64,000 nt of DNA from Sulfitobacter mediterraneus (GTDB taxonomy: Bacteria; Pseudomonadota; Alphaproteobacteria; Rhodobacterales; Rhodobacteraceae), in the NCBI RefSeq assembly GCF_016801775.1, contig NZ_CP069007.1, positions 1 to 64,000 of the forward strand, given 5' to 3'. A model generated the notes under the pieces. That model did not search any database, was not told the DNA's origin, and was given only the letters and a program-made list of their open reading frames with translations. A program made the position numbers and the translations under genes. Within the stretch, counting starts at the first letter, position 1; each line of letters starts with the position of its first letter. Positions 1 to 64,000 of the stretch are shown here, piece after piece.

Positions 1-450
1 GGCAATGTGCCTGACACGATGATGACGGTGGAGAACCTCACCGTGACGCCGGATGCCATCGCCCGCGTTGTGGTTGACGAAAAGTCCGGCACAATTGTCA
101 TGGGCGCGGACGTGCGTATCGGACAGGTCGCCATCAGCCAGGGCGGATTGACCGTGCGCATTCAGGAAAACTTCAACGTCAGCCAGCCCGGACCGGTCAG
201 TGTTGGGGGCGGCACGGCGGTGATCACCGGCGCGCCCATTTCCATCGGCGGATCAACAGTGGTGGTCCCCGAAACGGAAATTGATATCGCCGAAAGTGAC
301 GGCAGCTTTACCATTCTGCGCGGCGACGTGAGCCTGGAAGAGCTGGTAAATGGGTTGAATGCCATCGGCGTTGGCGCCCGCCAGACCATCGCCATTCTGC
401 AAGCAATCAAAGCGGCCGGCGCCTTGCATGCAGATCTGGAGATCATCTGA
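1..450 (+). CDS. flgI: Flagellar P-ring protein FlgI, C-terminal part (cut by window edge)
   Basis: The reading frame is open to the first base, so only the last 149 residues are visible; FlgI is usually about 370 residues. FlgI forms the periplasmic P-ring that acts as a bushing for the rod. The visible part carries the family's C-terminal pattern: a segment starting TVTPDAIARVVVDEKSGTIV, then GADVRI, then NVSQPGP, and a final helix with LVNGLNAIGVGARQTIAILQAIKAAGALHADLEII-type spacing. The stop overlaps the start of flgJ (TGATG), so the two are translationally coupled. The in-frame GTG at 7 is internal, not the start. Confidence 0.93.
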   Translation, partial: GNVPDTMMTVENLTVTPDAIARVVVDEKSGTIVMGADVRIGQVAISQGGLTVRIQENFNVSQPGPVSVGGGTAVITGAPISIGGSTVVVPETEIDIAESDGSFTILRGDVSLEELVNGLNAIGVGARQTIAILQAIKAAGALHADLEII

Positions 451-770
451 TGAGCGGCCCCGTTGATCTGGCAATTGCCCCGCTTGTCGCCGCGAAAGCC
501 GCGGCGCAAACACAGACCTCCAAGGCGGATCAAACCGCCAAAGATTTCGAAGCGGTGTTCCTGACCCAATTTGTAGACGAGATGATGAAAACCACTGGCG
601 CAACAGCGTTTGGCGGTGAAAAACAGGCCGAGATGTGGCGGTCATTCATGTCAGAGGCCGTCGCAAAAGAATTGGTCGAACAGGGCGGCCTGGGCCTTTC
701 GGCCAATGTCAGTCAGATGATCAACGCCTACACCACCGGCAGCAGCGCTTTGAAAGGGTCGAAACCATGA
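450..770 (+). CDS. flgJ: FlgJ-type rod-binding protein without muramidase domain
   Basis: This 106-residue protein matches only the N-terminal rod-binding domain of FlgJ. The motif KDFEAVFLTQFVDEMMKT and the later MWRSFMSEAVAKELVEQGGLGLS are typical of that domain. Enterobacterial FlgJ adds a peptidoglycan hydrolase domain, which is absent here; that job is probably done by the separate lytic transglycosylase encoded at 5254. Its start overlaps the flgI stop and its stop overlaps the next start (ATGA), so the three genes form one coupled unit. It should act in the periplasm as a scaffold for rod assembly. Confidence 0.88.
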   Translation: MSGPVDLAIAPLVAAKAAAQTQTSKADQTAKDFEAVFLTQFVDEMMKTTGATAFGGEKQAEMWRSFMSEAVAKELVEQGGLGLSANVSQMINAYTTGSSALKGSKP

Positions 771-1264
771 ATGCTCCCAAAAAATTCCGCTTTGGTGAAC
801 GCATGGATACGCCCACGCAGGACGGCACAACAGATCAGCTGCCCCTGACCCTGCAGGATGAGCAAAATCTTGATGATTACGTCGGCAAGATCAAGGAGAC
901 CGTCACCATCCTGCGCAACGAGATCACCGCGATCAAGAATGGCGAGCTGGAAGTGGTGAGCAATGTCTTTGATGAAAAGTCCAAAGTGCTCAAATGGCTG
1001 GAGCTGCGCACGCCGCTTGTTGAACCGTTTCTTAACCACGAGGCTGCAAAAAAACGCAATCTCAAAGAGCATTTGGCGGAACTGAAGAAATTTATCGAAG
1101 AAGATGATGCGATGTTGTCGCGGATGGCCGTGGCCGCCCGCACCATCCTGCGAGAAGTCGAAAAAATCACCAATCGCAATGGGTTAGGTGGTGTATATGG
1201 CAAATCCGGGCGCAAGTTGTCGGATGCGCCGAAAGGCAAAATGCGGATCGATCAGGAGTTTTGA
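767..1264 (+). CDS. flgN: FlgN-like flagellar export chaperone
   Basis: This 165-residue soluble, mostly helical protein has a heptad-rich central part (about residues 30-120) and a C-terminal segment NRNGLGGVYGKSGRK, like the end of FlgN family proteins. FlgN delivers the hook-associated proteins FlgK and FlgL to the export gate in the cytoplasm. I chose the ATG at 767 because it overlaps the flgJ stop (ATGA). A longer frame opens at 635 but would lie inside flgJ. Sequence similarity within this family is weak, so the assignment rests on context, length and the C-terminal motif. Confidence 0.7.
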   Translation: MNAPKKFRFGERMDTPTQDGTTDQLPLTLQDEQNLDDYVGKIKETVTILRNEITAIKNGELEVVSNVFDEKSKVLKWLELRTPLVEPFLNHEAAKKRNLKEHLAELKKFIEEDDAMLSRMAVAARTILREVEKITNRNGLGGVYGKSGRKLSDAPKGKMRIDQEF

Positions 1265-1292
1265 TCGACCACCTGCACAAAATCGCAAAAAT

Positions 1293-1308
1293 TTAACCAT
1301 TCGTTAAC
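1293..1308. promoter_or_regulatory. CtrA box upstream of flagellin
   Basis: The sequence TTAACCATTCGTTAAC is a perfect TTAA-N7-TTAAC match to the alphaproteobacterial CtrA recognition sequence. It lies 106 bp before the flagellin start. CtrA is known to control motility genes in Rhodobacterales. Binding here is inferred. Confidence 0.75.
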
Positions 1309-1349
1309 CCTGTTCTTTAGATACATTGTGTTGGCGCAAAAGCCAGCTG

Positions 1350-1365
1350 TCAGACAGAAGTCTGA
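1350..1365 (+). promoter_or_regulatory. Flagellin leader hairpin 1 (AGAA loop)
   Basis: TCAGAC-AGAA-GTCTGA forms a perfect 6-bp stem with a 4-nt AGAA loop. It lies 49 bp before the flagellin start codon, in the presumed 5' untranslated leader. It is the first of two hairpins with the same loop, and a candidate binding site for FlbT or another translational regulator. Confidence 0.65.
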
Positions 1366-1368
1366 ACA

Positions 1369-1386
1369 ATCGGTCAGAAGACCGAT
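1369..1386 (+). promoter_or_regulatory. Flagellin leader hairpin 2 (AGAA loop)
   Basis: ATCGGTC-AGAA-GACCGAT forms a perfect 7-bp stem with the same AGAA loop as the hairpin just upstream, only 3 nt away. It ends 15 nt before the ribosome binding site GAGGAG (1401-1406). The identical loops on different stem sequences suggest selection on RNA structure and loop rather than on DNA. Confidence 0.68.
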
Positions 1387-1413
1387 AAAATATGAGAAAT
1401 GAGGAGAGCAGTC

Positions 1414-2241
1414 ATGTCGTCCATTCTCACCAATAATTCCGCAATGGTGGCACTTGCCACGCTTAACGATGTCAACCGCGGCCTGAACGAGACCCAGTCT
1501 CGCGTGTCCACTGGTTTGCAAATTCGCTCCGGTAAAGAAAACGCCGCCTACTTCGCCATCTCGGAAACGATGAAGGGTGACAGCGGCATGTTCAAAGCCA
1601 TCAACGAAGGTATGACAGCAACGAAAAACTCCGTTGCAACCGCCCGTCTTGGCGCAGAAACGGTCAAGGATCTGGCGAACCAGATGGTTGAACGTATCGC
1701 GTTTGCCCAAAGCGACGGCATCAACAAAGCTGACGTTCAAACCGAACTGGACGCTTTGGCCGACAACATGCAGTCGGCAATCGACCAAGCCACATTCAAC
1801 GGTGACGATCTTGTTGGCGCCGCAGCCGCTGCTGTGACAGTTGTGACAGGTGTGTCCCGCGCAAGCGGCTCGTTCGCCACCACGTCGATCACTTTCAACT
1901 CCGTTGATCTTCAGGCCATCCAGACAGCCCTGGCGGCGGTCGATGTGACAGACACCGCGACCACCTTGGAAGCCAAGCTGGTTGTAGCCGAAGGCCAGTT
2001 GTCCAATGCGATTGATGCAGCCACATCCCTGGGCGTTACAGAAAACACCCTCGAAGGTCAGATGCAGTTCCTTGACAGCCTGACAGATACTCTGGATTCC
2101 GGTGTATCCTCGATGGTTGACGCCAACATGGAAGAAGAGGCCGCACGTTTGCAGGCCTATCAGGTACAGCAGCAGCTTGCGACGCAGTCCCTGTCGATTG
2201 CGAACCAGGCGCCGCAGAACATCTTGAGCTTGTTCCGTTAA
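1414..2241 (+). CDS. fliC: Flagellin
   Basis: This is the filament subunit, 275 residues. The N-terminal D0/D1 helix (MSSILTNNSAMVALATLNDV, then GLQIRSGKENAAYFAIS) and the C-terminal helix (EEEAARLQAYQVQQQLATQSLSIANQAPQNILSLFR-type end) are typical. The variable surface domain between them is short, as in many alphaproteobacterial flagellins. The ATG at 1414 has a good ribosome binding site, GAGGAG, 7 nt upstream; an upstream in-frame ATG at 1399 has none. A CtrA box and two AGAA-loop hairpins lie before it, and a strong terminator follows. Flagellin mRNA in this class is known to be controlled by FlbT and FlaF, both encoded in this cluster. Confidence 0.95.
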   Translation: MSSILTNNSAMVALATLNDVNRGLNETQSRVSTGLQIRSGKENAAYFAISETMKGDSGMFKAINEGMTATKNSVATARLGAETVKDLANQMVERIAFAQSDGINKADVQTELDALADNMQSAIDQATFNGDDLVGAAAAAVTVVTGVSRASGSFATTSITFNSVDLQAIQTALAAVDVTDTATTLEAKLVVAEGQLSNAIDAATSLGVTENTLEGQMQFLDSLTDTLDSGVSSMVDANMEEEAARLQAYQVQQQLATQSLSIANQAPQNILSLFR

Positions 2242-2263
2242 TCGGCATTCGCTGAAATGAATT

Positions 2264-2290
2264 GATGCGCCCGGCTTGATCGGGCGCATC
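2264..2290 (+). terminator. Hairpin after flagellin
   Basis: GATGCGCCCG and CGGGCGCATC form a perfect 10-bp stem with a 7-nt loop, 22 bp after the flagellin stop. No T-run follows directly. It probably protects or helps terminate the abundant flagellin message together with the next hairpin. Confidence 0.55.
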
Positions 2291-2317
2291 TCACCTCCAT
2301 GATCTTCCCTTGATCCT

Positions 2318-2352
2318 AAACCGGCCACCTGTCGCACCAGTGGCCGGTTTTT
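2318..2352 (+). terminator. Intrinsic terminator between flagellin and fliI
   Basis: AAACCGGCCAC and GTGGCCGGTTT form an 11-bp GC-rich stem, followed by a run of T residues ending at the fliI stop codon. This is a classical Rho-independent terminator for the plus-strand flagellin transcript, and may also serve convergent fliI. Confidence 0.85.
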
Positions 2353-3758
2353 CAATGCGCGGGCTGTTGTTGTGCAATCTCCGCCGCCTGCTGGCGCTCC
2401 GCTTCTTCAAAGTAGGCCTTCAACGGGTCTTCGATCCCCGCTTCAAGGATCATCCGGTAGAGCTCGGCAAAGCTTTGGCTGGCGGCGGTCATCTCACCGC
2501 GCCGTTGGGACAGAAAAGGGCTGGCGGTCTGGAAAAAACGGATCGCCTCGTCCGTCGAGGGGTCAGACCCTTCCTTGTATGCGCCCAGCCGGATCAGATC
2601 TTCCATGTCGGCATAACGTCCCAATGCCTTTCGGGCGGCTTTGGTGATCTCGAACTCTTCGGGCGAATGACACCCCGGCAGCATCCGCGACAGGGACCGT
2701 TGAATATCCACAGCAGGAAACCGTCCCTGTTCGGCGATCCGGCGATCCAGAACCAGATGCCCGTCCACAATACCCCGCACGGCATCCGCGATCGGTTCAT
2801 TCATGTCATCGCCATCGACCAGCACCGTATAAAGGCCGGTGATGTCCCCCTCACCTGCCCTGCCCGGACCCGCCCGTTCAAGCAGGTGCGGCAACTCCGA
2901 AAACACCGATGGAGGATACCCGCGCAACGTCGGCGGCTCGCCCCGTGCCAGCCCGATCTCCCGCTGTGCCATGGCAAAACGGGTCACGCTGTCCAGCAGC
3001 AACAGAACCTGCAAGCCTTTGTTTTTAAAATGCTCTGCAATCGCAGTGGTGGTCAGCGCCGCCTGTTTGCGCAAAAGCGGCGCCTCATCGCCGGTCGATA
3101 CAACCACCACGGCACGCGCCATGCCTTCCTCGCCCAGATCCTCCTGGATAAACTGCTGCACCTCCCGGCCCCGTTCCCCAATCAACCCGATCACGATCAC
3201 ATCGGCATCAGTGTTGCGGGCCAGCATCGCCATCAGGGTAGATTTGCCCACACCGGACCCGGCAAAAACCCCCATGCGCTGTCCCTGGCAAATCGGCGTG
3301 AACACATCCACACATTTGATCCGCGTCTCCAGCTTGTCGCCCACTTGTTTGCGTTCAAACGCGCCGGGGGGCTGGGCGGTACGGGTGGACTTGCGCCGCG
3401 GCCGCGGCAGGCGCGAATAACGCGACAAGGGCCGACCAAGCGCATCGACCACCGATCCGATCCAGCTGTCGTCAGGATAAATCAGGTCATCATGTTCAAT
3501 CAGTTCCACAGGATCGCCCACGGCAACACCGTCCCAGCTGCCGAAGGGCAGGAGGCACAGGTCTGATCCCTGAGCGCCGACCACCTCACCGTCAATCACG
3601 CCTTTGCGGCTGCGCACCCGGCAACGACTGCCGATGCCGGCCACCGCTTCCAGACCGCCGACAGTCAGGGTCAAGCCAACGATGCCCTTAACGCTCCCAA
3701 CCATCCGCGCCGCCGAGGATGAATAGACAGCGTCTTGCAACTTGGAAAACGTTGACAT
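2352..3758 (-). CDS. fliI: Flagellum-specific ATPase FliI
   Basis: A 468-residue export ATPase related to F1-ATPase beta. It energises unloading of substrates from chaperones at the type III flagellar export gate. The Walker A motif AGSGVGKST lies at about residues 166-174. A Walker B-type VLLLLDSVTRFAMAQREIGLARGEPPTLRGYPPS segment follows further on, which is diagnostic of the FliI family. It is transcribed alone, away from flgB, from a 63-bp divergent intergenic region with a CtrA box. Its regulator FliH is encoded at 14575. Confidence 0.95.
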   Translation of the reverse strand: MSTFSKLQDAVYSSSAARMVGSVKGIVGLTLTVGGLEAVAGIGSRCRVRSRKGVIDGEVVGAQGSDLCLLPFGSWDGVAVGDPVELIEHDDLIYPDDSWIGSVVDALGRPLSRYSRLPRPRRKSTRTAQPPGAFERKQVGDKLETRIKCVDVFTPICQGQRMGVFAGSGVGKSTLMAMLARNTDADVIVIGLIGERGREVQQFIQEDLGEEGMARAVVVVSTGDEAPLLRKQAALTTTAIAEHFKNKGLQVLLLLDSVTRFAMAQREIGLARGEPPTLRGYPPSVFSELPHLLERAGPGRAGEGDITGLYTVLVDGDDMNEPIADAVRGIVDGHLVLDRRIAEQGRFPAVDIQRSLSRMLPGCHSPEEFEITKAARKALGRYADMEDLIRLGAYKEGSDPSTDEAIRFFQTASPFLSQRRGEMTAASQSFAELYRMILEAGIEDPLKAYFEEAERQQAAEIAQQQPAH

Positions 3759-3764
3759 CAGGAT

Positions 3765-3779
3765 TTAATCCTTTCTTAA
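3765..3779. promoter_or_regulatory. CtrA box between fliI and flgB
   Basis: TTAATCCTTTCTTAA is a perfect TTAA-N7-TTAA pair in the 63-bp divergent region between fliI (minus) and flgB (plus). One site could serve both directions. Confidence 0.72.
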
Positions 3780-3821
3780 TCTTTCTATCCTTGGTATATC
3801 TCAAGAATAAATAATGAGTCT

Positions 3822-4178
3822 ATGATGAATACTGAACCAACCTCACTCTTTGATCTCGCACCCAAGCGGCTTCAGTGGCTGGCGACCCGCCAGAAGGTTG
3901 TCTCGGAGAACATCGCAAACGCCGATGTCTCGGGCTACCGGGCGAAAGACACGCAAAGCTTTGCAAGCTACCTCGCGGACGCCAGCGGACGTGACAGCCT
4001 GCCGGACGCCAAGATCACCGAAGCGGATGTGGGCTGGGGCATGGATATGTCCGGCAACAACGTGGTTTTGGAAGAGCAGATGATGGAGGCCAATGCAAAC
4101 TCAGGCCAGTTTAAGATCGCTGCCAATCTCTACCGCAAGGCGCATGAGATGCTCTATGCCGTTGCCGGCCGCCGCTGA
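3822..4178 (+). CDS. flgB: Flagellar basal-body rod protein FlgB
   Basis: A 118-residue proximal rod protein. The N-terminal helix with RQKVVSENIANADVSGYRAKD is the rod/hook signature (SENIANAxTxGYKA), and the C-terminal segment with QMMEANANSGQFKIAANLYRKAHEML is typical of FlgB. Two adjacent ATG codons (3822 and 3825) are possible starts. It heads the operon flgB-flgC-fliE-fliQ-sltF-flhA-fliR-flhB, with a CtrA box about 45 bp upstream. Confidence 0.92.
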   Translation: MMNTEPTSLFDLAPKRLQWLATRQKVVSENIANADVSGYRAKDTQSFASYLADASGRDSLPDAKITEADVGWGMDMSGNNVVLEEQMMEANANSGQFKIAANLYRKAHEMLYAVAGRR

Positions 4179-4196
4179 ACATAAGGAACGCGTGTA

Positions 4197-4607
4197 ATGG
4201 ATCCTTTAAGAAGCATTTCCGCCACCGCCGCCAGCGGCATGCGGGCACAATCCGAACGCTTGCGGGTGGTGTCTGAAAACGTTGCGAACTCCACCACCAC
4301 CGCCCAGGAGCCGGGCGGCGATCCATACCAGCGCAAGACCATCAGCTTTGAATCGACGACAGACTCGCGCACCGGCGCGGCCATTGTGAACCTGTCCGAC
4401 ATCAGCCTTGACCAAAGCCAGTTTAGGATGCGGTTTGACCCTTCTCACCCCGCGGCGGATGAGAACGGATATATCAAGCTGCCCAATGTTAACCCATTGA
4501 TTGAAATGAATAACATGCGCGAAGCGGCCCGCAGCTATGAGGCGAACCTGTCAATGATGGAAAACGCCCGCGAGATGCGCCGCCTCTTGGTTGATCTGTT
4601 GAAGTAA
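4197..4607 (+). CDS. flgC: Flagellar basal-body rod protein FlgC
   Basis: A 136-residue proximal rod protein. SGMRAQSERLRVVSENVANS near the N terminus is the rod signature, and PNVNPLIEMNNMREAARSYEANLSMMENAREM at the C terminus is the classic FlgC/FlgG ending. It sits 18 bp after flgB and 9 bp before fliE, as in most flagellar operons. Confidence 0.94.
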   Translation: MDPLRSISATAASGMRAQSERLRVVSENVANSTTTAQEPGGDPYQRKTISFESTTDSRTGAAIVNLSDISLDQSQFRMRFDPSHPAADENGYIKLPNVNPLIEMNNMREAARSYEANLSMMENAREMRRLLVDLLK

Positions 4608-4616
4608 GGGGGAACG

Positions 4617-4946
4617 ATGTCTGATTTCTCATCCGTTCGCGCCGCTTACGTCCAGTCCGCCTATAGCAAGGCCGCCGAATCCAAATCCGGCCCCAAGGAC
4701 GCGGCAACGATTGATCCCTCCAATGAGGCCGGCAGCTTTTCGCAGATGGTTTCAAACGCGGCCACCCAGGCTGTTGAGACCGTGCGCACCGGTGACAGCA
4801 TGGCTATCGCGGGCCTCAACGGGCAGGCCGGATTGCAGCAAGTTGTCGAGGCCACGATGGCGATGGAAAGTACAGTGCAGGTTTCTGTCGCCCTGCGTGA
4901 CAAGCTGGTTGAGGCCTATCAGGACATCATGCGCATGCCGATCTGA
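4617..4946 (+). CDS. fliE: Flagellar hook-basal body protein FliE
   Basis: A 109-residue protein that joins the MS ring to the proximal rod. The C-terminal half has the family pattern: FSQMVSNAATQAVETVRTGDSMA followed by LQQVVEATMAMESTVQVSVALRDKLVEAYQDIMRMPI-type residues. Its position after flgBC supports the call. RBS-like GGGGGA precedes the ATG at 4617. Confidence 0.92.
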   Translation: MSDFSSVRAAYVQSAYSKAAESKSGPKDAATIDPSNEAGSFSQMVSNAATQAVETVRTGDSMAIAGLNGQAGLQQVVEATMAMESTVQVSVALRDKLVEAYQDIMRMPI

Positions 4947-4982
4947 CGGCAGGCAATCGCAACAGATATTTAGGGACAGGTC

Positions 4983-5252
4983 GTGGATTCAGTCACCACT
5001 TACGAGGTTATCCGGCAGACCATCATGACGACGCTGATTTCATCGGCGCCGGTGCTGATCGTCGCCTTGGCCGTCGGTCTGGTGATCGCCTTTTTCCAGG
5101 CCTTGACGCAGATTCAGGAAATGACACTGACCTTTGTCCCCAAGATCGCCGCTATCTTTGTAACTCTGGCACTGTCCTTGCCCTTCATCTTTTCCACCCT
5201 CCTGCAACTGTCAGATCGCATCTTTGATTTGATCAGCAACGGAGGCGTGTGA
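4983..5252 (+). CDS. fliQ: Flagellar export gate protein FliQ
   Basis: An 89-residue inner-membrane protein of the FliPQR export gate. Two hydrophobic segments (about residues 15-38 and 53-75) flank a loop with QALTQIQEMTLTFVPKI, the FliQ signature. The start is a GTG at 4983, preceded by GGGACAGG. It lies one base ahead of sltF. Confidence 0.92.
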   Translation: MDSVTTYEVIRQTIMTTLISSAPVLIVALAVGLVIAFFQALTQIQEMTLTFVPKIAAIFVTLALSLPFIFSTLLQLSDRIFDLISNGGV

Positions 5253-5253
5253 C

Positions 5254-6027
5254 ATGCGCCGCTTGATCGCAGCAGTCTTTGGTTTGTGCCTGATCGCGCA
5301 GACCTCCCTCGCGACAGAGGCAAATCCCTGGGCCGGCTTTTACCGGCTGTTGACCCCAAATACCCAGAACACCCCCTATCCAACCACCTTTTGCCTGTCT
5401 GCCATTCTGGAGGCGCAGGACCGCTACGAGATTCCGAACAACCTGCTTTTGGCCATCGGCCTGCAAGAAGCCGGGCGGCGCGTCAACGGAGAGCTGACGG
5501 TCTGGCCCTGGACCGCAAACTACGATGGCGAAGGTGTGTTTTTCGGCAGCAAACAGGCGATGGAAGCCTGGGTCCGGCAAAAACAGGCGGGCGGCGCCAG
5601 TTCGATTGATGTCGGCTGCATGCAGGTCAACCAGAAATGGCACGGAAAACATTTTGCCTCTCTCGAAGAGGCCGGCGATCCCGAAACCAATGTCGATTAT
5701 GCCGCGCGGTTCTTGCGGGCGCTCTACAATGAGACCAATGATTGGTGGGATGCCGCGGGCCGCTATCATTCCTCTACGGATGTCTACAAAGACATTTACC
5801 TCAGAAAATTGTCACATAATCAAGAACTTGCCAATACGCACCTTGCCCAGTTCACGCAGGAAGTGCGCTTTGGTCAGTCACATGCACCGGCAAGCCGCCC
5901 TGCCCCAACCATCGGTTGGAGCGCGGAAATGACAGGCACCGGCGCAACCCGGATGAGCGATTCACTGTCGATCTATTCTGCCCTGCCGATCCAGCCGATC
6001 CTCCCCGCATACAGCGAGGTGAACTGA
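5254..6027 (+). CDS. sltF: Flagellar lytic transglycosylase, SltF-like
   Basis: A 257-residue secreted protein with a signal peptide (about residues 1-21) and a lysozyme-like transglycosylase domain. The likely catalytic Glu is E72 in LLAIGLQEAGRR; the segment IDVGCMQVNQKWHG matches the (I/V)GxMQVN motif of Slt enzymes. In Rhodobacter sphaeroides SltF opens the cell wall for the rod and binds FlgJ; there too FlgJ lacks a hydrolase domain. The location between fliQ and flhA fits that role. Start: ATG with GGAGGCG 7 nt upstream. Confidence 0.85.
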   Translation: MRRLIAAVFGLCLIAQTSLATEANPWAGFYRLLTPNTQNTPYPTTFCLSAILEAQDRYEIPNNLLLAIGLQEAGRRVNGELTVWPWTANYDGEGVFFGSKQAMEAWVRQKQAGGASSIDVGCMQVNQKWHGKHFASLEEAGDPETNVDYAARFLRALYNETNDWWDAAGRYHSSTDVYKDIYLRKLSHNQELANTHLAQFTQEVRFGQSHAPASRPAPTIGWSAEMTGTGATRMSDSLSIYSALPIQPILPAYSEVN

Positions 6028-6031
6028 AGCC

Positions 6032-8137
6032 ATGGCAACTCCGGATACCAACATCAGAACCGAAGGCCCGATCATCAGCTTTGCCCGTTTGGGGCACAGC
6101 AACCGTGATATCGGCTTTGCCATTGGCGTTATCCTCATTCTGGCGATGCTCTTTGTGCCGCTGCCGCCGGTCCTGCTGGATGTGGGGCTTGCGGTCTCGC
6201 TGTCTTTGGCGGTCCTGATCTTGATGGTGTCCCTGTGGATCGGCGCACCGCTTGAATTCAACTCCTTCCCGACCCTGCTGCTTGTGGTCACGATGTTGCG
6301 TCTTGCGCTCAATGTCTCGTCGACGCGGCTGATCCTCAGCGAGGGTCACAATGGTCCCGGTGCAGCGGGCAATGTGATCGAGGGTTTTGCCGATTTCATC
6401 GTCGGTGGAGACTTTGTCATCGGGATCATTGTCTTTGCTATCCTTGTGATCATCAACTTTATCGTTATCACCAAAGGTTCCACCCGGATTGCCGAAGTGG
6501 CGGCGCGGTTCTCTCTGGATGCGATGCCCGGCAAACAGATGGCGATTGACGCCGATCTCGCCGCAGGTGTGATCAGTGATGAAGAAGCCAAAGTGCGCCG
6601 CAAAACCGTTGAGGAAGAAAGCTCCTTCTTCGGGGCCATGGACGGTGCGTCCAAGTTTGTGCGCGGCGATGCGATTGCCGGTCTGATTATCACCTTGATC
6701 AACGTCTTTGGCGGTATCCTGATTGGTATGATGACCCATGATCTGAGCATTGGTCAGGCGATGAGCAACTATACCGTTCTGACGATCGGTGACGGGTTGG
6801 TGACACAAATCCCCGCTTTGATCGTGTCCCTGGCCGCCGGTCTTCTGGTGACCAAAAGCGGCACCCATGGCGCGGCAAACGAGGCGGTTCTGGGCCAGCT
6901 CAGCAATTTCCCCAAGGCGCTTTACATGGCGGCGGGGCTGACTTTCTGCATCGGCTGGTTGCCCGGTTTCCCGCTCCCCGTTTTTGTGCCGCTGGCCGCC
7001 GGGATGGCCGGGTTTGGCTATGTCATGCAACAGCAGGTCAAAGTACGCGCCGACCGTGACGCCCAGATCGAAGAAGACCGCAAAACGCCCAGTGAAACTG
7101 CAGAAGATCCGCTGGCTGACATGCTGCGGGTCGATGATGTGCGGCTTGATCTGGGCACCGCGCTTGTCCCGATGATCACAACGGTCAACGCCGCCCTGCC
7201 CGGCAAGGTCAAGAGCCTGCGGTCCCTATTCATCAAGGATTTCGGCTTTGTTCTGCCGCCTGTACGGATCAAGGATGACGCCGATCTGCCTGCGGGCACC
7301 TATTCGATTTCCTTGCAAGGGGTCGAGGCGGCCCGCGGCGAGGTCGATCCAATGATGATGATGGTGATCAACCCTTCCGGCGGCGAGATTGATCTGCCAG
7401 GCAAGCGCACCCGCGAACCCACGTTTGGCCTTGAGGCGATCTGGGTGGATGAGGCCCGCGCGTCTGAGGCAGAGCTGATGGGGATGACGGTTGTGGACCC
7501 CGAAAGTGTGATCACCACCCATCTGACCGAAGTGATCAAGGAACATATGCCCGAGATCCTGACCTATGCCGCCGTGCAGGATCTGATCGAGGGACAGGAC
7601 AAGGATTACCAGAAACTGTTGTCCGACAGTTCCAACAACAGCCCGGCCGTGATGCTGCAACATGTCTTGCAAGCGCTGCTGGCAGAGCGTGTGTCGATCC
7701 GCAATCTGCCCAAGATCATCGAGGCAGTGGCCGAAGCCAGCGCCAACACCAAGAACATCCGCACTGTGATCGAACATGCCCGCGGCAAGCTGTCGAAACA
7801 GATCTGTCAATCGCTTGTCGATGCGCAGGGCTATGTGCCGGTGATCAACTTGGGCGGCGAATGGGAGCGCGAGCTGGTCAATTCCATCTCGACGACCAAT
7901 GGCGAGGATACATTCCTGATGTCGCCGTCACGGGTGCAGGAATTTGTGCTGGCGATGCGTAAGGAAATTCAGAAATTCTCTTCTGCCGATGAATGGCCCG
8001 CGATCCTGGTCACCCCGCAAGCGCGGCCTTACGTCCGGTCGATCCTCGAACGGGTCAGCCCGATGACACAGGTGATTTCCCACAACGAGGTCCACCGCAA
8101 AGCATCCCTGCGCACGGTCGGCACCGTCGGGCCATAA
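6032..8137 (+). CDS. flhA: Flagellar biosynthesis protein FlhA
   Basis: A 701-residue major component of the export gate. The N-terminal half has eight predicted membrane segments. The conserved FHIPEP-region counterpart includes FNSFPTLLLVVTMLRLALNVSSTRLIL and RFSLDAMPGKQMAIDADL. The C-terminal cytoplasmic half (from about residue 340) is the docking domain for chaperone-substrate complexes. Length is typical. It is embedded in the flgB operon, 4 bp after sltF and 3 bp before fliR. Confidence 0.96.
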   Translation: MATPDTNIRTEGPIISFARLGHSNRDIGFAIGVILILAMLFVPLPPVLLDVGLAVSLSLAVLILMVSLWIGAPLEFNSFPTLLLVVTMLRLALNVSSTRLILSEGHNGPGAAGNVIEGFADFIVGGDFVIGIIVFAILVIINFIVITKGSTRIAEVAARFSLDAMPGKQMAIDADLAAGVISDEEAKVRRKTVEEESSFFGAMDGASKFVRGDAIAGLIITLINVFGGILIGMMTHDLSIGQAMSNYTVLTIGDGLVTQIPALIVSLAAGLLVTKSGTHGAANEAVLGQLSNFPKALYMAAGLTFCIGWLPGFPLPVFVPLAAGMAGFGYVMQQQVKVRADRDAQIEEDRKTPSETAEDPLADMLRVDDVRLDLGTALVPMITTVNAALPGKVKSLRSLFIKDFGFVLPPVRIKDDADLPAGTYSISLQGVEAARGEVDPMMMMVINPSGGEIDLPGKRTREPTFGLEAIWVDEARASEAELMGMTVVDPESVITTHLTEVIKEHMPEILTYAAVQDLIEGQDKDYQKLLSDSSNNSPAVMLQHVLQALLAERVSIRNLPKIIEAVAEASANTKNIRTVIEHARGKLSKQICQSLVDAQGYVPVINLGGEWERELVNSISTTNGEDTFLMSPSRVQEFVLAMRKEIQKFSSADEWPAILVTPQARPYVRSILERVSPMTQVISHNEVHRKASLRTVGTVGP

Positions 8138-8140
8138 CCG

Positions 8141-8896
8141 ATGTCGCTCGACGCATTTGTCACCTCGATTGTTCTGTCCTATCTGGTCGTGTTTGCCCGC
8201 CTCGGCTCTGCCCTTATCTTCATGCCCGCCTTTGGCGAAGTTCAGATCCCGATCCGGGCGCGGCTGTCTTTTGCATTGGTGCTTTGCGCTGCCTTGCTGC
8301 CGATCACCCCCGTGCAGGCCGCAATGCCGGATGATCCGGTCGCGCTTGCCCTGATGCTGGGTGTTGAGGTGACGATTGGTCTTTGGATCGGGCTCACCGC
8401 ACGTATTTTGCTGTCGGCATTGCAGTTTGCCGGCTTTCAGGTGGGCCAGGTGTCCGGTTTAGCCAACGCCTTTGGTCCCTCATTCGGGTCATTCGAAGGC
8501 GCAACCATGGTCGCCACCTTAATGTTGATCAGCGCGGTCACGATGATCTTTGTCACCGACACCCACCACATCATCTTGCGGGCCTTGCTGTCGAGTTATG
8601 AGCTGTTTCCTCCCGGCCAGATCATGCTTGAAGATATGACAGACCAACTGCTCAAGGCCGCAGGTCAAAGCCTTTACATCGGCACCGCCGTTGCCGCCCC
8701 GTTTTTTGTCATGGGCGTTGTGTTGAACCTCGGGATGGGCCTGGCCAACCGGATGATGCCGCAATTGCCCGTGTTCTTTGTCGCCGCCTCCCTTCTGATC
8801 GGCGCGGGCCTGCTCATTCTCGCGATTTCCATGCCCGCGCTGCTCGATTTCTTTATATCGGAGTTTCAGGATTGGCTTGTTGGCTTTAAGCTCTGA
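8141..8896 (+). CDS. fliR: Flagellar export gate protein FliR
   Basis: A 251-residue polytopic membrane protein of the FliPQR gate with about six hydrophobic segments. The motifs VVFARLGSALIFMPAFGEVQIP and FQVGQVSGLANAFGP fit the family. It is followed 3 bp later by flhB, a standard pairing. Confidence 0.93.
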   Translation: MSLDAFVTSIVLSYLVVFARLGSALIFMPAFGEVQIPIRARLSFALVLCAALLPITPVQAAMPDDPVALALMLGVEVTIGLWIGLTARILLSALQFAGFQVGQVSGLANAFGPSFGSFEGATMVATLMLISAVTMIFVTDTHHIILRALLSSYELFPPGQIMLEDMTDQLLKAAGQSLYIGTAVAAPFFVMGVVLNLGMGLANRMMPQLPVFFVAASLLIGAGLLILAISMPALLDFFISEFQDWLVGFKL

Positions 8897-8899
8897 GTT

Positions 8900-10027
8900 A
8901 TGGCCGAGAACAACGACAGCACAGAAAAGACGTTAGAACCCACCGAAAAGCGTCTGCAGGATGCGCGGCGCAAGGGGGATGTGCCGTCCTCCAAAGAGAC
9001 CGGCAATATGGTGGTGGTTATCGCCTTGCTGGGCATCACTGCGCTGGTTTTGCCCTTTCAAACACCCCATGTTGTCGGCGCGCTCAGCACATTGATCGAA
9101 CAAGCCTCCAGCCTGACCGTGGCCACTGGCGAGCCGGGCCTGACACGCCTTGGCCAGATCATGGGCGATTTCTTTTTCACGTTGGCCATTGCTGTGGCCC
9201 CGTTGTTCGGGGTCTTGCTGATCGGCGGTCTGATCGGCGCGGCCATTCAGGGCGAAACCGTGATCGCCTTTGAGCGGATCAAGCCAAAATTGTCGAAAAT
9301 CTCGCCCCGCGAAGGCTTCAAACGCCTGTTCTCGGCGAATTCCTTTGTCGAATTTATCAAAAGCATCATCAAGGTTTTTGCTGTTGGCGCGATGGCCATC
9401 TGGATCACCAATCAGGCTGTCCGCGCGATCTGGATGACCTCCGGCTTTATCCCCGAGTTTCTTCCGGGATATCTGGTCAATTCCGCTGGCAAGCTTCTAT
9501 TGGCCGCAGCGATTTTCCTCGTGCCATTGGCCGTCGCCGATATCCTGTGGCGCAGGTTTGACTGGCGGCGCAAACAGCGAATGAGCCAGAAAGAACTGCG
9601 CGACGAGATCAAGGAAAGCGAGGGATCGCCCGAAATTCGCGGCAAACGCGCCCGCCGCCGCCGCGAGCTGTCGCAACAAAGGACCATCGCCGTGGTGCCC
9701 ATTGCCGATGTCATCCTCGCCAACCCGACCCATTTTGCCGTGGCGCTGAAATATGACCCCGTCACCGATGTTGCACCGATCTGTATCGCCAAAGGCGCAG
9801 ACCATCTGGCACAACGCATCCGTGAAGTGGCTTTTGAAAACGAGATCCCTGTGGTCGAAAACAAACCGCTTGCACGGCTGCTTTATGACACGGTCGAGAT
9901 TGATCAGCCCGTGCCGGTGGAACATTGGGAAATTGTCGCCGAAATCATCAGCTTTGTCTTTGACCGCAAGAACAACAGACCGCACAAGATCCCCGAAGGA
10001 TCGACCCTGCAAACCAGCCTGAATTGA
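8900..10027 (+). CDS. flhB: Flagellar export switch protein FlhB
   Basis: A 375-residue inner-membrane protein that switches export specificity from hook to filament. Four membrane segments occupy the first 210 residues. The cytoplasmic domain contains the self-cleavage motif NPTH at residues 275-278 (in DVILANPTHFAVALKY). Last gene of the flgB operon; its stop is 3 bp from the stop of the convergent motE-like gene. Confidence 0.96.
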   Translation: MAENNDSTEKTLEPTEKRLQDARRKGDVPSSKETGNMVVVIALLGITALVLPFQTPHVVGALSTLIEQASSLTVATGEPGLTRLGQIMGDFFFTLAIAVAPLFGVLLIGGLIGAAIQGETVIAFERIKPKLSKISPREGFKRLFSANSFVEFIKSIIKVFAVGAMAIWITNQAVRAIWMTSGFIPEFLPGYLVNSAGKLLLAAAIFLVPLAVADILWRRFDWRRKQRMSQKELRDEIKESEGSPEIRGKRARRRRELSQQRTIAVVPIADVILANPTHFAVALKYDPVTDVAPICIAKGADHLAQRIREVAFENEIPVVENKPLARLLYDTVEIDQPVPVEHWEIVAEIISFVFDRKNNRPHKIPEGSTLQTSLN

Positions 10028-10029
10028 TC

Positions 10030-10689
10030 TTACTTCAGCTTGATCCCGACCAGATCCTGATCGCCCGGCAATTGCGACCGTTCCAGAATGATCTTTGACA
10101 CTGCCCGCGCCCGCACCGGCGATACCTTGGCAAGAATTGGCGCCGCTGATCTTGGGTTCATCGTGCCCAGCACCATGACCGTGGTTTCGATATCCAGATC
10201 ATCCATGATCCGTGCGGCATCGGCTGGTTTCATGTTCTTGTAAAAATCGATCAAGCGGTTGAGGTCATCCGTTTTGTTGGCCTCAATCCGGCCCAACAGC
10301 GCCTCAATGGAGGCCTGCAATTCGGTCAATGACCCCTTTTCGATCGCAAGCCGTTCCCGTGCCAGGGCCAGTTCGGCCTGCCGGTCCAGAACTTCCTGCT
10401 TTTGCAGGGCAACCAGCTCCCGCTCACGGGCCAGTGACCGCAACACATCTTCGGGGGCTTCGCATTCGCTGCCGCCCATTGGCAAATCAGCCACCAGCGG
10501 CGGCACGTCCTTAGCCGGCTCCGGTGCTGCGTCTTTCTTTTCTGCCGCCGCGGTCTGGACAACGGCAACATCCGGCACCGGGTCAACCGTATTGAACATC
10601 GGCAACTCAGGGAACGACATCGCCGCCTTGGCAAACAATGTCAGCCCCAGACCGCCCAAAATCACCTTACCGCTCAGCAGTCGCAGCAT
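10030..10689 (-). CDS. MotE-like flagellar/motility protein (MgtE-N-like domain)
   Basis: A 219-residue protein with an N-terminal membrane anchor or signal (residues 5-25), an Ala/Pro-rich linker, a coiled coil (about 80-140) and a C-terminal domain (about 140-215). The last contains FYKNMKPADAARIMDDLD and VLGTMNPRSAAPILAKVSPVRARAVSKI. That domain is the MgtE-N/FliG-like fold seen in MotE, a periplasmic chaperone for the motor in rhizobia. It lies in the minus-strand unit fliL-fliM-DUF6468-motE. Function in the motor or basal body is inferred. Confidence 0.72.
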   Translation of the reverse strand: MLRLLSGKVILGGLGLTLFAKAAMSFPELPMFNTVDPVPDVAVVQTAAAEKKDAAPEPAKDVPPLVADLPMGGSECEAPEDVLRSLARERELVALQKQEVLDRQAELALARERLAIEKGSLTELQASIEALLGRIEANKTDDLNRLIDFYKNMKPADAARIMDDLDIETTVMVLGTMNPRSAAPILAKVSPVRARAVSKIILERSQLPGDQDLVGIKLK

Positions 10690-10692
10690 GGA

Positions 10693-11064
10693 TCAAACCC
10701 TCGCCGTCGAAGAGGTTTCAAAGAACTTGCGCACAAGATCTTTCTTGTCGCGCATCACCCGCAGGCCCGGCACCTCTGGCGCTTCGGCTGCGGCGCGACG
10801 GCTGGAGAATGCCGCCTCGGCTGGCGTTTCTGGCGCGGCTTTTGCTTGCGGTTCGTGGATCTGCTCCGCCACTTCGATGTTTTCGCGCATCAAATGCACC
10901 GAATGCTCGGTCTTATCCACCGCAGAGGAAAACTCATCCACCAACGGCTCCAGCTCCTTGAGCGTCGCCATCAACTGTCGCACTTTGCGGGACACCGAAT
11001 AGCCATAGGCAATGCTTCCCACCAGCAGCACAATGATCACACCATCAATTATCGTCGCCATCAT
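10693..11064 (-). CDS. DUF6468-type flagellar membrane protein
   Basis: I start this gene at the ATG at 11064 (next ATG at 11061), which overlaps the end of fliM by about 20 bp. A longer frame exists but its extra 32 residues lie inside fliM in another frame. The protein (about 123 residues) has one N-terminal membrane segment (TIIDGVIIVLLVGSIAYGYSV), then a short coiled region, and an Ala/Pro-rich stretch. A conserved basic tail, RVMRDKKDLVRKFFETSS, ends it. Small proteins of this type are found between fliM and motE-like genes in alphaproteobacterial flagellar operons; the function is unknown. Confidence 0.7.
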   Translation of the reverse strand: MMATIIDGVIIVLLVGSIAYGYSVSRKVRQLMATLKELEPLVDEFSSAVDKTEHSVHLMRENIEVAEQIHEPQAKAAPETPAEAAFSSRRAAAEAPEVPGLRVMRDKKDLVRKFFETSSTARV

Positions 11065-11998
11065 TTTCGGGCACCTCCAAAGTTGAGAGTTTCTCTGTAA
11101 TTTGAACGGCGACAAAGCCGTTGTTGCGTTTGCCAAGGGACACTTTGAACATGGGCGCATCGGCGCAGGTCATGATCGCGTCCTGCCCTTCTTCGATCCC
11201 AAACTCGACGGTATCACCGGGCTGCCATGACATAATCTTCTGGATCGGGATCGCCTCTTCGGCCATCACCACTTCCAATTCCATATGTGCGCGTTCAATC
11301 TGGTCGCTGATCAGATCATGCCAGACATTCTGCGCCTGACCGCGGTCGCCAAAATAGATCTTTCCAAGATCAGGGCGGATCGGCTCAAGCGCGTCATAGG
11401 GGATCACGACATCCAGCACCCCGGCATGACCCGCCATCGCCACGGAAAATTTCATCCGCGCACAAAGCGCCGAATGTTTGGCCACACTGGCCGCATCCGG
11501 ATCGGTATCCACGCGGTCCAGCTCAAGCTCCGCCTTGCCAACAACCGACAAGGCCCGCTGAAGCTCTGCCAGAATGGCCGCCGCCAGCCGTTCACCAAAG
11601 GCCAGTTCGATGGCGGTATATTCGTCATCGTCGTCATCGTTGATCTGCTTGGCCGTGCCGCCCAGCATCAATTCGACCGAGGTCATGAACAGCGTCCGGT
11701 CAATGGCCAGCATGATCTCCCCCTCAAAGGGATGACCGGTGCCCACTGCCAGCAGCGCGTTTTGTGGCAATCCCTCGATGATCTGGCCCATCGGGATGTA
11801 ATCCAGCTGCACCAATGACGCCTCGCACAGCGCCCGCATCAGATCAGGAAACGCGATCGAGATGTTCTCGACCAACCGCTCGCCAATGATGTCGAGCATC
11901 GGCAAACGGTCGAATGTGAAATCCGACAGACGGATAATCTCGTCTATGAGATTGACCTCGTCGGCTTCGACCTTTTCCTCTGCCAGTGCTTGATTCAC
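11045..11998 (-). CDS. fliM: Flagellar motor switch protein FliM
   Basis: A 317-residue C-ring protein. The middle CheC-like domain and the C-terminal SpoA domain (from about residue 235: IPIQKIMSWQPGDTVEFG) are recognisable, as is the position next to fliL. The N terminus lacks the CheY-P docking helix (LSQxEIDALL-type) found in most FliM; only about 25 acidic residues precede the middle domain. An Asp-rich loop (INDDDDDEYTA) interrupts the middle domain near residue 125. It overlaps the downstream DUF6468 gene. Confidence 0.9.
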   Translation of the reverse strand: MNQALAEEKVEADEVNLIDEIIRLSDFTFDRLPMLDIIGERLVENISIAFPDLMRALCEASLVQLDYIPMGQIIEGLPQNALLAVGTGHPFEGEIMLAIDRTLFMTSVELMLGGTAKQINDDDDDEYTAIELAFGERLAAAILAELQRALSVVGKAELELDRVDTDPDAASVAKHSALCARMKFSVAMAGHAGVLDVVIPYDALEPIRPDLGKIYFGDRGQAQNVWHDLISDQIERAHMELEVVMAEEAIPIQKIMSWQPGDTVEFGIEEGQDAIMTCADAPMFKVSLGKRNNGFVAVQITEKLSTLEVPENDGDDN

Positions 11999-12009
11999 CG
12001 CTGCATTCC

Positions 12010-12708
12010 TTACTGAACAATCAGATCTTTGATGAGAATTTCCTGCGGCAGATCACTGCCCGCTGCCGCCCGCGCCCGTTTGAGCAACTCCGCCTTCACA
12101 AAAAGCAGCCCTGCCATCCCGCGCACATCCGCCTCGGTCAGCCCACGCAGGTAAGAGTTGAACAGATCGCGCATGAACGCCTGGCGTTCTTCCATGATTT
12201 CCGATGCGCCCTCATCTGGGCGATAGGCCACCACAAGATTGACCTTGAGAAACGCGCGCGTTGGCGCACCCTGCACGTCATAGCCTTCGATGTTGGTCAG
12301 CATCTCACCAAAATCCAGCAGCCCACTGTCATGGGATGCCTCACTATGGCCACCATCATCCTTGGCCTTTAGTGCCTCGGCCTTTTCGGCCTCATGGCCA
12401 TCCTTGGCCAGCGGGTCGGTGATGCCATTGCCCTTTTTCGCGTGATCATCCTTGCCGCCGTGACCATCGTCCTTTTCATCGCCGTGATCGTCGCCATGCG
12501 CCTCATCTTCATCCTTGTACTCTGGCTCATAGGCTTCGGCGTCCTGCATGTAGGCCATCCGCGCCAGGAAAAAGCCCGCACCAAGCGACACCAGGCAAAA
12601 CGCCATGGCCGCCACGAGCATCTTTTTCGAACCTTTGGGTTTGGCCTCCGGTGTGTCTCCCGCTGCCGCCGCCTCCGGTTTGCGCTTTTCTTTTGCCTTG
12701 CCAGCCAT
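12010..12708 (-). CDS. fliL: Flagellar basal body-associated protein FliL
   Basis: A 232-residue single-pass membrane protein. The membrane segment is at about residues 30-52, and the C-terminal periplasmic domain (about 135-232) has FLKVNLVVAYRP and a terminal LPQEILIKDLIVQ, typical of FliL. Between them lies an unusually long linker of about 75 residues made almost only of H, D, E, K and G. FliL surrounds stator units and supports torque. It heads the minus-strand unit, with a CtrA box 82 bp upstream shared with fliF. Confidence 0.9.
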   Translation of the reverse strand: MAGKAKEKRKPEAAAAGDTPEAKPKGSKKMLVAAMAFCLVSLGAGFFLARMAYMQDAEAYEPEYKDEDEAHGDDHGDEKDDGHGGKDDHAKKGNGITDPLAKDGHEAEKAEALKAKDDGGHSEASHDSGLLDFGEMLTNIEGYDVQGAPTRAFLKVNLVVAYRPDEGASEIMEERQAFMRDLFNSYLRGLTEADVRGMAGLLFVKAELLKRARAAAGSDLPQEILIKDLIVQ

Positions 12709-12789
12709 GGATAAATTGGGCTCCTCTACTCAAGAATAATCCGTCTTTTCTGGGGAAAATACAAGTTTAGTTTTGGTTAATTCTTGCTT

Positions 12790-12804
12790 TTAACCTTTTC
12801 TTAA
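12790..12804. promoter_or_regulatory. CtrA box between fliL and fliF
   Basis: TTAACCTTTTCTTAA is a perfect TTAA-N7-TTAA pair in the 133-bp AT-rich divergent region between fliL and fliF. A second TTAA lies 13 bp before it (12777-12780) with wrong spacing. Confidence 0.72.
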
Positions 12805-12841
12805 TGCTGTATAGTGACAAGAAAAATATGCGGAGCATTTC

Positions 12842-14578
12842 GTGCAGGGTTTGATTGACAATTTGATGGCGCTTGGGCGCCAACGGCTGCTTATCCTTGC
12901 GGGGACCGCCGTGGGGGTTATCCTTGCGATGCTGCTGGGCCTCAACGCCGTGGCGACCCCCGATTACGCGCCGATCTACTCAAATCTCTCGGTCACGTCC
13001 GCCAATTCCATCGAGGCCACGCTGGCCAACGCCGGTTTCAAGGTGTCGGTCTCCGAAGACGGGTCCAGCGTTTCCGTACCCCGCCCCGATGCCGCCCGTG
13101 CGCGAATGGTTCTGGCCGAATCCGGCGTTGCGATTGACGGCGATCCGGGTTGGGAGCTGTTTGACGAAAAAAGCGGCTTGGCGATGAACTCCTTCCTGCA
13201 AAAGATCAACCGCATGCGCGCAATGGAGGGTGAGCTGGCCCGCTCGATCCAAACCATTGATGGCATTTCCACGGCGCGGGTGCATTTGGTCCTGCCTGAC
13301 CGCGAACCCTTTTCGCGAGAGGCACCGGCACCCCGCGCCTCTATCATTGTGCGCCCCGAACCGGGCCGCGCTGTCACCCGCAAGCAAGCTGTCGCGGTGC
13401 GCACTCTGGTCGCTTCCGCCGTGGCGGAGCTTGATCTGGCACGTGTCACCGTCCTGTCTGCCAGCGGCGAAACCATCCTCGCCGAAGGGACAGACGGCAA
13501 CGGCCAGGCGACAATTCAATCCGCCAAGGCCGGGATCGAAAACCGTTTGGGCCAGGAAATTCAAAACATCCTGACCGCACGCGTCGGCGCGGGTAACGCG
13601 CGGGTTCGGGTCAATGTCGATCTCGTGACACAACGAGAAGTCATTGTAGAACAAACATTTGACCCGGATCAGCAAGTCGTGCGGTCCACCGAAAACAAAT
13701 CCGAAAGCCAAAGCGGCACCGAGGATGGCGGCAACGTCGGCATCGAAAACAACATCCCCGCAGCCTTGGGCGGAGATGGCCCGGGCACCACCTCCAGCCG
13801 CTCTGAATCTGACGAGCTGGTGCAATATGAGATCGGCAACACACGCCGCGAGATTATCCGCGAGGCCGGTGATGTGCGCCGCATGACAGTCGCGGTCTTG
13901 ATCAACGGAATTTACAACGTCGACGGCTCCGACGTGACCTATGCAGAACGCACACCCGAAGAACTGGACCGCCTGACAGAGCTGGTCAAATCCGCGGTCG
14001 GCTTTCAGGAAAATCGCGGTGACAGCGTATCCGTCGATAGCATGCGGTTCATGGATTACTCCATGGAACTTGGCGATCCGGTTGAAATGTCCCTGATGGA
14101 CAACCTCTCTGAGAACATCGTCACTATCATCCGAAGCGTCATGGCACTGTTGATTGTTGGGCTGGTCATGGTGATGGGCGTGCGCCCCGTCCTGCGCCGC
14201 CTCAACCCGCCAGAACAGATCGAAGCGGACCCCGAAACCACCGGCGGCGCCCCTGCCCTTCCTGCTGGCGATGCGGCTGATGCAGAGGCTTTGGCAGCCG
14301 GAACAGCGGGCATGCAAGCCCTGCCCAATGGCGAAAACCCGCCCGGCACCGCCGCCCTTCCCGGAACAGGCCGCGCCGCCGCAAACGGCGTAGATGCACG
14401 GGATTTGCTTGCCGATGACTATGACGACGATGAAGATCACGAATTTGTCGAGAAACAGGGCATTCGCGGCAATCTGCGCAAGAAAAAAATTGATAATATC
14501 CAACGCCTTGCCGATGAGAAGCCCGAAGAGGTTCTGCGCGTTCTACGTTCATGGTTGATGACTGAGGCCGAGGCATGA
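12842..14578 (+). CDS. fliF: Flagellar MS-ring protein FliF
   Basis: A 578-residue membrane protein forming the MS ring. Two membrane segments (about residues 16-38 and 423-445) flank the periplasmic region with YAPIYSNLS, DGDPGWELFDEKSGLAMNSF and the RARVHLVLPDREPFSRE-type ring-building motif. The cytoplasmic tail, which binds FliG, ends with IDNIQRLADEKPEEVLRVLRSWL. The start is a GTG at 12842, preceded by CGGAGC. Its stop overlaps the fliH start (ATGA). Confidence 0.95.
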   Translation: MQGLIDNLMALGRQRLLILAGTAVGVILAMLLGLNAVATPDYAPIYSNLSVTSANSIEATLANAGFKVSVSEDGSSVSVPRPDAARARMVLAESGVAIDGDPGWELFDEKSGLAMNSFLQKINRMRAMEGELARSIQTIDGISTARVHLVLPDREPFSREAPAPRASIIVRPEPGRAVTRKQAVAVRTLVASAVAELDLARVTVLSASGETILAEGTDGNGQATIQSAKAGIENRLGQEIQNILTARVGAGNARVRVNVDLVTQREVIVEQTFDPDQQVVRSTENKSESQSGTEDGGNVGIENNIPAALGGDGPGTTSSRSESDELVQYEIGNTRREIIREAGDVRRMTVAVLINGIYNVDGSDVTYAERTPEELDRLTELVKSAVGFQENRGDSVSVDSMRFMDYSMELGDPVEMSLMDNLSENIVTIIRSVMALLIVGLVMVMGVRPVLRRLNPPEQIEADPETTGGAPALPAGDAADAEALAAGTAGMQALPNGENPPGTAALPGTGRAAANGVDARDLLADDYDDDEDHEFVEKQGIRGNLRKKKIDNIQRLADEKPEEVLRVLRSWLMTEAEA

Positions 14579-15237
14579 TCGACCTGTTTCAGCGCAACTT
14601 TGACACTGAGCCGGCGGAAAAGCCCAAGGACTCGCCCCAAGATAAAATGAACGAACTCGCGGCCTTTGCAGAACAGGAGCTGCGCATCAAAGAAGCCCGA
14701 CAAGAGGGCTTTGAAGCAGGCCGTTCAGTTGGACGGCAGGATGCCCAAGGCGAATATGACGCTGCCCGTGAAGAGCGGCTCACTCAGGAACGCTCAGCCA
14801 TCCGCGATCAGCTAAACGCCGTGCTTGAACAAGATGCCGAACTGCGCCGCACATCCGAACGGGATATCGTGGAATTGTTCTTGGGAATCGCCGAACGATT
14901 GGTGCCGGAACTTCTTGAAAACTACGGCACAGATCTGGCCATCGAACGCATCCGTCAAAGTGTGGCCCTTGCACGAACCGATCCGGTCCTGACCATTCGC
15001 GCCTGCCCGGACGTGGCCGAAGCCCTGCAATCCGAAGCGCCCGAATGGCTCGCCTCCGCCACCCGCACAGCGCAAATTGACGTGGTTGCAGACCCTGAAC
15101 TATCGAGAAGTGCCGCACAGGTCAGATGGAAGGGCGGGCGTCTGGATTACGACATCGAACAGGCCAGCATCGCGGTGCTTGCCTCCCTTGCCACTGCGGC
15201 AAAAGAATTCAACGAAGACACTGGGAAAGCTGGATAA
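14575..15237 (+). CDS. fliH: Flagellar export ATPase regulator FliH
   Basis: A 220-residue cytoplasmic protein, Glu/Gln-rich and helical in its first half, with the FliH-type segment EARQEGFEAGRSVGRQDAQG. The C-terminal domain has the E-set of V-type ATPase E subunit relatives. FliH holds FliI inactive and localises it to the export gate through FliN, encoded next. Coupled to fliF by an ATGA overlap and directly abutting fliN. Confidence 0.82.
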   Translation: MIDLFQRNFDTEPAEKPKDSPQDKMNELAAFAEQELRIKEARQEGFEAGRSVGRQDAQGEYDAAREERLTQERSAIRDQLNAVLEQDAELRRTSERDIVELFLGIAERLVPELLENYGTDLAIERIRQSVALARTDPVLTIRACPDVAEALQSEAPEWLASATRTAQIDVVADPELSRSAAQVRWKGGRLDYDIEQASIAVLASLATAAKEFNEDTGKAG

Positions 15238-15612
15238 ATGGTAGACGAAAAACAGGAAGCTGCCGAAATGAACACCCCTCAATCGGCACAGATCGACCCC
15301 GATGAACTGGCCCCCGAAGCGCCAGCAGAAAAACCGCCGACAGCCAAGAAAGGCGAGGGCAAAAGCCTTGATGCAATCTTTGGTGTCAAACTGGATGTGC
15401 GTGTCGTCCTGGGCCGCAGCCGCATGCCGATCTCGGAATTGCTCGACCTGACCAAGGGCTCGGTGATCGAACTGGACCGCCGCATTGGCGAACCTGTTGA
15501 TATCATGATCAATGATCGCATGGTGGCCCGCGGCGACCTGGTGCGCGTACAAGGCGATATGCTGGGTGTGGCGCTGCGGGAAATCGTCAAAGACTTCATC
15601 ACAGACGCCTGA
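15238..15612 (+). CDS. fliN: Flagellar motor switch protein FliN
   Basis: A 124-residue C-ring protein. The C-terminal SpoA domain begins near residue 45 (LDAIFGVKLDVRVVLGRSRMPISELLDLTKGSVIELDR-type) and contains PVDIMINDRMVARGDLVRV, the FliN signature. The N-terminal 45 residues are a disordered Pro/Ala/Glu-rich leader. The start codon directly follows the fliH stop. Confidence 0.94.
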   Translation: MVDEKQEAAEMNTPQSAQIDPDELAPEAPAEKPPTAKKGEGKSLDAIFGVKLDVRVVLGRSRMPISELLDLTKGSVIELDRRIGEPVDIMINDRMVARGDLVRVQGDMLGVALREIVKDFITDA

Positions 15613-15614
15613 TC

Positions 15615-16433
15615 TTGCCGCGTTTCGCCTCTCTTTCGCGCAGGGCATTTGCCCCGCTGGCGGCCGCCGCGCTGATTGTCCTGCTCGGCGTGCAATTGGC
15701 CAGCGCCCAAGACAGCGAAATCGGCGGTCTGATCCGCGATCTGTCCACCACTCTGGGCAACACCGAACCCGGCAGCGACGCGGGCGCCAGCCTGTCCGGG
15801 CGCTTGATCCAGCTCTTTGCGGTCATCACATTCCTCAGTGTGGCGCCGGGTCTTCTGGTTGTGATGACCAGCTTCACACGTTTTGTCATTGTCTTTGCGA
15901 TGCTGCGCCTCGCCTTGGGCTTGAACCAGACACCGCCCAACATTGTGCTCAACGCCATGGCGCTTTTCATGACGTTCTTTGTGATGCAGCCGGTGTTCGA
16001 TGACGCATGGCAGGGCGGCGTGCAGCCCTTGATCCGCAATGCCATCACCGAAGAACAGGCCATGCAGAACATCGCAGAGCCGTTCCGCGAGTTTATGCTG
16101 GTCAACACCCGAGACAAAGATCTGCAACTGTTTCAGGACATCGCCGGAGAAAGCCCCGATCCGGCCGATGGCCCTGACGCTGTGCCCAGCTGGCGCGTGC
16201 TGGTGCCGGGTTTCATGATCTCGGAATTGCGCCGCGCGTTTACAATCGGATTTCTGATCTACCTGCCTTTTGTCGCGATTGACTTGATCGTCGCCTCAGT
16301 CTTGATGAGTGCGGGCATGATGATGCTCCCGCCGGTCTTGGTCTCGCTGCCCTTCAAGGTCATCTTCTTTGTCTTGATCGACGGGTGGTACATGCTCGCC
16401 GGATCGCTCATTCAGTCATATTTATCTGGTTAA
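15615..16433 (+). CDS. fliP: Flagellar export gate protein FliP
   Basis: A 272-residue export gate protein with a cleavable signal peptide (about residues 1-31, ending LASAQ), as FliP has in other bacteria, followed by four membrane segments. Motifs: FTRFVIVFAMLRLALGLNQTPPN and ISELRRAFTIGFLIYLPF(V)AIDLIVASVLMSAGMMMLPP-type. The start is a TTG at 15615, two bases after the fliN stop, with no obvious ribosome binding site. Translation probably depends on coupling to fliN. No fliO was seen. Confidence 0.93.
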   Translation: MPRFASLSRRAFAPLAAAALIVLLGVQLASAQDSEIGGLIRDLSTTLGNTEPGSDAGASLSGRLIQLFAVITFLSVAPGLLVVMTSFTRFVIVFAMLRLALGLNQTPPNIVLNAMALFMTFFVMQPVFDDAWQGGVQPLIRNAITEEQAMQNIAEPFREFMLVNTRDKDLQLFQDIAGESPDPADGPDAVPSWRVLVPGFMISELRRAFTIGFLIYLPFVAIDLIVASVLMSAGMMMLPPVLVSLPFKVIFFVLIDGWYMLAGSLIQSYLSG

Positions 16434-16479
16434 TCGCCGCCCTTCGCAAAGAAAGAGATGTTCATCAAGGATAGCTTGG

Positions 16480-16494
16480 TTTATTCTTGGTTAA
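16480..16494. promoter_or_regulatory. Imperfect CtrA-like site before fliG
   Basis: TTTATTCTTGGTTAA fits TTAA-N7-TTAA except for one base in the first half. It lies inside a larger inverted repeat GGTTTA-N8-TAAACC and 33 bp before the likely fliG start. Weaker than the other boxes in the window. Confidence 0.4.
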
Positions 16495-16527
16495 ACCTTT
16501 CGCTCGTGATCAGGACATTTGGCACAG

Positions 16528-17559
16528 ATGAATCAATTCGTCCCCTTCCGCAAACACCGCCGCATGTCGGGCGCTCAGAAATCGGCAATTCTGTTCCTCT
16601 GCCTTGGGGAAGAACGCGGCGGCGCATTGATGCAGAAACTGGACGTGTCAGAGATCCGCCAGATCACCACCGCCATCTCCACCATGGGCGAAGTGGACGC
16701 CAGCATCGTCGAAGAAATTATGGTCGAGTTCGGTCAGAAGGTCAGCCAGATCGGCGGTGTTGTCGGCTCAATCGAAGCGGCCCGCGGCTTGCTCAAGGAA
16801 TTTTTGCCAGAAGAACGTGTGGCAGAGATTTTGCAAGAGATCGACGGCAACACCACTGACAATGTCTGGCGCGATCTGTCCGATCTGGACGAGAAACAAT
16901 TGGTCGAATTCCTGCGCAAGGAACACAATCAAACCGTCGCTGTGATCCTGTCCCGCATTCGCCCGGATGCTGCCGCCAAGGTCTTGCCGCTGCTGGGGGC
17001 CGACCGCGCCACCGATCTGATTGAGCGGGTGATGGAGATGGACAACCTGCCCAACGACACCATCATGAACATCGAAAACACCCTGCGGGATGATGTGTTG
17101 GCCAAGGCCGGTCGCAGCGCCGAGGCCCGCGTCGAAGGACAGCTGGTATCAATCTTCAACAAGCTGGACGAGGATCTGTTTGGCAACCTGTCCCGCGAAC
17201 TGGAACAACGCCAGCCGGATCAATTCCGTGCCATCAAGCAAAAAATGTTTGTATTTGATGACCTTATGAAATTCGAGGCCGTCACACTGGGCAAGATCAT
17301 GCGCGAGGTGACGGGCAACACCCTGCCGCTTGCCCTGCGCGGCGCCAAAAAAGAAGTCCGCGAACATTTCCTTGAATCTCTGCCATCGCGGTCTCGTGGC
17401 ATGCTGCAAGAAGAGATGGAATCGATGGGGCCGGTCAAATCCAAAGACGTCAAACGCGCGCAATCGGAATTGGTCGAAGCGGCACTGCGATTGGTGTCTG
17501 AAGGTGCCATCGAGATGCCCGATGACGGTGAAGACATGATGGACGATGCCGCCGACTAA
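16528..17559 (+). CDS. fliG: Flagellar motor switch protein FliG
   Basis: A 343-residue rotor protein. It has the N-terminal FliF-binding domain (SGAQKSAILFLCLGEERGGALMQKLD), the middle domain and the C-terminal torque domain (FVFDDLMKFEAVTLGKIMREV, with charged residues facing the stator). The ATG at 16528 is preferred; an in-frame TTG at 16519 would add three residues. Both share a weak AGGA at 16512-16515. An imperfect CtrA-like site lies just upstream. Confidence 0.93.
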   Translation: MNQFVPFRKHRRMSGAQKSAILFLCLGEERGGALMQKLDVSEIRQITTAISTMGEVDASIVEEIMVEFGQKVSQIGGVVGSIEAARGLLKEFLPEERVAEILQEIDGNTTDNVWRDLSDLDEKQLVEFLRKEHNQTVAVILSRIRPDAAAKVLPLLGADRATDLIERVMEMDNLPNDTIMNIENTLRDDVLAKAGRSAEARVEGQLVSIFNKLDEDLFGNLSRELEQRQPDQFRAIKQKMFVFDDLMKFEAVTLGKIMREVTGNTLPLALRGAKKEVREHFLESLPSRSRGMLQEEMESMGPVKSKDVKRAQSELVEAALRLVSEGAIEMPDDGEDMMDDAAD

Positions 17560-17568
17560 CCCACGCGA

Positions 17569-18393
17569 TCAGCGATAAAGCTGCGATGCCGAGAATGTCA
17601 CGGTCGCCACATCCAGCGTGATCGGCACGAACTGCGCACCGAAACTTGCGGATTGCAAGATGCTCACCGCAGGACTGCCCGCCGAGAACTGCGGCGGGTT
17701 CAACACGTCAGAAATCGCCATGTAGCGGGTGATCATCCGCTCTTGTTCGGCCGGATCGGCAAGATCCGCGAGGTCATATTTTTCCTCAAACAGCTTCTTC
17801 TGCACTTCCAGATCAAGACCAGAAATTTGCTCTGGCAGATTCAGGGTGATCTGGAAAAACTTTGTCAGTTTTGCATCGGCCAGCACTTCAAACCAACTGT
17901 TCAGCCCCGCAACCTCTTCGCGGAATTCAAGCACAGTACCCACCGTGCCATTCTGGTTGTCATTCTCATTGATGAACTGCCGGTTATAGAACCGGTCAAC
18001 AATCTCATCCACCCAGGCTTCATTCGAAAAATTAGGTGTTTGCGGACCATCTTCTGTGGTGAACTCCATCGACAGATGCATCTCGCGGAACCGCGAATCC
18101 GTCAGCCGGTTCAACAGCGATGTCTCTTCAACCGGATCACTTTCCAGGATTTTGCGCACCATACCCTTGCCGAAAATCTGATCTTCAAGGTCAAAGGCTT
18201 TCATCACAAAGCTATAAACTTCGAAGTCCGCAACCAGCTCTTCTGGCGTGGTGATACTGGCAATCCGCTCACGGAATGCCTCTTCGCCGCGTTTGTTCAC
18301 GGGATCGTCGCGCATCACTTCGATCTGGCGATCTCGCGTGACGTCAATCAGCCGCAATGCGGTCTGGCTGGTAAGTCCCGAGATGCTGATCAT
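17569..18393 (-). CDS. DUF1217 flagellar-cluster protein
   Basis: A 274-residue soluble protein beginning MISISGLTSQTALRLIDVTRDRQIE. It has the DUF1217 pattern: EVYSFVMKAFDLEDQIFGKGMVRKILESDP near residue 60, and NLPEQISGLDLEVQKKLFEEKYDL near 200. Proteins of this family occur in flagellar clusters of Rhodobacterales and Rhizobiales; no role is established that I can state. The first 25 residues resemble the start of flagellar axial proteins, so it may be exported or bind export components (inference). It is the third gene of the flaF-flbT unit. Confidence 0.72.
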   Translation of the reverse strand: MISISGLTSQTALRLIDVTRDRQIEVMRDDPVNKRGEEAFRERIASITTPEELVADFEVYSFVMKAFDLEDQIFGKGMVRKILESDPVEETSLLNRLTDSRFREMHLSMEFTTEDGPQTPNFSNEAWVDEIVDRFYNRQFINENDNQNGTVGTVLEFREEVAGLNSWFEVLADAKLTKFFQITLNLPEQISGLDLEVQKKLFEEKYDLADLADPAEQERMITRYMAISDVLNPPQFSAGSPAVSILQSASFGAQFVPITLDVATVTFSASQLYR

Positions 18394-18401
18394 AGCGTAT
18401 C

Positions 18402-18821
18402 CTATTCTGCGGCGGTCGCCGCATTTTTCGCCTGTAGCACGTCAAACAACTGCGTCTCGTAGTCCATCACAGGGCGCAGCGCCCGCATCGCCTTGTAAAA
18501 ATCCGCATGAGACACCTGGCTTGCCGCCTCAAAGATGTGCTGGCTCATATCGTCGTGGAAAACGGGCACCAACTTGCCCAGTTTTTTCTGGATAATCGGG
18601 ACAAGCTTGCCCCGTACATTCGGATCAAGCAGGGCCGCCTGAATGAAGTAATAGACTTCTTTCACAGGCGAACGCGCTTCGGATTCATCCAAGAGATCCG
18701 CCTCGCGGACAATATCGGCGTGGTTTTCGATGATCAGCATCTGCCGGCGATCCGCATTGCGCACCACGCAGCCGTTGATCAAGATCCGTTCGTTTGGTTT
18801 CAGGGTCAATCGCAAAGCCAT
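18402..18821 (-). CDS. flbT: Flagellin translation/mRNA regulator FlbT
   Basis: A 139-residue protein matching FlbT along its length: MALRLTLKPNERILINGCVV at the N terminus, then RSPVKEVYYFIQAALLDP and FYKAMRALRPVMDYE. In Caulobacter FlbT binds the 5' leader of flagellin mRNA and lowers its stability until the hook is complete. In this window the flagellin leader carries two AGAA-loop hairpins that are natural candidate targets. Located downstream of flaF, 6 bp apart. Confidence 0.93.
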   Translation of the reverse strand: MALRLTLKPNERILINGCVVRNADRRQMLIIENHADIVREADLLDESEARSPVKEVYYFIQAALLDPNVRGKLVPIIQKKLGKLVPVFHDDMSQHIFEAASQVSHADFYKAMRALRPVMDYETQLFDVLQAKNAATAAE

Positions 18822-18827
18822 ATCAAA

Positions 18828-19229
18828 TCACTCCGCTGCTGTATCAAACGCGCGGCCGCCAAGACCGTCGATGATGCTACGGTTAATATCGATAAGGGGC
18901 TTAACGTTTTTGCCACCCGCCATAACGCTCTGCGTATGACCTTCCACCCAAATGGCCAAAGACACCAATGAGGCCCGCAATTCGGGGCTCAAGTTGTTTT
19001 CTTTCTCCATGAGATCCATTTTGAACGTCGCCCAAACCTGTTGATTTCTCCACAGCGAATGGCGAAGTCCATCTGCAAGTACCTGCAAACGGTCAATTTT
19101 CCGTTCGGCGTTATCGAAAGCGTCAAACTGTTGTTCCAGTTCTGAAGTCACCTGCGCAAGGATGCGGCGCTCAATTTGACGCGGCGCTTCCGTGTGCGAG
19201 ATGGTCCGCTTATATGCGGCTACACTCAT
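18828..19229 (-). CDS. flaF: Flagellar regulator FlaF
   Basis: A 133-residue protein of the FlaF family, which promotes flagellin synthesis or secretion and counteracts FlbT. Family features are MSVAAYKRT at the start, PRQIERRILAQVTSELEQQ, RHSLWRNQQVWATFKMDLM and NNLSPELRASLVSLAIWVEGHTQSV. I chose the ATG at 19229, which has AGGTGA upstream; an in-frame GTG at 19238 would add three residues. It heads the flaF-flbT-DUF1217 unit, with a CtrA box 53 bp upstream. Confidence 0.92.
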   Translation of the reverse strand: MSVAAYKRTISHTEAPRQIERRILAQVTSELEQQFDAFDNAERKIDRLQVLADGLRHSLWRNQQVWATFKMDLMEKENNLSPELRASLVSLAIWVEGHTQSVMAGGKNVKPLIDINRSIIDGLGGRAFDTAAE

Positions 19230-19281
19230 TCTCGTCACCTGTTTGTTTTTTCTGCCTCAGCTTAACTTTAGCCAGACGCGG

Positions 19282-19296
19282 TTAAGAGAAATTTAA
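19282..19296. promoter_or_regulatory. CtrA box upstream of flaF
   Basis: TTAAGAGAAATTTAA is a perfect TTAA-N7-TTAA pair, 53 bp before the flaF start. The rest of the 19230-19471 gap shows nothing else I can name. Confidence 0.7.
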
Positions 19297-19471
19297 GAAT
19301 CCGGCATTTCGATGACAAAGTCCGCTTTTGTGCGTTCTTAAACGTCAATCATGGCACATCTGCCACAGATTGAGACTATTTTCCTTGGGAAACCAAGGTT
19401 TTGCAGTCTCTTGTTCATGGGAAATTCTTTTGGCCAGCGGCGCGGCAACACAGCACGCGCCGCTGAAGAGG

Positions 19472-19942
19472 TTAGTTAACGTGGCTTTCCGCCATCTGTT
19501 CTGCCTGCAGGCGCCCTTTTGCCATTTCCTGGCCCGCCGGTGCCGCTTGCGCTGCTGTGCGATCTGCAAAAGCGGTCAGCTGACCTTGCTCCAGTCCTGA
19601 CAGATCCACCAAGAGAGAGCCCAAAACTTGGCCCAACTCTTTGCCCGAATAATAATCCGCTTCGCTCATCGCGCGGGGTTCGACCAACACGATGGTTTCG
19701 TCACTGATCTCGATGCCCAGCTCTTCGTCAAGCACATCAGCAAGGCTTGCCCCCGGCATCACCTCGCAGCCACCGTAACTTGCAAACGGTTTCAAATCCT
19801 TTTTTCCCGCCTGCGTGATCAAGCAAAGCGTCGGGGCCGCCAAAAGGGAGGACAGGATCTGTGCAAGGGGGGAAAGATCGGCAACTTCGCGGCGCTCAAT
19901 CGTGCCACTCCAAACGTGCTCAAGAATATCAACCACTGCCAC
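19472..19942 (-). CDS. Hypothetical protein, 156 residues
   Basis: I do not recognise a family. The protein begins MAVVDILEHVWSGTIERREV and is acidic with mixed alpha/beta propensity to about residue 110. It ends in a 45-residue Ala/Gln-rich helical tail (LTAFADRTAAQAAPAGQEMAKG). It has no signal peptide or membrane segment. Lying between flaF and an OmpR-like regulator suggests a motility-related or regulatory role, but nothing in the sequence proves it. Codon use is like its neighbours. Confidence 0.6.
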   Translation of the reverse strand: MAVVDILEHVWSGTIERREVADLSPLAQILSSLLAAPTLCLITQAGKKDLKPFASYGGCEVMPGASLADVLDEELGIEISDETIVLVEPRAMSEADYYSGKELGQVLGSLLVDLSGLEQGQLTAFADRTAAQAAPAGQEMAKGRLQAEQMAESHVN

Positions 19943-20328
19943 GATCCCCCGATCATCAAACTTAATGCAACTCCAGATTACCTCGCGAAGTTTTCATTTT
20001 GAATGAGAGATTTGTTAACCTTTCTGAAACTTTGCCCCAGCCAAACCACCTGAAAACAGTGGGTTTGCAGGCAGGGCCAATTCCGGAATGGTTACCAAAG
20101 TCCACAAATTTCCCTTGATTTATGGGGTTCTACATCTAGTGGCGGGGATTTCGCTTGCTCCTAGAGTTTGTGTTCGGGGCAAAATCTAGCAGAAGCTCAG
20201 CAGGGGTAGCGAATTTACATTTCCCCTCTTGATAAAAGAGAAAACTACTAAATCCTTAATTCACCATTTTTGGGGAGGGTGCGGCCAGACGTTGCATCCG
20301 CATGCAACGATGAAATTTCGCCAGATTT
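19943..20328. other. 386-bp AT-rich gap with one hairpin
   Basis: No gene is supported here. CGTTGCAT-CCGC-ATGCAACG at 20290-20309 forms a perfect 8-bp hairpin just beyond the stop of the OmpR-like gene and may end its message, though no T-run follows. The rest is AT-rich with no recognised box except an isolated TTAACC near 20013. Confidence 0.5.
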
Positions 20329-21033
20329 TCAGCTTTCGTTGAACAGATCCGCGCCGTTCGTCGACAGGCAATACCCCGAGGACCGCACGGTCGAAACCGA
20401 CATCTGGGAACCAAATGAATCCAGCAGTTTTTTCCGGATTTTCGCAACATGGACATCAAACTTGCGATCACCATACCGCCAGGGCCGCGCATCCACCGCA
20501 TAGCTCAGGTCGTCTCGCGTCACGATTTGCCCATCATGGCTGAACAAAACCCGCATCACCTGCGCCTCGGCTGTCGTCAGGCCGGCTCGCGCCGCGATAT
20601 AGGCTTCGGTCTCCCAATTGGCATCCCGAACCGAAGCCGAGCTGGTATTGGGCGATTGCCCCAACCGCACAAAAAGACGCAGCGCCAATTCATGTAACGA
20701 ACAAGGCCAGTCAACCACATCATCCGCACCGGCAAGAAAGGCCTGTGCCCCAAATTCCGACACGCCATTCTGCAGCACGATCACCACAGGTGGGTTCGCT
20801 TTTCCTTTCACCCGCTCGATCAGCGCGAGAGCCTCTTCCTTGACCTTGGGTGGAAATACAAACAGCGCCTGAGGGGTAAGAGAAAGTGCCGCGTCCTGCC
20901 CCTCTTGGGAAAAATCCTCGATGACATCAAAGTCGTATTTTAAGATAACAGAAAACAGGTAGCTCAACGCAGTCTTCAGCGCCGGGTCGGTGGTGACCAG
21001 CACAGAAGAAAAGCGATTTTGGTCCTGATTCAT
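20329..21033 (-). CDS. OmpR-type transcriptional regulator with degenerate receiver
   Basis: A 234-residue DNA-binding protein. The C-terminal winged helix (about residues 145-225: LTTAEAQVMRVLFSHDGQIVTRDDL, then FDVHVAKIRKKL) is typical of OmpR/PhoB and FtcR-like regulators. The N-terminal part has receiver-like length but lacks the key residues. The acidic pair is replaced by TTD, the phospho-acceptor Asp by LFVFPPK, and the conserved Lys by DWPCS. It is likely phosphorylation-independent. It is not CtrA itself. Its place in the flagellar cluster suggests control of flagellar or motor genes. Confidence 0.8.
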   Translation of the reverse strand: MNQDQNRFSSVLVTTDPALKTALSYLFSVILKYDFDVIEDFSQEGQDAALSLTPQALFVFPPKVKEEALALIERVKGKANPPVVIVLQNGVSEFGAQAFLAGADDVVDWPCSLHELALRLFVRLGQSPNTSSASVRDANWETEAYIAARAGLTTAEAQVMRVLFSHDGQIVTRDDLSYAVDARPWRYGDRKFDVHVAKIRKKLLDSFGSQMSVSTVRSSGYCLSTNGADLFNES

Positions 21034-21309
21034 GATCGGTAAAACGACTCTTTGAGAACAACGGGTTAAGACTCACCCTGCCTCAAGTTTGTAACTTTAA
21101 GTGGAATTTTTCAACAATTTCTTATTGGAAAATTCACTATTCTTTGCTGCGATCGGACGCAAAACCCGCGCCTCAAGAACAATGAAAGAACAAACCGGCT
21201 TTCTTCCAGATTTACCCGATCTTTTCACCTTCTGTTAACTTTCAGTCCTACATAGTACTTGTAACGGTCGCAGAAAGCGCCGGCATAAACCTGGAAACTG
21301 GGTAACAAA

Positions 21310-21537
21310 ATGACAGGCACAAACGGCGCTTACGCAACCCGGTCGCTCGCACTCGCAGCGGCACAGCGGTTGGAAAAATTGATCAAACTGACAGAGCACG
21401 ACGACTTTCTTCATGACACGCTGCAAGCAGCAGGGCATGTCATCACGCAGGCGGGACTTTTGACAAACACGAGCGGCACAACTGATCTTGGTCAGATCTC
21501 TCAAAATGGTGGCACCCCCGCTTCGCTGTGCCATTAA
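21310..21537 (+). CDS. Small hypothetical protein, 75 residues
   Basis: A possible small gene beginning MTGTNGAYATRSLALAAAQRLEKL. It contains an amphipathic helical stretch (RLEKLIKLTEHDDFLHDTLQAAGHVITQAGLL). No family is recognised and no strong ribosome binding site is seen. It stands alone in the 0.8-kb space between two regulators. An overlapping frame on the other strand cannot be fully excluded. Confidence 0.4.
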   Translation: MTGTNGAYATRSLALAAAQRLEKLIKLTEHDDFLHDTLQAAGHVITQAGLLTNTSGTTDLGQISQNGGTPASLCH

Positions 21538-21557
21538 CACACGCAAAACTAGAGGAT

Positions 21558-21615
21558 TTTGCACAAATGGCGTCTGAAACGGGCGAATTTGCGCAAAAAT
21601 GAGCCGGTTTGCACA
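21558..21615. promoter_or_regulatory. Three phased TTTGCRCA motifs before the MucR-like gene
   Basis: TTTGCACA (21558), TTTGCGCA (21588) and TTTGCACA (21608) are spaced 30 and 20 bp, so they face the same side of the helix. The middle copy is part of the palindrome TTTGCGCAAA. They lie about 200-260 bp before the MucR-like gene and look like an array of operator sites. Confidence 0.45.
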
Positions 21616-21818
21616 TTTTTCTTGTAAAGCAAGGAGAATTGGCGGCTTATCTTGTCCAAAGTTTTGATCATAAGCTCAAAGCATGGATACTCGCCTTTTA
21701 CATTGCGAGAGTCCGCGCCTTGGGCCGATTGGCAGACAAAGAGAATTTGGAAACAGGCAGGTTGGCGCGCGCATCTGTATGCGCGATCTGATTACGGTCG
21801 ACTGAAACAAAGAGCGAG

Positions 21819-22292
21819 ATGATTGTGGAAAACAAAAACACAGTTGATCCATCCGATGCCGCGCTGAAAGTACTGAGCGCCTTTGCGTCTCGCGAAAATG
21901 CAACAGTAGAAGACGTGCTCTCGCTGGCCCGGCAATTGCCAAACGCCATGAGCGGCATAACCGGCGCAATTGCCAACGCAGGCGAAGCGCCCAAACCGCC
22001 CGTTCCAACCGCTGTCATGGCCCATCCGGCGGTTCCGGTTTCCAAATCCGTAACCAATGACACCGTCACCTGCTTGTGTTGTGGCCGGTCCTTTACGATG
22101 CTCAAGCGTCACCTCAAGGCGGAACATGGCCTGACCGAAGATCAATACCGCCTGCAATTTGATCTGCCAGAAGACCACCCGCTGGTCGCGCCAAACTATT
22201 CCATCCGCAAGGCCGAATACGCCAAACGGATCGGTCTTGGGAAATATGCCCGCGATGACAGCACCCAGCAAAGCGGCAGACCCTCGGTCTGA
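21819..22292 (+). CDS. MucR/Ros-family zinc-finger transcriptional regulator
   Basis: A 157-residue protein with the Ros/MucR zinc finger in its C-terminal half: C85-x2-C88-x9-H98-x4-H103 within TCLCCGRSFTMLKRHLKAEHG, followed by LTEDQYRLQFDLPEDHPLVAPNYS. The first 50 residues form the helical oligomerisation region (DAALKVLSAFASRENATVEDVLSLARQL). MucR proteins are H-NS-like silencers that control motility, polysaccharide and virulence genes in alphaproteobacteria. Its location before motB suggests control of motility. Confidence 0.88.
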   Translation: MIVENKNTVDPSDAALKVLSAFASRENATVEDVLSLARQLPNAMSGITGAIANAGEAPKPPVPTAVMAHPAVPVSKSVTNDTVTCLCCGRSFTMLKRHLKAEHGLTEDQYRLQFDLPEDHPLVAPNYSIRKAEYAKRIGLGKYARDDSTQQSGRPSV

Positions 22293-22335
22293 CACCCGGA
22301 GACAGGGCCACAGTATTGCCCCAATTTGGTCCTCC

Positions 22336-22351
22336 TTAACTCACACTTAAC
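22336..22351. promoter_or_regulatory. CtrA box upstream of motB
   Basis: TTAACTCACACTTAAC is a perfect TTAA-N7-TTAAC site, 85 bp before the motB start. Confidence 0.73.
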
Positions 22352-22436
22352 ATTGATAACTGCCCTAACCGCGGACTAGCAGAAGCACGCCCGCCGAAAA
22401 CGATCGAACCAATCGACGTGGACGAGGCAGAGCATC

Positions 22437-23621
22437 ATGGCAGCAGCAGCGCAGCCCAAGATTTTTAAGAAGATCGAAGTCATCGAAGGTGGCGGCCATC
22501 ACGGTGGCGGCTGGAAAGTGGCTTACGCGGACTTCATGACAGCGATGATGGCGTTTTTCCTGCTTATGTGGATCCTCGCCAGCTCTGACGAAGCCAAATT
22601 GCGCGGCATCGCGGAATATTTCACCAATGCGACCATGCCCGGCGGCAGCGGCGTATTGGATGGTGCAACTCTCGGACCACCCGGCACATTGACCGCCTCA
22701 AACGGCAGTGTCGTGGCGCGTGGCTCCGAACTTGGCAAAATTGACGATCCCTCCCCCGCCAAATGGGAGATTCGCGACGTCACCCCCACATCCGACCCCA
22801 AGGAAAAAGTGCTCGGCTCCAAAGAAGGTGATCACGAACACCCCGCCGCTGCAGACGCCGCGGTAGAGTTCAGCGACTCCGGAAAAGAAGGCACCGCCGA
22901 GGGAACCGGTGGCGAAGACGCCGCGATGGCCGAAGTACGCGAACAAGATGACAACCAATTCGAAGAACTCCGCAAAGAAATTCAACATGCCATGCAGGCG
23001 AACCCTGATCTCAAGGATCTCGAAGCCAATGTTATCTTTGAGAAAACCCCGGATGGCCTGCAAATTCTGATTGTCGATCAGGACGGAAAACCGATGTTCC
23101 ACAGCGGCCGCGCCGAAATGGCGGGTGCAACCAAAACCCTGATGACCAAGCTTGGGCAATCGCTTTCAAACATCCCCAATCGCATGGTCCTGTCTGGCCA
23201 CACCGACGCCGTGCCATTCGCCGACAGCACCAAATACGACAACTGGGATCTGTCCTCGGATCGCGCCAATGCCACCCGCCGTGTGTTTGAAGGGTCCGGC
23301 GTAAACCGGGCCCGCATCATCCGGGTGTCAGGTCTGGCCGATACACAACTGTTGGTCCCGGAAAACCCGGAAGATCCGACCAACCGCCGCATCTCCATTC
23401 TGGTGCAGTACCGCCAAAAAGCCGACATGGCCCCGATGGTGAAAGAAGCCAAAGCGGATATGCCCGCGGAAAAGATGGATGATCCCGCGCCAACCGAAGA
23501 TCACGCTGAAACTGATATGGATACGGTTCAAGAAACTCAGCATGCCGCGGATCATACAGAACCCGAACCAAGCCCTCTTGGCGATCAGGTCTTCCAACAT
23601 CTGCGCAGCGCGCTGCGTTAA
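22437..23621 (+). CDS. motB: Flagellar motor stator protein MotB
   Basis: A 394-residue stator protein. The short cytoplasmic tail is followed by one membrane helix (about 27-49) with the proton-binding Asp D32 in YADFMTAMMAF. Next come the plug region with AEYFTNAT, a long acidic linker (about 110-180) and an OmpA-like peptidoglycan-binding domain with LSGHTD at 252-257. The Asp residue and lack of polar residues typical of PomB suggest a proton-driven motor. The C-terminal extension beyond the OmpA domain (about 65 residues, D/E/M-rich) is longer than in E. coli MotB. Confidence 0.94.
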   Translation: MAAAAQPKIFKKIEVIEGGGHHGGGWKVAYADFMTAMMAFFLLMWILASSDEAKLRGIAEYFTNATMPGGSGVLDGATLGPPGTLTASNGSVVARGSELGKIDDPSPAKWEIRDVTPTSDPKEKVLGSKEGDHEHPAAADAAVEFSDSGKEGTAEGTGGEDAAMAEVREQDDNQFEELRKEIQHAMQANPDLKDLEANVIFEKTPDGLQILIVDQDGKPMFHSGRAEMAGATKTLMTKLGQSLSNIPNRMVLSGHTDAVPFADSTKYDNWDLSSDRANATRRVFEGSGVNRARIIRVSGLADTQLLVPENPEDPTNRRISILVQYRQKADMAPMVKEAKADMPAEKMDDPAPTEDHAETDMDTVQETQHAADHTEPEPSPLGDQVFQHLRSALR

Positions 23622-24214
23622 ACCTGAGGCACCAATGCCGCCGGCCTCGATTTGCGCACTGTCGCAAACCGGGGCCGCCGCGCATTTTCCGCCGACTTTC
23701 TCAGAAAATCAGGCAACAGCGGGTTCAACTCATTTGCCCGCTTCGGTTTGTCCTGAAAAGGATGCCGCCGGAAGGAAGGGGCCGGTACAACCGTCGGCGC
23801 CTGGATCGGACTTGCGCGATAGTCCTTCTGCTTGAGACCCAGCAAGACTTCGGGATCAAGCCCCTCTTCCAGTGCATAGGTATAGTTGACGGCGTAATCG
23901 ATCGCCTCTTCCAATATCGCAGGATAGGACGCGACCAATTCCATCAAACGGCGCTCATCGGAATACAAGAACTGTTTGGTCTCATAGCCGATCACCTTGG
24001 GCACAAAACAAACCGCCTCGGCTGGAACGCCCAAGGTCTGCACCAGTCTGGCGGGCACGCGCGGGCGCTCATCACGGCGGAACACGATCATGCTGCAATC
24101 GCCATCGCGCATCAAACAGGCAGCAAGGCAAATGTCGCTTGGCCAGGCCGAGAACACATGTTTCACGTCTTCGCCGTCAATCAGCACCACCAAAACACTC
24201 TCGGTACTGTTCAT
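23618..24214 (-). CDS. Hypothetical protein between motB and motA
   Basis: I do not recognise a family. I start at the ATG at 24214 because GGAG lies about 9 nt upstream; an in-frame TTG at 24229 adds five residues. The product (198 residues) begins MNSTESVLVVLIDGEDVKHVF and has an alpha/beta N-terminal part, a helical middle with EEAIDYAVNYTYALEEGLDPEVLLGLKQKDYR, and a basic Pro/Arg-rich tail. It has no membrane segment. Its stop codon shares the TTAA of the motB stop (4-bp convergent overlap). The location suggests a link with the motor. Confidence 0.65.
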   Translation of the reverse strand: MNSTESVLVVLIDGEDVKHVFSAWPSDICLAACLMRDGDCSMIVFRRDERPRVPARLVQTLGVPAEAVCFVPKVIGYETKQFLYSDERRLMELVASYPAILEEAIDYAVNYTYALEEGLDPEVLLGLKQKDYRASPIQAPTVVPAPSFRRHPFQDKPKRANELNPLLPDFLRKSAENARRPRFATVRKSRPAALVPQV

Positions 24215-24381
24215 GCGCCTGATCTCCAAACCGTAATATACATACCTAAACTTGTATTCTTCCCCTAAGCGGTGTCAACTGTTATTGGTTCCTCAGTTTT
24301 ATACTTAACATCAGCCAACTATCCTTGAGTTTTGTCGAGAATAGAGGTTAAACTTCTACGGACCGACGCAGAGGGCGCAAA

Positions 24382-25251
24382 ATGACAGTTATCCTGGGTT
24401 TCGTTGTTGTTATGGGCATGGTTTTCGGCGGCTATATGCTGTCCGGGGGCGAGATGGGCATCATCACACACGCCCTGCCATTTGAAGGCATGATGATCGG
24501 CGGTGCGGCCATTGGTTCGTTCATTGCGGCCAACTCTCTGGGCGACATCAAAGGCGCGGCAAAGGGGCTCGTTAAAACCTTCAAAGGGCCCAAGTGGAAG
24601 AATAAAGATTACATCGATCTGCTGAACCTGATGTTCACACTGGCCAAGATGTACCAACAGAACGGCATGTTGTCCCTCGATGAACACATTGAAAACCCTA
24701 AGGAAAGCACGATCTTTTCCCAATACCCCAAGCTGCAGAAAGATCACTTTGCCATTGATTTGATCACCGACAGTTTCCGTATGCTCGCCCTGCAGTTTGA
24801 TGACCCCTACCAGGCCGAAGACGTGATCAACCGCAAGCTCAAGAAACACCATCACGAGGCGCTTGTTGCACCGCATGGCCTCACTGTTGTGGGCGACGCT
24901 TTGCCTGCGATCGGGATTGTTGCGGCGGTTTTGGGCGTTATCAAAACCATGGCCTCCATCGACAAACCGCCCGCCATTCTCGGTGGTATGATCGGCGGCG
25001 CTTTGGTGGGGACGTTCTTGGGAGTTTTCCTTGCCTATCTTTTTGTGGCTCCGCTGGCCAACCGGCTTGAGGCCATCGAAGAGCAGGACGGCATTTACTA
25101 CGCTGTGATCCGCGACATCTTCATCGCGATGCTGCACAACCATTCGCCTGCCATCTGCACCGAGATTGGCCGCGGCAACATCCCAAGCAACCTGCAGCCA
25201 TCCTTCTATGAGATGGAAGAGGCACGACAGTCGGCGCCAGAGGCCGCTTAA
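24382..25251 (+). CDS. motA: Flagellar motor stator protein MotA
   Basis: A 289-residue stator protein with four membrane helices (about 1-25, 30-50, 170-192 and 203-225). The cytoplasmic loop holds the charged region that contacts FliG. The motif HGLTVVGDALPAIGIVAAVLGVIKTM and the conserved Pro residues of helices 3/4 fit the proton-type MotA family. It is separated from motB by a convergent unknown gene, unlike the usual motAB pair. The next gene starts 3 bp later. Confidence 0.95.
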   Translation: MTVILGFVVVMGMVFGGYMLSGGEMGIITHALPFEGMMIGGAAIGSFIAANSLGDIKGAAKGLVKTFKGPKWKNKDYIDLLNLMFTLAKMYQQNGMLSLDEHIENPKESTIFSQYPKLQKDHFAIDLITDSFRMLALQFDDPYQAEDVINRKLKKHHHEALVAPHGLTVVGDALPAIGIVAAVLGVIKTMASIDKPPAILGGMIGGALVGTFLGVFLAYLFVAPLANRLEAIEEQDGIYYAVIRDIFIAMLHNHSPAICTEIGRGNIPSNLQPSFYEMEEARQSAPEAA

Positions 25252-25254
25252 CCG

Positions 25255-25695
25255 ATGCCTCCGCGCAACCGCTTGGCCGCGCTCAAGCTGATTGGCCGCA
25301 TCAAACAACACGAACTGGAAAGCATCGGCGCGGAACTCTCTGCCCTGCGTGCCGCCCAATCGGATCTGGACCGGCAAAGCGCAGATCTGTCCCAGCAGGC
25401 CGCGACCGAAGCCAGCCAAAGCAACGCAGACACCCGCCCCTATCTGCCCGGCTATCTCAAATCAGTTGATATCAAGCAGCGCGGCCTCGAAGAAGAACGT
25501 GAAAAACTCGAAGAACAGGCCGCGCTGGCCGAAGCCCGCTTGTTCACCGCGTTCCGCGAGACCAAGACCAACGAAACAGTGCTGGATCGTGCGGTCAAAG
25601 AACAAAAGTCAGAAGAGGCGCGTGCCGAAATCGCCGCGCTGGATGATGCAGGCCGCAATCTGTTCTTGCTCAAACGGGGCGAGGGCGAGGGGTAG
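25255..25695 (+). CDS. FliJ-like coiled-coil protein
   Basis: A 146-residue protein, almost entirely helical and rich in E, A, Q and R, with heptads from about residue 15 to 130. Size, coiled-coil form and context suit FliJ, the central stalk of the export ATPase that also handles chaperones. FliJ sequences are poorly conserved, so this is a structural and context call. It is translated right behind motA. Confidence 0.5.
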   Translation: MPPRNRLAALKLIGRIKQHELESIGAELSALRAAQSDLDRQSADLSQQAATEASQSNADTRPYLPGYLKSVDIKQRGLEEEREKLEEQAALAEARLFTAFRETKTNETVLDRAVKEQKSEEARAEIAALDDAGRNLFLLKRGEGEG

Positions 25696-25710
25696 CTTTC
25701 CCCGAAAGGG

Positions 25711-26106
25711 TCAGGCCGCCGCCTCGTATTTTGTGGTCCAGATCTCGTTTATCTGATCGGCCAATGTCATCGGATCAAAAGGTTTGCCAATCACGTCCAG
25801 ATCGGCCGGATGCACGATCAACCCTTCGCCGCCGTCCATCAACCGCGCCGTCAGATAGATACAAGGCACGTTCTCGAACCCTGGCATCTTGCGGATTTCC
25901 ACCAATGTCTCTGGCCCGGTCAACCCCGGCATCTGTACATCGCTCAAGATCAATTGCGGTTGAAATTCCTCGATCACCGCCAGCGCCTTGTCGCCGCGAT
26001 CCACCTGCATGATGTCGAAATCGCCCACAAGATTCAGGGCCATTCCAGTGATCTGCAAAATCTCGGCATCGTCTTCGACGTGCAAAATCTTCTTTAGCTC
26101 AGCCAT
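25711..26106 (-). CDS. Single-domain response regulator
   Basis: A 131-residue CheY-like receiver. It has the acidic pair in LHVEDDAEI (E11, D12, D13), the phospho-acceptor D56 in LILSDVQMPG, Thr in YLTAR, and the conserved Lys in VIGKPFDP (K108). There is no output domain. It is the last gene of the unit that also encodes an Hpt protein and a large sensor kinase, 42 bp after the kinase stop. It could act as a motor-binding CheY or as a phosphate shuttle. Confidence 0.88.
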   Translation of the reverse strand: MAELKKILHVEDDAEILQITGMALNLVGDFDIMQVDRGDKALAVIEEFQPQLILSDVQMPGLTGPETLVEIRKMPGFENVPCIYLTARLMDGGEGLIVHPADLDVIGKPFDPMTLADQINEIWTTKYEAAA

Positions 26107-26148
26107 CCTGTTTCCCCGCTTTCCACGTTTTAGTTTTCCGTTTCATTT

Positions 26149-29100
26149 TCACGCCCGCCGCCGACCGCGTCCGCCACCACTTGCGAATTTCGAGACCACG
26201 CCCCGGCCCGCCTGCTTTTTCTCGGCCGAAGAAACGATCAGCGTCACCGGCCAACCGGATGGCAAACGCCCGCCCTGCATCGGGAACAGGGCCAGCGTCG
26301 CGGCATCATTGCCCTCGCCAAAATGCGCGATCAAGTCATATTGGGTCTCGCGCGACTTTGTGACGGCTGCACCCTTGTTCCGGACCGTTTCTATCTCCTG
26401 CTCGGCCAACCATTGAGCGACCTCTTTGTCGTCGCTGATCCCCAGAACCTTGGCCATCTCACCACCTTCACCGACAAGCAGATCACTGCATTCGCGCAAC
26501 CAATCCCGCACCATTGTACCCGACGTGATATTGCGTGCGGCAACATCCTGCCGAGCGTTCTTTGGCTGCGTGATCTCGATGACGGAAACGTCACAGTTTT
26601 CCAGATCGTCACGCTGCAGCAGCTCCACCATCAAGGCTTGCTCATGGCTCGACAGCCAGTTCAATACCGTCGACTGACCCACGACGCCGCGGCCCTTTGC
26701 GACCTGCAATGCGTTCACGCGGCCAAGCTCGAATTTAACGTTCGTTCCAGTTTCGCGGCTTTTGGTTACCAAACGGTCAATCGCGGTTTCACCCACTAGG
26801 GGCGTCGCAATCGCAACCGTATCCGGCAAGGTATCGGTAAAGGTCAGGTCTGCGCTGTCGTCAGATCCCTTGCGCGAGATCGGCACAACCGTTTCGCCAT
26901 CCAGCATCGGCAGATCGACAAAAAATTCGGTGCCGATGCCTTCTTTGCTGATAAATGCAATCCGGCCTTTGTGATGCTCAACGATCAGTTTCACAATCGA
27001 CAGGCCAAGACCGGTGCCGCCCTTGGACCGGGTGTCAGAACTGTCCGCTTGGGTAAACTTGTCAAAGATCGTGGCCTGCGCCTTTTCCGGAATGCCATCA
27101 CCAAAGTCCCGGATAGAAATGCGCAAACGGCCTTCATACTCCCTCAAGGACACCAGGATCTCCGATCCCTTGTGCGAGAACTTGGCCGCGTTCGACATCA
27201 GGTTGTCCATCACCTGCGTCAGGCGCGTGGCATCGCCATAGGTGCGGAATTCATTCTCTTTCGCATCGCCAATCCGCCGCAAGGTCACGCCAAACTTCTC
27301 GGCATAGAACTTGTTCGCCTCAAGCGCGTCAGACACGACCGTGTTCAGATCAAACGTCTGCATCTTATAATCCATCTTGCCCGAGCTGATTTTCTCAAGG
27401 TCAAGAATGTCGTTGATCAGCGTCACCAGCCGGTCACAGTTTGACGCGGCCATATTGATCACGCCGTTCATCTTCTCCGGCACTTCACCCACCGCACCCG
27501 ATACCGCAAGGCCAAGCGCCCCTTTCATCGAGGTCAGCGGCGTGCGCAATTCATGGCTGACCGTTGCGATAAATTCGTTCTTGGCTTTCTCCACCGCCTT
27601 GCGTTCGGAGATATCGCGATAAATCACGATAAGGCGCGGCTCATCCTGTTCGGGCTGGGCATATTCAAGGCTGATCTCATAGGTAACATCGAACTTGCCT
27701 TCGACCTCCCATGTGACGCGCCGTTGCGGTCCGGCGATGGTCGCCTCCGCCCGCATTTTCAGCGCCTCGAAGTCCTCTTTGGTGATAAAGTCAGAGGCTT
27801 TCTTGCCTTTCCAAGTGCCGCCCATCCGTTCACCGATCAGCAGCTGATGCGCGGAAGAATTGACGTACATCAGTTCAAACGTACCGGGGCGCATGACGAT
27901 GACCTGATCCTGGATCAACTCCAACGTGTTGTTGAACCGGCTTTCGGACACGCCCGTGCGGGTCTCGGTCACATCTGAGGCAACAATGGCGATCTCGCTC
28001 AAGGTGTTCGATGCGCTGGTCACCGGAATGAATGTACATTGCACCCAAGCGGACTTGTCATCGCCGCGCGTCAATTGCAACGGCCCCTGCCAAGGCGCGC
28101 CCGATTGCATGGCGGCCATGATCTCGGTCTCCAGCAGACTTTGATTTGTCTCGTTCAACAGCGTCGCCAGATGGTTCTGCATCAGGCTGGATCGTGGCCG
28201 GTCAAGCGCCTTCAGAAGCCTTTCATTCACATGCGATATGACGCCGTCCTTGGTAAGCATACAAAAGACCGTGTGGTCCTCGATCGCATTGCGATAAAAC
28301 TGTTTTGACCGCACCTCCGATTGCAGGACGTTCTTGCGGGCTTCGGCCAGCTGCGCATTGCGCCGCACCTGAAACGCCAAAAACGCAAGTGACAGAACAA
28401 TCAGTGTGCCAAGCCCGATCACCGGCCACTGGTATGCGGAATAAATCCGCGTCGCCGCACGGCGCAGATAGTTTTCATATGGCCGCGCCCGGAGCGAGAT
28501 CAAAAGCTCATGCACCGTTTGGTAGTTTTGCGGCGCTTGCCACACCACGCCGCCCGCCGATTGTGACACGTCGCTGTCCACGGTCACCGACAACAGGCTG
28601 TTGATCACCAGCGCCAAAACCTCTTCTGGGACATCCGGCACCGCCGAGATGACCCAATCAGGATAAAGCGGCGTGCTGACCCAGAACGGATAACCGTCGT
28701 GATCCATCGCCCCCAAGGGTCGAAAATCATCCAGCGACAGCGCCCCCTGTTTGGCAAGGTTCTCCAAAACCCCGGCGCGGACCACCCCGACATCGACGAG
28801 GCCGGTTTGCACCGCATAAACAACCTCGCGCTGGTTGCCGCCCGAAAACATCACGTTCGAACCAAAGTCTTCCGGCTCCAGCCGGTTTTTGCGAAACTCC
28901 TGCTGTGCCAATTGCCAGCCGGTCATCTCCTGCGCTGCAACCCCCATGATCGGGCGGCCTGCAACATCTTCCAAATCGCGGATATCACTGTCAGCGCGGA
29001 CAAACACCACCGCGCCCGTTTCGTCATAGGTGACACCGTTCCACATATGCGCAACAGACAGCAACGCCCGCGCCCCGCTTTCGACTTCACCCACCACAAA

Positions 29101-29433
29101 GGTGGCAGGATCGCCAAGGAACAGATCAATCCGGTCCTCCGCAATACCGTCAAGCAATGACAGATCCGTATGCGGCTCGATCTTGAACCGATAGGGCAGG
29201 TTCTGGTTTTCGGCGGCGCCGTTCAACAGATCAATGGTCGGTGTCCACGCCTCCAACGCGCGTGTCGCGCCTTCGGTCGCCAGAATGCCAACCCGGATTT
29301 CAGTGTCAGAGGTGTCCTGCGCCATCGCGGCGCGGCCCGCCACCATCCACAGCGCACAGACAATCACCAACCCGAGCCGCACAAGCGCCCCGATCGTCAG
29401 CCCTGTCGGCATGATGTGAAAAAGGCGGTGCAT
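26149..29433 (-). CDS. Sensor histidine kinase with PhnD-like sensing domain
   Basis: A 1094-residue membrane sensor. Order of parts: N-terminal hydrophobic leader (about 13-37); a periplasmic PhnD/phosphonate-binding-like domain (about 45-310); a membrane helix (about 336-355); two PAS domains (about 375-490 and 500-612). The HisKA domain has H627 in ATVSHELRTPLTS, and the HATPase has the N box DNLMSNAAKF near 745, DFGDGIP near 776 and GGTGLGLSI near 805. The last 245 residues match nothing I know; a degenerate receiver is one possibility. There is no ordinary receiver domain, so phosphate should pass through the separate Hpt protein encoded 6 bp upstream. Confidence 0.88.
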   Translation of the reverse strand: MHRLFHIMPTGLTIGALVRLGLVIVCALWMVAGRAAMAQDTSDTEIRVGILATEGATRALEAWTPTIDLLNGAAENQNLPYRFKIEPHTDLSLLDGIAEDRIDLFLGDPATFVVGEVESGARALLSVAHMWNGVTYDETGAVVFVRADSDIRDLEDVAGRPIMGVAAQEMTGWQLAQQEFRKNRLEPEDFGSNVMFSGGNQREVVYAVQTGLVDVGVVRAGVLENLAKQGALSLDDFRPLGAMDHDGYPFWVSTPLYPDWVISAVPDVPEEVLALVINSLLSVTVDSDVSQSAGGVVWQAPQNYQTVHELLISLRARPYENYLRRAATRIYSAYQWPVIGLGTLIVLSLAFLAFQVRRNAQLAEARKNVLQSEVRSKQFYRNAIEDHTVFCMLTKDGVISHVNERLLKALDRPRSSLMQNHLATLLNETNQSLLETEIMAAMQSGAPWQGPLQLTRGDDKSAWVQCTFIPVTSASNTLSEIAIVASDVTETRTGVSESRFNNTLELIQDQVIVMRPGTFELMYVNSSAHQLLIGERMGGTWKGKKASDFITKEDFEALKMRAEATIAGPQRRVTWEVEGKFDVTYEISLEYAQPEQDEPRLIVIYRDISERKAVEKAKNEFIATVSHELRTPLTSMKGALGLAVSGAVGEVPEKMNGVINMAASNCDRLVTLINDILDLEKISSGKMDYKMQTFDLNTVVSDALEANKFYAEKFGVTLRRIGDAKENEFRTYGDATRLTQVMDNLMSNAAKFSHKGSEILVSLREYEGRLRISIRDFGDGIPEKAQATIFDKFTQADSSDTRSKGGTGLGLSIVKLIVEHHKGRIAFISKEGIGTEFFVDLPMLDGETVVPISRKGSDDSADLTFTDTLPDTVAIATPLVGETAIDRLVTKSRETGTNVKFELGRVNALQVAKGRGVVGQSTVLNWLSSHEQALMVELLQRDDLENCDVSVIEITQPKNARQDVAARNITSGTMVRDWLRECSDLLVGEGGEMAKVLGISDDKEVAQWLAEQEIETVRNKGAAVTKSRETQYDLIAHFGEGNDAATLALFPMQGGRLPSGWPVTLIVSSAEKKQAGRGVVSKFASGGGRGRRRA

Positions 29434-29439
29434 GCGCGA

Positions 29440-29796
29440 TCAGGTCACGTTCAAGCTTGCGTCGATCTGGTCGAGCATCGCAACCAGGTCCGCTTCGATC
29501 CCCTCGGTATTCATCGGTCGCGGCCCGTCCTGAACATCGCGGATGTTCTGTTCCAGCTTTGCGGCCATCGCGCCAATCTCTGCAAATCCGAAAGAACCCG
29601 CCTGCCCGTGCAACTTGTGCGCACGTTGGCAAATTTCATCGACCACCTTTTCGGTGTCTTCATCTTCATAAAGCTGATCCATCAAGGCGTCGAACTCTGC
29701 AACGCGCTCTGGCATGGATTGTACAAACCGTTCTTTGATCTTGGCCAGGCCGGCCTGCAACTTTTCGAGATTCGAATCTTGGGGTGCCTGCATCAT
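29440..29796 (-). CDS. Hpt-domain phosphotransfer protein
   Basis: A 118-residue helical protein with the phosphotransfer motif AHKLHGQAGSFGF, where H60 is the likely phosphorylated His. It lies directly upstream of the sensor kinase and is followed by its start 6 bp later. It probably relays phosphate between the kinase and the two response regulators in this region. A CtrA box lies 108 bp upstream. Confidence 0.87.
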   Translation of the reverse strand: MMQAPQDSNLEKLQAGLAKIKERFVQSMPERVAEFDALMDQLYEDEDTEKVVDEICQRAHKLHGQAGSFGFAEIGAMAAKLEQNIRDVQDGPRPMNTEGIEADLVAMLDQIDASLNVT

Positions 29797-29903
29797 GGTT
29801 TCAAACTGCCTCGGGTGGTTTTTGTATTTTCGGTATTTTTCCTACCGTTAAGGACAATCTTAACATAAAGCGGAAAACCGGTCTCTGAAAATTCCCGCAT
29901 AAG

Positions 29904-29918
29904 TTAAATCGTGGTTAA
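29904..29918. promoter_or_regulatory. CtrA box upstream of the Hpt-kinase unit
   Basis: TTAAATCGTGGTTAA is a perfect TTAA-N7-TTAA pair, 108 bp before the Hpt start. A second TTAA pair nearby (29853-29868, TTAA-N8-TTAA) has the wrong spacing by one base. Confidence 0.68.
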
Positions 29919-29995
29919 GGAATTGAATCCGAATTTCACGTTCTCGTGTCTCTGCGGCCTTTTTGCCACGGCCCACTCAACAGGAGGCGCCTTGC

Positions 29996-30970
29996 CTATT
30001 GGAAACTGAGCCTTTGAAACAGGCGCGCTGCGATTGACCGTGCCGGCCGGTCCACGTGGCTGGCCTCGCGGCTTTCCAAACCGTCCAGCGCCCGTTCGAT
30101 AAACTTCAGATCCTTGGGCCGGTCAAAGGCCTTGGGCACACAGGCCGGACCAACAATGACGCTCAACCCATTCACGGCGATGCCGGATGGCACATATTCA
30201 TCTTCGCTCAGAACCAGCGCCAGCTCGCTTTGCAGCGCGGTGATGTCCATCAAACGGGTGTGATCGCAAATGCACAAGAACTTGCCCTCACCGATGTAGG
30301 ACATGAACGCCTGAGTGCCGAGCAAGGTTTCCGAAATCGCCCGCGCAATCCCGGTCAAAACCTTGGCAAACCGTGCGCTGGTGGTGGTGGCATGCACCTC
30401 TTTTAGTTCGGGAATATGGATCGCAAAGGCGACCATCGCAAAAATGCGCTGCTTCTGGATCGACCGGGCATAATTCTCCAGCACCGTCATGCGGATGAAC
30501 CCGTTTACCGACCCTGTCACGGGAACCGGATAATCATAGCCGGTCTTGGGCGTTGCGCCACGTCCAGTGGGGTCAAACATACCCATGCGCCCATAAGGGT
30601 TGCTCCGCTCCACATTCCGCACCCGCGACATCAGCTCAACCACATCAAACGGTTTGACGGTGTAGTCGGTCGCGCCTGCGGCAAAGGCATAATCGATATA
30701 GGGTTTATCGCTCATCGCCGTGATCATCAGGATCGGGGTTTCCGCATAATCGGGCATCTGCCGCACGGTGCGGCACAGTTCGATCCCGTCCATGCCGGGC
30801 ATCTGGATATCCAGCATCAAACAATCAAAGGGCGCATCCTGCGCGTGCAGGGCGGTCAAGGCATCGTCTGCACCTGTGGCTGTAACCAGATCTTCATATC
30901 CATAGCCGGACAGAATTTCGGTCAGCAGGTCGAGAATTACCGGGTCATCATCAACGATCAGAAACTTCAT
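29996..30970 (-). CDS. Response regulator with degenerate GGDEF domain
   Basis: I start at the ATG at 30970 (MKFLIVDDDPVIL), where the receiver domain begins; a longer frame adds 64 unrelated residues. The 324-residue product has an intact receiver (D7, D8, phospho-acceptor D54 in LMLDIQMPG, K106 in VKPFD). It is followed by a C-terminal domain of GGDEF length in which the active-site motif is replaced by IGEGKF (in MSYIGEGKFLCIC). It should not make cyclic di-GMP. It may bind nucleotide or act as a protein-protein module downstream of the relay. Confidence 0.78.
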   Translation of the reverse strand: MKFLIVDDDPVILDLLTEILSGYGYEDLVTATGADDALTALHAQDAPFDCLMLDIQMPGMDGIELCRTVRQMPDYAETPILMITAMSDKPYIDYAFAAGATDYTVKPFDVVELMSRVRNVERSNPYGRMGMFDPTGRGATPKTGYDYPVPVTGSVNGFIRMTVLENYARSIQKQRIFAMVAFAIHIPELKEVHATTTSARFAKVLTGIARAISETLLGTQAFMSYIGEGKFLCICDHTRLMDITALQSELALVLSEDEYVPSGIAVNGLSVIVGPACVPKAFDRPKDLKFIERALDGLESREASHVDRPARSIAARLFQRLSFQ

Positions 30971-31188
30971 GTTTTGCTTCAACACCCTTGCGAGTGTTCC
31001 ATTCAATGTCCGCCTCTGACGCGCAACCGCAGAGATGGAAAGCCTCTTTTGCCTTCTGGCAGAGAGCGGCGAACAGGATAAGCCCCACCCAATTCTACCG
31101 ATGCTAGAGTGGTGGCACGAGAATGTGGCGCAATTTAGACAGCTTGCCTCAAATCCTAACAATGACCGCGATTTTTTGATTTAATTGG

Positions 31189-31203
31189 TTAACGCTCTGT
31201 TAA
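31189..31203. promoter_or_regulatory. CtrA box at the iorB end, upstream of the response regulator
   Basis: TTAACGCTCTGTTAA is a perfect TTAA-N7-TTAA pair. It overlaps the iorB stop codon and lies 219 bp before the GGDEF-like regulator, the next gene on the minus strand. It marks the right border of the motility-linked region. Confidence 0.62.
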
Positions 31204-32738
31204 ATAAAGCTTCTGATCGTCTGTATGGCACCGTCCAGCGCCTTGCCGTCCGGGTCTTGCAGTGCCGCTTCGCGCAGACGTGCGACCCATTCCGCCGCAT
31301 CCTCGCGCCCGTCCAACAGTTTGGCGGCCTCCATCACCTTGGCAAACTTCGACAGCCCCCGCGCATGGGTATCCGAGTATCCTTTGACAAGCCGTCTGCA
31401 TTTCAACAACTCGACGGACAGCGCATAGTCGCGTTCCAACGGGGCAAGACTGTGGCGTAGCCAATCCTTCAAATGGGCCTGTTCGACCTCATGCCGCCGC
31501 GTGCGCCGCCGATATCCCTTCAGCCCGCCCAGCAGATGCAACATCACAAAAGACCGCAACCGATGCGTCCGCAGCCGCCGACCCTTGTTGAACCACCGGT
31601 CCAGCAGCGCCATGCGGCGCGGGCTGGCCTCCCATTTCGCGCCCATCTTCGCGGGCATCAGGCTGGCGATCTCTTCGGCGCGGGGATGAAAAAACTCCAT
31701 CAGCTCAAGCACCTGCCCATCGCCGACATTCATCTCGCCATTGATCCGGTCAAACCTTGTGCTGCGTGTCTTGAGATCGGCCACCCGAATGATGTCATCA
31801 TAGGCCATAGCATTGGCAACATATTTTGCCGCCGCAGCGCTCAGCGCCCAGTCATGCGCCGCAGTGTCACGGGCCAAGACACCCTCAAGATGATCAAGGT
31901 ATTCACCGCCATAGGCACAATCGAGAAAATCCACGACCTTGGCCAAACCGGCCTTTGCCATGTCTTGCACGGGGTCCGGCATCGCGGCAATCCGCGCCAT
32001 CAAGGCCTGCCAGTCTTTCATCATTGCGGGCGGGCCGCTGACCTGAGCGCTGTCCGCTGCAGCTGCCGGTGCCTCCAAGGCCGCCCCTTCGCCCTGCGCC
32101 GCCTCAAACCCGGCGGCAAAACCGCGCAAGGAGGCTTCAACCCCTTTGCCGCCCGCGCGGATCGCCTCTTCGAACGCGGCGCGGGGAAACGGCAAGGCGC
32201 CTGATCCCGCCAAAGCGCCAAACAGGCTGGAGGAAATCACCGACCCCTGTTCAATGGCCAGCTTGTCCATATCCGCAAGGATCAATCGCTGCGCAGCAAT
32301 CTCTGCTGCGGCGCGCACTTCGTCGGCATCGGCAATCCCGTCACCGGGAGCCATTTTCTCAGACACTGCAAGCGCCCGATGTGTCGATCCAATCAAGGTG
32401 GTGCGATCCGGCGTCACAAAGCCGCGCATGATGGACCGGCCCACCTCCATCATCTCGGCGGCGATCATCACATCCACATCACCCCCCGACGGGGCCAGCG
32501 CAAAAACCGGTGCCTGATCGCTCTTTGGGGTCATCTCAACATAATAGATTGTCGCGCCCGTCCGCTGGGCCACGCCCGCCACCGATGTCGCCTGACAGGC
32601 ATAGCCCTGCGCCCGCGCCAAGGCTTCGATCCAGCCGGTCAAAACGCCGCCGCCCTGCCCGCCTACGGCCAGCACCGCCAGCTTGATGATCTGCCCCACG
32701 CGGGCATCCGGCGTCTTTTGTTGCAAGACCATGTTCAT
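31200..32738 (-). CDS. iorB: Indolepyruvate:ferredoxin oxidoreductase, beta subunit (long form)
   Basis: A 512-residue protein. The N-terminal 200 residues match the gamma domain of 2-oxoacid:ferredoxin oxidoreductases (LAVLAVGGQGGGVLTGWIEALAR, then SVAGVAQRTGATIYYVEM). The remaining 300 residues form the extra C-terminal domain of long IorB forms (DUF6537-like). With IorA it should oxidise aryl pyruvates from aromatic amino acids to aryl-acetyl-CoA, reducing ferredoxin. Its start overlaps the iorA stop (ATGA). Confidence 0.87.
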   Translation of the reverse strand: MNMVLQQKTPDARVGQIIKLAVLAVGGQGGGVLTGWIEALARAQGYACQATSVAGVAQRTGATIYYVEMTPKSDQAPVFALAPSGGDVDVMIAAEMMEVGRSIMRGFVTPDRTTLIGSTHRALAVSEKMAPGDGIADADEVRAAAEIAAQRLILADMDKLAIEQGSVISSSLFGALAGSGALPFPRAAFEEAIRAGGKGVEASLRGFAAGFEAAQGEGAALEAPAAAADSAQVSGPPAMMKDWQALMARIAAMPDPVQDMAKAGLAKVVDFLDCAYGGEYLDHLEGVLARDTAAHDWALSAAAAKYVANAMAYDDIIRVADLKTRSTRFDRINGEMNVGDGQVLELMEFFHPRAEEIASLMPAKMGAKWEASPRRMALLDRWFNKGRRLRTHRLRSFVMLHLLGGLKGYRRRTRRHEVEQAHLKDWLRHSLAPLERDYALSVELLKCRRLVKGYSDTHARGLSKFAKVMEAAKLLDGREDAAEWVARLREAALQDPDGKALDGAIQTIRSFI

Positions 32739-34885
32739 TGGCCCGCCCCCATGACAGCCAATCGTTTGCCCGCTCGCCGCCTTTGCAACCAGCCAATGAC
32801 CCGCACCCTGAGCCCAGCCCGCCAGCGTTCAAATCCGCCGGGGTTATGCACCACATCCGCCCGATAAAACGATGGGCACAGAACCGCGGCATCCGCCACC
32901 TCGCCGCAATTTCCACAGCCCACACAAGTTTGATCAATATGCGCAACCGGATCATCGCGCAGCGGATCGTCCAGCCGTTTCAATGACAAAGACGGACAGC
33001 CCGACAACCGGATACAGGCGTGATCGCCCGTACACACATCCGCGTCCACACCAAAGCGCGGCACATCCACCCGCCGCCCTTCCTTGATCGCGGCATTGCG
33101 CAGGGGTTTTTCCCGCCGCTGTTTGTTCAGCATACATTCGGAAGAGGCCACGATCACCTTGGGCCCTTTGAAATCCGTCAGCAATGCCTCGCGCACCGTG
33201 TCGCGCACCTTGGCCACGTCATAGGTGTGATCAATCTGGCGAATCCATTCCACCCCCACACCCTTGAGCGCGGCAGAGATCGGATTGCCCGTTGATTTGG
33301 TGTCATTATGCGCCCGAGAAGACAGAACATCCTGCCCCCCCGTCGCGGCGGAATAATAGTTATCGACAATCACAACAACATTGTCGGACTTGTTGAACAC
33401 CATGTTCCCGATCGAGCTGGACAACCCGTTGTGCCAGAACCCGCCATCCCCCAGCATCGAAATGGCCCGCCGTTCGCCGCCCCCGTCAAAGGCCGCATTG
33501 GCCGCTGGTCCCAGGCCATAGCCCATCGTCGCGCCGCCAATCTCAAAGGGCGGCAAAGAGCCAAACAAATGGCATCCGATATCGCCTGTGATCTGGTGCT
33601 TGCCCAACTCCTGTTCAACCAGCTTCATACCCGCAAAAATCGGCCGTTCGGGGCATCCTGTACAAAATCCCGGTGGACGGATCGGCACGGTCTTGCTCAG
33701 GTCCGGGATCTGCGGCGCTTCGGCATTGGGGGCACGCACCTTGCCCGGCAACATCTCCGGCGCGGCGGCTTTCAAAAACGCCGTGACCCCGTCCAACATC
33801 ACCTGTCCGGTGTATTCCCCCGCCATCGGCAAGACGTCCTTGCCATAGAGCTTGAGCTTGGCCCCCGCCTTGTAAAGGAACGCGCCAAGCTGCTGTTCGA
33901 TATGCTCCGGCTGGCCTTCCTCGACCACCAGAATATGATCCTTGCCCGCACAGAAGGCGTCAAATTCGTCTCTCACAATGGGATAAGTGACGTTCAGGCA
34001 GTAAATCGGCACCTCGGTCTTGCCAAAAACATCGGCCAGCCCAAGCCGCTGCAAGGCGCGGATCAACCCGTTGTACATGCCCCCCTGCACCACGATTCCC
34101 AGTGGCGCTTTTTCGGGGCCGAACACCTCGTTCAGCTTGTTTTCCGTGATGAATCTTTCCGCCGCCGGCCAGCGGTTCTTGATCTTGTCCTGCTCGTGCA
34201 CATAGCTCATCGGCGGCAGCACAACCCGGTTGAAATCCGACTGCGGATTGGCAATCGCCTGTTTCACCGTCAGCGGCGGCGCAACGTTGTCGCGGGTTTC
34301 AAAGCTGCCGGTCACATGGCACGACCGGATGCGCACCATCAACATCACCGGCGTATTGCTGGCCTCGGACAGCTCAAACCCGTCTTTCACCGCCTTGGTG
34401 ATCGACGGCAGGTTCGGGCGCGGGTCGAGCAGCCAAAACTGCGATTTCATCGCAAATCCGTGGGACCGTTCCTGCATGATCGACGATCCCTCGCCGTAAT
34501 CCTCGCCAACGATGATCAACGCCCCGCCATTGACGCCGCTGGAACACAGGTTCGCCAAGGCATCGGACGCCACATTGACCCCGACCGGCCCTTTAAACGT
34601 CACCGCGCCGCGAATGGGATAATGCACCGATGCCGCCAGCATCGCCGCCGCTGCCGCCTCGCTTGCGTTGGCCTCAAACCGCACGCCCAGCTCGGCCATC
34701 AATTCCTCGGCGTCCGCCAGAACATCCATCAGATGCGAGATCGGCGCGCCCTGATAGCCACCCACATAGCCCACACCGTTTTCCAAAAGCGCCTTGGTGA
34801 TCGCCAGAATCCCTTCACCGGTGAAGGTATCACCTGCACCCTTGCGCAGATGCTCCACCTCCGCTTTGAAAGACCGTTCAGCCAT
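32735..34885 (-). CDS. iorA: Indolepyruvate:ferredoxin oxidoreductase, alpha subunit
   Basis: A 716-residue thiamine-diphosphate enzyme (EC 1.2.7.8 type). The N-terminal pyrimidine-binding part (GVGYVGGYQGAPISHLMDVLA), the TPP part (PGFCTGCPERPIFAGMK, then IGCHLFGSLPPFEIGGATMGYG and MLGDGGFWHNGLSSSIGN) and a C-terminal ferredoxin-like region are present. The last has Cys clusters in CTGDHACIRLSGCPS and CVGCGNCG. It is encoded behind the MarR gene with a 41-bp gap and overlaps iorB. Confidence 0.92.
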   Translation of the reverse strand: MAERSFKAEVEHLRKGAGDTFTGEGILAITKALLENGVGYVGGYQGAPISHLMDVLADAEELMAELGVRFEANASEAAAAAMLAASVHYPIRGAVTFKGPVGVNVASDALANLCSSGVNGGALIIVGEDYGEGSSIMQERSHGFAMKSQFWLLDPRPNLPSITKAVKDGFELSEASNTPVMLMVRIRSCHVTGSFETRDNVAPPLTVKQAIANPQSDFNRVVLPPMSYVHEQDKIKNRWPAAERFITENKLNEVFGPEKAPLGIVVQGGMYNGLIRALQRLGLADVFGKTEVPIYCLNVTYPIVRDEFDAFCAGKDHILVVEEGQPEHIEQQLGAFLYKAGAKLKLYGKDVLPMAGEYTGQVMLDGVTAFLKAAAPEMLPGKVRAPNAEAPQIPDLSKTVPIRPPGFCTGCPERPIFAGMKLVEQELGKHQITGDIGCHLFGSLPPFEIGGATMGYGLGPAANAAFDGGGERRAISMLGDGGFWHNGLSSSIGNMVFNKSDNVVVIVDNYYSAATGGQDVLSSRAHNDTKSTGNPISAALKGVGVEWIRQIDHTYDVAKVRDTVREALLTDFKGPKVIVASSECMLNKQRREKPLRNAAIKEGRRVDVPRFGVDADVCTGDHACIRLSGCPSLSLKRLDDPLRDDPVAHIDQTCVGCGNCGEVADAAVLCPSFYRADVVHNPGGFERWRAGLRVRVIGWLQRRRAGKRLAVMGAGQ

Positions 34886-34926
34886 GATTGAAACTCCGGT
34901 TCTTGTCTCTGGGCGCAGCCTGGCGC

Positions 34927-35406
34927 TTAGAAATCATGCTTGCGAATGTTGCGCAGGATCTTTTGCAACGTGCCGACAAAGGCCCGCTTCTCATCTTCAT
35001 CGATGCCGACAAACATCGCCTCATAGGCCGCCGCCATATGCGGCCAAAGCCGCTCGTAGGCTTCGCGCCCGGTGTTGGTCAGAAACACCCGCGTGGCGCG
35101 GCTGTCGTTCTCGTCGGTCTCCCGACGGATCAACCCGTTCTGCGCCAGTTGGTCCAGCGCCCGGCTGAGTGTCGATTGTTGCACCACCGCATAGACCGCC
35201 AGTTCGCGGATCAGCACTCCATCAACCACAGACAAAACCGCCAGTGAACGCATCTGTGGTGTGGTCAGACCCAACGCCGCCATCTCCGAATTGATCGCCG
35301 CGTTATACCGCCCGATAATCCGGTTCATCAGATAGGGCGCAAAGTTCTCCAGCCCCATTTCCCCAAGGCGGGGGGATGCCACGTCAGCGTCTTTCATATC
35401 GGTCAT
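34927..35406 (-). CDS. MarR-family transcriptional regulator
   Basis: A 159-residue winged-helix repressor. LTTPQMRSLAVLSVVDGVLIRELAVYAVVQQSTLSRALDQL is the helix-turn-helix, and GLIRRETDENDSRATRVFLTNTGREAYERLWP is the wing and dimer region. The gene overlaps the end of the FAD oxidoreductase gene (ATGA), so it is part of the operon it probably controls (cyclase-FAD enzyme-marR-iorA-iorB). Confidence 0.88.
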   Translation of the reverse strand: MTDMKDADVASPRLGEMGLENFAPYLMNRIIGRYNAAINSEMAALGLTTPQMRSLAVLSVVDGVLIRELAVYAVVQQSTLSRALDQLAQNGLIRRETDENDSRATRVFLTNTGREAYERLWPHMAAAYEAMFVGIDEDEKRAFVGTLQKILRNIRKHDF

Positions 35407-36965
35407 GCACCAAGCCTTTTTGCCACGTTGAAACCTGATCCTCCGCCTAGCCCCGGACCGGGATGGGTGGAAGCACCAATATGAAAAAGCCCGGCAACGT
35501 CGGTGTCATTGTTCACCTGCCCAGCCTGCGGCCGCCAGACAAAGAACTGATCCATCGCGCAGGCCCCGCCATAGGGATCACCGCCGACCAGATTGATGTT
35601 CATCTGTTCCAGATCAGCAGGGGAATAGGCCCGCCGCTTCAGCTTGATCTGATCCCAGTTGCGGATGTGTCGCGCCAGGATGGCCTCAATGCGGTCGGCA
35701 AAAGCCTCGCGCATGGTCTCGGTCCATTCCGGCACGGTGGCAATCTCGCCCGCCGCATCGCCCTTGATCACTCCCGGCGCATCGGGGATCTGCAGCCACA
35801 GCAGCGCCTTACCATCGGGGCAGCGGCTGGGATCCATCCGGTGCGGTTGCCCCACACAGATCGTGGGACAAGCGGGCAAAAGCCCGCGTTCGGCTTCATT
35901 GCTTGATTTAGAGACTGAATCGACCCCATCCGCCAAATGGATCAGCGCCACATCATCCAGCCCTTCGGCGGCCCATTCCACCGGACCGTCCAACGCAAAA
36001 TGCAGCTGGAAATTGCCCCGCCCATGGCGGAATTTCTTGGTCTCATCCGGGCGCGGCTGATCGGCCAGCAACCCGTCATAGAGTTGCCCCGGCGCGGTGC
36101 TGGCAATCACATTGCCCGCCTCGATCCGCTCGCCCGTCGCGGTCTGCACGCCCACGGCTTTGCCATTCTCAATCAGGATCTTGGCCGCCTCAACACCCGT
36201 GCGGATTTCCCCGCCATTCGCCTTTATCAGAGAGGCAAATGCCGTTGCCGCCTGCCCTGCTCCGCCTTTGACAACCGGCGCGCCCGCCGCCTCAAGGGCA
36301 AAGGCGATGACCCGCGCCATCTGGCCGCCATAGCTGGCTTCCGGCGTCAATCCCACATGCAAAACCCATGGCGCCCAAAGTGCCTGAACATCTGCACTTT
36401 GATACCGTGTTTCCAACCATCCGCGGGCCGGTTCCAACGCTGCCCCGAACCAGGCCTTGAGCGGGGTCAAGCCACGCTTCCACGCCTGTTTCGCCAACAG
36501 CCACGCCGTCTGCCGGGACCACAAAGGTTGCCCCAGCAGCGCAAACAGAAACTCCGCATCCTGCTCAATCGCGCCCACATCTGCGCGGTGCTGATCGCCA
36601 TCCCCTGCGGCACGGGCATTGAATGCGGCGACATTGGCGTCGCGATCCATGCTCAGCGTCAGGGCCGATCCATCCGGTCGCAACACCGCTGTCGGATGCT
36701 GTGTGTGACAGAACTCCAACCCGTGTTTCGCCAGATCCTCGCCCAAGGCCCCATGCGCCGGACCGGTCAGAAACAGAACAAAGGTCGCCGCCATCACATC
36801 GTGATGATATCCCGGCAATGTCACATCATCCGAAGTGTACATACACCCGCCGATGCGGTCTTCGCGTTCAATCACCAGCACGCTGTCGCCCTTGCGCACC
36901 AGCATCGCGGCGGCCACCAATGCATTGATGCCCGACCCGATGATCAGATGGTCAACCTTTGACAC
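35403..36965 (-). CDS. FAD-dependent oxidoreductase, phytoene desaturase-like (PYROXD2 type)
   Basis: A 520-residue flavoprotein. The dinucleotide-binding motif is near the start (LIIGSGINALVAAAMLVRKG, with G10-x-G12), followed by the ER/GG segment VIEREDRIGGCMYT. The C-terminal motif GLFHIGASTHPGPGLGGGSGFNVAKRL is typical of CrtI-like enzymes. No carotenoid genes are near, so a role with a metabolite of the indolepyruvate/cyclase operon is more likely. A close relative is encoded divergently at 37898. An unusual TTTAGAGACTGA motif lies inside this gene (35907-35918). Confidence 0.83.
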   Translation of the reverse strand: MSKVDHLIIGSGINALVAAAMLVRKGDSVLVIEREDRIGGCMYTSDDVTLPGYHHDVMAATFVLFLTGPAHGALGEDLAKHGLEFCHTQHPTAVLRPDGSALTLSMDRDANVAAFNARAAGDGDQHRADVGAIEQDAEFLFALLGQPLWSRQTAWLLAKQAWKRGLTPLKAWFGAALEPARGWLETRYQSADVQALWAPWVLHVGLTPEASYGGQMARVIAFALEAAGAPVVKGGAGQAATAFASLIKANGGEIRTGVEAAKILIENGKAVGVQTATGERIEAGNVIASTAPGQLYDGLLADQPRPDETKKFRHGRGNFQLHFALDGPVEWAAEGLDDVALIHLADGVDSVSKSSNEAERGLLPACPTICVGQPHRMDPSRCPDGKALLWLQIPDAPGVIKGDAAGEIATVPEWTETMREAFADRIEAILARHIRNWDQIKLKRRAYSPADLEQMNINLVGGDPYGGACAMDQFFVWRPQAGQVNNDTDVAGLFHIGASTHPGPGLGGGSGFNVAKRLGA

Positions 36966-36968
36966 CCG

Positions 36969-37760
36969 TCAGCCCTTGGGAACCAAAGCCAATGCCCGGA
37001 TAGGGCTGCCTGTGCCGTTCTTGATCTTCAGCGGCGCGGCAATCAGGATCGCGCCCTTGGCGGGCAGTTTGTCCAGATTGGCCAGTGACGCCAGACCAAA
37101 GCAATTGTCGCGGTGCAGCAGGTTATGCGCCGGATAGGGCGGCTCCATTCCACCCGCTTGGCCCGCGTCCGTGCCTATGCACTGCGTGCCCCAGCCAACG
37201 ATTTTCTTACTCAAAAGATATTCAATGCAATCCGGCGTCGGTCCGGGGCTGTGCGGGCCGGTTTCATCGGCATTCAGGAACTTGGCCTCATCATCCACGC
37301 GGCTGTCCCAATCGGTGCGCATCACCACCCATTCGCCTGCGCCAATCTCGCCATGTTCCTTTTCCCAGGCCTTCACCCCATCCGCGGTCAGCAGGAAATC
37401 CTCGTTCTCGGCACTTTCTTTTGAGCAATCGATCACGTTCACCGGCGCAACCAGACGCTGCACATCCAGTTTGTCAGTATAACCGTCCGGATAATCCTTG
37501 CCGGTGATCCAGTGATGCGGCGCGTCAAAATGGGTGCCGGAATGCTCCCCCAACACCATCCAGTTCCAGGCAAAGAACGGGCCGTCATTGTCATATTCAC
37601 TGATCTTGTGGATCTCGACCTTGGGCGTGTTCTTGGCAAAATCCGGTGGCAGCTGAAGGATTGGCGTGTCCGGGCCAAGCACCCCGGAACAATCCACAAC
37701 TTCCACTCCACCAGAGGCCAGCATCGCCCCCAAATTGCTTACGACATCCGCAGCGCTCAT
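36969..37760 (-). CDS. Cyclase-family metal hydrolase (kynurenine formamidase-like)
   Basis: I start at the ATG at 37760, which has AGGGAG 8 nt upstream. The 263-residue protein carries the family metal-binding motif H73-x3-H77-x-D79-x3-H83 in GEHSGTHFDAPHHW. Members include kynurenine formamidase and isatin hydrolase. It heads the minus-strand operon with a FAD enzyme, MarR and IorAB. The indole/tryptophan theme of IorAB and the kynureninase-like gene at 48592 makes an aromatic substrate plausible but unproved. Confidence 0.83.
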   Translation of the reverse strand: MSAADVVSNLGAMLASGGVEVVDCSGVLGPDTPILQLPPDFAKNTPKVEIHKISEYDNDGPFFAWNWMVLGEHSGTHFDAPHHWITGKDYPDGYTDKLDVQRLVAPVNVIDCSKESAENEDFLLTADGVKAWEKEHGEIGAGEWVVMRTDWDSRVDDEAKFLNADETGPHSPGPTPDCIEYLLSKKIVGWGTQCIGTDAGQAGGMEPPYPAHNLLHRDNCFGLASLANLDKLPAKGAILIAAPLKIKNGTGSPIRALALVPKG

Positions 37761-37897
37761 GTTTCTCACTCCCTGAAGGTTGCGCGATTTTGCTCCGCGC
37801 AATGTTTGTCGCGTGTTGGCCACGCAGGTTTGGATGAATCAATGCTAGACAAGTTTACATGCATTTGCAATTATCTTGTTCGGGAGGATCGTCAGAA

Positions 37898-39466
37898 ATG
37901 ACCATGGAACCGGACGCGATATTCATCGGCGCAGGGCACAACAGCCTTGCCTGTGCGTGCCATTTGGCAGCGCGCGGTTGGTCCGTTGAGATCTTTGAAC
38001 AAGCGCCCGAACCCGGCGGCGCGGTCAAAACAGGCGCTTATACCCTGCCGGGGTTCCGCCACGATTGGGCCGCGATGAACCTGTCGCTTTTTGCCGGATC
38101 GGCCTTTCACACAGAGCATGCAGAGGAACTGTCCAAACATGGGCTGGCTTTCGCGCCCACCGGCAATCCCTTTGCCAGCGTGTTCCCAGACGGGCGCTGG
38201 CTTGGTATCTCCAATGACCCCGCGATCACCAAGGCTCGCGTGCGTGGTTTTTCCGATGCCGACGCACAGGCCTGGCAAGATCTGACAGACGGTTTTCCGG
38301 ACATGGCAGATTCGGTTTTTGCCGTGTTGGGCAGCCCGATGAATTTACGTGCATTTTCATCCTTAGGGTGGAAGACATGGCGCAAGCGCGGCGGCGGCGG
38401 CACGCTTGATCTGGCCCGTTTCATGTTGATGTCGCCCCGCGCATGGCTTGATCAGACCTTTGAAAGTGACCACGTCAAAGCGACCCTTGCCGCCTGGGGC
38501 ATGCACCTCGATTTCGCGCCCGATATCGCGGGCGGCGCGGTTTTTCCCTATCTCGAAGCGATGGCAGGTCAGGCATTTGGCATGGTTCTGGGCCAGGGCG
38601 GCGCAGACACGATGACCAAGGCCATGATCAAGATGATCGAGGCACGTGGCGGCAAGGTGCATTGCAACGCCGAGGTGACAGCGATCGAACAGGCCGGCGG
38701 TCGCGCCACGGGTATTACGCTGGCTGATGGCCGTTTCATTGGCGCCTCCAAGGCCGTGATTGCCAATGTCGCGCCCTCAGCCTTGATGAAGCTGACCGGC
38801 GGCACCGGCGATGCGCGTCACGAGACCGCAATGACCGGATTTCAACACGCTCCCGGCACGATGATGATCCATCTGGCGATGGACGCCCTGCCCGATTGGT
38901 CCGCGCCGGAACTCAAACGTTTCGCCTATGTGCATCTGGCCCCGTCGATGGATCAGATGGCCCGCACCTATGCGCAGGCCAAGGCCGGATTGCTGCCCGA
39001 TGAGCCCGTTATCGTTTGCGGACAACCCACCGTGGTTGATCCCTCGCGCGCCCCTGCGGGCAAACATGTATTGTGGTTGCAAGTGCGCATGGCGCCGGGC
39101 GAAATCAAAGGTGATGCCGCTGGCACCATTCCTGACACAAATTGGCAGGATGCCGCGACGCCCTTTGCCGAACGGGCCCTTGATATTGTTGAACGTTACG
39201 CCCCCGGCACACGGGACAAGATCCTTGGCCAGCATATCGTCACACCGGACATGTTGCAGGCCGACAATCCCAATCTAATCGGCGGTGATCAGGTCTGCGG
39301 CAGCCACCATCTGCACCAACATTTCATGAACCGGCCCGCCCGCGGCTATGCCGACGGCAGCACGCCGATCAAACATCTTTATCACACCGGGGCCGCCGTT
39401 TGGCCCGGTGGCGGAACAGGCGCGGGGCCCGGCACCCTGTTGGCCAAAAAACTTGTCGGAAAATAG
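37898..39466 (+). CDS. FAD-dependent oxidoreductase, phytoene desaturase-like, second copy
   Basis: I start at the ATG at 37898, with GGGAGGA 9 nt upstream. The 522-residue flavoprotein has FIGAGHNSLACACHLAARG at the N terminus and FEQAPEPGGAVKTG next, with a C-terminal GAAVWPGGGTGAGPGTLLAKKL. It is paralogous to the protein at 35403. The 137-bp region between it and the cyclase operon is divergent and probably holds the MarR operator. It heads the operon with the peptide-type ABC importer. Confidence 0.83.
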   Translation: MTMEPDAIFIGAGHNSLACACHLAARGWSVEIFEQAPEPGGAVKTGAYTLPGFRHDWAAMNLSLFAGSAFHTEHAEELSKHGLAFAPTGNPFASVFPDGRWLGISNDPAITKARVRGFSDADAQAWQDLTDGFPDMADSVFAVLGSPMNLRAFSSLGWKTWRKRGGGGTLDLARFMLMSPRAWLDQTFESDHVKATLAAWGMHLDFAPDIAGGAVFPYLEAMAGQAFGMVLGQGGADTMTKAMIKMIEARGGKVHCNAEVTAIEQAGGRATGITLADGRFIGASKAVIANVAPSALMKLTGGTGDARHETAMTGFQHAPGTMMIHLAMDALPDWSAPELKRFAYVHLAPSMDQMARTYAQAKAGLLPDEPVIVCGQPTVVDPSRAPAGKHVLWLQVRMAPGEIKGDAAGTIPDTNWQDAATPFAERALDIVERYAPGTRDKILGQHIVTPDMLQADNPNLIGGDQVCGSHHLHQHFMNRPARGYADGSTPIKHLYHTGAAVWPGGGTGAGPGTLLAKKLVGK

Positions 39467-39504
39467 CAAAGAACCAACAAAATCAACGATCAGGGAGATC
39501 CAGA

Positions 39505-41031
39505 ATGACACTTTCAAGAAGAAGCCTGCTCAAGTCCTCAGCCGCAGCCGCGACATTTGCCGTCGTCGGCCTGCCCAGTTTTGCCCAAGCGATTGACGAA
39601 TTGGTCATCGCCTACAACGTCAACCTGCCCAGTTGGGATCCGACCGTCGGCCTATCTGCGGTAAACCCGACCATTCAAGGGTTCTACCAATCGGTTTTTG
39701 ACCTCTTCATCCCGCAGAACACTGACCTCAGCTTTGGTTCAGGCATCATCACGGACTACGGATGGAACGACGACCGCAGCGCGATCTGGATGGATGTGCG
39801 CGAGGGCGTCACCTGGCACAATGGCGATCCATTGACCGCCGAAGATGTGGCCTGGTCCCTGACCCGCGCGGGCAATCCTGACAGCGGCAACCCGATCCAG
39901 TTCATCTGGGGCAAGGTCAACAATATCCAGACAGACGGCAACCGCGTGACCGCCGACATGCCCGAATATGAACCGACGTTCTTTAAGTGGATGTCCTTCC
40001 TCACCGGCTATGTCATGCCAAAGAAATACTACGAAGAGGTCGGCGCGGAAGGCTTCGAAGCGGCCCCCATCGGCTCCGGTCCCTATATGGTCGAAAAATT
40101 CGAGCGCAACGCCTTTGTCCGCTTGAAGGCCAACGAGAATTACTGGGGCGGTGCGCCGGAGTTCAAGACGGTGACGATCAAGTTTGTGACCGACGCCGCC
40201 AGCCGTGTGGCAGAGGTGGAATCGGGCAACAGCCATGTCACGCTCGAAGTCCCTTATGAAGAATTCGACCGCCTCAAAGCCAAAGACGGCATTGAAGGCG
40301 TGGCCGCGCCCATTTCCGATATCGGGATGATTTTCCTCAATGATATTGAGGTGATGACAGACCCCAACGTGCGCAAGGCCGCCGCCCATGCCATCGACAA
40401 ATCATTGATCATCGAACGGCTTCTCTCGGGCTACGGCGTGCCCATCGACACGCTGCAAACCCCCGATTACGTCGCCTATGACGACAGCATCAAGGTGCCT
40501 TACGATCCGGAAAAATCCAAGGAACTGCTGGCCGCTTCCGGCTATGGTCCTGACAATCCGGTCAAGTTCAAGATCCAGACCACCAAGGGCTTCAAACCCA
40601 AGGATTACGAGATGGTGCAAGCCATCGTGGGCCTCTGGCGCCGGGTCGGCATCGAAGCAGAGATCGAGGTTTACGAGATCGCCAAACACTTCGAGCTGCG
40701 CGCCGCAGATCAACTGGCCCCGGCCGCCTTCTACAACTGGGGCAATTCCGTGGGCGATCCGACCACCTCGACCGGCTTTGCGATGTTCGGCCCCTCGCCG
40801 CATTCGGTCTGGGACGGTGAGGAAACGTTTAACGCGATCCTGCCGCTTTGGGGCGAGGCGGATGAGGCCAAGCGGATCGAGGGCTGGAAAGCCGTCGACA
40901 AACGCATCGCCGAAAACGCCGAAGTCATCCCGCTGCTGCAATATGTGCAACCGATCCTGCACAGCTCTGCCGTCAAGGTCACACCGCACCGTTCTGGCGC
41001 GTTGCTGCCGCACCTGATGACCCGCGCATAA
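39505..41031 (+). CDS. ABC transporter substrate-binding protein, dipeptide/oligopeptide type
   Basis: A 508-residue periplasmic binding protein of family 5. It starts at the ATG at 39505 (AGGGAG upstream) with a twin-arginine signal (SRRSLLK) and cleavage near FAQA. GVTWHNGDPLTAEDVAWSL and AAAHAIDKSLIIERLLSGYGVP are the conserved family segments. The ligand cannot be read from sequence; the operon context suggests a small aromatic or modified peptide-like compound. Confidence 0.88.
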   Translation: MTLSRRSLLKSSAAAATFAVVGLPSFAQAIDELVIAYNVNLPSWDPTVGLSAVNPTIQGFYQSVFDLFIPQNTDLSFGSGIITDYGWNDDRSAIWMDVREGVTWHNGDPLTAEDVAWSLTRAGNPDSGNPIQFIWGKVNNIQTDGNRVTADMPEYEPTFFKWMSFLTGYVMPKKYYEEVGAEGFEAAPIGSGPYMVEKFERNAFVRLKANENYWGGAPEFKTVTIKFVTDAASRVAEVESGNSHVTLEVPYEEFDRLKAKDGIEGVAAPISDIGMIFLNDIEVMTDPNVRKAAAHAIDKSLIIERLLSGYGVPIDTLQTPDYVAYDDSIKVPYDPEKSKELLAASGYGPDNPVKFKIQTTKGFKPKDYEMVQAIVGLWRRVGIEAEIEVYEIAKHFELRAADQLAPAAFYNWGNSVGDPTTSTGFAMFGPSPHSVWDGEETFNAILPLWGEADEAKRIEGWKAVDKRIAENAEVIPLLQYVQPILHSSAVKVTPHRSGALLPHLMTRA

Positions 41032-41094
41032 GAACCACCCTGGAACTGGCGGGGCTGGTGCAAACTGGCCCCGTCCTTTTTCGAACGGACCTTC

Positions 41095-42105
41095 ATGACA
41101 CTCCTGCGCCTCATCCTTTTGCGGATATTGACCACCGCAATCACGCTGTTTGGTGTGGCGGTGATCGTTTTTGTTGTTATCCGCGTGGTGCCCGGCAACC
41201 CCATCGCCATGATGCTGCCGCCCGGTGCCACCGATGCCGATATCGCACGGCTTCAGGCGCAATATGGTTTCGACAAATCCATATTCGAACAGTTCCTCAT
41301 CTGGCTTGGCGGTGTGATGCAGGGCGATTTCGGCACCTCGATCTCCCTGCGCCAACCGGTCTCGATGCTGGTTCTGGGCCGCCTGCCCGCCACGCTTGAA
41401 CTGTCGATCTTTGCCTTGGTGATCGCGGTGGTGATCGGTGGCACAATGGCCCTCACCGGCACCCGCTATCGAGACACCAAGACAGAAGGCGCCATTGACG
41501 TCAGCGCGGGCATGGCCCTGTCGGTGCCGGATTTCCTCTGGGGTTTGGTGTTAATCTTACTTTTTGGGGTGCTTTGGCCGGTTTTCCACATCTCCGGACG
41601 GATCTCTCCTTCGCTCAACATTGATTTCACGACGAATTTTTATGTTTTCGAATCCCTGTTTCGCTTGCGGTTTGATGTCTGGCTCGACCTGCTGAGCCAT
41701 ATGTTCATGCCTGCCCTTGCCCTGGCCATCCCCTTGGCCGCAATCATTGCACAGCTTTTAAAACAGTCTCTAAAGGAGACCATGCATCTGGATTACGTGA
41801 CCCTCGCCCGCACCAAAGGCTACAGCGAACATCACGTTATCACCCGCGAAGCCCTGCCAAATGCGATCCTGCCCACGTTAACTCTTGTCGGGGTGCAATT
41901 TACCTTTCTGATAGGAGGCACGGTGATCATCGAACGGCTGTTTTCTTATGAAGGATTGGGAAACATGGCCATCGACGCCGTGATCAACCGCGATCTGCCG
42001 CTCATTCAGGGCATCGTGATCCTGTTTGCCCTGCTCTTTACCCTCGTAAATCTGGCCGTTGATATGCTCTACGTCGTTCTGAACCCCCGCCTGCGCCATG
42101 CGTGA
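41095..42105 (+). CDS. ABC transporter permease, DppB type
   Basis: A 336-residue inner-membrane permease with about six membrane segments. FGVAVIVFVVIRVVPGNPIAM at the N terminus and the EAA loop KETMHLDYVTLARTKGYSEHHVITREALPNAILP are typical of DppB/OppB. It overlaps the next permease by 8 bp. It contains the reverse complement of the dispersed motif TTTAGAGACTG (41764-41774). Confidence 0.92.
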   Translation: MTLLRLILLRILTTAITLFGVAVIVFVVIRVVPGNPIAMMLPPGATDADIARLQAQYGFDKSIFEQFLIWLGGVMQGDFGTSISLRQPVSMLVLGRLPATLELSIFALVIAVVIGGTMALTGTRYRDTKTEGAIDVSAGMALSVPDFLWGLVLILLFGVLWPVFHISGRISPSLNIDFTTNFYVFESLFRLRFDVWLDLLSHMFMPALALAIPLAAIIAQLLKQSLKETMHLDYVTLARTKGYSEHHVITREALPNAILPTLTLVGVQFTFLIGGTVIIERLFSYEGLGNMAIDAVINRDLPLIQGIVILFALLFTLVNLAVDMLYVVLNPRLRHA

Positions 42106-42949
42106 CGCACGAGGAGACATAAAGCGGCCCATCGGACTGCGTCTGTGGCTTTCGGGGGGATGGCTAACCCTTTTGGCGCTGGCCGCGATCTTTGCGCCGC
42201 TCATCGCGCCTCAAGACCCGCTGGCACAAGATCTGTTCACATCCCGCCTGCCACCCTTCTGGGATGCCAAGGCAGAACCCGGATACTGGCTTGGCTCGGA
42301 CTCACTGGGCCGCGATGTGCTGTCGCGAATAGTCTATGGTGCGCGTTTGGCTCTGATCGTGGCGCTTGTCGCGGGAACATTGACCTGTCTTGTTGGCGGC
42401 ACACTTGGCCTCATCGCCGGCTATTACCGTGGCTGGCCGGATCGGATCATCAGCCGCTTTGTCGATATCTGGATGGCCTTTCCACCCGTCCTCTTTGCTA
42501 TTTTGCTGATTGCGGTTCTGGGGCCGGGGTTGATGTCGATCATCATCGCCATCGTCGTGATCGACTGGACCCGTTTTGCCCGTGTGATCCGCGCCGAGGC
42601 AATGAGCCAGGGGGTGATGGATTATGTCGCCTCTGCGCAAGTTGCCGGGCGTGGAAAATTCGGCACGATGATCACCGAAATTCTGCCCAATGTCCTGCCG
42701 ACCATGGTCGCCCTGTTAACTCTTGAGATGGGGATTGCCGTCATCGTGGAGGCGATTCTCAGCTTTGTGAACCTTTCAATCTCTACCGATAGCCCGACAT
42801 GGGGCGGCATGATCTCCGAGGGGCGCACATCGGTGCATCAGGCTTGGTGGGTGCTGGTTTTCCCACTCATCACGCTTTTCCTGACGGTCCTCAGCTTCAG
42901 CCAACTGGGCGAAGGGCTCAAGGACCGCTTTGATCCGGTGCTGCGATGA
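42098..42949 (+). CDS. ABC transporter permease, DppC type
   Basis: A 283-residue permease with the N-terminal arm FAPLIAPQDPLAQD. GSDSLGRDVLSRIVYGARLAL is the DppC/OppC signature, and the EAA loop is DYVASAQVAGRGKFGTMITEILPNVL. It overlaps both neighbours (8 bp upstream, 4 bp downstream with ATGA), so the transporter is tightly coupled. Confidence 0.92.
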   Translation: MRDARGDIKRPIGLRLWLSGGWLTLLALAAIFAPLIAPQDPLAQDLFTSRLPPFWDAKAEPGYWLGSDSLGRDVLSRIVYGARLALIVALVAGTLTCLVGGTLGLIAGYYRGWPDRIISRFVDIWMAFPPVLFAILLIAVLGPGLMSIIIAIVVIDWTRFARVIRAEAMSQGVMDYVASAQVAGRGKFGTMITEILPNVLPTMVALLTLEMGIAVIVEAILSFVNLSISTDSPTWGGMISEGRTSVHQAWWVLVFPLITLFLTVLSFSQLGEGLKDRFDPVLR

Positions 42950-43815
42950 AGCCGTATCTCTCCATTCGCAATCTGTGTGTCACCCTCAAACATGGGGCGC
43001 CAATCCTGCGATCGGTGTCCCTGGATGTGTCCGCCGGTCAGGTGCATGGGCTGGTGGGGGAATCCGGTGCCGGTAAGTCCATGATCGGCAAGGCGGTTCT
43101 GGGCACCCTGCCCCGCGCCCTGCGCATCCAATCGGGCGAGATCTGGTTGGACGGCGTCGATCTGTTGACCCTCCCCGCGCAAGAGCGGCGCAAGCGCATC
43201 GGCAGCACCGCCGCCTTGATCCCGCAAGATCCGCTTACCGCCTTGAACCCATCCCGGCGCATTGGGCCGCAAATCACACGACGTCTGGTCGATATTCTGG
43301 GTTGGCGCAAAGCCGTCGCCGAGGCACGCGCGTTGGAGCTATTGGCAGAGGTGCATATTCCCGATCCGGCCCGCGTGATGCGCAGCTATCCGCATGAGCT
43401 GTCCGGCGGTATGCGTCAGCGTATTCTAATCGCCTCCGCCTTTGCTGCCGAACCCAAGCTGATCATTGCAGACGAACCGACAACGGCCCTGGATGTGACT
43501 GTACAAAAGCAAATCCTGCGCCTGATCGCCGATATGCAGGCGCGTCACGGCACCGCGCTTCTGTTTGTGACCCATGACCTCGGTGTGGTGTCCAAAGTCT
43601 GCGATACACTGTCGGTGCTCTATGCTGGCAAGGTTGTGGAGGACGCAGGGATGCACCGCTTTTTCATGCGGCCGGTTCACCCCTATTCCGCCGCATTGCT
43701 TGCCGCGACACCGACATACACTAATCCCACGGGAAGCCTGACACCTGTTCCGGCGACAGTGATAGAAGACGTGGAAACCGAAGTGCGCCAACATGACATA
43801 AGGGCCGGCGGATGA
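42946..43815 (+). CDS. ABC transporter ATPase, DppD type
   Basis: A 289-residue ATP-binding protein. Walker A GESGAGKSM lies near residues 38-46, the signature LSGGMRQR near 152, and Walker B LIIADEPTTALD near 172. The C-terminal oligopeptide-transporter extension with HPYSAALLAATP is present. Overlaps its neighbours by 4 bp each. Confidence 0.92.
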   Translation: MKPYLSIRNLCVTLKHGAPILRSVSLDVSAGQVHGLVGESGAGKSMIGKAVLGTLPRALRIQSGEIWLDGVDLLTLPAQERRKRIGSTAALIPQDPLTALNPSRRIGPQITRRLVDILGWRKAVAEARALELLAEVHIPDPARVMRSYPHELSGGMRQRILIASAFAAEPKLIIADEPTTALDVTVQKQILRLIADMQARHGTALLFVTHDLGVVSKVCDTLSVLYAGKVVEDAGMHRFFMRPVHPYSAALLAATPTYTNPTGSLTPVPATVIEDVETEVRQHDIRAGG

Positions 43816-44606
43816 TGTATCAGGTCAAGGATCTCCGGCTGTCTTTCCCCGATATGGCTCACAAACCGCTTTTTGGCGCCGCGCCTCGCATTGAGGTGCT
43901 CAAAGGCGTCAGCTTTGACCTGCACAAGGGCGCGGTGTTGGGCATCGTCGGCGGGTCCGGGTCCGGCAAATCGACGCTCGGCCGTGCGATGCTACGGCTT
44001 CTGGAGCCCGACACCGGGCAGATATTGTTCGATGGGCAGGATATTACCCATATGCCCGAAGATGGCCTGAGAGGGATGCGCAGGCGCTTTCAGATGATTT
44101 TCCAAGATCCAATGTCTTCCTTGAACCCGCGCCGACGTGTGGGCGGCATCATCGCTGGCCCCCTGCGCTTGCACGGGTTCGAAGATGCACCCGCACGGGT
44201 GGCGGAGGCGCTGGATATGGTTGGTTTGCCGCGGCATTTCGCCCAGAGATTTCCGCATGAACTGTCGGGAGGCCAACGGCAACGGGTTGGTATCGCGCGC
44301 GCCATTGCCCTGCGTCCTGACTTCATCCTTGCGGATGAGATCGTGTCGGGGCTTGATGTGTCGTCCCAGGCGCAGGTGCTGAACTTGCTTGAAGAACTGG
44401 TCAAGGAACTGGGCCTGACGCTGGGATTTATCAGCCATGATCTTTCCGTGATCCGCCGCCTGTGTGACCGAATACTGGTTCTGCACCACGGCGAAGTCGT
44501 TGAGGATTCGGAGACAGCCGCGCTTTTTGACGCTCCGAAAGCCGAGTATACACGCGAGTTGCTGGATGCGATCCCCTTGCCGGACCCTCATCAGAACTGG
44601 ACCTGA
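43812..44606 (+). CDS. ABC transporter ATPase, DppF type
   Basis: A 264-residue ATP-binding protein. Walker A GGSGSGKST near residue 49, signature LSGGQRQRVGIARAIA near 151, and Walker B FILADEIVSGLD are present. The Walker B Pro of the usual DEPVS is replaced by Ile (DEIVS). It is the last gene of the importer operon; the first parS-like palindrome begins right at its stop. Confidence 0.91.
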   Translation: MMYQVKDLRLSFPDMAHKPLFGAAPRIEVLKGVSFDLHKGAVLGIVGGSGSGKSTLGRAMLRLLEPDTGQILFDGQDITHMPEDGLRGMRRRFQMIFQDPMSSLNPRRRVGGIIAGPLRLHGFEDAPARVAEALDMVGLPRHFAQRFPHELSGGQRQRVGIARAIALRPDFILADEIVSGLDVSSQAQVLNLLEELVKELGLTLGFISHDLSVIRRLCDRILVLHHGEVVEDSETAALFDAPKAEYTRELLDAIPLPDPHQNWT

Positions 44607-44621
44607 TTGCCCATGGGCAAT
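44606..44621. other. Palindrome, parS candidate 1
   Basis: ATTGCCCATGGGCAAT is a perfect 16-bp palindrome directly at the end of the ABC ATPase gene. Its 14-bp core is repeated exactly at 44760. Two identical palindromes bracketing the end of parB fit a ParB-binding centromere (parS). Confidence 0.62.
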
Positions 44622-44688
44622 TTTGTACTTCTCGAGCCTTATCAAACCTTTAGACCTATTTCACTTTGTCAATTCAAGCCAAAGCATG

Positions 44689-44716
44689 AAAAAAGGGAGA
44701 GGCTGATGCCCCTCCC
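44689..44716 (-). terminator. Probable terminator after parB
   Basis: GGGAGAGGC and GCCCCTCCC pair with a TGAT loop and one A-C mismatch. On the minus strand the stem is followed by a T-run (read from AAAAAA at 44689-44694), so it would end the parA-parB transcript. Confidence 0.55.
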
Positions 44717-44759
44717 CCTTAAGCTCTTATCTCATTGATAAATAACGACTTTCCAAATC

Positions 44760-44773
44760 TTGCCCATGGGCAA
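44760..44773. other. Palindrome, parS candidate 2
   Basis: TTGCCCATGGGCAA is a perfect 14-bp palindrome identical to the core of the one at 44606. It ends one base before the parB stop codon. Confidence 0.62.
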
Positions 44774-44774
44774 C

Positions 44775-45764
44775 TCAGCCTTTGCGCGCCTTCAAGTAAT
44801 TTTCGAAGGCACCCATCAAGGAGGCGTCGGAAAGCGATGCATCAAACTCCATCTGGACCTGGTTTCCGCGTTTCTTGACCATGATCCCCCGCTCCCCCGG
44901 CGAACGGCGGTATAGTTTTCCGGTCTTTGCTTTTGGCGTTTTAGGCTTGGGGTTTCCGGCTGCAACCAAACGTTTGAAAACATCCGCAGCCTCGACATAA
45001 CCGCCCTGCCCCTTCGCCGCGCGTTTCTGTACGCCCGCGAGATGCATCGCCTCTTCCAGAACGCCCGCGGCCTGTTCAGGCACGCTCAGCAATGGTTTGA
45101 GCGCACGCGCATGACGCTCCTTGATGTCGCGCTTGCTTGCGAAAGCATCAAGAACCTCTTCGGGCATTTTGGCCAGAACCAGATACCGGGAAAGCCATGG
45201 CGGGCTCACCTCCAGCCGCTCTGCCATCGCCTTTTGCGATCCATCATAATAGAGGCGGATCGCCTCGGCATAATCGACAGCCCGTTCATAATCGGAGATG
45301 TCTTCGCGATCTCTGTTCTCGATATCGGCCAGACGAAAGGCCTCTTCGTCCGTAAGGTCGCGCACTTCAACCAGATAGCGGAATTGCGGGTAATTGTGCG
45401 CCCGCAACCAGCTGACGGCAAAGTGTCGCCGCGCACCGCAGATCACCTCAAATTCGTGCTCTTCCCCCGACAGACGCCGGACAATCGCGGGAAACTCCTG
45501 CTGACCTTGCGCCTTGATCCCGTCGATCAGATCGCGGCAGTTGTCCTCTGTCAGAAGCGCATAATCACGGTTGTGTCGTTCCCACATACGGCAGCGGGCA
45601 GGATCCACTTGGTAAAGTGTCTTCTCCTGCATTTCGCCTGACATGCGTTCCCCAATGGAGGTGGACCGCTTGAGGAACCGCGCCCCCGCGCGTTCGGCAG
45701 ATGGGGCAGGGGTGTCGAGCCCGCTCAAGACATCGTTAAAAATGGCATCGTGTTTCTTACTCAT
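44775..45764 (-). CDS. parB: ParB-family plasmid partition protein
   Basis: A 329-residue protein with the ParB N-terminal domain (EFPAIVRRLSGEEHEFEVICGARRHFA, containing the conserved GxRRH box) and a helix-turn-helix (KAMAERLEVSPPWLSRYLVLAKMPEEVL). A C-terminal dimer domain follows. ParB binds parS and loads around the site for segregation with ParA. Its start overlaps the parA stop (ATGA). Two identical palindromes flank its 3' end. Confidence 0.93.
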   Translation of the reverse strand: MSKKHDAIFNDVLSGLDTPAPSAERAGARFLKRSTSIGERMSGEMQEKTLYQVDPARCRMWERHNRDYALLTEDNCRDLIDGIKAQGQQEFPAIVRRLSGEEHEFEVICGARRHFAVSWLRAHNYPQFRYLVEVRDLTDEEAFRLADIENRDREDISDYERAVDYAEAIRLYYDGSQKAMAERLEVSPPWLSRYLVLAKMPEEVLDAFASKRDIKERHARALKPLLSVPEQAAGVLEEAMHLAGVQKRAAKGQGGYVEAADVFKRLVAAGNPKPKTPKAKTGKLYRRSPGERGIMVKKRGNQVQMEFDASLSDASLMGAFENYLKARKG

Positions 45765-46963
45765 AGCAAACCTTCCTTGCGCAGGGCGCTGTGATGGCTG
45801 GGCCAGGTCTTGCGGATCAGAAGCTCGATCTCGGCGTTGACCGCATCCAGATAGGCCCGGCAGCGTTTGTGCGTTTCGGTCCGCACACCAGGACCGGTCA
45901 GCTCGTACACCGTTGAAAGATTGGCCGCTGCATTGTCGATTTCAGCAGAATCTTTCAAAACGGCACTCATCATATCCATGGGAAACACCGCCTCCATCAT
46001 GCGTTTGATCGCTTGATGTGCCGATTTCCCATCGTTCATCTTTGTCGCTAGAATTTTAACAAAAGAATAATCACGCGCACCGCCAGCGCGGGCCAGCTCT
46101 TCCAGAGTAGCGCCCATCATCTTGAGAAAATGCGCGGTGGAGCCAAAATCGATGTTGTTCGGCGGGGCTGGGATCACCAGTGCATTGGCGGCCCGCAACA
46201 CGGACAGCGACAGCATGCCCAGGGCAGGGGGCGGGTCGAGCAGGATCACATCAAAATTGTCCTTTATGCTCTCAATTCCGTTGCGCAGCCGGTCGAGCAC
46301 AAATGTACTGTCCCGCGCCATTCGCGCGGCAAATTCATATTCCGCATCATAAAGCCCGAGGTTTGCGGGGATCAGCGCAATTCCGGGCCAATAGGTGGCA
46401 CGCAGCGCATAATGCAAGCTGGCTGGCCCACCATGGCGGAAAAACGGGTAAAGGGTATCGTCGTCCTCATCCACATCAACATCCGGATTCAAACCGAACA
46501 TGGAGGTGGTGCTGGCCTGGCTGTCACAGTCGATCACACAAACACGATAGCCCTTGAGGGCCAGATATTGCGCCAGATGACAGACCATCGTTGATTTCCC
46601 GACACCACCTTTGAAGTTCTGGATCGCCAGAACCATCGCCGGGTCATCGGGTTGCCGATGGGGCAGGGTGCCAAAGACATCCCGCATGGTATTGACCTGC
46701 GCAAGACTGTAGCCGCTGCGCCGGCCGGTTTCGGGATCTTTGTCGGGCGGCGGTAGACGGCCATCGGCCTCGGCATCGCGGATCAACTTGTCGCTGCGTC
46801 CCACCATTTCGGCGGCGCGGCGGACATTAAACCGCAAATCAAGCGACTTGGACGCGCCGGGCGCAAAAACACGTTCCCGCAGGCGTTCAATCACGGTGCT
46901 GGCGCGATCGCTGAGATTGGCCAATTCGGTTAGGGTGACGGGGGGAAGGACGGGCTGCTGCAT
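45761..46963 (-). CDS. parA: ParA-family partition ATPase with N-terminal HTH
   Basis: A 400-residue type Ia ParA. The N terminus has a MerR-like helix-turn-helix (FNVRRAAEMVGRSDKLIRDAEADGRL), which normally binds its own promoter. The deviant Walker A KGGVGKST is at residues 118-125, and FDVILLDPPPALG is the second ATPase motif. It moves plasmid copies by ATP-driven gradients on the nucleoid. It is transcribed away from the origin and repB; the inverted repeat GTGAA-TT-TTCAC at 47021 may be its operator. Confidence 0.94.
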   Translation of the reverse strand: MQQPVLPPVTLTELANLSDRASTVIERLRERVFAPGASKSLDLRFNVRRAAEMVGRSDKLIRDAEADGRLPPPDKDPETGRRSGYSLAQVNTMRDVFGTLPHRQPDDPAMVLAIQNFKGGVGKSTMVCHLAQYLALKGYRVCVIDCDSQASTTSMFGLNPDVDVDEDDDTLYPFFRHGGPASLHYALRATYWPGIALIPANLGLYDAEYEFAARMARDSTFVLDRLRNGIESIKDNFDVILLDPPPALGMLSLSVLRAANALVIPAPPNNIDFGSTAHFLKMMGATLEELARAGGARDYSFVKILATKMNDGKSAHQAIKRMMEAVFPMDMMSAVLKDSAEIDNAAANLSTVYELTGPGVRTETHKRCRAYLDAVNAEIELLIRKTWPSHHSALRKEGLL

Positions 46964-47580
46964 CGGGGCCTCATTTATTTGCTCTGCGAATCATGGACTG
47001 TTGTTCTGGAGCGCTCAAGTGTGAATTTTCACGAAAACCAGGCAAAAAGTCGGAAATCCGAGGCACAGATCATTTTCTTTGGATATTTCGGCATTTGCCT
47101 GCAATGCATAGCCTTTTTGCGAAGGAAACACCCGAAAAGTAAGCTATGGGATCAATCGCGCCCGATGGGTCCTAACCGGCGCTGATCTTACCCTTTAAAC
47201 AGAATTTGAAAAACCCCTATGGTTCAGGATTCTTAGTGTTCTGTGTTCGGGCTTGCCAATGCCCTTTGTTTTATAGCATATCAGTGCCTAACACTTACCT
47301 TTTGGGGCGGATCGGCAAACCTTTTGGGAGGGCTAGCCTTACCTATCGGGGCGATTCCCCTTACGGATGGGTTGAGGGTTAAACCTTACGTTTTGGGTGG
47401 CTGATCTGAGAGCCACAGAACATGGTAGGATAAGCCTATAGAACAGGGGTTTGCGAATCATTGGGTGCGAATCGGCGTCGGTCAGGACTTACAAATTGGG
47501 TGATAGACCGCTCCAGAACCCTATGATAGCTTACGCGAAACGAGCAACAAAAGTAAGAATACTGGGTAAGACAATAAAGC
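46964..47580. other. Replication origin region (oriV) between parA and repB
   Basis: This 617-bp gene-free region separates divergent parA and repB. It carries an iteron array (47294-47400 plus one outlier at 47488), an AT-rich part near 47200-47280 and the inverted repeat GTGAATTTTCAC at 47021-47032 close to parA. No clear DnaA box was found. The layout is that of an iteron-controlled plasmid origin next to its initiator gene. Confidence 0.72.
47294..47400 (+). repeat. Iteron array, five copies
   Basis: Copies of CTTACNNTTTGGGNGG-type sequence start at 47294, 47316, 47338, 47360 and 47385. The first four are spaced exactly 22 bp (two helical turns); the fifth is 25 bp on. Examples: CTTACCTTTTGGGGCGG, CAAACCTTTTGGGAGG and CTTACGTTTTGGGTGG. 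A further copy, CTTACAAATTGGGTGA, lies at 47488-47503. They are likely RepB binding sites. Confidence 0.7.
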
Positions 47581-48582
47581 ATGAGCAAAGCTTACCGAAC
47601 CGTTGATGCGCGGCCAAACGCGCAAACGCTGGTCAAACCCGGCGAGCTGGTGGACCTGGTCGAGGTGACGCCGCTGACCTTGGCTGACCGGCGGATTTAC
47701 AATCAGCTGCTTGAGAACGCATGGGACGCGATCGAAAAACCGGTAACGCATGTGATCTCCAAATCCGATCTGCGTGGATCGCATAATTCCAACGATCGGG
47801 TGGGCGGGTCGATTGAGCGGCTGATGGCCTCGATTGTCAAAGTGCAGGTCATGCGGGACGGCGAGCCGGCAATTGAACGGGTGCAGCTTCTGGGGGGGAA
47901 CGTCGAAACAACGCGGCGGGACGGGCTGCTCGAATATGAGATTCCGCAACGGCTGCGGCGGATCATCAAGGACAGCACAGTGTTTGCGCGGTTGCAGCGC
48001 GAGGTGATGTTTGCGCTGTCCTCGAAATATGCGCTGACGCTTTATGAGATGGTGCAAAAACGTGGCAATCTGCGCTGGCGGTCCTCGGAAAAATTCAGTC
48101 TTGAAGATATGCGCGGTGTGCTGGGCGTGCCCAAGGGCAAGTTGACCTCTTGGTCGAACCTGAAGCTGCGGGCGATTGATCCGGCGGTGGAGGAGGTTTC
48201 GGCGCTGAGTGACTATATCGTTGAGGTTGATCCGATCAAAACCGGGCGGCGGGTCACGCATATTGAACTGCGCTGGTGGCGCAAGGATGCGGGCGGCGAG
48301 GCAGAGGTGGAGCGCGAGTTGCAGTTTTCCTCGGTGGGGCGCAAGGAACGTGCAACAGCCAAGGCCGAAGCCATGCGGCCGCGGCCTGACTGGCTGGATG
48401 CGAAGGGCGCGGCGTTGAGGACAGAGACCTATGAGACGGCCAAACTGCGGTTTCCCGGATATGACATCTACTTTGTTGAGGGGGAATGGCGGGCATGGGC
48501 GGCGGGCAAACCGCCAGCGCGTGATCCCGACAAGGCCTATCTGGCATTCTTTAAGACCTTTGCCGAAAACAACCCAATTTAG
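47581..48582 (+). CDS. repB: Plasmid replication initiator, RepB type (Rep_3 superfamily)
   Basis: A 333-residue initiator with two winged-helix domains. The N-terminal one contains LVEVTPLTLADRRIYNQLLENAWD; the segment FALSSKYALTLYEMVQKRGNLRWRSSEKFSLEDMRGVLGV is the Rep_3 signature. RepB-type replicons are one of the known plasmid classes of Rhodobacterales. It faces away from parA across the iteron region. The stop codon is part of the dispersed motif TTTAGAGACTGA. Confidence 0.9.
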   Translation: MSKAYRTVDARPNAQTLVKPGELVDLVEVTPLTLADRRIYNQLLENAWDAIEKPVTHVISKSDLRGSHNSNDRVGGSIERLMASIVKVQVMRDGEPAIERVQLLGGNVETTRRDGLLEYEIPQRLRRIIKDSTVFARLQREVMFALSSKYALTLYEMVQKRGNLRWRSSEKFSLEDMRGVLGVPKGKLTSWSNLKLRAIDPAVEEVSALSDYIVEVDPIKTGRRVTHIELRWWRKDAGGEAEVERELQFSSVGRKERATAKAEAMRPRPDWLDAKGAALRTETYETAKLRFPGYDIYFVEGEWRAWAAGKPPARDPDKAYLAFFKTFAENNPI

Positions 48583-48591
48583 AGACTGATC

Positions 48592-49719
48592 ATGACAGAG
48601 ACATCGGGCGATCCGGCCTATTTCCTTTACCATTCGATTGGCCAGTATCCGGGCAAGGCGGCGGAGATGGCCAAGGCGTTAACCACGTTTTCAGACACTT
48701 GGGGCGCGTTGGACGATGAGCAATGGCCGAATGTCCTGACAGCAAGGGCAGAGTTTATCGACCTCTGGCGCGATCTGATTGATGCGCCGGAGGGCACATT
48801 GACCAGTGCAGAGAATGTGACGACAGGGCTGTTTTCCGTTCTGGGCGGCCTGCCACCAGAGTATCTGCGCGGCAAGCGGGTGTTGGTTGCAGCAGATTGT
48901 TTTCCGTCGCTGCATTTTCTGCTGAACGGGATGCAGGATCGGTTGGGCTTCAGCCTTGAAACTGTCCCTGTGCGGCAGGGGGATTTCTGGGTCCGTGACG
49001 AGGATATGATTGCGGCATGGGGGCCGGATGTCGGTCTTGCGCTTCTGACATTTGTGACCTCCACTTCTTCGCACCGCTGTGATCTGGACACGCTGTTGGC
49101 GCATGGCCGGCAGATGGGGTCGTTGGTGGGCTTGGATCTGACCCAGGGGATCGGGATCATACCGTTTTCGCTGGATGATCATCCGGTTGATTTTGTGTTG
49201 TCCACCACCCTCAAATGGCTGTGCGGCACGCCCGGTGCGGGAATTATTCAGATGCGGGAAGATCTGTTGAAGACTGTCAAGCCGGAGCTGCGCGGATGGT
49301 TTTCGCAGGACAATCCGTTTTCATGGGATCTGGATGCTTTTGACTATGCACCCGATGCGCGGCGGTTTGAACATGGAACGCCCTCGGTTTTGGCCTGTGT
49401 GGGATCGGTGCCTGCATTGAAATGGCACGCAGGGCAGGGGGGGCTCTTGGCGCATAATCGAAAGCTGACCAAGTCGATTATGGATCATGCAGAAGAGATG
49501 GGGTTGCCGCTGGCCACGCCAAAGGACGAGGCGGCAAGGGGCGGCTCCGTGATGTTGCAATTGCCAGAAACAGCCGACCCTGCTGCCTTGGTCGACGGAT
49601 TGCGAGACGCAGATGTTCATGTGGATTGCCGGGGCCGGATATTGCGGATATCACCCGGCGCGGTGACCAAGGGCCAGCACGTCAATCGTCTGTTTGATCG
49701 TCTCAAAACATATGTTTAG
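48592..49719 (+). CDS. Kynureninase-like PLP enzyme (class V fold)
   Basis: A 375-residue PLP-dependent protein. The segment VGLDLTQGIGIIPFSLDDHPVDFVLSTTLKWLCGTPGAGII corresponds to the kynureninase active site, with the PLP Lys in TLKWL. PELRGWFSQDNPF and FEHGTPSVLACVGSVPAL are also kynureninase-like. It could cleave kynurenine or act as a cysteine-desulfurase-type lyase on another substrate. It is placed 9 bp after repB, so it may be read from the repB promoter. Confidence 0.75.
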   Translation: MTETSGDPAYFLYHSIGQYPGKAAEMAKALTTFSDTWGALDDEQWPNVLTARAEFIDLWRDLIDAPEGTLTSAENVTTGLFSVLGGLPPEYLRGKRVLVAADCFPSLHFLLNGMQDRLGFSLETVPVRQGDFWVRDEDMIAAWGPDVGLALLTFVTSTSSHRCDLDTLLAHGRQMGSLVGLDLTQGIGIIPFSLDDHPVDFVLSTTLKWLCGTPGAGIIQMREDLLKTVKPELRGWFSQDNPFSWDLDAFDYAPDARRFEHGTPSVLACVGSVPALKWHAGQGGLLAHNRKLTKSIMDHAEEMGLPLATPKDEAARGGSVMLQLPETADPAALVDGLRDADVHVDCRGRILRISPGAVTKGQHVNRLFDRLKTYV

Positions 49720-49728
49720 AGACTGAAT

Positions 49729-50895
49729 CTACTGCAAATCGTTGAAGAACCTTTGCATCCGGTCCATCGCCTCCCGCAGCACATCCATGTCGGCGCAACC
49801 AAAGCACACCCGCAGATGCCCTTCGCCCGCATCACCATAAAAGCTGCCTGCCTCGACCACCACACCGGTTGCCGCCAAGAGCATGTCGGCGCAGTCTTGT
49901 GAGGTCAGGCCGGTGGCGGTGATGTCGGGGAAGGCGTAGATCGTCCCCTCCACCGGGGCGCAGGTCACGCCGGGCATTTGGTTCAGCCGCGAGACAACCA
50001 GATCGCGGCGTTCCCGGTCGCGATCGACCATGCCTTGCAAGATTGCGGGGTCTCCTGTGAGGGCGGCCAAAGCACCGTGCTGCACAAAGGTGTTCACATG
50101 GGTCACTTCGTTGGTGGTGATTTTCATCATTGGCCCAATTAGAGACTGATCTGCGGCGATATAACCGAGACGCCAGCCGTCCATGGCATAGGCTTTCGTG
50201 AAGGCAAACATGGAGATTGTCCGCTCCTTCATGCCGGGTAGGGAAGCGATAGAAATATGTGCGGCGTTGTCATAGGTGATCTCTTCATAGACCTCGTCAG
50301 AAAGGACCAGCAGATCGTATTCCTGCGCGAGATCCGCGATGATTTGCAATTCAGCGCGGGTATAGACCCGGCCTGTAGGATTGCAGGGGTTGATCAGCGC
50401 AATCACCTTGGTCGCTGCGGTGATATGTGGCTCTAACAAAGTACGATTGATGGCAAATCCGTTTGCAGCATCCAAGGGTGCGATGGTGACTTTGGCGCCT
50501 GCAAGCTCTGCCTTTCCGATATGCTGGGGATAATAGGGGGCGAGCAAAAGCGCCTCATCGCCCGCATCCAGAAAGGCCATAAAGGCGGCAAAGGAGGCCT
50601 GTGTCAGACCATTGGTCACGATCACCTCATCGGCGGTGATATCCATGGCATTCTGGCGGCGCAATTTTTCCGCGATGGCGTCGCGCAGTTCGGGAATGCC
50701 TTGCAGGTCGGAGTAGTGCACATGACCCGCCTGCAGCGCGGCGATGGTGGCGTCTTTGATGTGTTGGGGGGTGTCTTCTGCGGGCATGCCCAATTCGAGA
50801 TGGATCAGATCACCTTTCATCTGGACGGCCTTGGCAAACATGCCAAAGTTTTTGGGTGAGGTTTCTGTGATCCGGCGGGCAGGGCGGATGGGCAT
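49729..50895 (-). CDS. Class I/II aminotransferase (fold type I)
   Basis: I start at the ATG at 50895, with AAGGAA 5 nt upstream; an earlier in-frame ATG at 50910 lacks a ribosome binding site. The 388-residue PLP enzyme has VIALINPCNPTGRVYTRAEL, VLSDEVYEEITYD and the PLP Lys in SMFAFTKAYAMDGWRLGY. It resembles aspartate/aromatic aminotransferases of subgroup I-gamma. The donor and acceptor cannot be read from sequence. It contains one copy of the dispersed motif (50138-50151). Confidence 0.86.
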   Translation of the reverse strand: MPIRPARRITETSPKNFGMFAKAVQMKGDLIHLELGMPAEDTPQHIKDATIAALQAGHVHYSDLQGIPELRDAIAEKLRRQNAMDITADEVIVTNGLTQASFAAFMAFLDAGDEALLLAPYYPQHIGKAELAGAKVTIAPLDAANGFAINRTLLEPHITAATKVIALINPCNPTGRVYTRAELQIIADLAQEYDLLVLSDEVYEEITYDNAAHISIASLPGMKERTISMFAFTKAYAMDGWRLGYIAADQSLIGPMMKITTNEVTHVNTFVQHGALAALTGDPAILQGMVDRDRERRDLVVSRLNQMPGVTCAPVEGTIYAFPDITATGLTSQDCADMLLAATGVVVEAGSFYGDAGEGHLRVCFGCADMDVLREAMDRMQRFFNDLQ

Positions 50896-50986
50896 GGGCG
50901 TTCCTTGCATCGAAATTTATATGCGTTTACATTTAAATCTGCCTAACCTGCCATTGCGCAGAAGGCCACCATAAAAGGGGATCATC

Positions 50987-51712
50987 ATGGGTAGGATTGC
51001 GGTTGTCACCGGTGCGGCGGGCGGCATGGGCCGTGCGATTGTTGCAAAGCTGATCGCGGATGGCATGCATGTTATCGGGCTGGATCTGGACGGTGCTGCA
51101 CTGGCCGAGATGGAAGCGGAGGAGGGATTTGAAGGGATTGCAACAGATCTGACAGACCCAGACGCCATTTCGGCAGCTTTTGAAAAAATTGCAGCGGATC
51201 ATGGGGGTGTTGATGCGCTGGTGAACAACGCTGGCACCTGTTTCATGTCGGAGTTTCCGGACATACCCGTGGCGGAATTCGAAAAGCAGATGGCGCTGAA
51301 CTTCTCGGGTGCATTTCATTGTTGCCAGGCGGCGATCAAGCTGATGGAAGGCCGTGACGGGGTGCGCAAGATCGTCAATATCAGCTCAAACGGGGCGTAT
51401 AATTTCGATGCTTTCGATCCGCCGCATTATCGTGCTTCCAAGGCGGCCTTGGATACCTTGACCAAAGATCTGGCGCGGCGGTTCGCGACGGATAAAATCG
51501 CGGTCAATTCGATTGCGCCAGCGATGACCGAAACGCCGCTGTTTAATGTGGTGAGCGAGGACGTGCTGGCAGAGGCGATTGCGCAAATGCCGCATGGACG
51601 GGCGATGCAACCTTCGGAAATTGCGGCTTGGGTCGGGTTTCTGATCTCGCCCGCGGGGGATGTGTCCAGCGGCAATGTGATTATCCTGAACCAGGGGCGC
51701 GATGTGCGTTGA
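50987..51712 (+). CDS. Short-chain dehydrogenase/reductase
   Basis: A 241-residue Rossmann oxidoreductase. The cofactor motif TGAAGGMG is at residues 8-15, with the D of LDLD after beta-2 suggesting NAD preference. NNAG is near 80, the catalytic Ser in NISS near 132, and Y148-x3-K152. Divergent from the aminotransferase at 49729 over a 91-bp gap and convergent with the hydrolase at 51777. The substrate is unknown. Confidence 0.88.
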   Translation: MGRIAVVTGAAGGMGRAIVAKLIADGMHVIGLDLDGAALAEMEAEEGFEGIATDLTDPDAISAAFEKIAADHGGVDALVNNAGTCFMSEFPDIPVAEFEKQMALNFSGAFHCCQAAIKLMEGRDGVRKIVNISSNGAYNFDAFDPPHYRASKAALDTLTKDLARRFATDKIAVNSIAPAMTETPLFNVVSEDVLAEAIAQMPHGRAMQPSEIAAWVGFLISPAGDVSSGNVIILNQGRDVR

Positions 51713-51727
51713 TTTCTGCTGCCGAAA

Positions 51728-51755
51728 TTGCAGAATTTTTTTCAAAATTCTGCAA
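51728..51755. terminator. Bidirectional terminator hairpin
   Basis: TTGCAGAATTTT and AAAATTCTGCAA form a perfect 12-bp stem with a 4-nt loop, between the convergent SDR and hydrolase genes. T-rich sequence is present on both sides of the stem. Confidence 0.72.
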
Positions 51756-51776
51756 GATTTTCTGAGAAAAATCACC

Positions 51777-52535
51777 TCAATCAAACCATTCCGGCGCTTT
51801 TTTGAGGGTTGGCCATTGTTCGGGGCTGTGGCCGTAGATGACCAGCGCGCCGCGTTCTGATGCCAGTTTCATCAGCCGGTCGCCATGGTGGATGGCCAGA
51901 TCGTCATCCCATGATCCGGCAAATTTCTCGTCAATCTCGGAGGCGCGGCTGATTGCATCGGAGGTGAGCAGAACCCAGCCTGTTTGCGGCAATTGCACCA
52001 TAAAGGCCAGTTGGCCGGGGGCATGACCGGGGCAGAGCAAGACCTCAAATCCGGGGCCAAGATTCATATCCGACCGCACCAGATGATAGTCGCGATCAGG
52101 CCAGTCCATCATCTGTTTTCCGGACCAATACAGCGGGCGGGGCAGGGCGCGTTCGGCGGCGGAAATCAGGATCGGGGCATGGGGAAAACCGGCCATATCG
52201 CCAACGTGGTCGATGTGGGTATGACTTTGGATCATCAGGGTGACATCGGATTTGGCCAGCCCCAGTTTGGCCAGTTGCGGGCCGGGCATGTTTTCGGGGG
52301 TCACGGACAGAACGCGGCCAAAGCTGCCCAGTTCGTCCTCGGCGGTGGCGGCCTCTGCATCGTGGGCGTATTTTTCGGGAAAGCCGGTGTCGATCAACAC
52401 CACTTCGCCAGCGTCGGTTTCCACCACAAAGCCGCAGATTCCGATGGTGCGCGGGCCGGAATGGACCTCGAACAACCCGTAATCGAGCACAGCGAGGCGT
52501 TTCGGTTTGCCCTTCAGCGTGACTTGGCTTTTCAT
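51777..52535 (-). CDS. Metallo-beta-lactamase-fold hydrolase
   Basis: I start at the ATG at 52535, with a GGGG-rich RBS upstream; a longer frame has no support. The 252-residue protein has the metal-binding motif H105-x-H107-x-D109-H110 in SHTHIDHVGD, a second His in LCPGHAPGQ and the Asp in LTSDAI. It looks like the lactonase/N-acyl homoserine lactonase-like branch. Its start is only 39 bp from the divergent aminotransferase start. Confidence 0.86.
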   Translation of the reverse strand: MKSQVTLKGKPKRLAVLDYGLFEVHSGPRTIGICGFVVETDAGEVVLIDTGFPEKYAHDAEAATAEDELGSFGRVLSVTPENMPGPQLAKLGLAKSDVTLMIQSHTHIDHVGDMAGFPHAPILISAAERALPRPLYWSGKQMMDWPDRDYHLVRSDMNLGPGFEVLLCPGHAPGQLAFMVQLPQTGWVLLTSDAISRASEIDEKFAGSWDDDLAIHHGDRLMKLASERGALVIYGHSPEQWPTLKKAPEWFD

Positions 52536-52574
52536 GTGGCGATCCCCCTTGGGGCCATAAGCAAAGGCGGCGCA

Positions 52575-53696
52575 ATGAAAGTCAAGATTCACACCCTGTT
52601 TCAATACCTGTTGGAAACAACAGATGCGGAGCCGGAGGCGATTGTCGGGTTCTCCTTGGCGGAATCGCCCAAGCTGGGGGAGTTCATTGCGGATCTTGAT
52701 CCGGACTTGCCGTTGGATTGGAACAACCGGGATTTTCGCGGGTTGCCCGAATTGCGGGACCATGTTCTGGCGCAGGCAGGGTTGAGCGGGCTTTGTTCGG
52801 CCGCGGATGTGTTGATCACAGCGGGTGCGGCGGAGGCGAATTATCTCGCGGTGATGCAGCTTTTGCAGCCGGGGGACGAGATCGTGATCGAAACGCCGGG
52901 TTGGCCGCAGGCGGAGGTGCTGGCCAAGGCGATCGGGGCCGAGGTGGTCAAGGTACATCGGCAGGAGGCAGATGGCTGGCATTTGCCGCTGGACCGGGTT
53001 GCGGAGGCGGTGACGGACAAAACCAAGATGATTTTCATCACCAATCCAAACAATCCCACGGGCGATTTACTGAACGCGGATGAACTGGCGGAATTGGCGC
53101 GGATCGCGGGGCGCGTTGGTGCGTGGCTGTTGGTGGATGAGGTCTATGCGGGGCTGGAATGGGAGGGCAGTCGCGCGCCGTCGATTGCGGGAATGTATGA
53201 ACGCGGGATTACTACGGGATCGGTGAGCAAGGCCTTGGGGTTGCAGGGGCTGCGGACGGGCTGGTTGATCTGCCGCGATCCTGAGTTGGTGATGGATGCG
53301 GTGATCCTGCGGGAGAATTCCAGCGAGATCATGAACATCATGGGCGAGGTGATTGCCGAAGTCGCGCTGCGCCCGGATCGCTATGGCGCTGCGATGGACA
53401 AGGCGCGGCGCGAAAGTGCGGCCAATCTGGCCAAGATGGACGCGTGGGTTTCGGCGCAATCCGGGCTGTCCTGGATCAAACCGCGTGCGGGATTGATCGG
53501 GCTGGGGCGGCTGCCCGAAGGGGTTGACAGTGATGCCTTTGCCAAGCGGCTGTTGGCGGAGCCATATCGCACATTCCTGCTGCCGGGCAGTGCATATGAG
53601 CAACCCAATCATATCCGGCTGGGGGTTGGTGGCGGCGCGGCCGTGAACCTTATGGAGGGGCTCGATCGGTTGGGGCGTGCTTTGGCTGAATATTGA
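52575..53696 (+). CDS. Class I/II aminotransferase
   Basis: A 373-residue fold type I PLP enzyme starting MKVKIHTLFQYLLETTDAEPE. Motifs: MIFITNPNNPTGDLLNADEL, LLVDEVYAGLEWEG and the PLP Lys in TTGSVSKALGLQGLRTGW. Start at the ATG at 52575, without a clear Shine-Dalgarno; the divergent hydrolase starts 39 bp away. It is followed by a FitAB toxin-antitoxin locus whose -35 box begins inside the end of this gene. Confidence 0.85.
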   Translation: MKVKIHTLFQYLLETTDAEPEAIVGFSLAESPKLGEFIADLDPDLPLDWNNRDFRGLPELRDHVLAQAGLSGLCSAADVLITAGAAEANYLAVMQLLQPGDEIVIETPGWPQAEVLAKAIGAEVVKVHRQEADGWHLPLDRVAEAVTDKTKMIFITNPNNPTGDLLNADELAELARIAGRVGAWLLVDEVYAGLEWEGSRAPSIAGMYERGITTGSVSKALGLQGLRTGWLICRDPELVMDAVILRENSSEIMNIMGEVIAEVALRPDRYGAAMDKARRESAANLAKMDAWVSAQSGLSWIKPRAGLIGLGRLPEGVDSDAFAKRLLAEPYRTFLLPGSAYEQPNHIRLGVGGGAAVNLMEGLDRLGRALAEY

Positions 53697-53720
53697 CAGC
53701 ATTGCTAGCAGTGCTTACAT
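53693..53720 (+). promoter_or_regulatory. fitAB promoter with palindromic operator
   Basis: TTGACA (53693) and TACAT (near 53716) make a sigma-70-type promoter. Between them lies GCATTGCTAGCAGTGC (53699-53714), a palindrome with one mismatch centred on GCTAGC. That is where an antitoxin of this class would bind to repress its own operon. RBS AAGGAGA lies before the fitA start. Confidence 0.6.
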
Positions 53721-53750
53721 GGTGAAGGAACGAAAAGAAGGAGACTTGGC

Positions 53751-54008
53751 ATGCCGACCCTGACCATTCGCAATATCGCGCCGGAGGTGCATCAGGCCCT
53801 ACGGGAGCAGGCGGCGGCGCATGGCCGGTCGATGGAGGCCGAGGTGCGGGCGTTGCTCAGCAATCACACGGGCGCGGCGCAGCCCAAAGAGGATGGCGCG
53901 GCGTTTTATGATCGGTTGCGGGCGCGGTTTGCCGGAGTAGAGAGCGATCTGGATTTGCCAGAGCGGCGCCAGCCCCGAGATACGCCTGACTTCGGCCCTG
54001 CGGGATGA
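53751..54008 (+). CDS. fitA: FitA-type antitoxin
   Basis: An 85-residue DNA-binding protein with an N-terminal ribbon-helix-helix (MPTLTIRNIAPEVHQALREQAAAHGRSMEAEVRALL), the form shared by FitA and other VapB-class antitoxins. The C-terminal half neutralises the PIN toxin. Its stop overlaps the toxin start (ATGA). Toxin-antitoxin pairs stabilise plasmids, which fits the replicon. Confidence 0.87.
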   Translation: MPTLTIRNIAPEVHQALREQAAAHGRSMEAEVRALLSNHTGAAQPKEDGAAFYDRLRARFAGVESDLDLPERRQPRDTPDFGPAG

Positions 54009-54424
54009 TCCTGCTCGATACCAACATCATCTCGGAAATCATGCGCCCCGAACCGGCCCCGGCCGTGCGGGACTGGTTTGCGCGGCAAACTCCGGCGGAT
54101 TTGTATTTGAGCACGGTCACGCTGGGCGAGATCGGGTATGGTCTGCACCGATTGCCAGAAGGGCGCAGGCGGGATGGATTGATGCGGCAGGCGGACCGGC
54201 TGTTTGCCGAAGATTTTGCCGGAAGGGTGCTGAGCTTTGATGAAAGTGCTGCGGTGATCTATGGCCCGTTAGCTGCCGGGGCACGGCAGGCGGGGTGGAA
54301 CATGGCGGTGGAGGATCTGATGATTGCGGCCATTGCACTGGCGCATGGCGCAGCGGTCGCCACCCGCAATCTAAGGGATTTTCGGCACAGCGGTCTGTCT
54401 GTTCAGAACCCCTTTGAAGGTTAG
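54005..54424 (+). CDS. fitB: FitB/VapC-type PIN-domain toxin
   Basis: A 139-residue PIN ribonuclease. Acidic metal-binding residues are D5 (MILLDTNIISEIMRP), E42 (VTLGEIGYG), D104 (AVEDLMIAA) and probably D125 (TRNLRDF). The LDTNIISE and TRNLRDF motifs are closest to FitB. It cleaves RNA when freed from the antitoxin. Coupled to fitA. Confidence 0.88.
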   Translation: MILLDTNIISEIMRPEPAPAVRDWFARQTPADLYLSTVTLGEIGYGLHRLPEGRRRDGLMRQADRLFAEDFAGRVLSFDESAAVIYGPLAAGARQAGWNMAVEDLMIAAIALAHGAAVATRNLRDFRHSGLSVQNPFEG

Positions 54425-54434
54425 GGTTAAGGCC

Positions 54435-55244
54435 CTAGTCCACAAACGCCTTTTCGACGACAAAAGTATCGGGGCGGTTATTGGCCCCTTCGACCAATCC
54501 AAACCCTTCCAGCGCCGCCTTGGTGTCGCGCAACATGTCCATTGATCCGCAGATCATGCCGCGGTCTGTGGCGGGTGCGATGGGCGGCAGGCCCAGATCG
54601 TCAAACACCTTGCCAGACGCCATAAGATCGGTGATGCGGCCCATAAAGGGATAATCCTCGCGGGTGGTGGTGCAATAGTGGCGCAGCCCTTGGGCAAATT
54701 CACCGACCAGCGGGTCGTCCTTGACCGCCGCGACCAGTTCCTTGCCATAGGTCAGCTCGGCCACCTCGCGGCAGGTGTGGGTCAGGATCACCTCGTCGAA
54801 TTTCTCGTAAGTTTCAGGGTCGCGGATCAGGCTGGCGAAGGGCGCAATGCCGGTGCCGGTGGCAAACATCCAGAGCCGTTTGCCCGGAAGCAAGGCATCA
54901 TTGACCAGGGTGCCTGTGGGCTTGCGCCGCATCAAAACTGAATCGCCCACCTTGATCTTTTGCAGATGTTCGGTGAGCGGTCCGCCCGGCACTTTGATCG
55001 AGTAGAACTCGATCTCTTCATCCCAACTGGGCGAGGCGATGGAATAGGCGCGGAACACCGGGCGTTCGGCGTTGGGCAGGCCGATCATCACAAATTCGCC
55101 GGAGCGAAAGCGAAAGCTGTCCGGGCGGGTGATGCGGAATTTGAACAGGCGGTCGGTGTAATGCTGAACGGATGTGACGGTCTGGGCAAAGACCCCTGCG
55201 GGGATCGGAAACGCGCCTTGGGCGGCGGTTGCATCTAGGGACAT
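54435..55244 (-). CDS. fpr: Ferredoxin-NADP reductase
   Basis: I start at the ATG at 55244 (CGGAG about 8 nt upstream); a longer frame has no RBS. The 269-residue flavoprotein has the FAD motif FRAYSIAS, the C-terminal NADP motifs GTGIAPFASLI and MICGSMDML, and ends in EKAFVD. It moves electrons between NADPH and ferredoxin (EC 1.18.1.2). It is divergent from enamidase with a shared operator, so it probably supplies reduced ferredoxin to the 6-hydroxynicotinate reductase encoded at 59783. Confidence 0.9.
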   Translation of the reverse strand: MSLDATAAQGAFPIPAGVFAQTVTSVQHYTDRLFKFRITRPDSFRFRSGEFVMIGLPNAERPVFRAYSIASPSWDEEIEFYSIKVPGGPLTEHLQKIKVGDSVLMRRKPTGTLVNDALLPGKRLWMFATGTGIAPFASLIRDPETYEKFDEVILTHTCREVAELTYGKELVAAVKDDPLVGEFAQGLRHYCTTTREDYPFMGRITDLMASGKVFDDLGLPPIAPATDRGMICGSMDMLRDTKAALEGFGLVEGANNRPDTFVVEKAFVD

Positions 55245-55261
55245 TCTCACGCTCCGATAAT

Positions 55262-55277
55262 CATTTGTATACAAATG
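55262..55277. promoter_or_regulatory. Palindromic operator before fpr
   Basis: CATTTGTATACAAATG is a perfect 16-bp palindrome, 18 bp before the fpr start. Its core TTTGTATACAAA matches TTNGTATACNAA, found again at 55365 on the enamidase side. It overlaps a TATACA that could be the fpr -10 box. Confidence 0.68.
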
Positions 55278-55343
55278 AAATAGCGAAGCAAAAAGCGGCT
55301 GTCAACACGGGTCTGATTTCGGCAGGGCAGGGGATAATCGCCC

Positions 55344-55376
55344 TTGACGGCGAGCCGCGAAATATTCGTATACTAA
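55344..55376 (+). promoter_or_regulatory. Enamidase promoter with GTATAC operator
   Basis: TTGACG (55344) and TATACT (55369) could be -35 and -10 boxes with a 19-bp spacer. TTCGTATACTAA (55365-55376) matches the same TTNGTATACNAA pattern as the fpr operator and would cover the -10. Both divergent genes thus seem to share one repressor. Confidence 0.55.
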
Positions 55377-55405
55377 CAATAAGAACGCATGTTGGAGGAC
55401 GGTTC

Positions 55406-56572
55406 ATGGACAAGTTGGTGATCAGGAATATCGGGCAGATCCTGTCGGGAAAACTCGAAGAGCCGATCTTTGACGGGGATTGTCTGATTGCGGTTGATGG
55501 CAAGATTTCCGCATGGGGCAAGGAAAAGGATCTTGATTGCGAGGGCGCCACGACGACGGTGGATGCCCATGGCGTGACGCTGGCCCCCGGTTTGATCGAC
55601 AGCCACATTCACCCCGTGGTCGGGGATTACACCCCGCGCCAGCAACAGCTGCACTGGATCGACAGCACGCTGCACGGCGGTGTGACCACGCTTATTTCAG
55701 CGGGTGAGGTGCATATGCCGGGACGGCCCAAAGATGTGGTTGGCCTCAAGGCGATGGCGATTGCCTCACAGCGCTGGTACGAGAATTTCCGCCCCTCCGG
55801 GGTCAAGGTGCATGCCGGTGCGCCGGTGATCGAACACGGCATGGTCGAGGAAGATTTCAAGGATCTGGCCGATGCGGGGGTCAAACTGTTGGGCGAGGTG
55901 GGTCTTGGCACGGTCAAGGATGGCAAGACCGCGCAGCAGATGGTCTCTTGGGCGCGTAAATACGGCATTCAAAGCACGATCCACACGGGCGGGCCGTCGA
56001 TCCCCGGATCAGGGTTGATTGATGCCGATATGGTGCTGGAAACCGGAACGGATGTTGTGGGCCATATCAACGGGGGGCATTCGGCCTTGCCGGATGATCA
56101 GATCATCTGCCTGTGCGAAAGCTGCAAGGCGGCGCTTGAGATTGTGCACAACGGCAATGAACGCGCGGCGCTGCTGACGCTGAACACGGCGCGGGAATTG
56201 GGCAAGCTGGACCAGGTGATCCTTGGCACGGACGGTCCTGCGGGATCGGGGGTGCAGCCGCTGGGCATTTTGCGGATGATTGCGATGTTGTCCTCCTTGG
56301 GGAATGTGCCGGCGGAGCTGGCCTTCTGCTTTGGCAATGGCAACACATCACGGCAACGCAAACTGGATACCGGATTGATAGAGGTCGGCATGTGCGCCGA
56401 TTTTGTACTGCTGGATCAGGCCCAACATGCGCCGGGCAAGAATATGCTGGAATCGGTGCAACTGGGTAATCTGCCGGGGGTTGGCATGACCATCATCGAC
56501 GGTGTGGTGCGCAGCGAACGCAGCCGCAACACGCCACCGGCGGATAGATTGCCGGAGGTCGTTTCGGCCTAA
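55406..56572 (+). CDS. ena: Enamidase-like amidohydrolase
   Basis: I start at the ATG at 55406, with GGAGG 7 nt upstream. The 388-residue protein matches enamidase of Eubacterium barkeri (about 385 residues) along its length. Shared features are the metal motif H67-x-H69 in APGLIDSHIHP, DYTPRQQQLHWIDSTLHGGVTTLISAG and MPGRPKDVVGLKAMA. Further on come GEVGLGTVKDG, STIHTGGPSIPGS, VGHINGG and LGTDGPAGSGVQPLGILR. Enamidase (EC 3.5.2.18) opens 1,4,5,6-tetrahydro-6-oxonicotinate to 2-formylglutarate and ammonia. Its stop overlaps the stop of the convergent marR. Confidence 0.87.
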   Translation: MDKLVIRNIGQILSGKLEEPIFDGDCLIAVDGKISAWGKEKDLDCEGATTTVDAHGVTLAPGLIDSHIHPVVGDYTPRQQQLHWIDSTLHGGVTTLISAGEVHMPGRPKDVVGLKAMAIASQRWYENFRPSGVKVHAGAPVIEHGMVEEDFKDLADAGVKLLGEVGLGTVKDGKTAQQMVSWARKYGIQSTIHTGGPSIPGSGLIDADMVLETGTDVVGHINGGHSALPDDQIICLCESCKAALEIVHNGNERAALLTLNTARELGKLDQVILGTDGPAGSGVQPLGILRMIAMLSSLGNVPAELAFCFGNGNTSRQRKLDTGLIEVGMCADFVLLDQAQHAPGKNMLESVQLGNLPGVGMTIIDGVVRSERSRNTPPADRLPEVVSA

Positions 56573-57009
56573 GAGATCTTGCGCAACAGGTTGGCCAGCG
56601 TGCGCCGTTCCTGCGCGGTGAGCGGGGCAAGGGTGTCTTCGGTGATGATCAGGCCGGTCTGTTTGAGATCGTCAATCAGATCCGCGCCCTTCTCCGTCAG
56701 CGAGATGATGGAGCGGCGTTTGTCGACCTGATCGGGGCGCGATTGCATCAGCCCCTTGGCCTTGAGCCGGTCCACCACACCTTTGATCGTTGCCACATCC
56801 ATCGCGGCGAGACGCCCCAGATGGTTTTGCGACACATCCCCCTGTTCGGCCACACGCAGCAAGGTGGTGAACTGGGTCGGCGTGAGGTTTTGCACCGCGT
56901 GTTTTTGAAAGATCGCCGCGTGCCGCTGGCTGGCCAGTCGAAGCAGATAGCCCACCTGATCTTCGAGGATATAGGCGGTCTCGCTGGGGGCAGGGGCGGT
57001 TCGGGTCAT
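56569..57009 (-). CDS. MarR-family transcriptional regulator
   Basis: A 146-residue winged-helix repressor. The helix-turn-helix is VSQNHLGRLAAMDVATIKGVVDRLKAKGLM, followed by the wing KRRSIISLTEKGADLI. It belongs to a branch often placed beside aromatic or N-heterocycle catabolic genes. It is divergent from the gene at 57185; the inverted repeat TGTTGC-N10-GCAACA (57079-57100) between them may be its operator. Confidence 0.88.
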   Translation of the reverse strand: MTRTAPAPSETAYILEDQVGYLLRLASQRHAAIFQKHAVQNLTPTQFTTLLRVAEQGDVSQNHLGRLAAMDVATIKGVVDRLKAKGLMQSRPDQVDKRRSIISLTEKGADLIDDLKQTGLIITEDTLAPLTAQERRTLANLLRKIS

Positions 57010-57078
57010 GAGCGTTCATACCGCAGGCAGGAAGTGATGCACAACGGGGAATGAAGTGGATTTGACAACCCCCGCATG

Positions 57079-57100
57079 TGTTGCCATATAAACCGCAACA
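57079..57100. promoter_or_regulatory. Inverted repeat in the marR / reductase intergenic region
   Basis: TGTTGC-N10-GCAACA is a perfect 6-bp inverted repeat in the divergent gap. TTGACA (57062) and TATAAA (57087) nearby look like a promoter for the plus-strand gene. Confidence 0.5.
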
Positions 57101-57184
57101 GAGGAGTGCCCTGCCAGTGATCAAGTAAGTACCTGCAAGAACCGGCCCATTCGGCCAAGTTGGTATTTATTCACGGAGCATTCC

Positions 57185-57712
57185 ATGCATCCCATTATTT
57201 ATGACGTTGCCGTCTCTGTTGACGGTTATATTTCTGGTCCTGACGGGGACATCAGCCGCTTTGCCCAAGAGGGAGAAGTGGTGGAAGACTACGCTGCGCG
57301 GTTGCAAACCTATGGCGCGGCAATCATGGGGCGGGGCACCTATGAGTTTGGCTATCGCTTTGGTCTGGAGCCGGGGCAAAACCCTTATCCCCATATGCAG
57401 ACCTATGTGTTCTCAAAGCAGATTGATCTGCCCGATCAAAGCGACGTGACCCAGATGCAGGGGGATTTGAAAGCGCATCTGGATGATCTCAAAGCGACCG
57501 CAGGCGGGCCGGTTTATCTGTGTGGGGGCGGGGCCTTTGCCGGGGCGTTGCTGGCGCTTGGGGCGATTGATCTGCTGCGCCTGAAGCGTGCGCCGATCGT
57601 GTTGGGCGGGGGTGTGCCGCTGTTTGGCGATGGCGCAGCGGCGCCAGATCTGAAGCATCGGTCAACCAAGGTCTATGAGGGCGGATACCTGTTTCAGGAA
57701 TTTGCCCTGTGA
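57185..57712 (+). CDS. Dihydrofolate reductase-like protein (RibD C-terminal family)
   Basis: A 175-residue protein of the RibD-C/DHFR fold. IIYDVAVSVDGYISGPDGD at the start, IMGRGTYEFG near 48 and VYLCGGGAFAGALLALGAIDLL near 110 are family features. Members reduce pterin or pyrimidine-like compounds with NADPH; the substrate here is unknown. It could be an accessory reductase of the N-heterocycle cluster. A terminator follows. Confidence 0.82.
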   Translation: MHPIIYDVAVSVDGYISGPDGDISRFAQEGEVVEDYAARLQTYGAAIMGRGTYEFGYRFGLEPGQNPYPHMQTYVFSKQIDLPDQSDVTQMQGDLKAHLDDLKATAGGPVYLCGGGAFAGALLALGAIDLLRLKRAPIVLGGGVPLFGDGAAAPDLKHRSTKVYEGGYLFQEFAL

Positions 57713-57733
57713 GCCCTGCCACATGAGCAGGAT

Positions 57734-57758
57734 GGCGGGCAGGTTTAACCTGCCCGCC
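57734..57758 (+). terminator. Bidirectional terminator
   Basis: GGCGGGCAGG and CCTGCCCGCC form a perfect 10-bp GC-rich stem with a TTTAA loop, between two convergent genes. It is followed by TGATTTCATTT. Confidence 0.75.
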
Positions 57759-57767
57759 TGATTTCAT

Positions 57768-58352
57768 TTAGCGCAACCCGTCTTTGCCCTCGGCCTCGTC
57801 ATGGGTCAAACCGCCCACGCGGGGCAGGGGGCGGCCGCTGTCGGTGACGGCCACGGCGACCATGATCTCATTGGCGCGGGGGGCGTCGTTGAGGCAAACC
57901 TCGATTCCGTCAAAATGGCTGCGCACATAGGCGGCGTCCTTGTGGCCCAGAGGCACATCGAGCACCTGACCGGGGCTGCCCATCTTTTTCGAAGAGGCGA
58001 CCAGAGCTGCGCCTTTTTCCACGGCGGCCCGGAGGGGTGCGCCAAGTTTGGGATGCAGGATCGCGGCGGCATGTTCCAGCTCACCGTTTTCGCCGACCAT
58101 GGCGGATTTGCCATAGCTTTGCGCTTGCGCCGGTGTGATGCCAAGGGCCGCGACACATTTGTCGCCCAGAAGCGCGCCCAGTTCTGCGCCGATGTCCATC
58201 AGGGCACTGAGGTCTTCCTGATAGACCCCGGCAAAGGGGTTTTCGATCACCGCCACGGCGACGGCCTTGCGGGTAGGCGGCGCAATGTTGCGGCCCATTT
58301 CGCTGTGGGTTTCCTCGACGTTGACGGCAATTTTGCGGATCTTGGCGGTCAT
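57768..58352 (-). CDS. DUF1185 (amino acid synthesis) family protein, copy 1
   Basis: A 194-residue protein of the PF06684 family. Features: RKIAVNVEETHSEMG near the start, VIENPFAGVYQEDLSALMD, GKSAMVGENGELEHAAAILHPKLG and AYVRSHFDGIEVCLNDAPRANEIMV. The family has known structures but no firm function. It overlaps its paralogue by 4 bp (ATGA), and the pair may form a hetero-oligomer. Part of the minus-strand operon with hnr. Confidence 0.82.
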   Translation of the reverse strand: MTAKIRKIAVNVEETHSEMGRNIAPPTRKAVAVAVIENPFAGVYQEDLSALMDIGAELGALLGDKCVAALGITPAQAQSYGKSAMVGENGELEHAAAILHPKLGAPLRAAVEKGAALVASSKKMGSPGQVLDVPLGHKDAAYVRSHFDGIEVCLNDAPRANEIMVAVAVTDSGRPLPRVGGLTHDEAEGKDGLR

Positions 58353-58930
58353 CTCAATCCGTCCTCCCCTTTGATGTCTGCGGCGGCCAATCCGCCAGCG
58401 CGATTGTGAATGCGTGCGCCCGTGGTCATCACCAGAATGAGCATCATCTCATCGGCGCGCGGCGCGTCGTTGAGGCCCACTTCCATGCTGTCGAAATGGC
58501 TGCGCACATAGGATGCGTTGATATGGGTGATCGGCACATCAAGCCGTGCGCCAACGCCGCCCACCTTTTTGGTGGAGGGCACGATGGCGTTAGATCCATT
58601 CAGCAGCTCGCGCATCGCGTAACCGCCGGGAGCGTGCCAAAGTGCGCCATGCTCCAACTCTCCATCTGCGCCGATCAGGGCAGCCTTGCCGTAACCTTCG
58701 ATCTGGTCGGCACCGCCAAGCATCTCGACCAGCTTTTCCGCCATCGACAGGCCGAGCGGTTTGAGATCCTCCATAAAGGGTTGGATGTCCGGTTCGTACC
58801 GTCCGGCGAAGGGGTTCTTGATCACCGCCATTACAGCGGCGCGTTTGAGGGATTTGGCAGGCACTGGGCCGCCCTCGTGAAAGATCTCTTCGATCACGCG
58901 GCTGGTTTTGCGCAGAATAACGTCAGGCAT
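58349..58930 (-). CDS. DUF1185 (amino acid synthesis) family protein, copy 2
   Basis: A 193-residue paralogue of the next gene downstream: VIKNPFAGRYEPDIQPFMEDL, GYGKAALIGADGELEHGALWH, and YVRSHFDSMEVGLNDAPRADEMM line up with copy 1. Overlaps the UPF0280 gene upstream by 8 bp and copy 1 downstream by 4 bp, so all are translated from one message. Confidence 0.82.
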   Translation of the reverse strand: MPDVILRKTSRVIEEIFHEGGPVPAKSLKRAAVMAVIKNPFAGRYEPDIQPFMEDLKPLGLSMAEKLVEMLGGADQIEGYGKAALIGADGELEHGALWHAPGGYAMRELLNGSNAIVPSTKKVGGVGARLDVPITHINASYVRSHFDSMEVGLNDAPRADEMMLILVMTTGARIHNRAGGLAAADIKGEDGLR

Positions 58931-59783
58931 GTTCAGCGGTCCTTAAGCTGAGGGAAGCGAGGGGCGCGGTGCAGCTTTGGCTGTCCCCTTGCAGAAACAG
59001 GGCTGCACCAAGAATGCGGCCTTTTTGAATCAGATCATCGGCGCGTTTGCGCCCCTGTTCAAGCGCCAAGCGGCGGTCTGTTGCGGGCAACGCGCTGCAA
59101 TGGGTCACCACGGGCAGATCGCCAAGGTCGCTGTTGTCATCAAGGCTGCTGGCCGGGGCGCGGGTGATCGCGGGATGGTCGGGCAGGTCCACGGCATTGG
59201 CGATCATCGTGGCGGCAACGTCCGCTTCGGCGGCGGTGCGGGCCAGCACGGTGACGCTGTCTGCGATGCCAAGGCTGAGACTGCGGCCATGGCGACCACT
59301 GGTGGCGATGCCGCGAATGGGCGTGTCTTGTGTGATTGTGATGCGGCCCAGATCACTGCCGTCATGGCCGGACATGGCAGATGTGAAATGCTGTCCTTTG
59401 GTCAGATGTAGGGCGATGTCGCCGCCGTTGTTCACATAGGCACGGGTCAGGGGCGTGGCGGCGCAGATGGCGTGCAGGACGTGATCGGCCACAGCACCGG
59501 CAACGGCAGCCATCGAGGTGACGAAACTCTCTGCCGCATAAGGATAGGCGGCAAGGTGCATCTGGCAGGCGATGGACCCGTTGGGCGGAGGACTGTCCGT
59601 GCTGAGCGGTTGGCGCAACGCAGGCAGTTCCCGCACCAGTTCCTCCAGCACAGTGGCAAAGCGGGCCTGCGCGGCGGCAAAGGCGATTTTGCGATCACCC
59701 TCGGCCCCGATGATCAGGTCTATCGGTCCGTGTTGCAGGTGCAGACGGGTGCCACCCGGCAAAAGATGAGCCTGCGGGCCCAT
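58923..59783 (-). CDS. UPF0280 family protein
   Basis: A 286-residue protein of the UPF0280 group, which is distantly related to the flavin transferase ApbE. Features: AAVAGAVADHVLHAICA, AYVNNGGDIALHLTKGQ and GIATSGRHGRSLSLGIADSVTVLA, the last resembling the GxATSG region of ApbE. A role in flavin attachment or in handling a pathway intermediate is possible but unproved. Its start coincides with the last base of the hnr stop. Confidence 0.8.
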   Translation of the reverse strand: MGPQAHLLPGGTRLHLQHGPIDLIIGAEGDRKIAFAAAQARFATVLEELVRELPALRQPLSTDSPPPNGSIACQMHLAAYPYAAESFVTSMAAVAGAVADHVLHAICAATPLTRAYVNNGGDIALHLTKGQHFTSAMSGHDGSDLGRITITQDTPIRGIATSGRHGRSLSLGIADSVTVLARTAAEADVAATMIANAVDLPDHPAITRAPASSLDDNSDLGDLPVVTHCSALPATDRRLALEQGRKRADDLIQKGRILGAALFLQGDSQSCTAPLASLSLRTAEHA

Positions 59784-61270
59784 CAGGACTTGTCGCCCTT
59801 GGCCCAGCGATAATTGGTATGGGCCATCGGATCATGTCCGTGCGCCTCTGGCTTGACCTTTCGGGTGACGCCGGTGACGGAGGACACGGGTTTGACCTCG
59901 CTCATGTGGCCGCCAAGGGTGGCGTAGTCACTGACCCGCAGGGAAAATTCAATCGGGGCGACCAGGGCAGGGGTCGGCACGTAGCCAAAGGATCCGGTGG
60001 GCATGTCCATCACATCGACCATCACCGTGATACCGCCGCCGGGCCAGACATAGGCCTCCGCGCCGCCGCAGGACACATGGGTCAGCGCGTCTTTGACTGA
60101 ACGGGTCAGGCGCACGGGGTTTTCTGTGACCCCCGCCCGCAGGCTGCCGCCCGCGCCGCCCATGAACAGCACCGAACAGATCGAGGGTTCGCAGTTTTCC
60201 GCGATCAGATCGCAAGAGGCCCGCAAGGCATCCGGCATCGGTGCGGGTTGTGGCACCAGATCGGCGTCCAGTTCGTAATAGCCTGATTGTTCGCCCGTGG
60301 TTGAAACCATCAGAAGCCGCAGTCCGGCCCATGCCACCTTGGGGTTGAAGGGACCAAGGATCGCAAGCGGATCTTCGATATCGGTGCCGCCCCAGCCAGT
60401 GCCGGGCTCGGCCACCTGAAAGTAACGTCCCGGCGTGGAGCGGCGGCCAAGGATCTTGATGCCGGTGGGCGGCACATCGAGTTCCTTGCCTGCCTGATGT
60501 TCGGACAACACCCCGGTGATATGGTCATCGACTACCACAACGTCATCGGCATGAGACAGCCATTGTTTGGCAAACATCCCGATGGTGGCAGAGCCGCAGC
60601 CCACCCGCATCAGCTTTTCCGGCAGCCCGTTGATCACCGGCGCTTTGCCGGCCTCAACGACGATGGTGGTGGCGTGATCATCCTCTCCGATGATCATTTC
60701 CACCGGTTCGCGGTTGCACAGTTTCAAAAGGGCATCGCAGGTCACGCGGCCTTCTTTCTTGGTGCCGCCAGTCAGGTGTTCGACCCCGCCCAGAGAAAGC
60801 ATCTTGGACCCGTATTCAGAGGTCATCACATGGCCAATCGGCTCTCCATCCACCCGCACCACATCGCGTTCGTGGCCAATGTGGCGGTCGGTGTCGATCT
60901 TCACCTTGACGCCGCAGTAGGAAAAGATGCCCTCGGTCACAACGGTGACCATATCGACGCCTTCAACGTCCTGACTGACAATAAAGGGCGCGGGTTTGTA
61001 ATCGGGATAGGTGGTGCCAGCGCCGACAGCGGTGACAAAGGGGCGGTCGCCTTTGACGATATTGCCATCCCATTCATCGGCGGGTGTGTCCGACAGGAAC
61101 GGTACCAGCTTTTGATCGGTGCCTTCGATGATGGTCAGCGCATCAAGGCGCACCAGATCACCGCCGTGGTTGGCATAGCGGTCACAGGCACCGATCTTGC
61201 CATCAGCGATGTAGCACATCACCGGGCAGGCGTCGCAGCGGATCTTTTCGGGTTTGGCGCGTTCAGTCAT
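59783..61270 (-). CDS. hnr: 6-hydroxynicotinate reductase-like protein
   Basis: I start at the ATG at 61270 (MTERAKPEKIRCDACPVMCY), just inside the end of the molybdenum hydroxylase gene. The 495-residue protein has a Cys cluster (C12, C15, C19, C29) near the N terminus for an iron-sulfur centre. Repeated Gly-rich segments follow (GVGAGTTYPDYKPAPF, VGCGSATIGMFAKQWL, MGGAGGSLRAGVTENPVRL). In Eubacterium barkeri this enzyme (EC 1.3.7.1) reduces 6-hydroxynicotinate with ferredoxin to the substrate of enamidase. Its operon partner and the fpr and ena genes nearby support that step here. Confidence 0.82.
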   Translation of the reverse strand: MTERAKPEKIRCDACPVMCYIADGKIGACDRYANHGGDLVRLDALTIIEGTDQKLVPFLSDTPADEWDGNIVKGDRPFVTAVGAGTTYPDYKPAPFIVSQDVEGVDMVTVVTEGIFSYCGVKVKIDTDRHIGHERDVVRVDGEPIGHVMTSEYGSKMLSLGGVEHLTGGTKKEGRVTCDALLKLCNREPVEMIIGEDDHATTIVVEAGKAPVINGLPEKLMRVGCGSATIGMFAKQWLSHADDVVVVDDHITGVLSEHQAGKELDVPPTGIKILGRRSTPGRYFQVAEPGTGWGGTDIEDPLAILGPFNPKVAWAGLRLLMVSTTGEQSGYYELDADLVPQPAPMPDALRASCDLIAENCEPSICSVLFMGGAGGSLRAGVTENPVRLTRSVKDALTHVSCGGAEAYVWPGGGITVMVDVMDMPTGSFGYVPTPALVAPIEFSLRVSDYATLGGHMSEVKPVSSVTGVTRKVKPEAHGHDPMAHTNYRWAKGDKS

Positions 61271-64000
61271 GGGATTTGGCCTTGAGTGCAGCGCGGACGC
61301 GGGCGGGGGTTGCGGGAACCTGTGTGATGCGGACACCGGTGGCATTGTGGATCGCATTCAGGATCGCGGGGGCGGTCGGGATCAACACATGTTCGCCCAG
61401 CCCCTTGGCCCCGTATGGCCCGTGGGCGTCCGGCTCTTCGATGATCAGGGTTTCAACGGGGGGCATATCGCCAATGGTCGGGATCAGGTAATCATGCAGG
61501 TTCTCGGTGCGCCCCGGAATGTATTCTTCCATCAAAGCCATGCCGAGACCCTGCGCAATGCCGCCTTGCACCTGACCTTCAACCAGCATCGGATTGATCG
61601 CCTTGCCCACATCATGGGCGGCAACAAAGTGCAGCGGCTTGACGGTGCCAAAGGCAGTATCGACCTCGACCACCACCAGATGCGCGGCATAGCCAAATTG
61701 CGCATAGGGTGCACCCTGGCCGTTTTCATCCAGCGGTTTGGTGGGCGGATCATAGGTTTCCTCGGAGCGCAGCACATAGCCTTCGCCATCGGCGGAGAGG
61801 GTCGATAGCGCAAAGCTGTGGCGGCCCGCCTTGTCAGTGGCGTGGATCATGCCATCTGCGATTTCAAGCTGGGCGTCTTGGGCGACATTCATCCGCTCAA
61901 GGATCTGCGCGCGCAATGCCGCGCCTGACAATCGCGCGGCATTGCCCGAGACATAGGTCTGCCGCGAGGCGGAGGTTTTGCCCGCATCCGGTGTCACGTC
62001 CGTGTCGGCGCCGATCAGGGTCAGGGCATGGACCGGCACGCCAAGGGCGGTGGCGAACAATTGGCTGATCACCGTGTTGGCGCCTTGCCCGATGTCCATT
62101 GCGCCTTGGTGCAGCATGATCGTGCCATCGGCGCGGATGCCCGCCTTGATGGTTGAGGGATTGGGCAGCGAGGTGTTGCCACAACCGTACCAGCCCGCCG
62201 CAATGCCAACACCGCGTTTCAGAGTGGTATTGGCCGCGTTGAATGCCGCCGCCGCACCGCGTTCCTTGGCCCATGCGGGGCGCAAGGCCTCAAGACAGGC
62301 GCGAATGCCAACCCCTTGGGAAAACACCTGTCCGCAGACCGTGGGCGCGTTGTTTTCCAATGCGTTGAGGATGCGGAACTCCAGCGGATCGAGGCCAAGC
62401 CTGTCTGCCAGCACGTCAAACAGGCTTTCTTGTGCAATCGCGGCCTGAGGCACGCCAAAACCGCGAAAGGCACCCGACGGCGGGTTGTTGGTATGGATGC
62501 CCTTGGATTCGGCGCGGTAGTTGGGGATGCTGTAGGGGCCGGACGCATGCACCGGTACCCGGTTGGCCACGGTCGGCCCCCAACTGGCATAGGCGCCGGT
62601 GTCAAATTCGCCATAGAAGTCATAGCCGGTGATCTTGCCGGTGCGGTCCGCGCCGATGCTCAGGCGGATGTCGGAAGGGTGGCGCTTGGTGGTGCTTTGC
62701 ATCGATTCACTGCGCGAATAGGTCAGGCGCACGGGTTTGCCGGTCTTGATCGCGGCCATCGCCAGATAGGGCTGCACGGAAATGTCCAGCTTGGAGCCAA
62801 AGCCGCCGCCCACGCCGGTTGGCACAATGCGGATGCGGCTGCGATCCCAGCCAAGGATGATCTCAAGCGCCTCAAGATCCATGACGGGGGCCTGGGTGCA
62901 GGCGTAGACCTCGACACGGTCCCCATCCACACGGGCAAAGCCGGCTTCAGGCTCAATATAGGCATGTTCGACAAAACCGCTTTGGTAGTGGCCTGACACG
63001 GTGACATCCGCAGAGGCCAGCGCGGATTTGGCATCGCCGCAAGCGACAAAGCCGCCGCACATCACGTTCATGTCCCGGCCTTTGTGCAGCTCTGCGGCTT
63101 GATCCGTTTGGGCGCTGTGAATGTCGGTGCTGGCGGGGCGTTCCTCCCATGTCAGGGGGAAAGTGGCGGGATCGAAGTTGCGGATCATCTCCGGCGTTCC
63201 GATCACGGCGGCAACGGCTTCACCCCGAAAGCGGGTTTCGCCCTCGGCAAAGACGGGTTGATCCATGAACTGCGGAATGACGCCAAACACGTTGCGGCCT
63301 GTGATATCGGCAGCGGTCAGCACGGCCTCAACGCCAGTTCTGTTGGCAACAAATCCCTCCAGATCGCCAAAGGTGAAACCGGCGCGAGGGAAGGGCGAAC
63401 GGATCACCAAAATCTCAAGCGTGCCGGGCGGCGCGATATCGTCGCCGAAGGCCTCGCGCCCCGCAACTTTGTCCGCGCCATCGAGGCGGCGGATTGCATC
63501 ACCTGCATGACCGGGTGCATCGCGGGTGAGGGCAGGGGCACCCATCACGGCGTCGATGATCTTGCGATATCCGGTGCAGCGGCACAGCACCCCGCCAAGC
63601 GCATCTTGCACCTGCGTTTCCGTCGGCTGCGGATTGGCCCGCAGCAGCGCCACGGCTGAGGCCATCATCCCCGGTGTGCAGATCCCGCATTGCGCCGCGC
63701 CGTGGTTTTGAAAGCTCTCGCCCAGGGCATGGGCAATCGGATCATTGGCATGCAGGCCGGCGGGGGTTTCCACCGCGCGCCCCGCGGCCTGTTGCGCGGG
63801 CATCAAACAGGCGCAGACGGGGTCGCCGTCCACCAACACGGTGCAGGCGCCGCAATCGCCCGCGTTGCAGCCGATTTTCACATCCCGCGCACCAAGCTGT
63901 TCGCGCAGCATCTCTGACAGGCGTTGGCCGGGGGCGGGCTGGCATTGGGCGTGCTGCCCGTTGAGGGTAAAGGTCGTGGCGGAAAGGTCGGTGGGTTTGT
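61263..64000 (-). CDS. Molybdenum hydroxylase, fused [2Fe-2S] and Mo subunits (cut by window edge)
   Basis: The frame is open to the last base, so the start lies beyond the window; 911 residues are visible. The N-terminal part is a xanthine dehydrogenase-type ferredoxin domain with Cys in CNAGDCGACTVLVDG and CGICTPGM / CRCTGYRK. The rest is the molybdopterin subunit (GVGGGFGSKLDISVQPYLAM, AFRGFGVPQAAIAQESLFD, GAMDIGQGANTVISQL, VEGQVQGGIAQGLGMALMEEY). No FAD domain is fused. By context it would hydroxylate nicotinate at C6, but other N-heterocycles are possible. Confidence 0.88.
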   Translation of the reverse strand, partial: KPTDLSATTFTLNGQHAQCQPAPGQRLSEMLREQLGARDVKIGCNAGDCGACTVLVDGDPVCACLMPAQQAAGRAVETPAGLHANDPIAHALGESFQNHGAAQCGICTPGMMASAVALLRANPQPTETQVQDALGGVLCRCTGYRKIIDAVMGAPALTRDAPGHAGDAIRRLDGADKVAGREAFGDDIAPPGTLEILVIRSPFPRAGFTFGDLEGFVANRTGVEAVLTAADITGRNVFGVIPQFMDQPVFAEGETRFRGEAVAAVIGTPEMIRNFDPATFPLTWEERPASTDIHSAQTDQAAELHKGRDMNVMCGGFVACGDAKSALASADVTVSGHYQSGFVEHAYIEPEAGFARVDGDRVEVYACTQAPVMDLEALEIILGWDRSRIRIVPTGVGGGFGSKLDISVQPYLAMAAIKTGKPVRLTYSRSESMQSTTKRHPSDIRLSIGADRTGKITGYDFYGEFDTGAYASWGPTVANRVPVHASGPYSIPNYRAESKGIHTNNPPSGAFRGFGVPQAAIAQESLFDVLADRLGLDPLEFRILNALENNAPTVCGQVFSQGVGIRACLEALRPAWAKERGAAAAFNAANTTLKRGVGIAAGWYGCGNTSLPNPSTIKAGIRADGTIMLHQGAMDIGQGANTVISQLFATALGVPVHALTLIGADTDVTPDAGKTSASRQTYVSGNAARLSGAALRAQILERMNVAQDAQLEIADGMIHATDKAGRHSFALSTLSADGEGYVLRSEETYDPPTKPLDENGQGAPYAQFGYAAHLVVVEVDTAFGTVKPLHFVAAHDVGKAINPMLVEGQVQGGIAQGLGMALMEEYIPGRTENLHDYLIPTIGDMPPVETLIIEEPDAHGPYGAKGLGEHVLIPTAPAILNAIHNATGVRITQVPATPARVRAALKAKSHD

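Follow-up and report, generated by a model that had tools for sequence, protein, structure and literature searches.

Gene content of the locus

The gene cluster studied here occupies the end (54435..64000) of a 64,000-nucleotide stretch of Sulfitobacter mediterraneus contig NZ_CP069007.1, referred to below as the window; the contig is plasmid-sized and comes from a marine bacterium with a presumably aerobic lifestyle. A first-pass annotation had described a molybdenum (Mo) hydroxylase, a 6-hydroxynicotinate reductase-like protein (Hnr), an enamidase with a divergent ferredoxin-NADP reductase (Fpr), a DUF1185 pair, a UPF0280 protein and a RibD-C protein, and Pfam and NCBIfam profiles, a match to PDB 2VUN and, for Hnr, the names of sequence relatives bear out their presence and placement (Table 1). 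To the right of the window end lie the remaining 7 bases of the fused hydroxylase reading frame, followed by an FAD subunit; a BCAA-type ABC transporter also lies on that side. The same stretch is found on a plasmid of Sulfitobacter sp. M368 (98.4% DNA identity) and on two S. mediterraneus plasmids (90.6%), so the cluster is no artefact, and clusters of this type are common in marine Rhodobacterales.

Table 1 Genes and elements of the cluster. The start codon of Fpr was picked to match the length annotated in S. mediterraneus.
Feature	Position	Strand	Basis
Ferredoxin/flavodoxin-NADP reductase, Fpr-like	54435..55244	-	FAD_binding_6 and NAD_binding_1 above Pfam cut-offs; divergent from enamidase
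Operator-like palindrome TTTGTATACAAA	55264..55275		Core of a perfect 18-bp palindrome, between Fpr and enamidase
Enamidase, amidohydrolase superfamily, putative ring-opening step	55406..56572	+	2VUN match, E=1.8e-105
MarR-family regulator, presumed cluster regulator	56569..57009	-	Pfam MarR and MarR_2 above cut-off
RibD_C-domain protein, judged outside the pathway	57185..57712	+	Pfam RibD_C 68.7 bits, cut-off 24.1
DUF1185/AA_synth copy b	57768..58352	-	PF06684 238.4 bits, cut-off 27
DUF1185/AA_synth copy a	58349..58930	-	PF06684 237.6 bits, cut-off 27; PDB 3BYQ E=1.5e-63
UPF0280 (COG2122), proposed Hnr maturation factor	58923..59783	-	NF003322 362.6 bits, cut-off 290
6-hydroxynicotinate reductase-like protein (Hnr), 495 aa	59783..61270	-	Names of sequence relatives
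Fused [2Fe-2S]-molybdopterin hydroxylase subunit	61263..64000, starts 7 bases past window end	-	Fer2, Fer2_2, Ald_Xan_dh_C, MoCoBD_1, MoCoBD_2

Relation to nicotinate-type routes already reported in aerobes

Mo hydroxylase, Hnr and enamidase genes stand together, which by gene content makes this a reductive nicotinate-type cluster in the wide sense and supports the gene set for hydroxylation, Hnr reduction and enamidase ring opening proposed in the first-pass annotation. The enamidase is identified by full-length homology to the Eubacterium barkeri enzyme 2VUN (gap-free over residues 1-385, 168/385 identical, 43.6%) and by six residues, H67, H69, E164, H193, H220 and D276, which by analogy within the superfamily are putative metal ligands and which are conserved in 57/57 aligned rows. 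Comparison of Hnr with Pfam and NCBIfam gave no family at E<=0.001, so its name rests on chains of similarity: the naming sources call its relatives ‘6-hydroxynicotinate reductase’ or ‘hypothetical protein’, and plasmid records do likewise. Its structure model is weak (pLDDT 71.8) and gave no match in a fold search, and nine of its cysteines are invariant (51/51 aligned rows).

The nicotinate fermentation of E. barkeri shares with this cluster an enamidase and an Hnr-type reductase. In contrast to our presumably aerobic host, E. barkeri is an anaerobe, and its hydroxylase has, by the chain names of 3HRD, a molybdopterin part in two subunits and a separate Fe-S subunit. That arrangement is absent here; Pfam domains place the Fe-S and molybdopterin parts in one fused subunit, with the FAD subunit as a separate gene. 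The best PDB match of the hydroxylase is 1DGJ, the 3HRD chains score lower, and its closest solved structures are aldehyde oxidoreductases, which counts against the pathway proposed below.

The cluster had been considered novel for an aerobe, a claim that does not hold. By 2012 an Hnr cluster had been reported from aerobic soil bacteria, namely Azorhizobium caulinodans ORS571, Bradyrhizobium japonicum, Rhodopseudomonas palustris HaA2 and strain SG-6C, and that report (PMC3511419) describes an Hnr homologue, genes for the first three steps and a putative ABC transporter, as found here; for the SG-6C homologue it gives 42% homology to E. barkeri Hnr. Set against these Azorhizobium-type clusters, ours has the fused Fe-S/molybdopterin and FAD subunits (a NicAB-like pair is found in loci L097 and L114), a RibD-C gene in between, a plasmid-sized contig and a marine host. 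We see the pathway as one more version of a route that aerobes were known to have, differing in its first enzyme. What is new is the pairing of UPF0280 with Hnr, by which a formerly ‘unknown’ gene becomes a constant companion of the reductase.

The RibD-C, DUF1185 and UPF0280 genes had all been regarded as additions without a place in the pathway. This stands for RibD-C, which occurs in 1 of 87 related loci, that of S. mediterraneus, and which we judge to be a local insertion foreign to the pathway. It fails for the other two, which are core: both DUF1185/AA_synth copies are genuine family members (PF06684) and the family stands alongside enamidase in 57/57 loci, while UPF0280 is found in the same genomes as Hnr.

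UPF0280 as a companion of Hnr

UPF0280 and Hnr occupy identical genome sets in two samples, 68/385 and 32/398 genomes, counts that ignore kinship and transfer of the whole cluster. The protein belongs to UPF0280/COG2122 (NF003322 above cut-off) and is retained while enamidase and HyuAB swap and while the hydroxylase type changes. It has the fold of the ApbE superfamily (flavin transferases), and NxGGD, TSG and ADxxAT, which we take to be ApbE motifs, are conserved in 45-46 of 46 rows. The segment HIIDPRTG, presumably the one that carries the ApbE catalytic histidine, is absent from all 46 rows, which have no invariant histidine either. For the ApbE/Ftp/FmnB flavin transferases PMC12052999 describes a catalytic role of His257 and a target motif, D-x-x-[ST]-G-A-[ST]; UPF0280 has fold and motifs in common with these enzymes but not the histidine, and the target motif is found in 0/104 Hnr rows (pooled from three alignments, with repeats). 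Because catalytic histidine and target motif are both missing, attachment of flavin to Hnr by UPF0280 is a guess, if a testable one.

The pairing leads us to suggest that UPF0280 is no pathway enzyme but a dedicated Hnr maturation protein, probably for the flavin or the Fe-S/sulfur part. A more specific version is plausible but tentative: UPF0280 may be a cytosolic maturase of the ApbE superfamily with an altered catalytic site that installs flavin (or an adjacent sulfur/Fe-S part) in Hnr, and by extension the orphan COG2122 family may serve to mature Fe-S redox enzymes of low potential.

A purely sulfur-related function, in which UPF0280 would handle sulfide or persulfide for the Fe-S clusters of Hnr, as COG2122 may in methanogens and Desulfovibrio, and would have no flavin role, seems to us somewhat unlikely. 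The nine invariant Hnr cysteines and the missing ApbE histidine segment and target motif would suit it; the ApbE fold and the ApbE-type motifs argue against it, as does the covalently bound flavin that E. barkeri Hnr reportedly carries (Alhapel 2006). It also has precedent: D. vulgaris requires COG2122 for making homocysteine, along with DUF39 and NIL/ferredoxin proteins, and the M. acetivorans member is termed a sulfur trafficking protein (PMC5764234, PMC12068725); the partner here is instead Hnr, in a catabolic cluster. That UPF0280 is itself a pathway catalyst, for example one that isomerizes or hydrolyses the reduced ring, is improbable, given that it tracks Hnr and not the ring-opening enzyme and is unaffected by the exchange of enamidase for HyuAB or of the hydroxylase.

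Earlier views of UPF0280/COG2122, which concern strict anaerobes, lie between ‘flavin transferase relative’ and ‘sulfur trafficking’. A maturase role, if true, would explain both the need for COG2122 in homocysteine synthesis and the strict pairing with Hnr, and this one-to-one pairing offers a two-gene system from presumed aerobes for probing the orphan family.

Regulation and electron supply

The palindrome TTTGTATACAAA precedes Fpr/enamidase, the hydroxylase-Hnr operon and the BCAA-type transporter. Together with its enrichment in related loci, this makes the genes look like one regulon. The palindrome does not reach significance when only the window is scanned, at one mismatch it is missing from 47/80 loci, and its genome-wide count is not unusual (6 sites versus 10 for a control with the pattern reversed). 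A MarR relative is found in 65/87 loci, and the MarR protein may bind the palindrome and control the cluster. The shared palindrome gives a handle on regulation, and the exchange of enamidase for HyuAB gives one on the substrate.

Fpr had been put forward as a possible electron supplier, a role made likely by the palindrome common to Fpr and enamidase and by an Fpr relative within the piece read in 29/87 loci. Its best NCBIfam model is NF008178 (126 bits versus a cut-off of 390), with flavin and NAD domains above Pfam cut-offs. A second copy, 64% identical, lies on the largest contig; this copy, and the fact that just 29 loci have a relative in the piece read, would also be expected of a duplicated housekeeping gene that neighbours enamidase by chance, with the electrons for Hnr coming from elsewhere. 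We consider this unlikely, given the palindrome about 20 bases upstream of Fpr and the 8/49 palindrome sites (in seven related loci) that sit close to the 5' end of a relative of Fpr, several of which are shared with a divergent enamidase and are thus not Fpr-specific.

Proposed pathway and substrate

Gene identities, order, co-occurrence and the shared palindrome are read from the sequence, and from them we infer every reaction, the route of the electrons, what UPF0280 and DUF1185 do, the binding of MarR to the palindrome and the substrate. The cluster probably serves a MarR-controlled, aerobic reductive catabolism of nicotinate or a close pyridine carboxylate, with UPF0280 as Hnr maturation protein. 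The ABC transporter right of the window would import the ring and the Mo hydroxylase would put oxygen beside the ring nitrogen. Hnr would then reduce the pyridone, giving a tetrahydro-oxo ring; the electrons would come from NADPH by way of Fpr and a ferredoxin or flavodoxin whose gene is unlinked. Enamidase would open this ring to ammonia and 2-formylglutarate or an analogue.

The same chemistry could act on another ring, such as picolinate, isonicotinate or an N-methylated compound (trigonelline, homarine), hydroxylated beside the nitrogen, reduced by the Hnr-like protein and opened by the enamidase-like one. Variation among the loci would fit this. At least two hydroxylase architectures accompany Hnr, the fused form with FAD subunit and a NicAB-like one; HyuAB stands in for enamidase in relatives, with at least three exchanges (24/87 loci have neither in the piece read, partly as contigs end); and 18/87 loci have an added Rieske oxygenase. 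A search with one of these oxygenases, that of S. pontiacus, showed a resemblance to the dicamba O-demethylase DdmC, suggesting that some relatives use methylated substrates. Against another ring stand the length and putative ligands of the enamidase, which match the E. barkeri nicotinate-pathway enzyme, and a similar cluster in SG-6C, which grows on nicotinate (PMC3511419; a co-presence of cluster and growth). We therefore regard a different ring as a minority possibility and retain nicotinate or a close pyridine carboxylate as the candidate substrate.

Downstream of ring opening, the DUF1185 pair may act on the opened enamine or aldehyde. In PMC7913881, family members are TgnF in trigonelline breakdown, for which an effect is cited, and HcdD in 7-hydroxycoumarin breakdown, for which the authors found none. 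In both of these systems, as here, DUF1185 accompanies the breakdown of a heterocycle, with different partners and substrates.

The nicotinate route in aerobes

The genes named in the first-pass annotation are present in the window's gene and family scans. The novelty seen in a ferredoxin-dependent nicotinate-type pathway of a presumed aerobe falls away, given that PMC3511419 already reports such a cluster and describes strain SG-6C as breaking down nicotinate as sole carbon source. NicAB, Hnr (6-hydroxynicotinate reductase-like), UPF0280, DUF1185, ABC and MarR genes stand together in two 7-8 Mb alphaproteobacterial genomes, one additionally with enamidase and Fpr (ferredoxin/flavodoxin-NADP reductase-like), and we take both loci to be clusters of the PMC3511419 kind.

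The enamidase matches that of E. barkeri (PDB 2VUN) over residues 1 to 385 (E=1.8e-105; 168 of 385 positions identical, zero gaps), and six putative metal-ligand residues, which we take to bind two metals, are conserved in every row of an alignment of 57 (the window, 2VUN and 55 relatives). The hydroxylase combines Fer2, Fer2_2, Ald_Xan_dh_C, MoCoBD_1 and MoCoBD_2 in a single chain, and its top solved relatives are the aldehyde oxidoreductases 1DGJ and 1SIJ; in contrast, the chains of E. barkeri nicotinate dehydrogenase (3HRD), split there and fused here, score lower. For the first step the enzyme class is right but the enzyme is not E. barkeri's, hence the pathway is a variant of an already known route. 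The news lies in the genes set down as additions, mainly in the UPF0280 lead.

UPF0280 accompanies Hnr

Among 385 alphaproteobacterial genomes, Hnr (E<=1e-30) and UPF0280 (COG2122; E<=1e-10) each occur in 68, an identical set (co-occurrence counts are raw, ignoring relatedness and possible transfer of the cluster as one unit), and the matches entered lie at most 200 bases apart in 66 of these. An initial UPF0280 piece adjoins Hnr in genome G194 too, though outside this count as the piece was left out of the computation, and in genome G231 the two genes are on separate contigs. A sample of 398 Pseudomonadota genomes, with five positive genomes in common, again gives an identical set (32 each; at most 200 bases in 30; 3 non-Alphaproteobacteria). 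Tallied by genus, co-occurrence is 42/276 and 16/212, respectively. The archaeal controls M. jannaschii and M. acetivorans have UPF0280 matches too, below the cut-off; there, UPF0280 has a known partner other than Hnr. Besides the split Hnr of genome G028 (see table), several Hnr matches contain one stop codon.

A protein search for Hnr relatives scored 8000 candidates, every one matching (at least 8000), and a contig scan confirmed at least 593. The 87 loci read (best 80 of at least 593, plus 7 plasmid loci) are skewed to close relatives, and 63 pieces extend at least 8 kb on either side. Within these pieces UPF0280 is found in 85 loci, about 4 kb from Hnr in four, and is missing from L082 (369 bases left past Hnr) and L086 (nearly 10 kb either side). 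DUF1185 occurs in 82 (at least two copies in 69), MarR in 65, enamidase in 51, a substrate-binding protein in 45, Fpr in 29, HyuAB (hydantoinase/oxoprolinase-type ring opener) in 12 and RibD_C in 1; the hydroxylase is fused in 74 and of NicB type in 9. A Rieske oxygenase is present in 18; the one from S. pontiacus resembles dicamba O-demethylase DdmC and may act on methylated substrates.

Exchange of the ring-opening enzyme

Adding the window and 19 of 20 further pieces gives 107 loci (L107, which has HyuA, was dropped because its Hnr is split). In the pieces read, 57 carry enamidase, 21 HyuA and 29 neither; none of the 107 carries both. On an Hnr tree made by a quick method with no bootstrap, the opener labels need 3 changes vs 18.7 and 18.5 for shuffled labels (0/500 as low), a clustering that near-copies inflate; the two openers thus appear to have been exchanged at least three times. 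HyuAB-type enzymes open lactams using ATP, so another ring, or a more reduced one, may be the substrate in the HyuA loci.

DUF1185 occurs in 57/57 enamidase and 17/21 HyuA loci of this set. Its pairing with Hnr is looser than that of UPF0280 (59 of 68 Hnr genomes; 22 genomes with DUF1185 lack Hnr). Published sources describe the fold as a Bacillus chorismate mutase variant (PMC2954203) and, in a 7-hydroxycoumarin study (PMC7913881), the homologue TgnF of trigonelline breakdown as said to stimulate an aldehyde oxidation, and HcdD of 7-hydroxycoumarin breakdown as one for which its own authors could demonstrate no effect. We infer that the DUF1185 pair acts on the opened enamine or aldehyde.

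A shared palindrome

The Fpr-enamidase gap contains the perfect palindrome TCATTTGTATACAAATGA. In 80 loci its core has 49 sites, vs 0-9 for each of the 29 further palindromes with that letter composition. Of the 49 sites, 44 are close to a recognised gene's 5' end (approximate, as taken from open frames) vs 23.5% of random positions. With some sites tallied for two genes, these include sites at the FAD subunit (15), enamidase (12), Fpr (8), MarR (6), Hnr (5), substrate-binding proteins (5) and HyuA (4, in four loci). From these sites, Fpr-enamidase, the hydroxylase-Hnr operon and the transporter look like one regulon, and the MarR protein is the probable binder. Weighing against this, a site was found in 33 of the 80 loci and none in 47, and genome-wide the palindrome is not unusual (6 sites vs 10 for the control).

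Gene layout and flanks

The window covers bases 1 to 64000 of a contig 92,113 bases long. The nearest record is a plasmid from Sulfitobacter sp. M368 (92,112 bases), with 98.4% identity across the cluster. The aminotransferase arrangement beside the cluster was not found in a 33-kb S. pontiacus piece.

Features of the cluster, its flanks and related loci (L005 and L006, pieces of the window's own contig; other L numbers, loci with Hnr relatives; G028, a scanned genome)
Feature	Position	Strand	Arrangement
FAD subunit (outside window), fused Fe-S/molybdopterin subunit, Hnr, UPF0280, DUF1185a, DUF1185b		minus	operon, in this order
Enamidase		plus	divergent from Fpr, one common intergenic stretch
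Fpr		minus	divergent from enamidase
MarR gene			convergent with enamidase
PCu(A)C-like copper chaperone, 469-residue protein	L005 14917-17126 (contig ~64.9-67.1 kb)		right of hydroxylase operon, before transporter operon (names from S. mediterraneus record)
BCAA-type ABC transporter operon			follows the 469-residue protein (name from same record)
Palindrome core, one mismatch	contig 64854		upstream of FAD subunit
Palindrome core, one mismatch	contig 67153		upstream of transporter operon
HyuA (mostly with HyuB)	L009-L013, L064-L066, L074, L081, L083, L085, L102, L105, L106, L108, L109, L111-L113, L116		
Rieske oxygenase (example)	L008:19883-20950		
Hnr split across two frames	G028:C1:2969811-2971261		UPF0280 gene still adjoining
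Two PLP aminotransferases, SDR, MBL-fold hydrolase	window 49729-53696		adjoining cluster; present in S. mediterraneus too
VapC-type PIN toxin gene	window 54005-54424		ends 10 bases short of Fpr 3' end; S. mediterraneus has a VapC-family gene at the same place and CcdAB further along
FlgH-, FlgA-, FlgG-like ORFs (by reading the sequence alone)	L006 11631-13862 (contig ~81.6-83.9 kb)		same plasmid-sized contig
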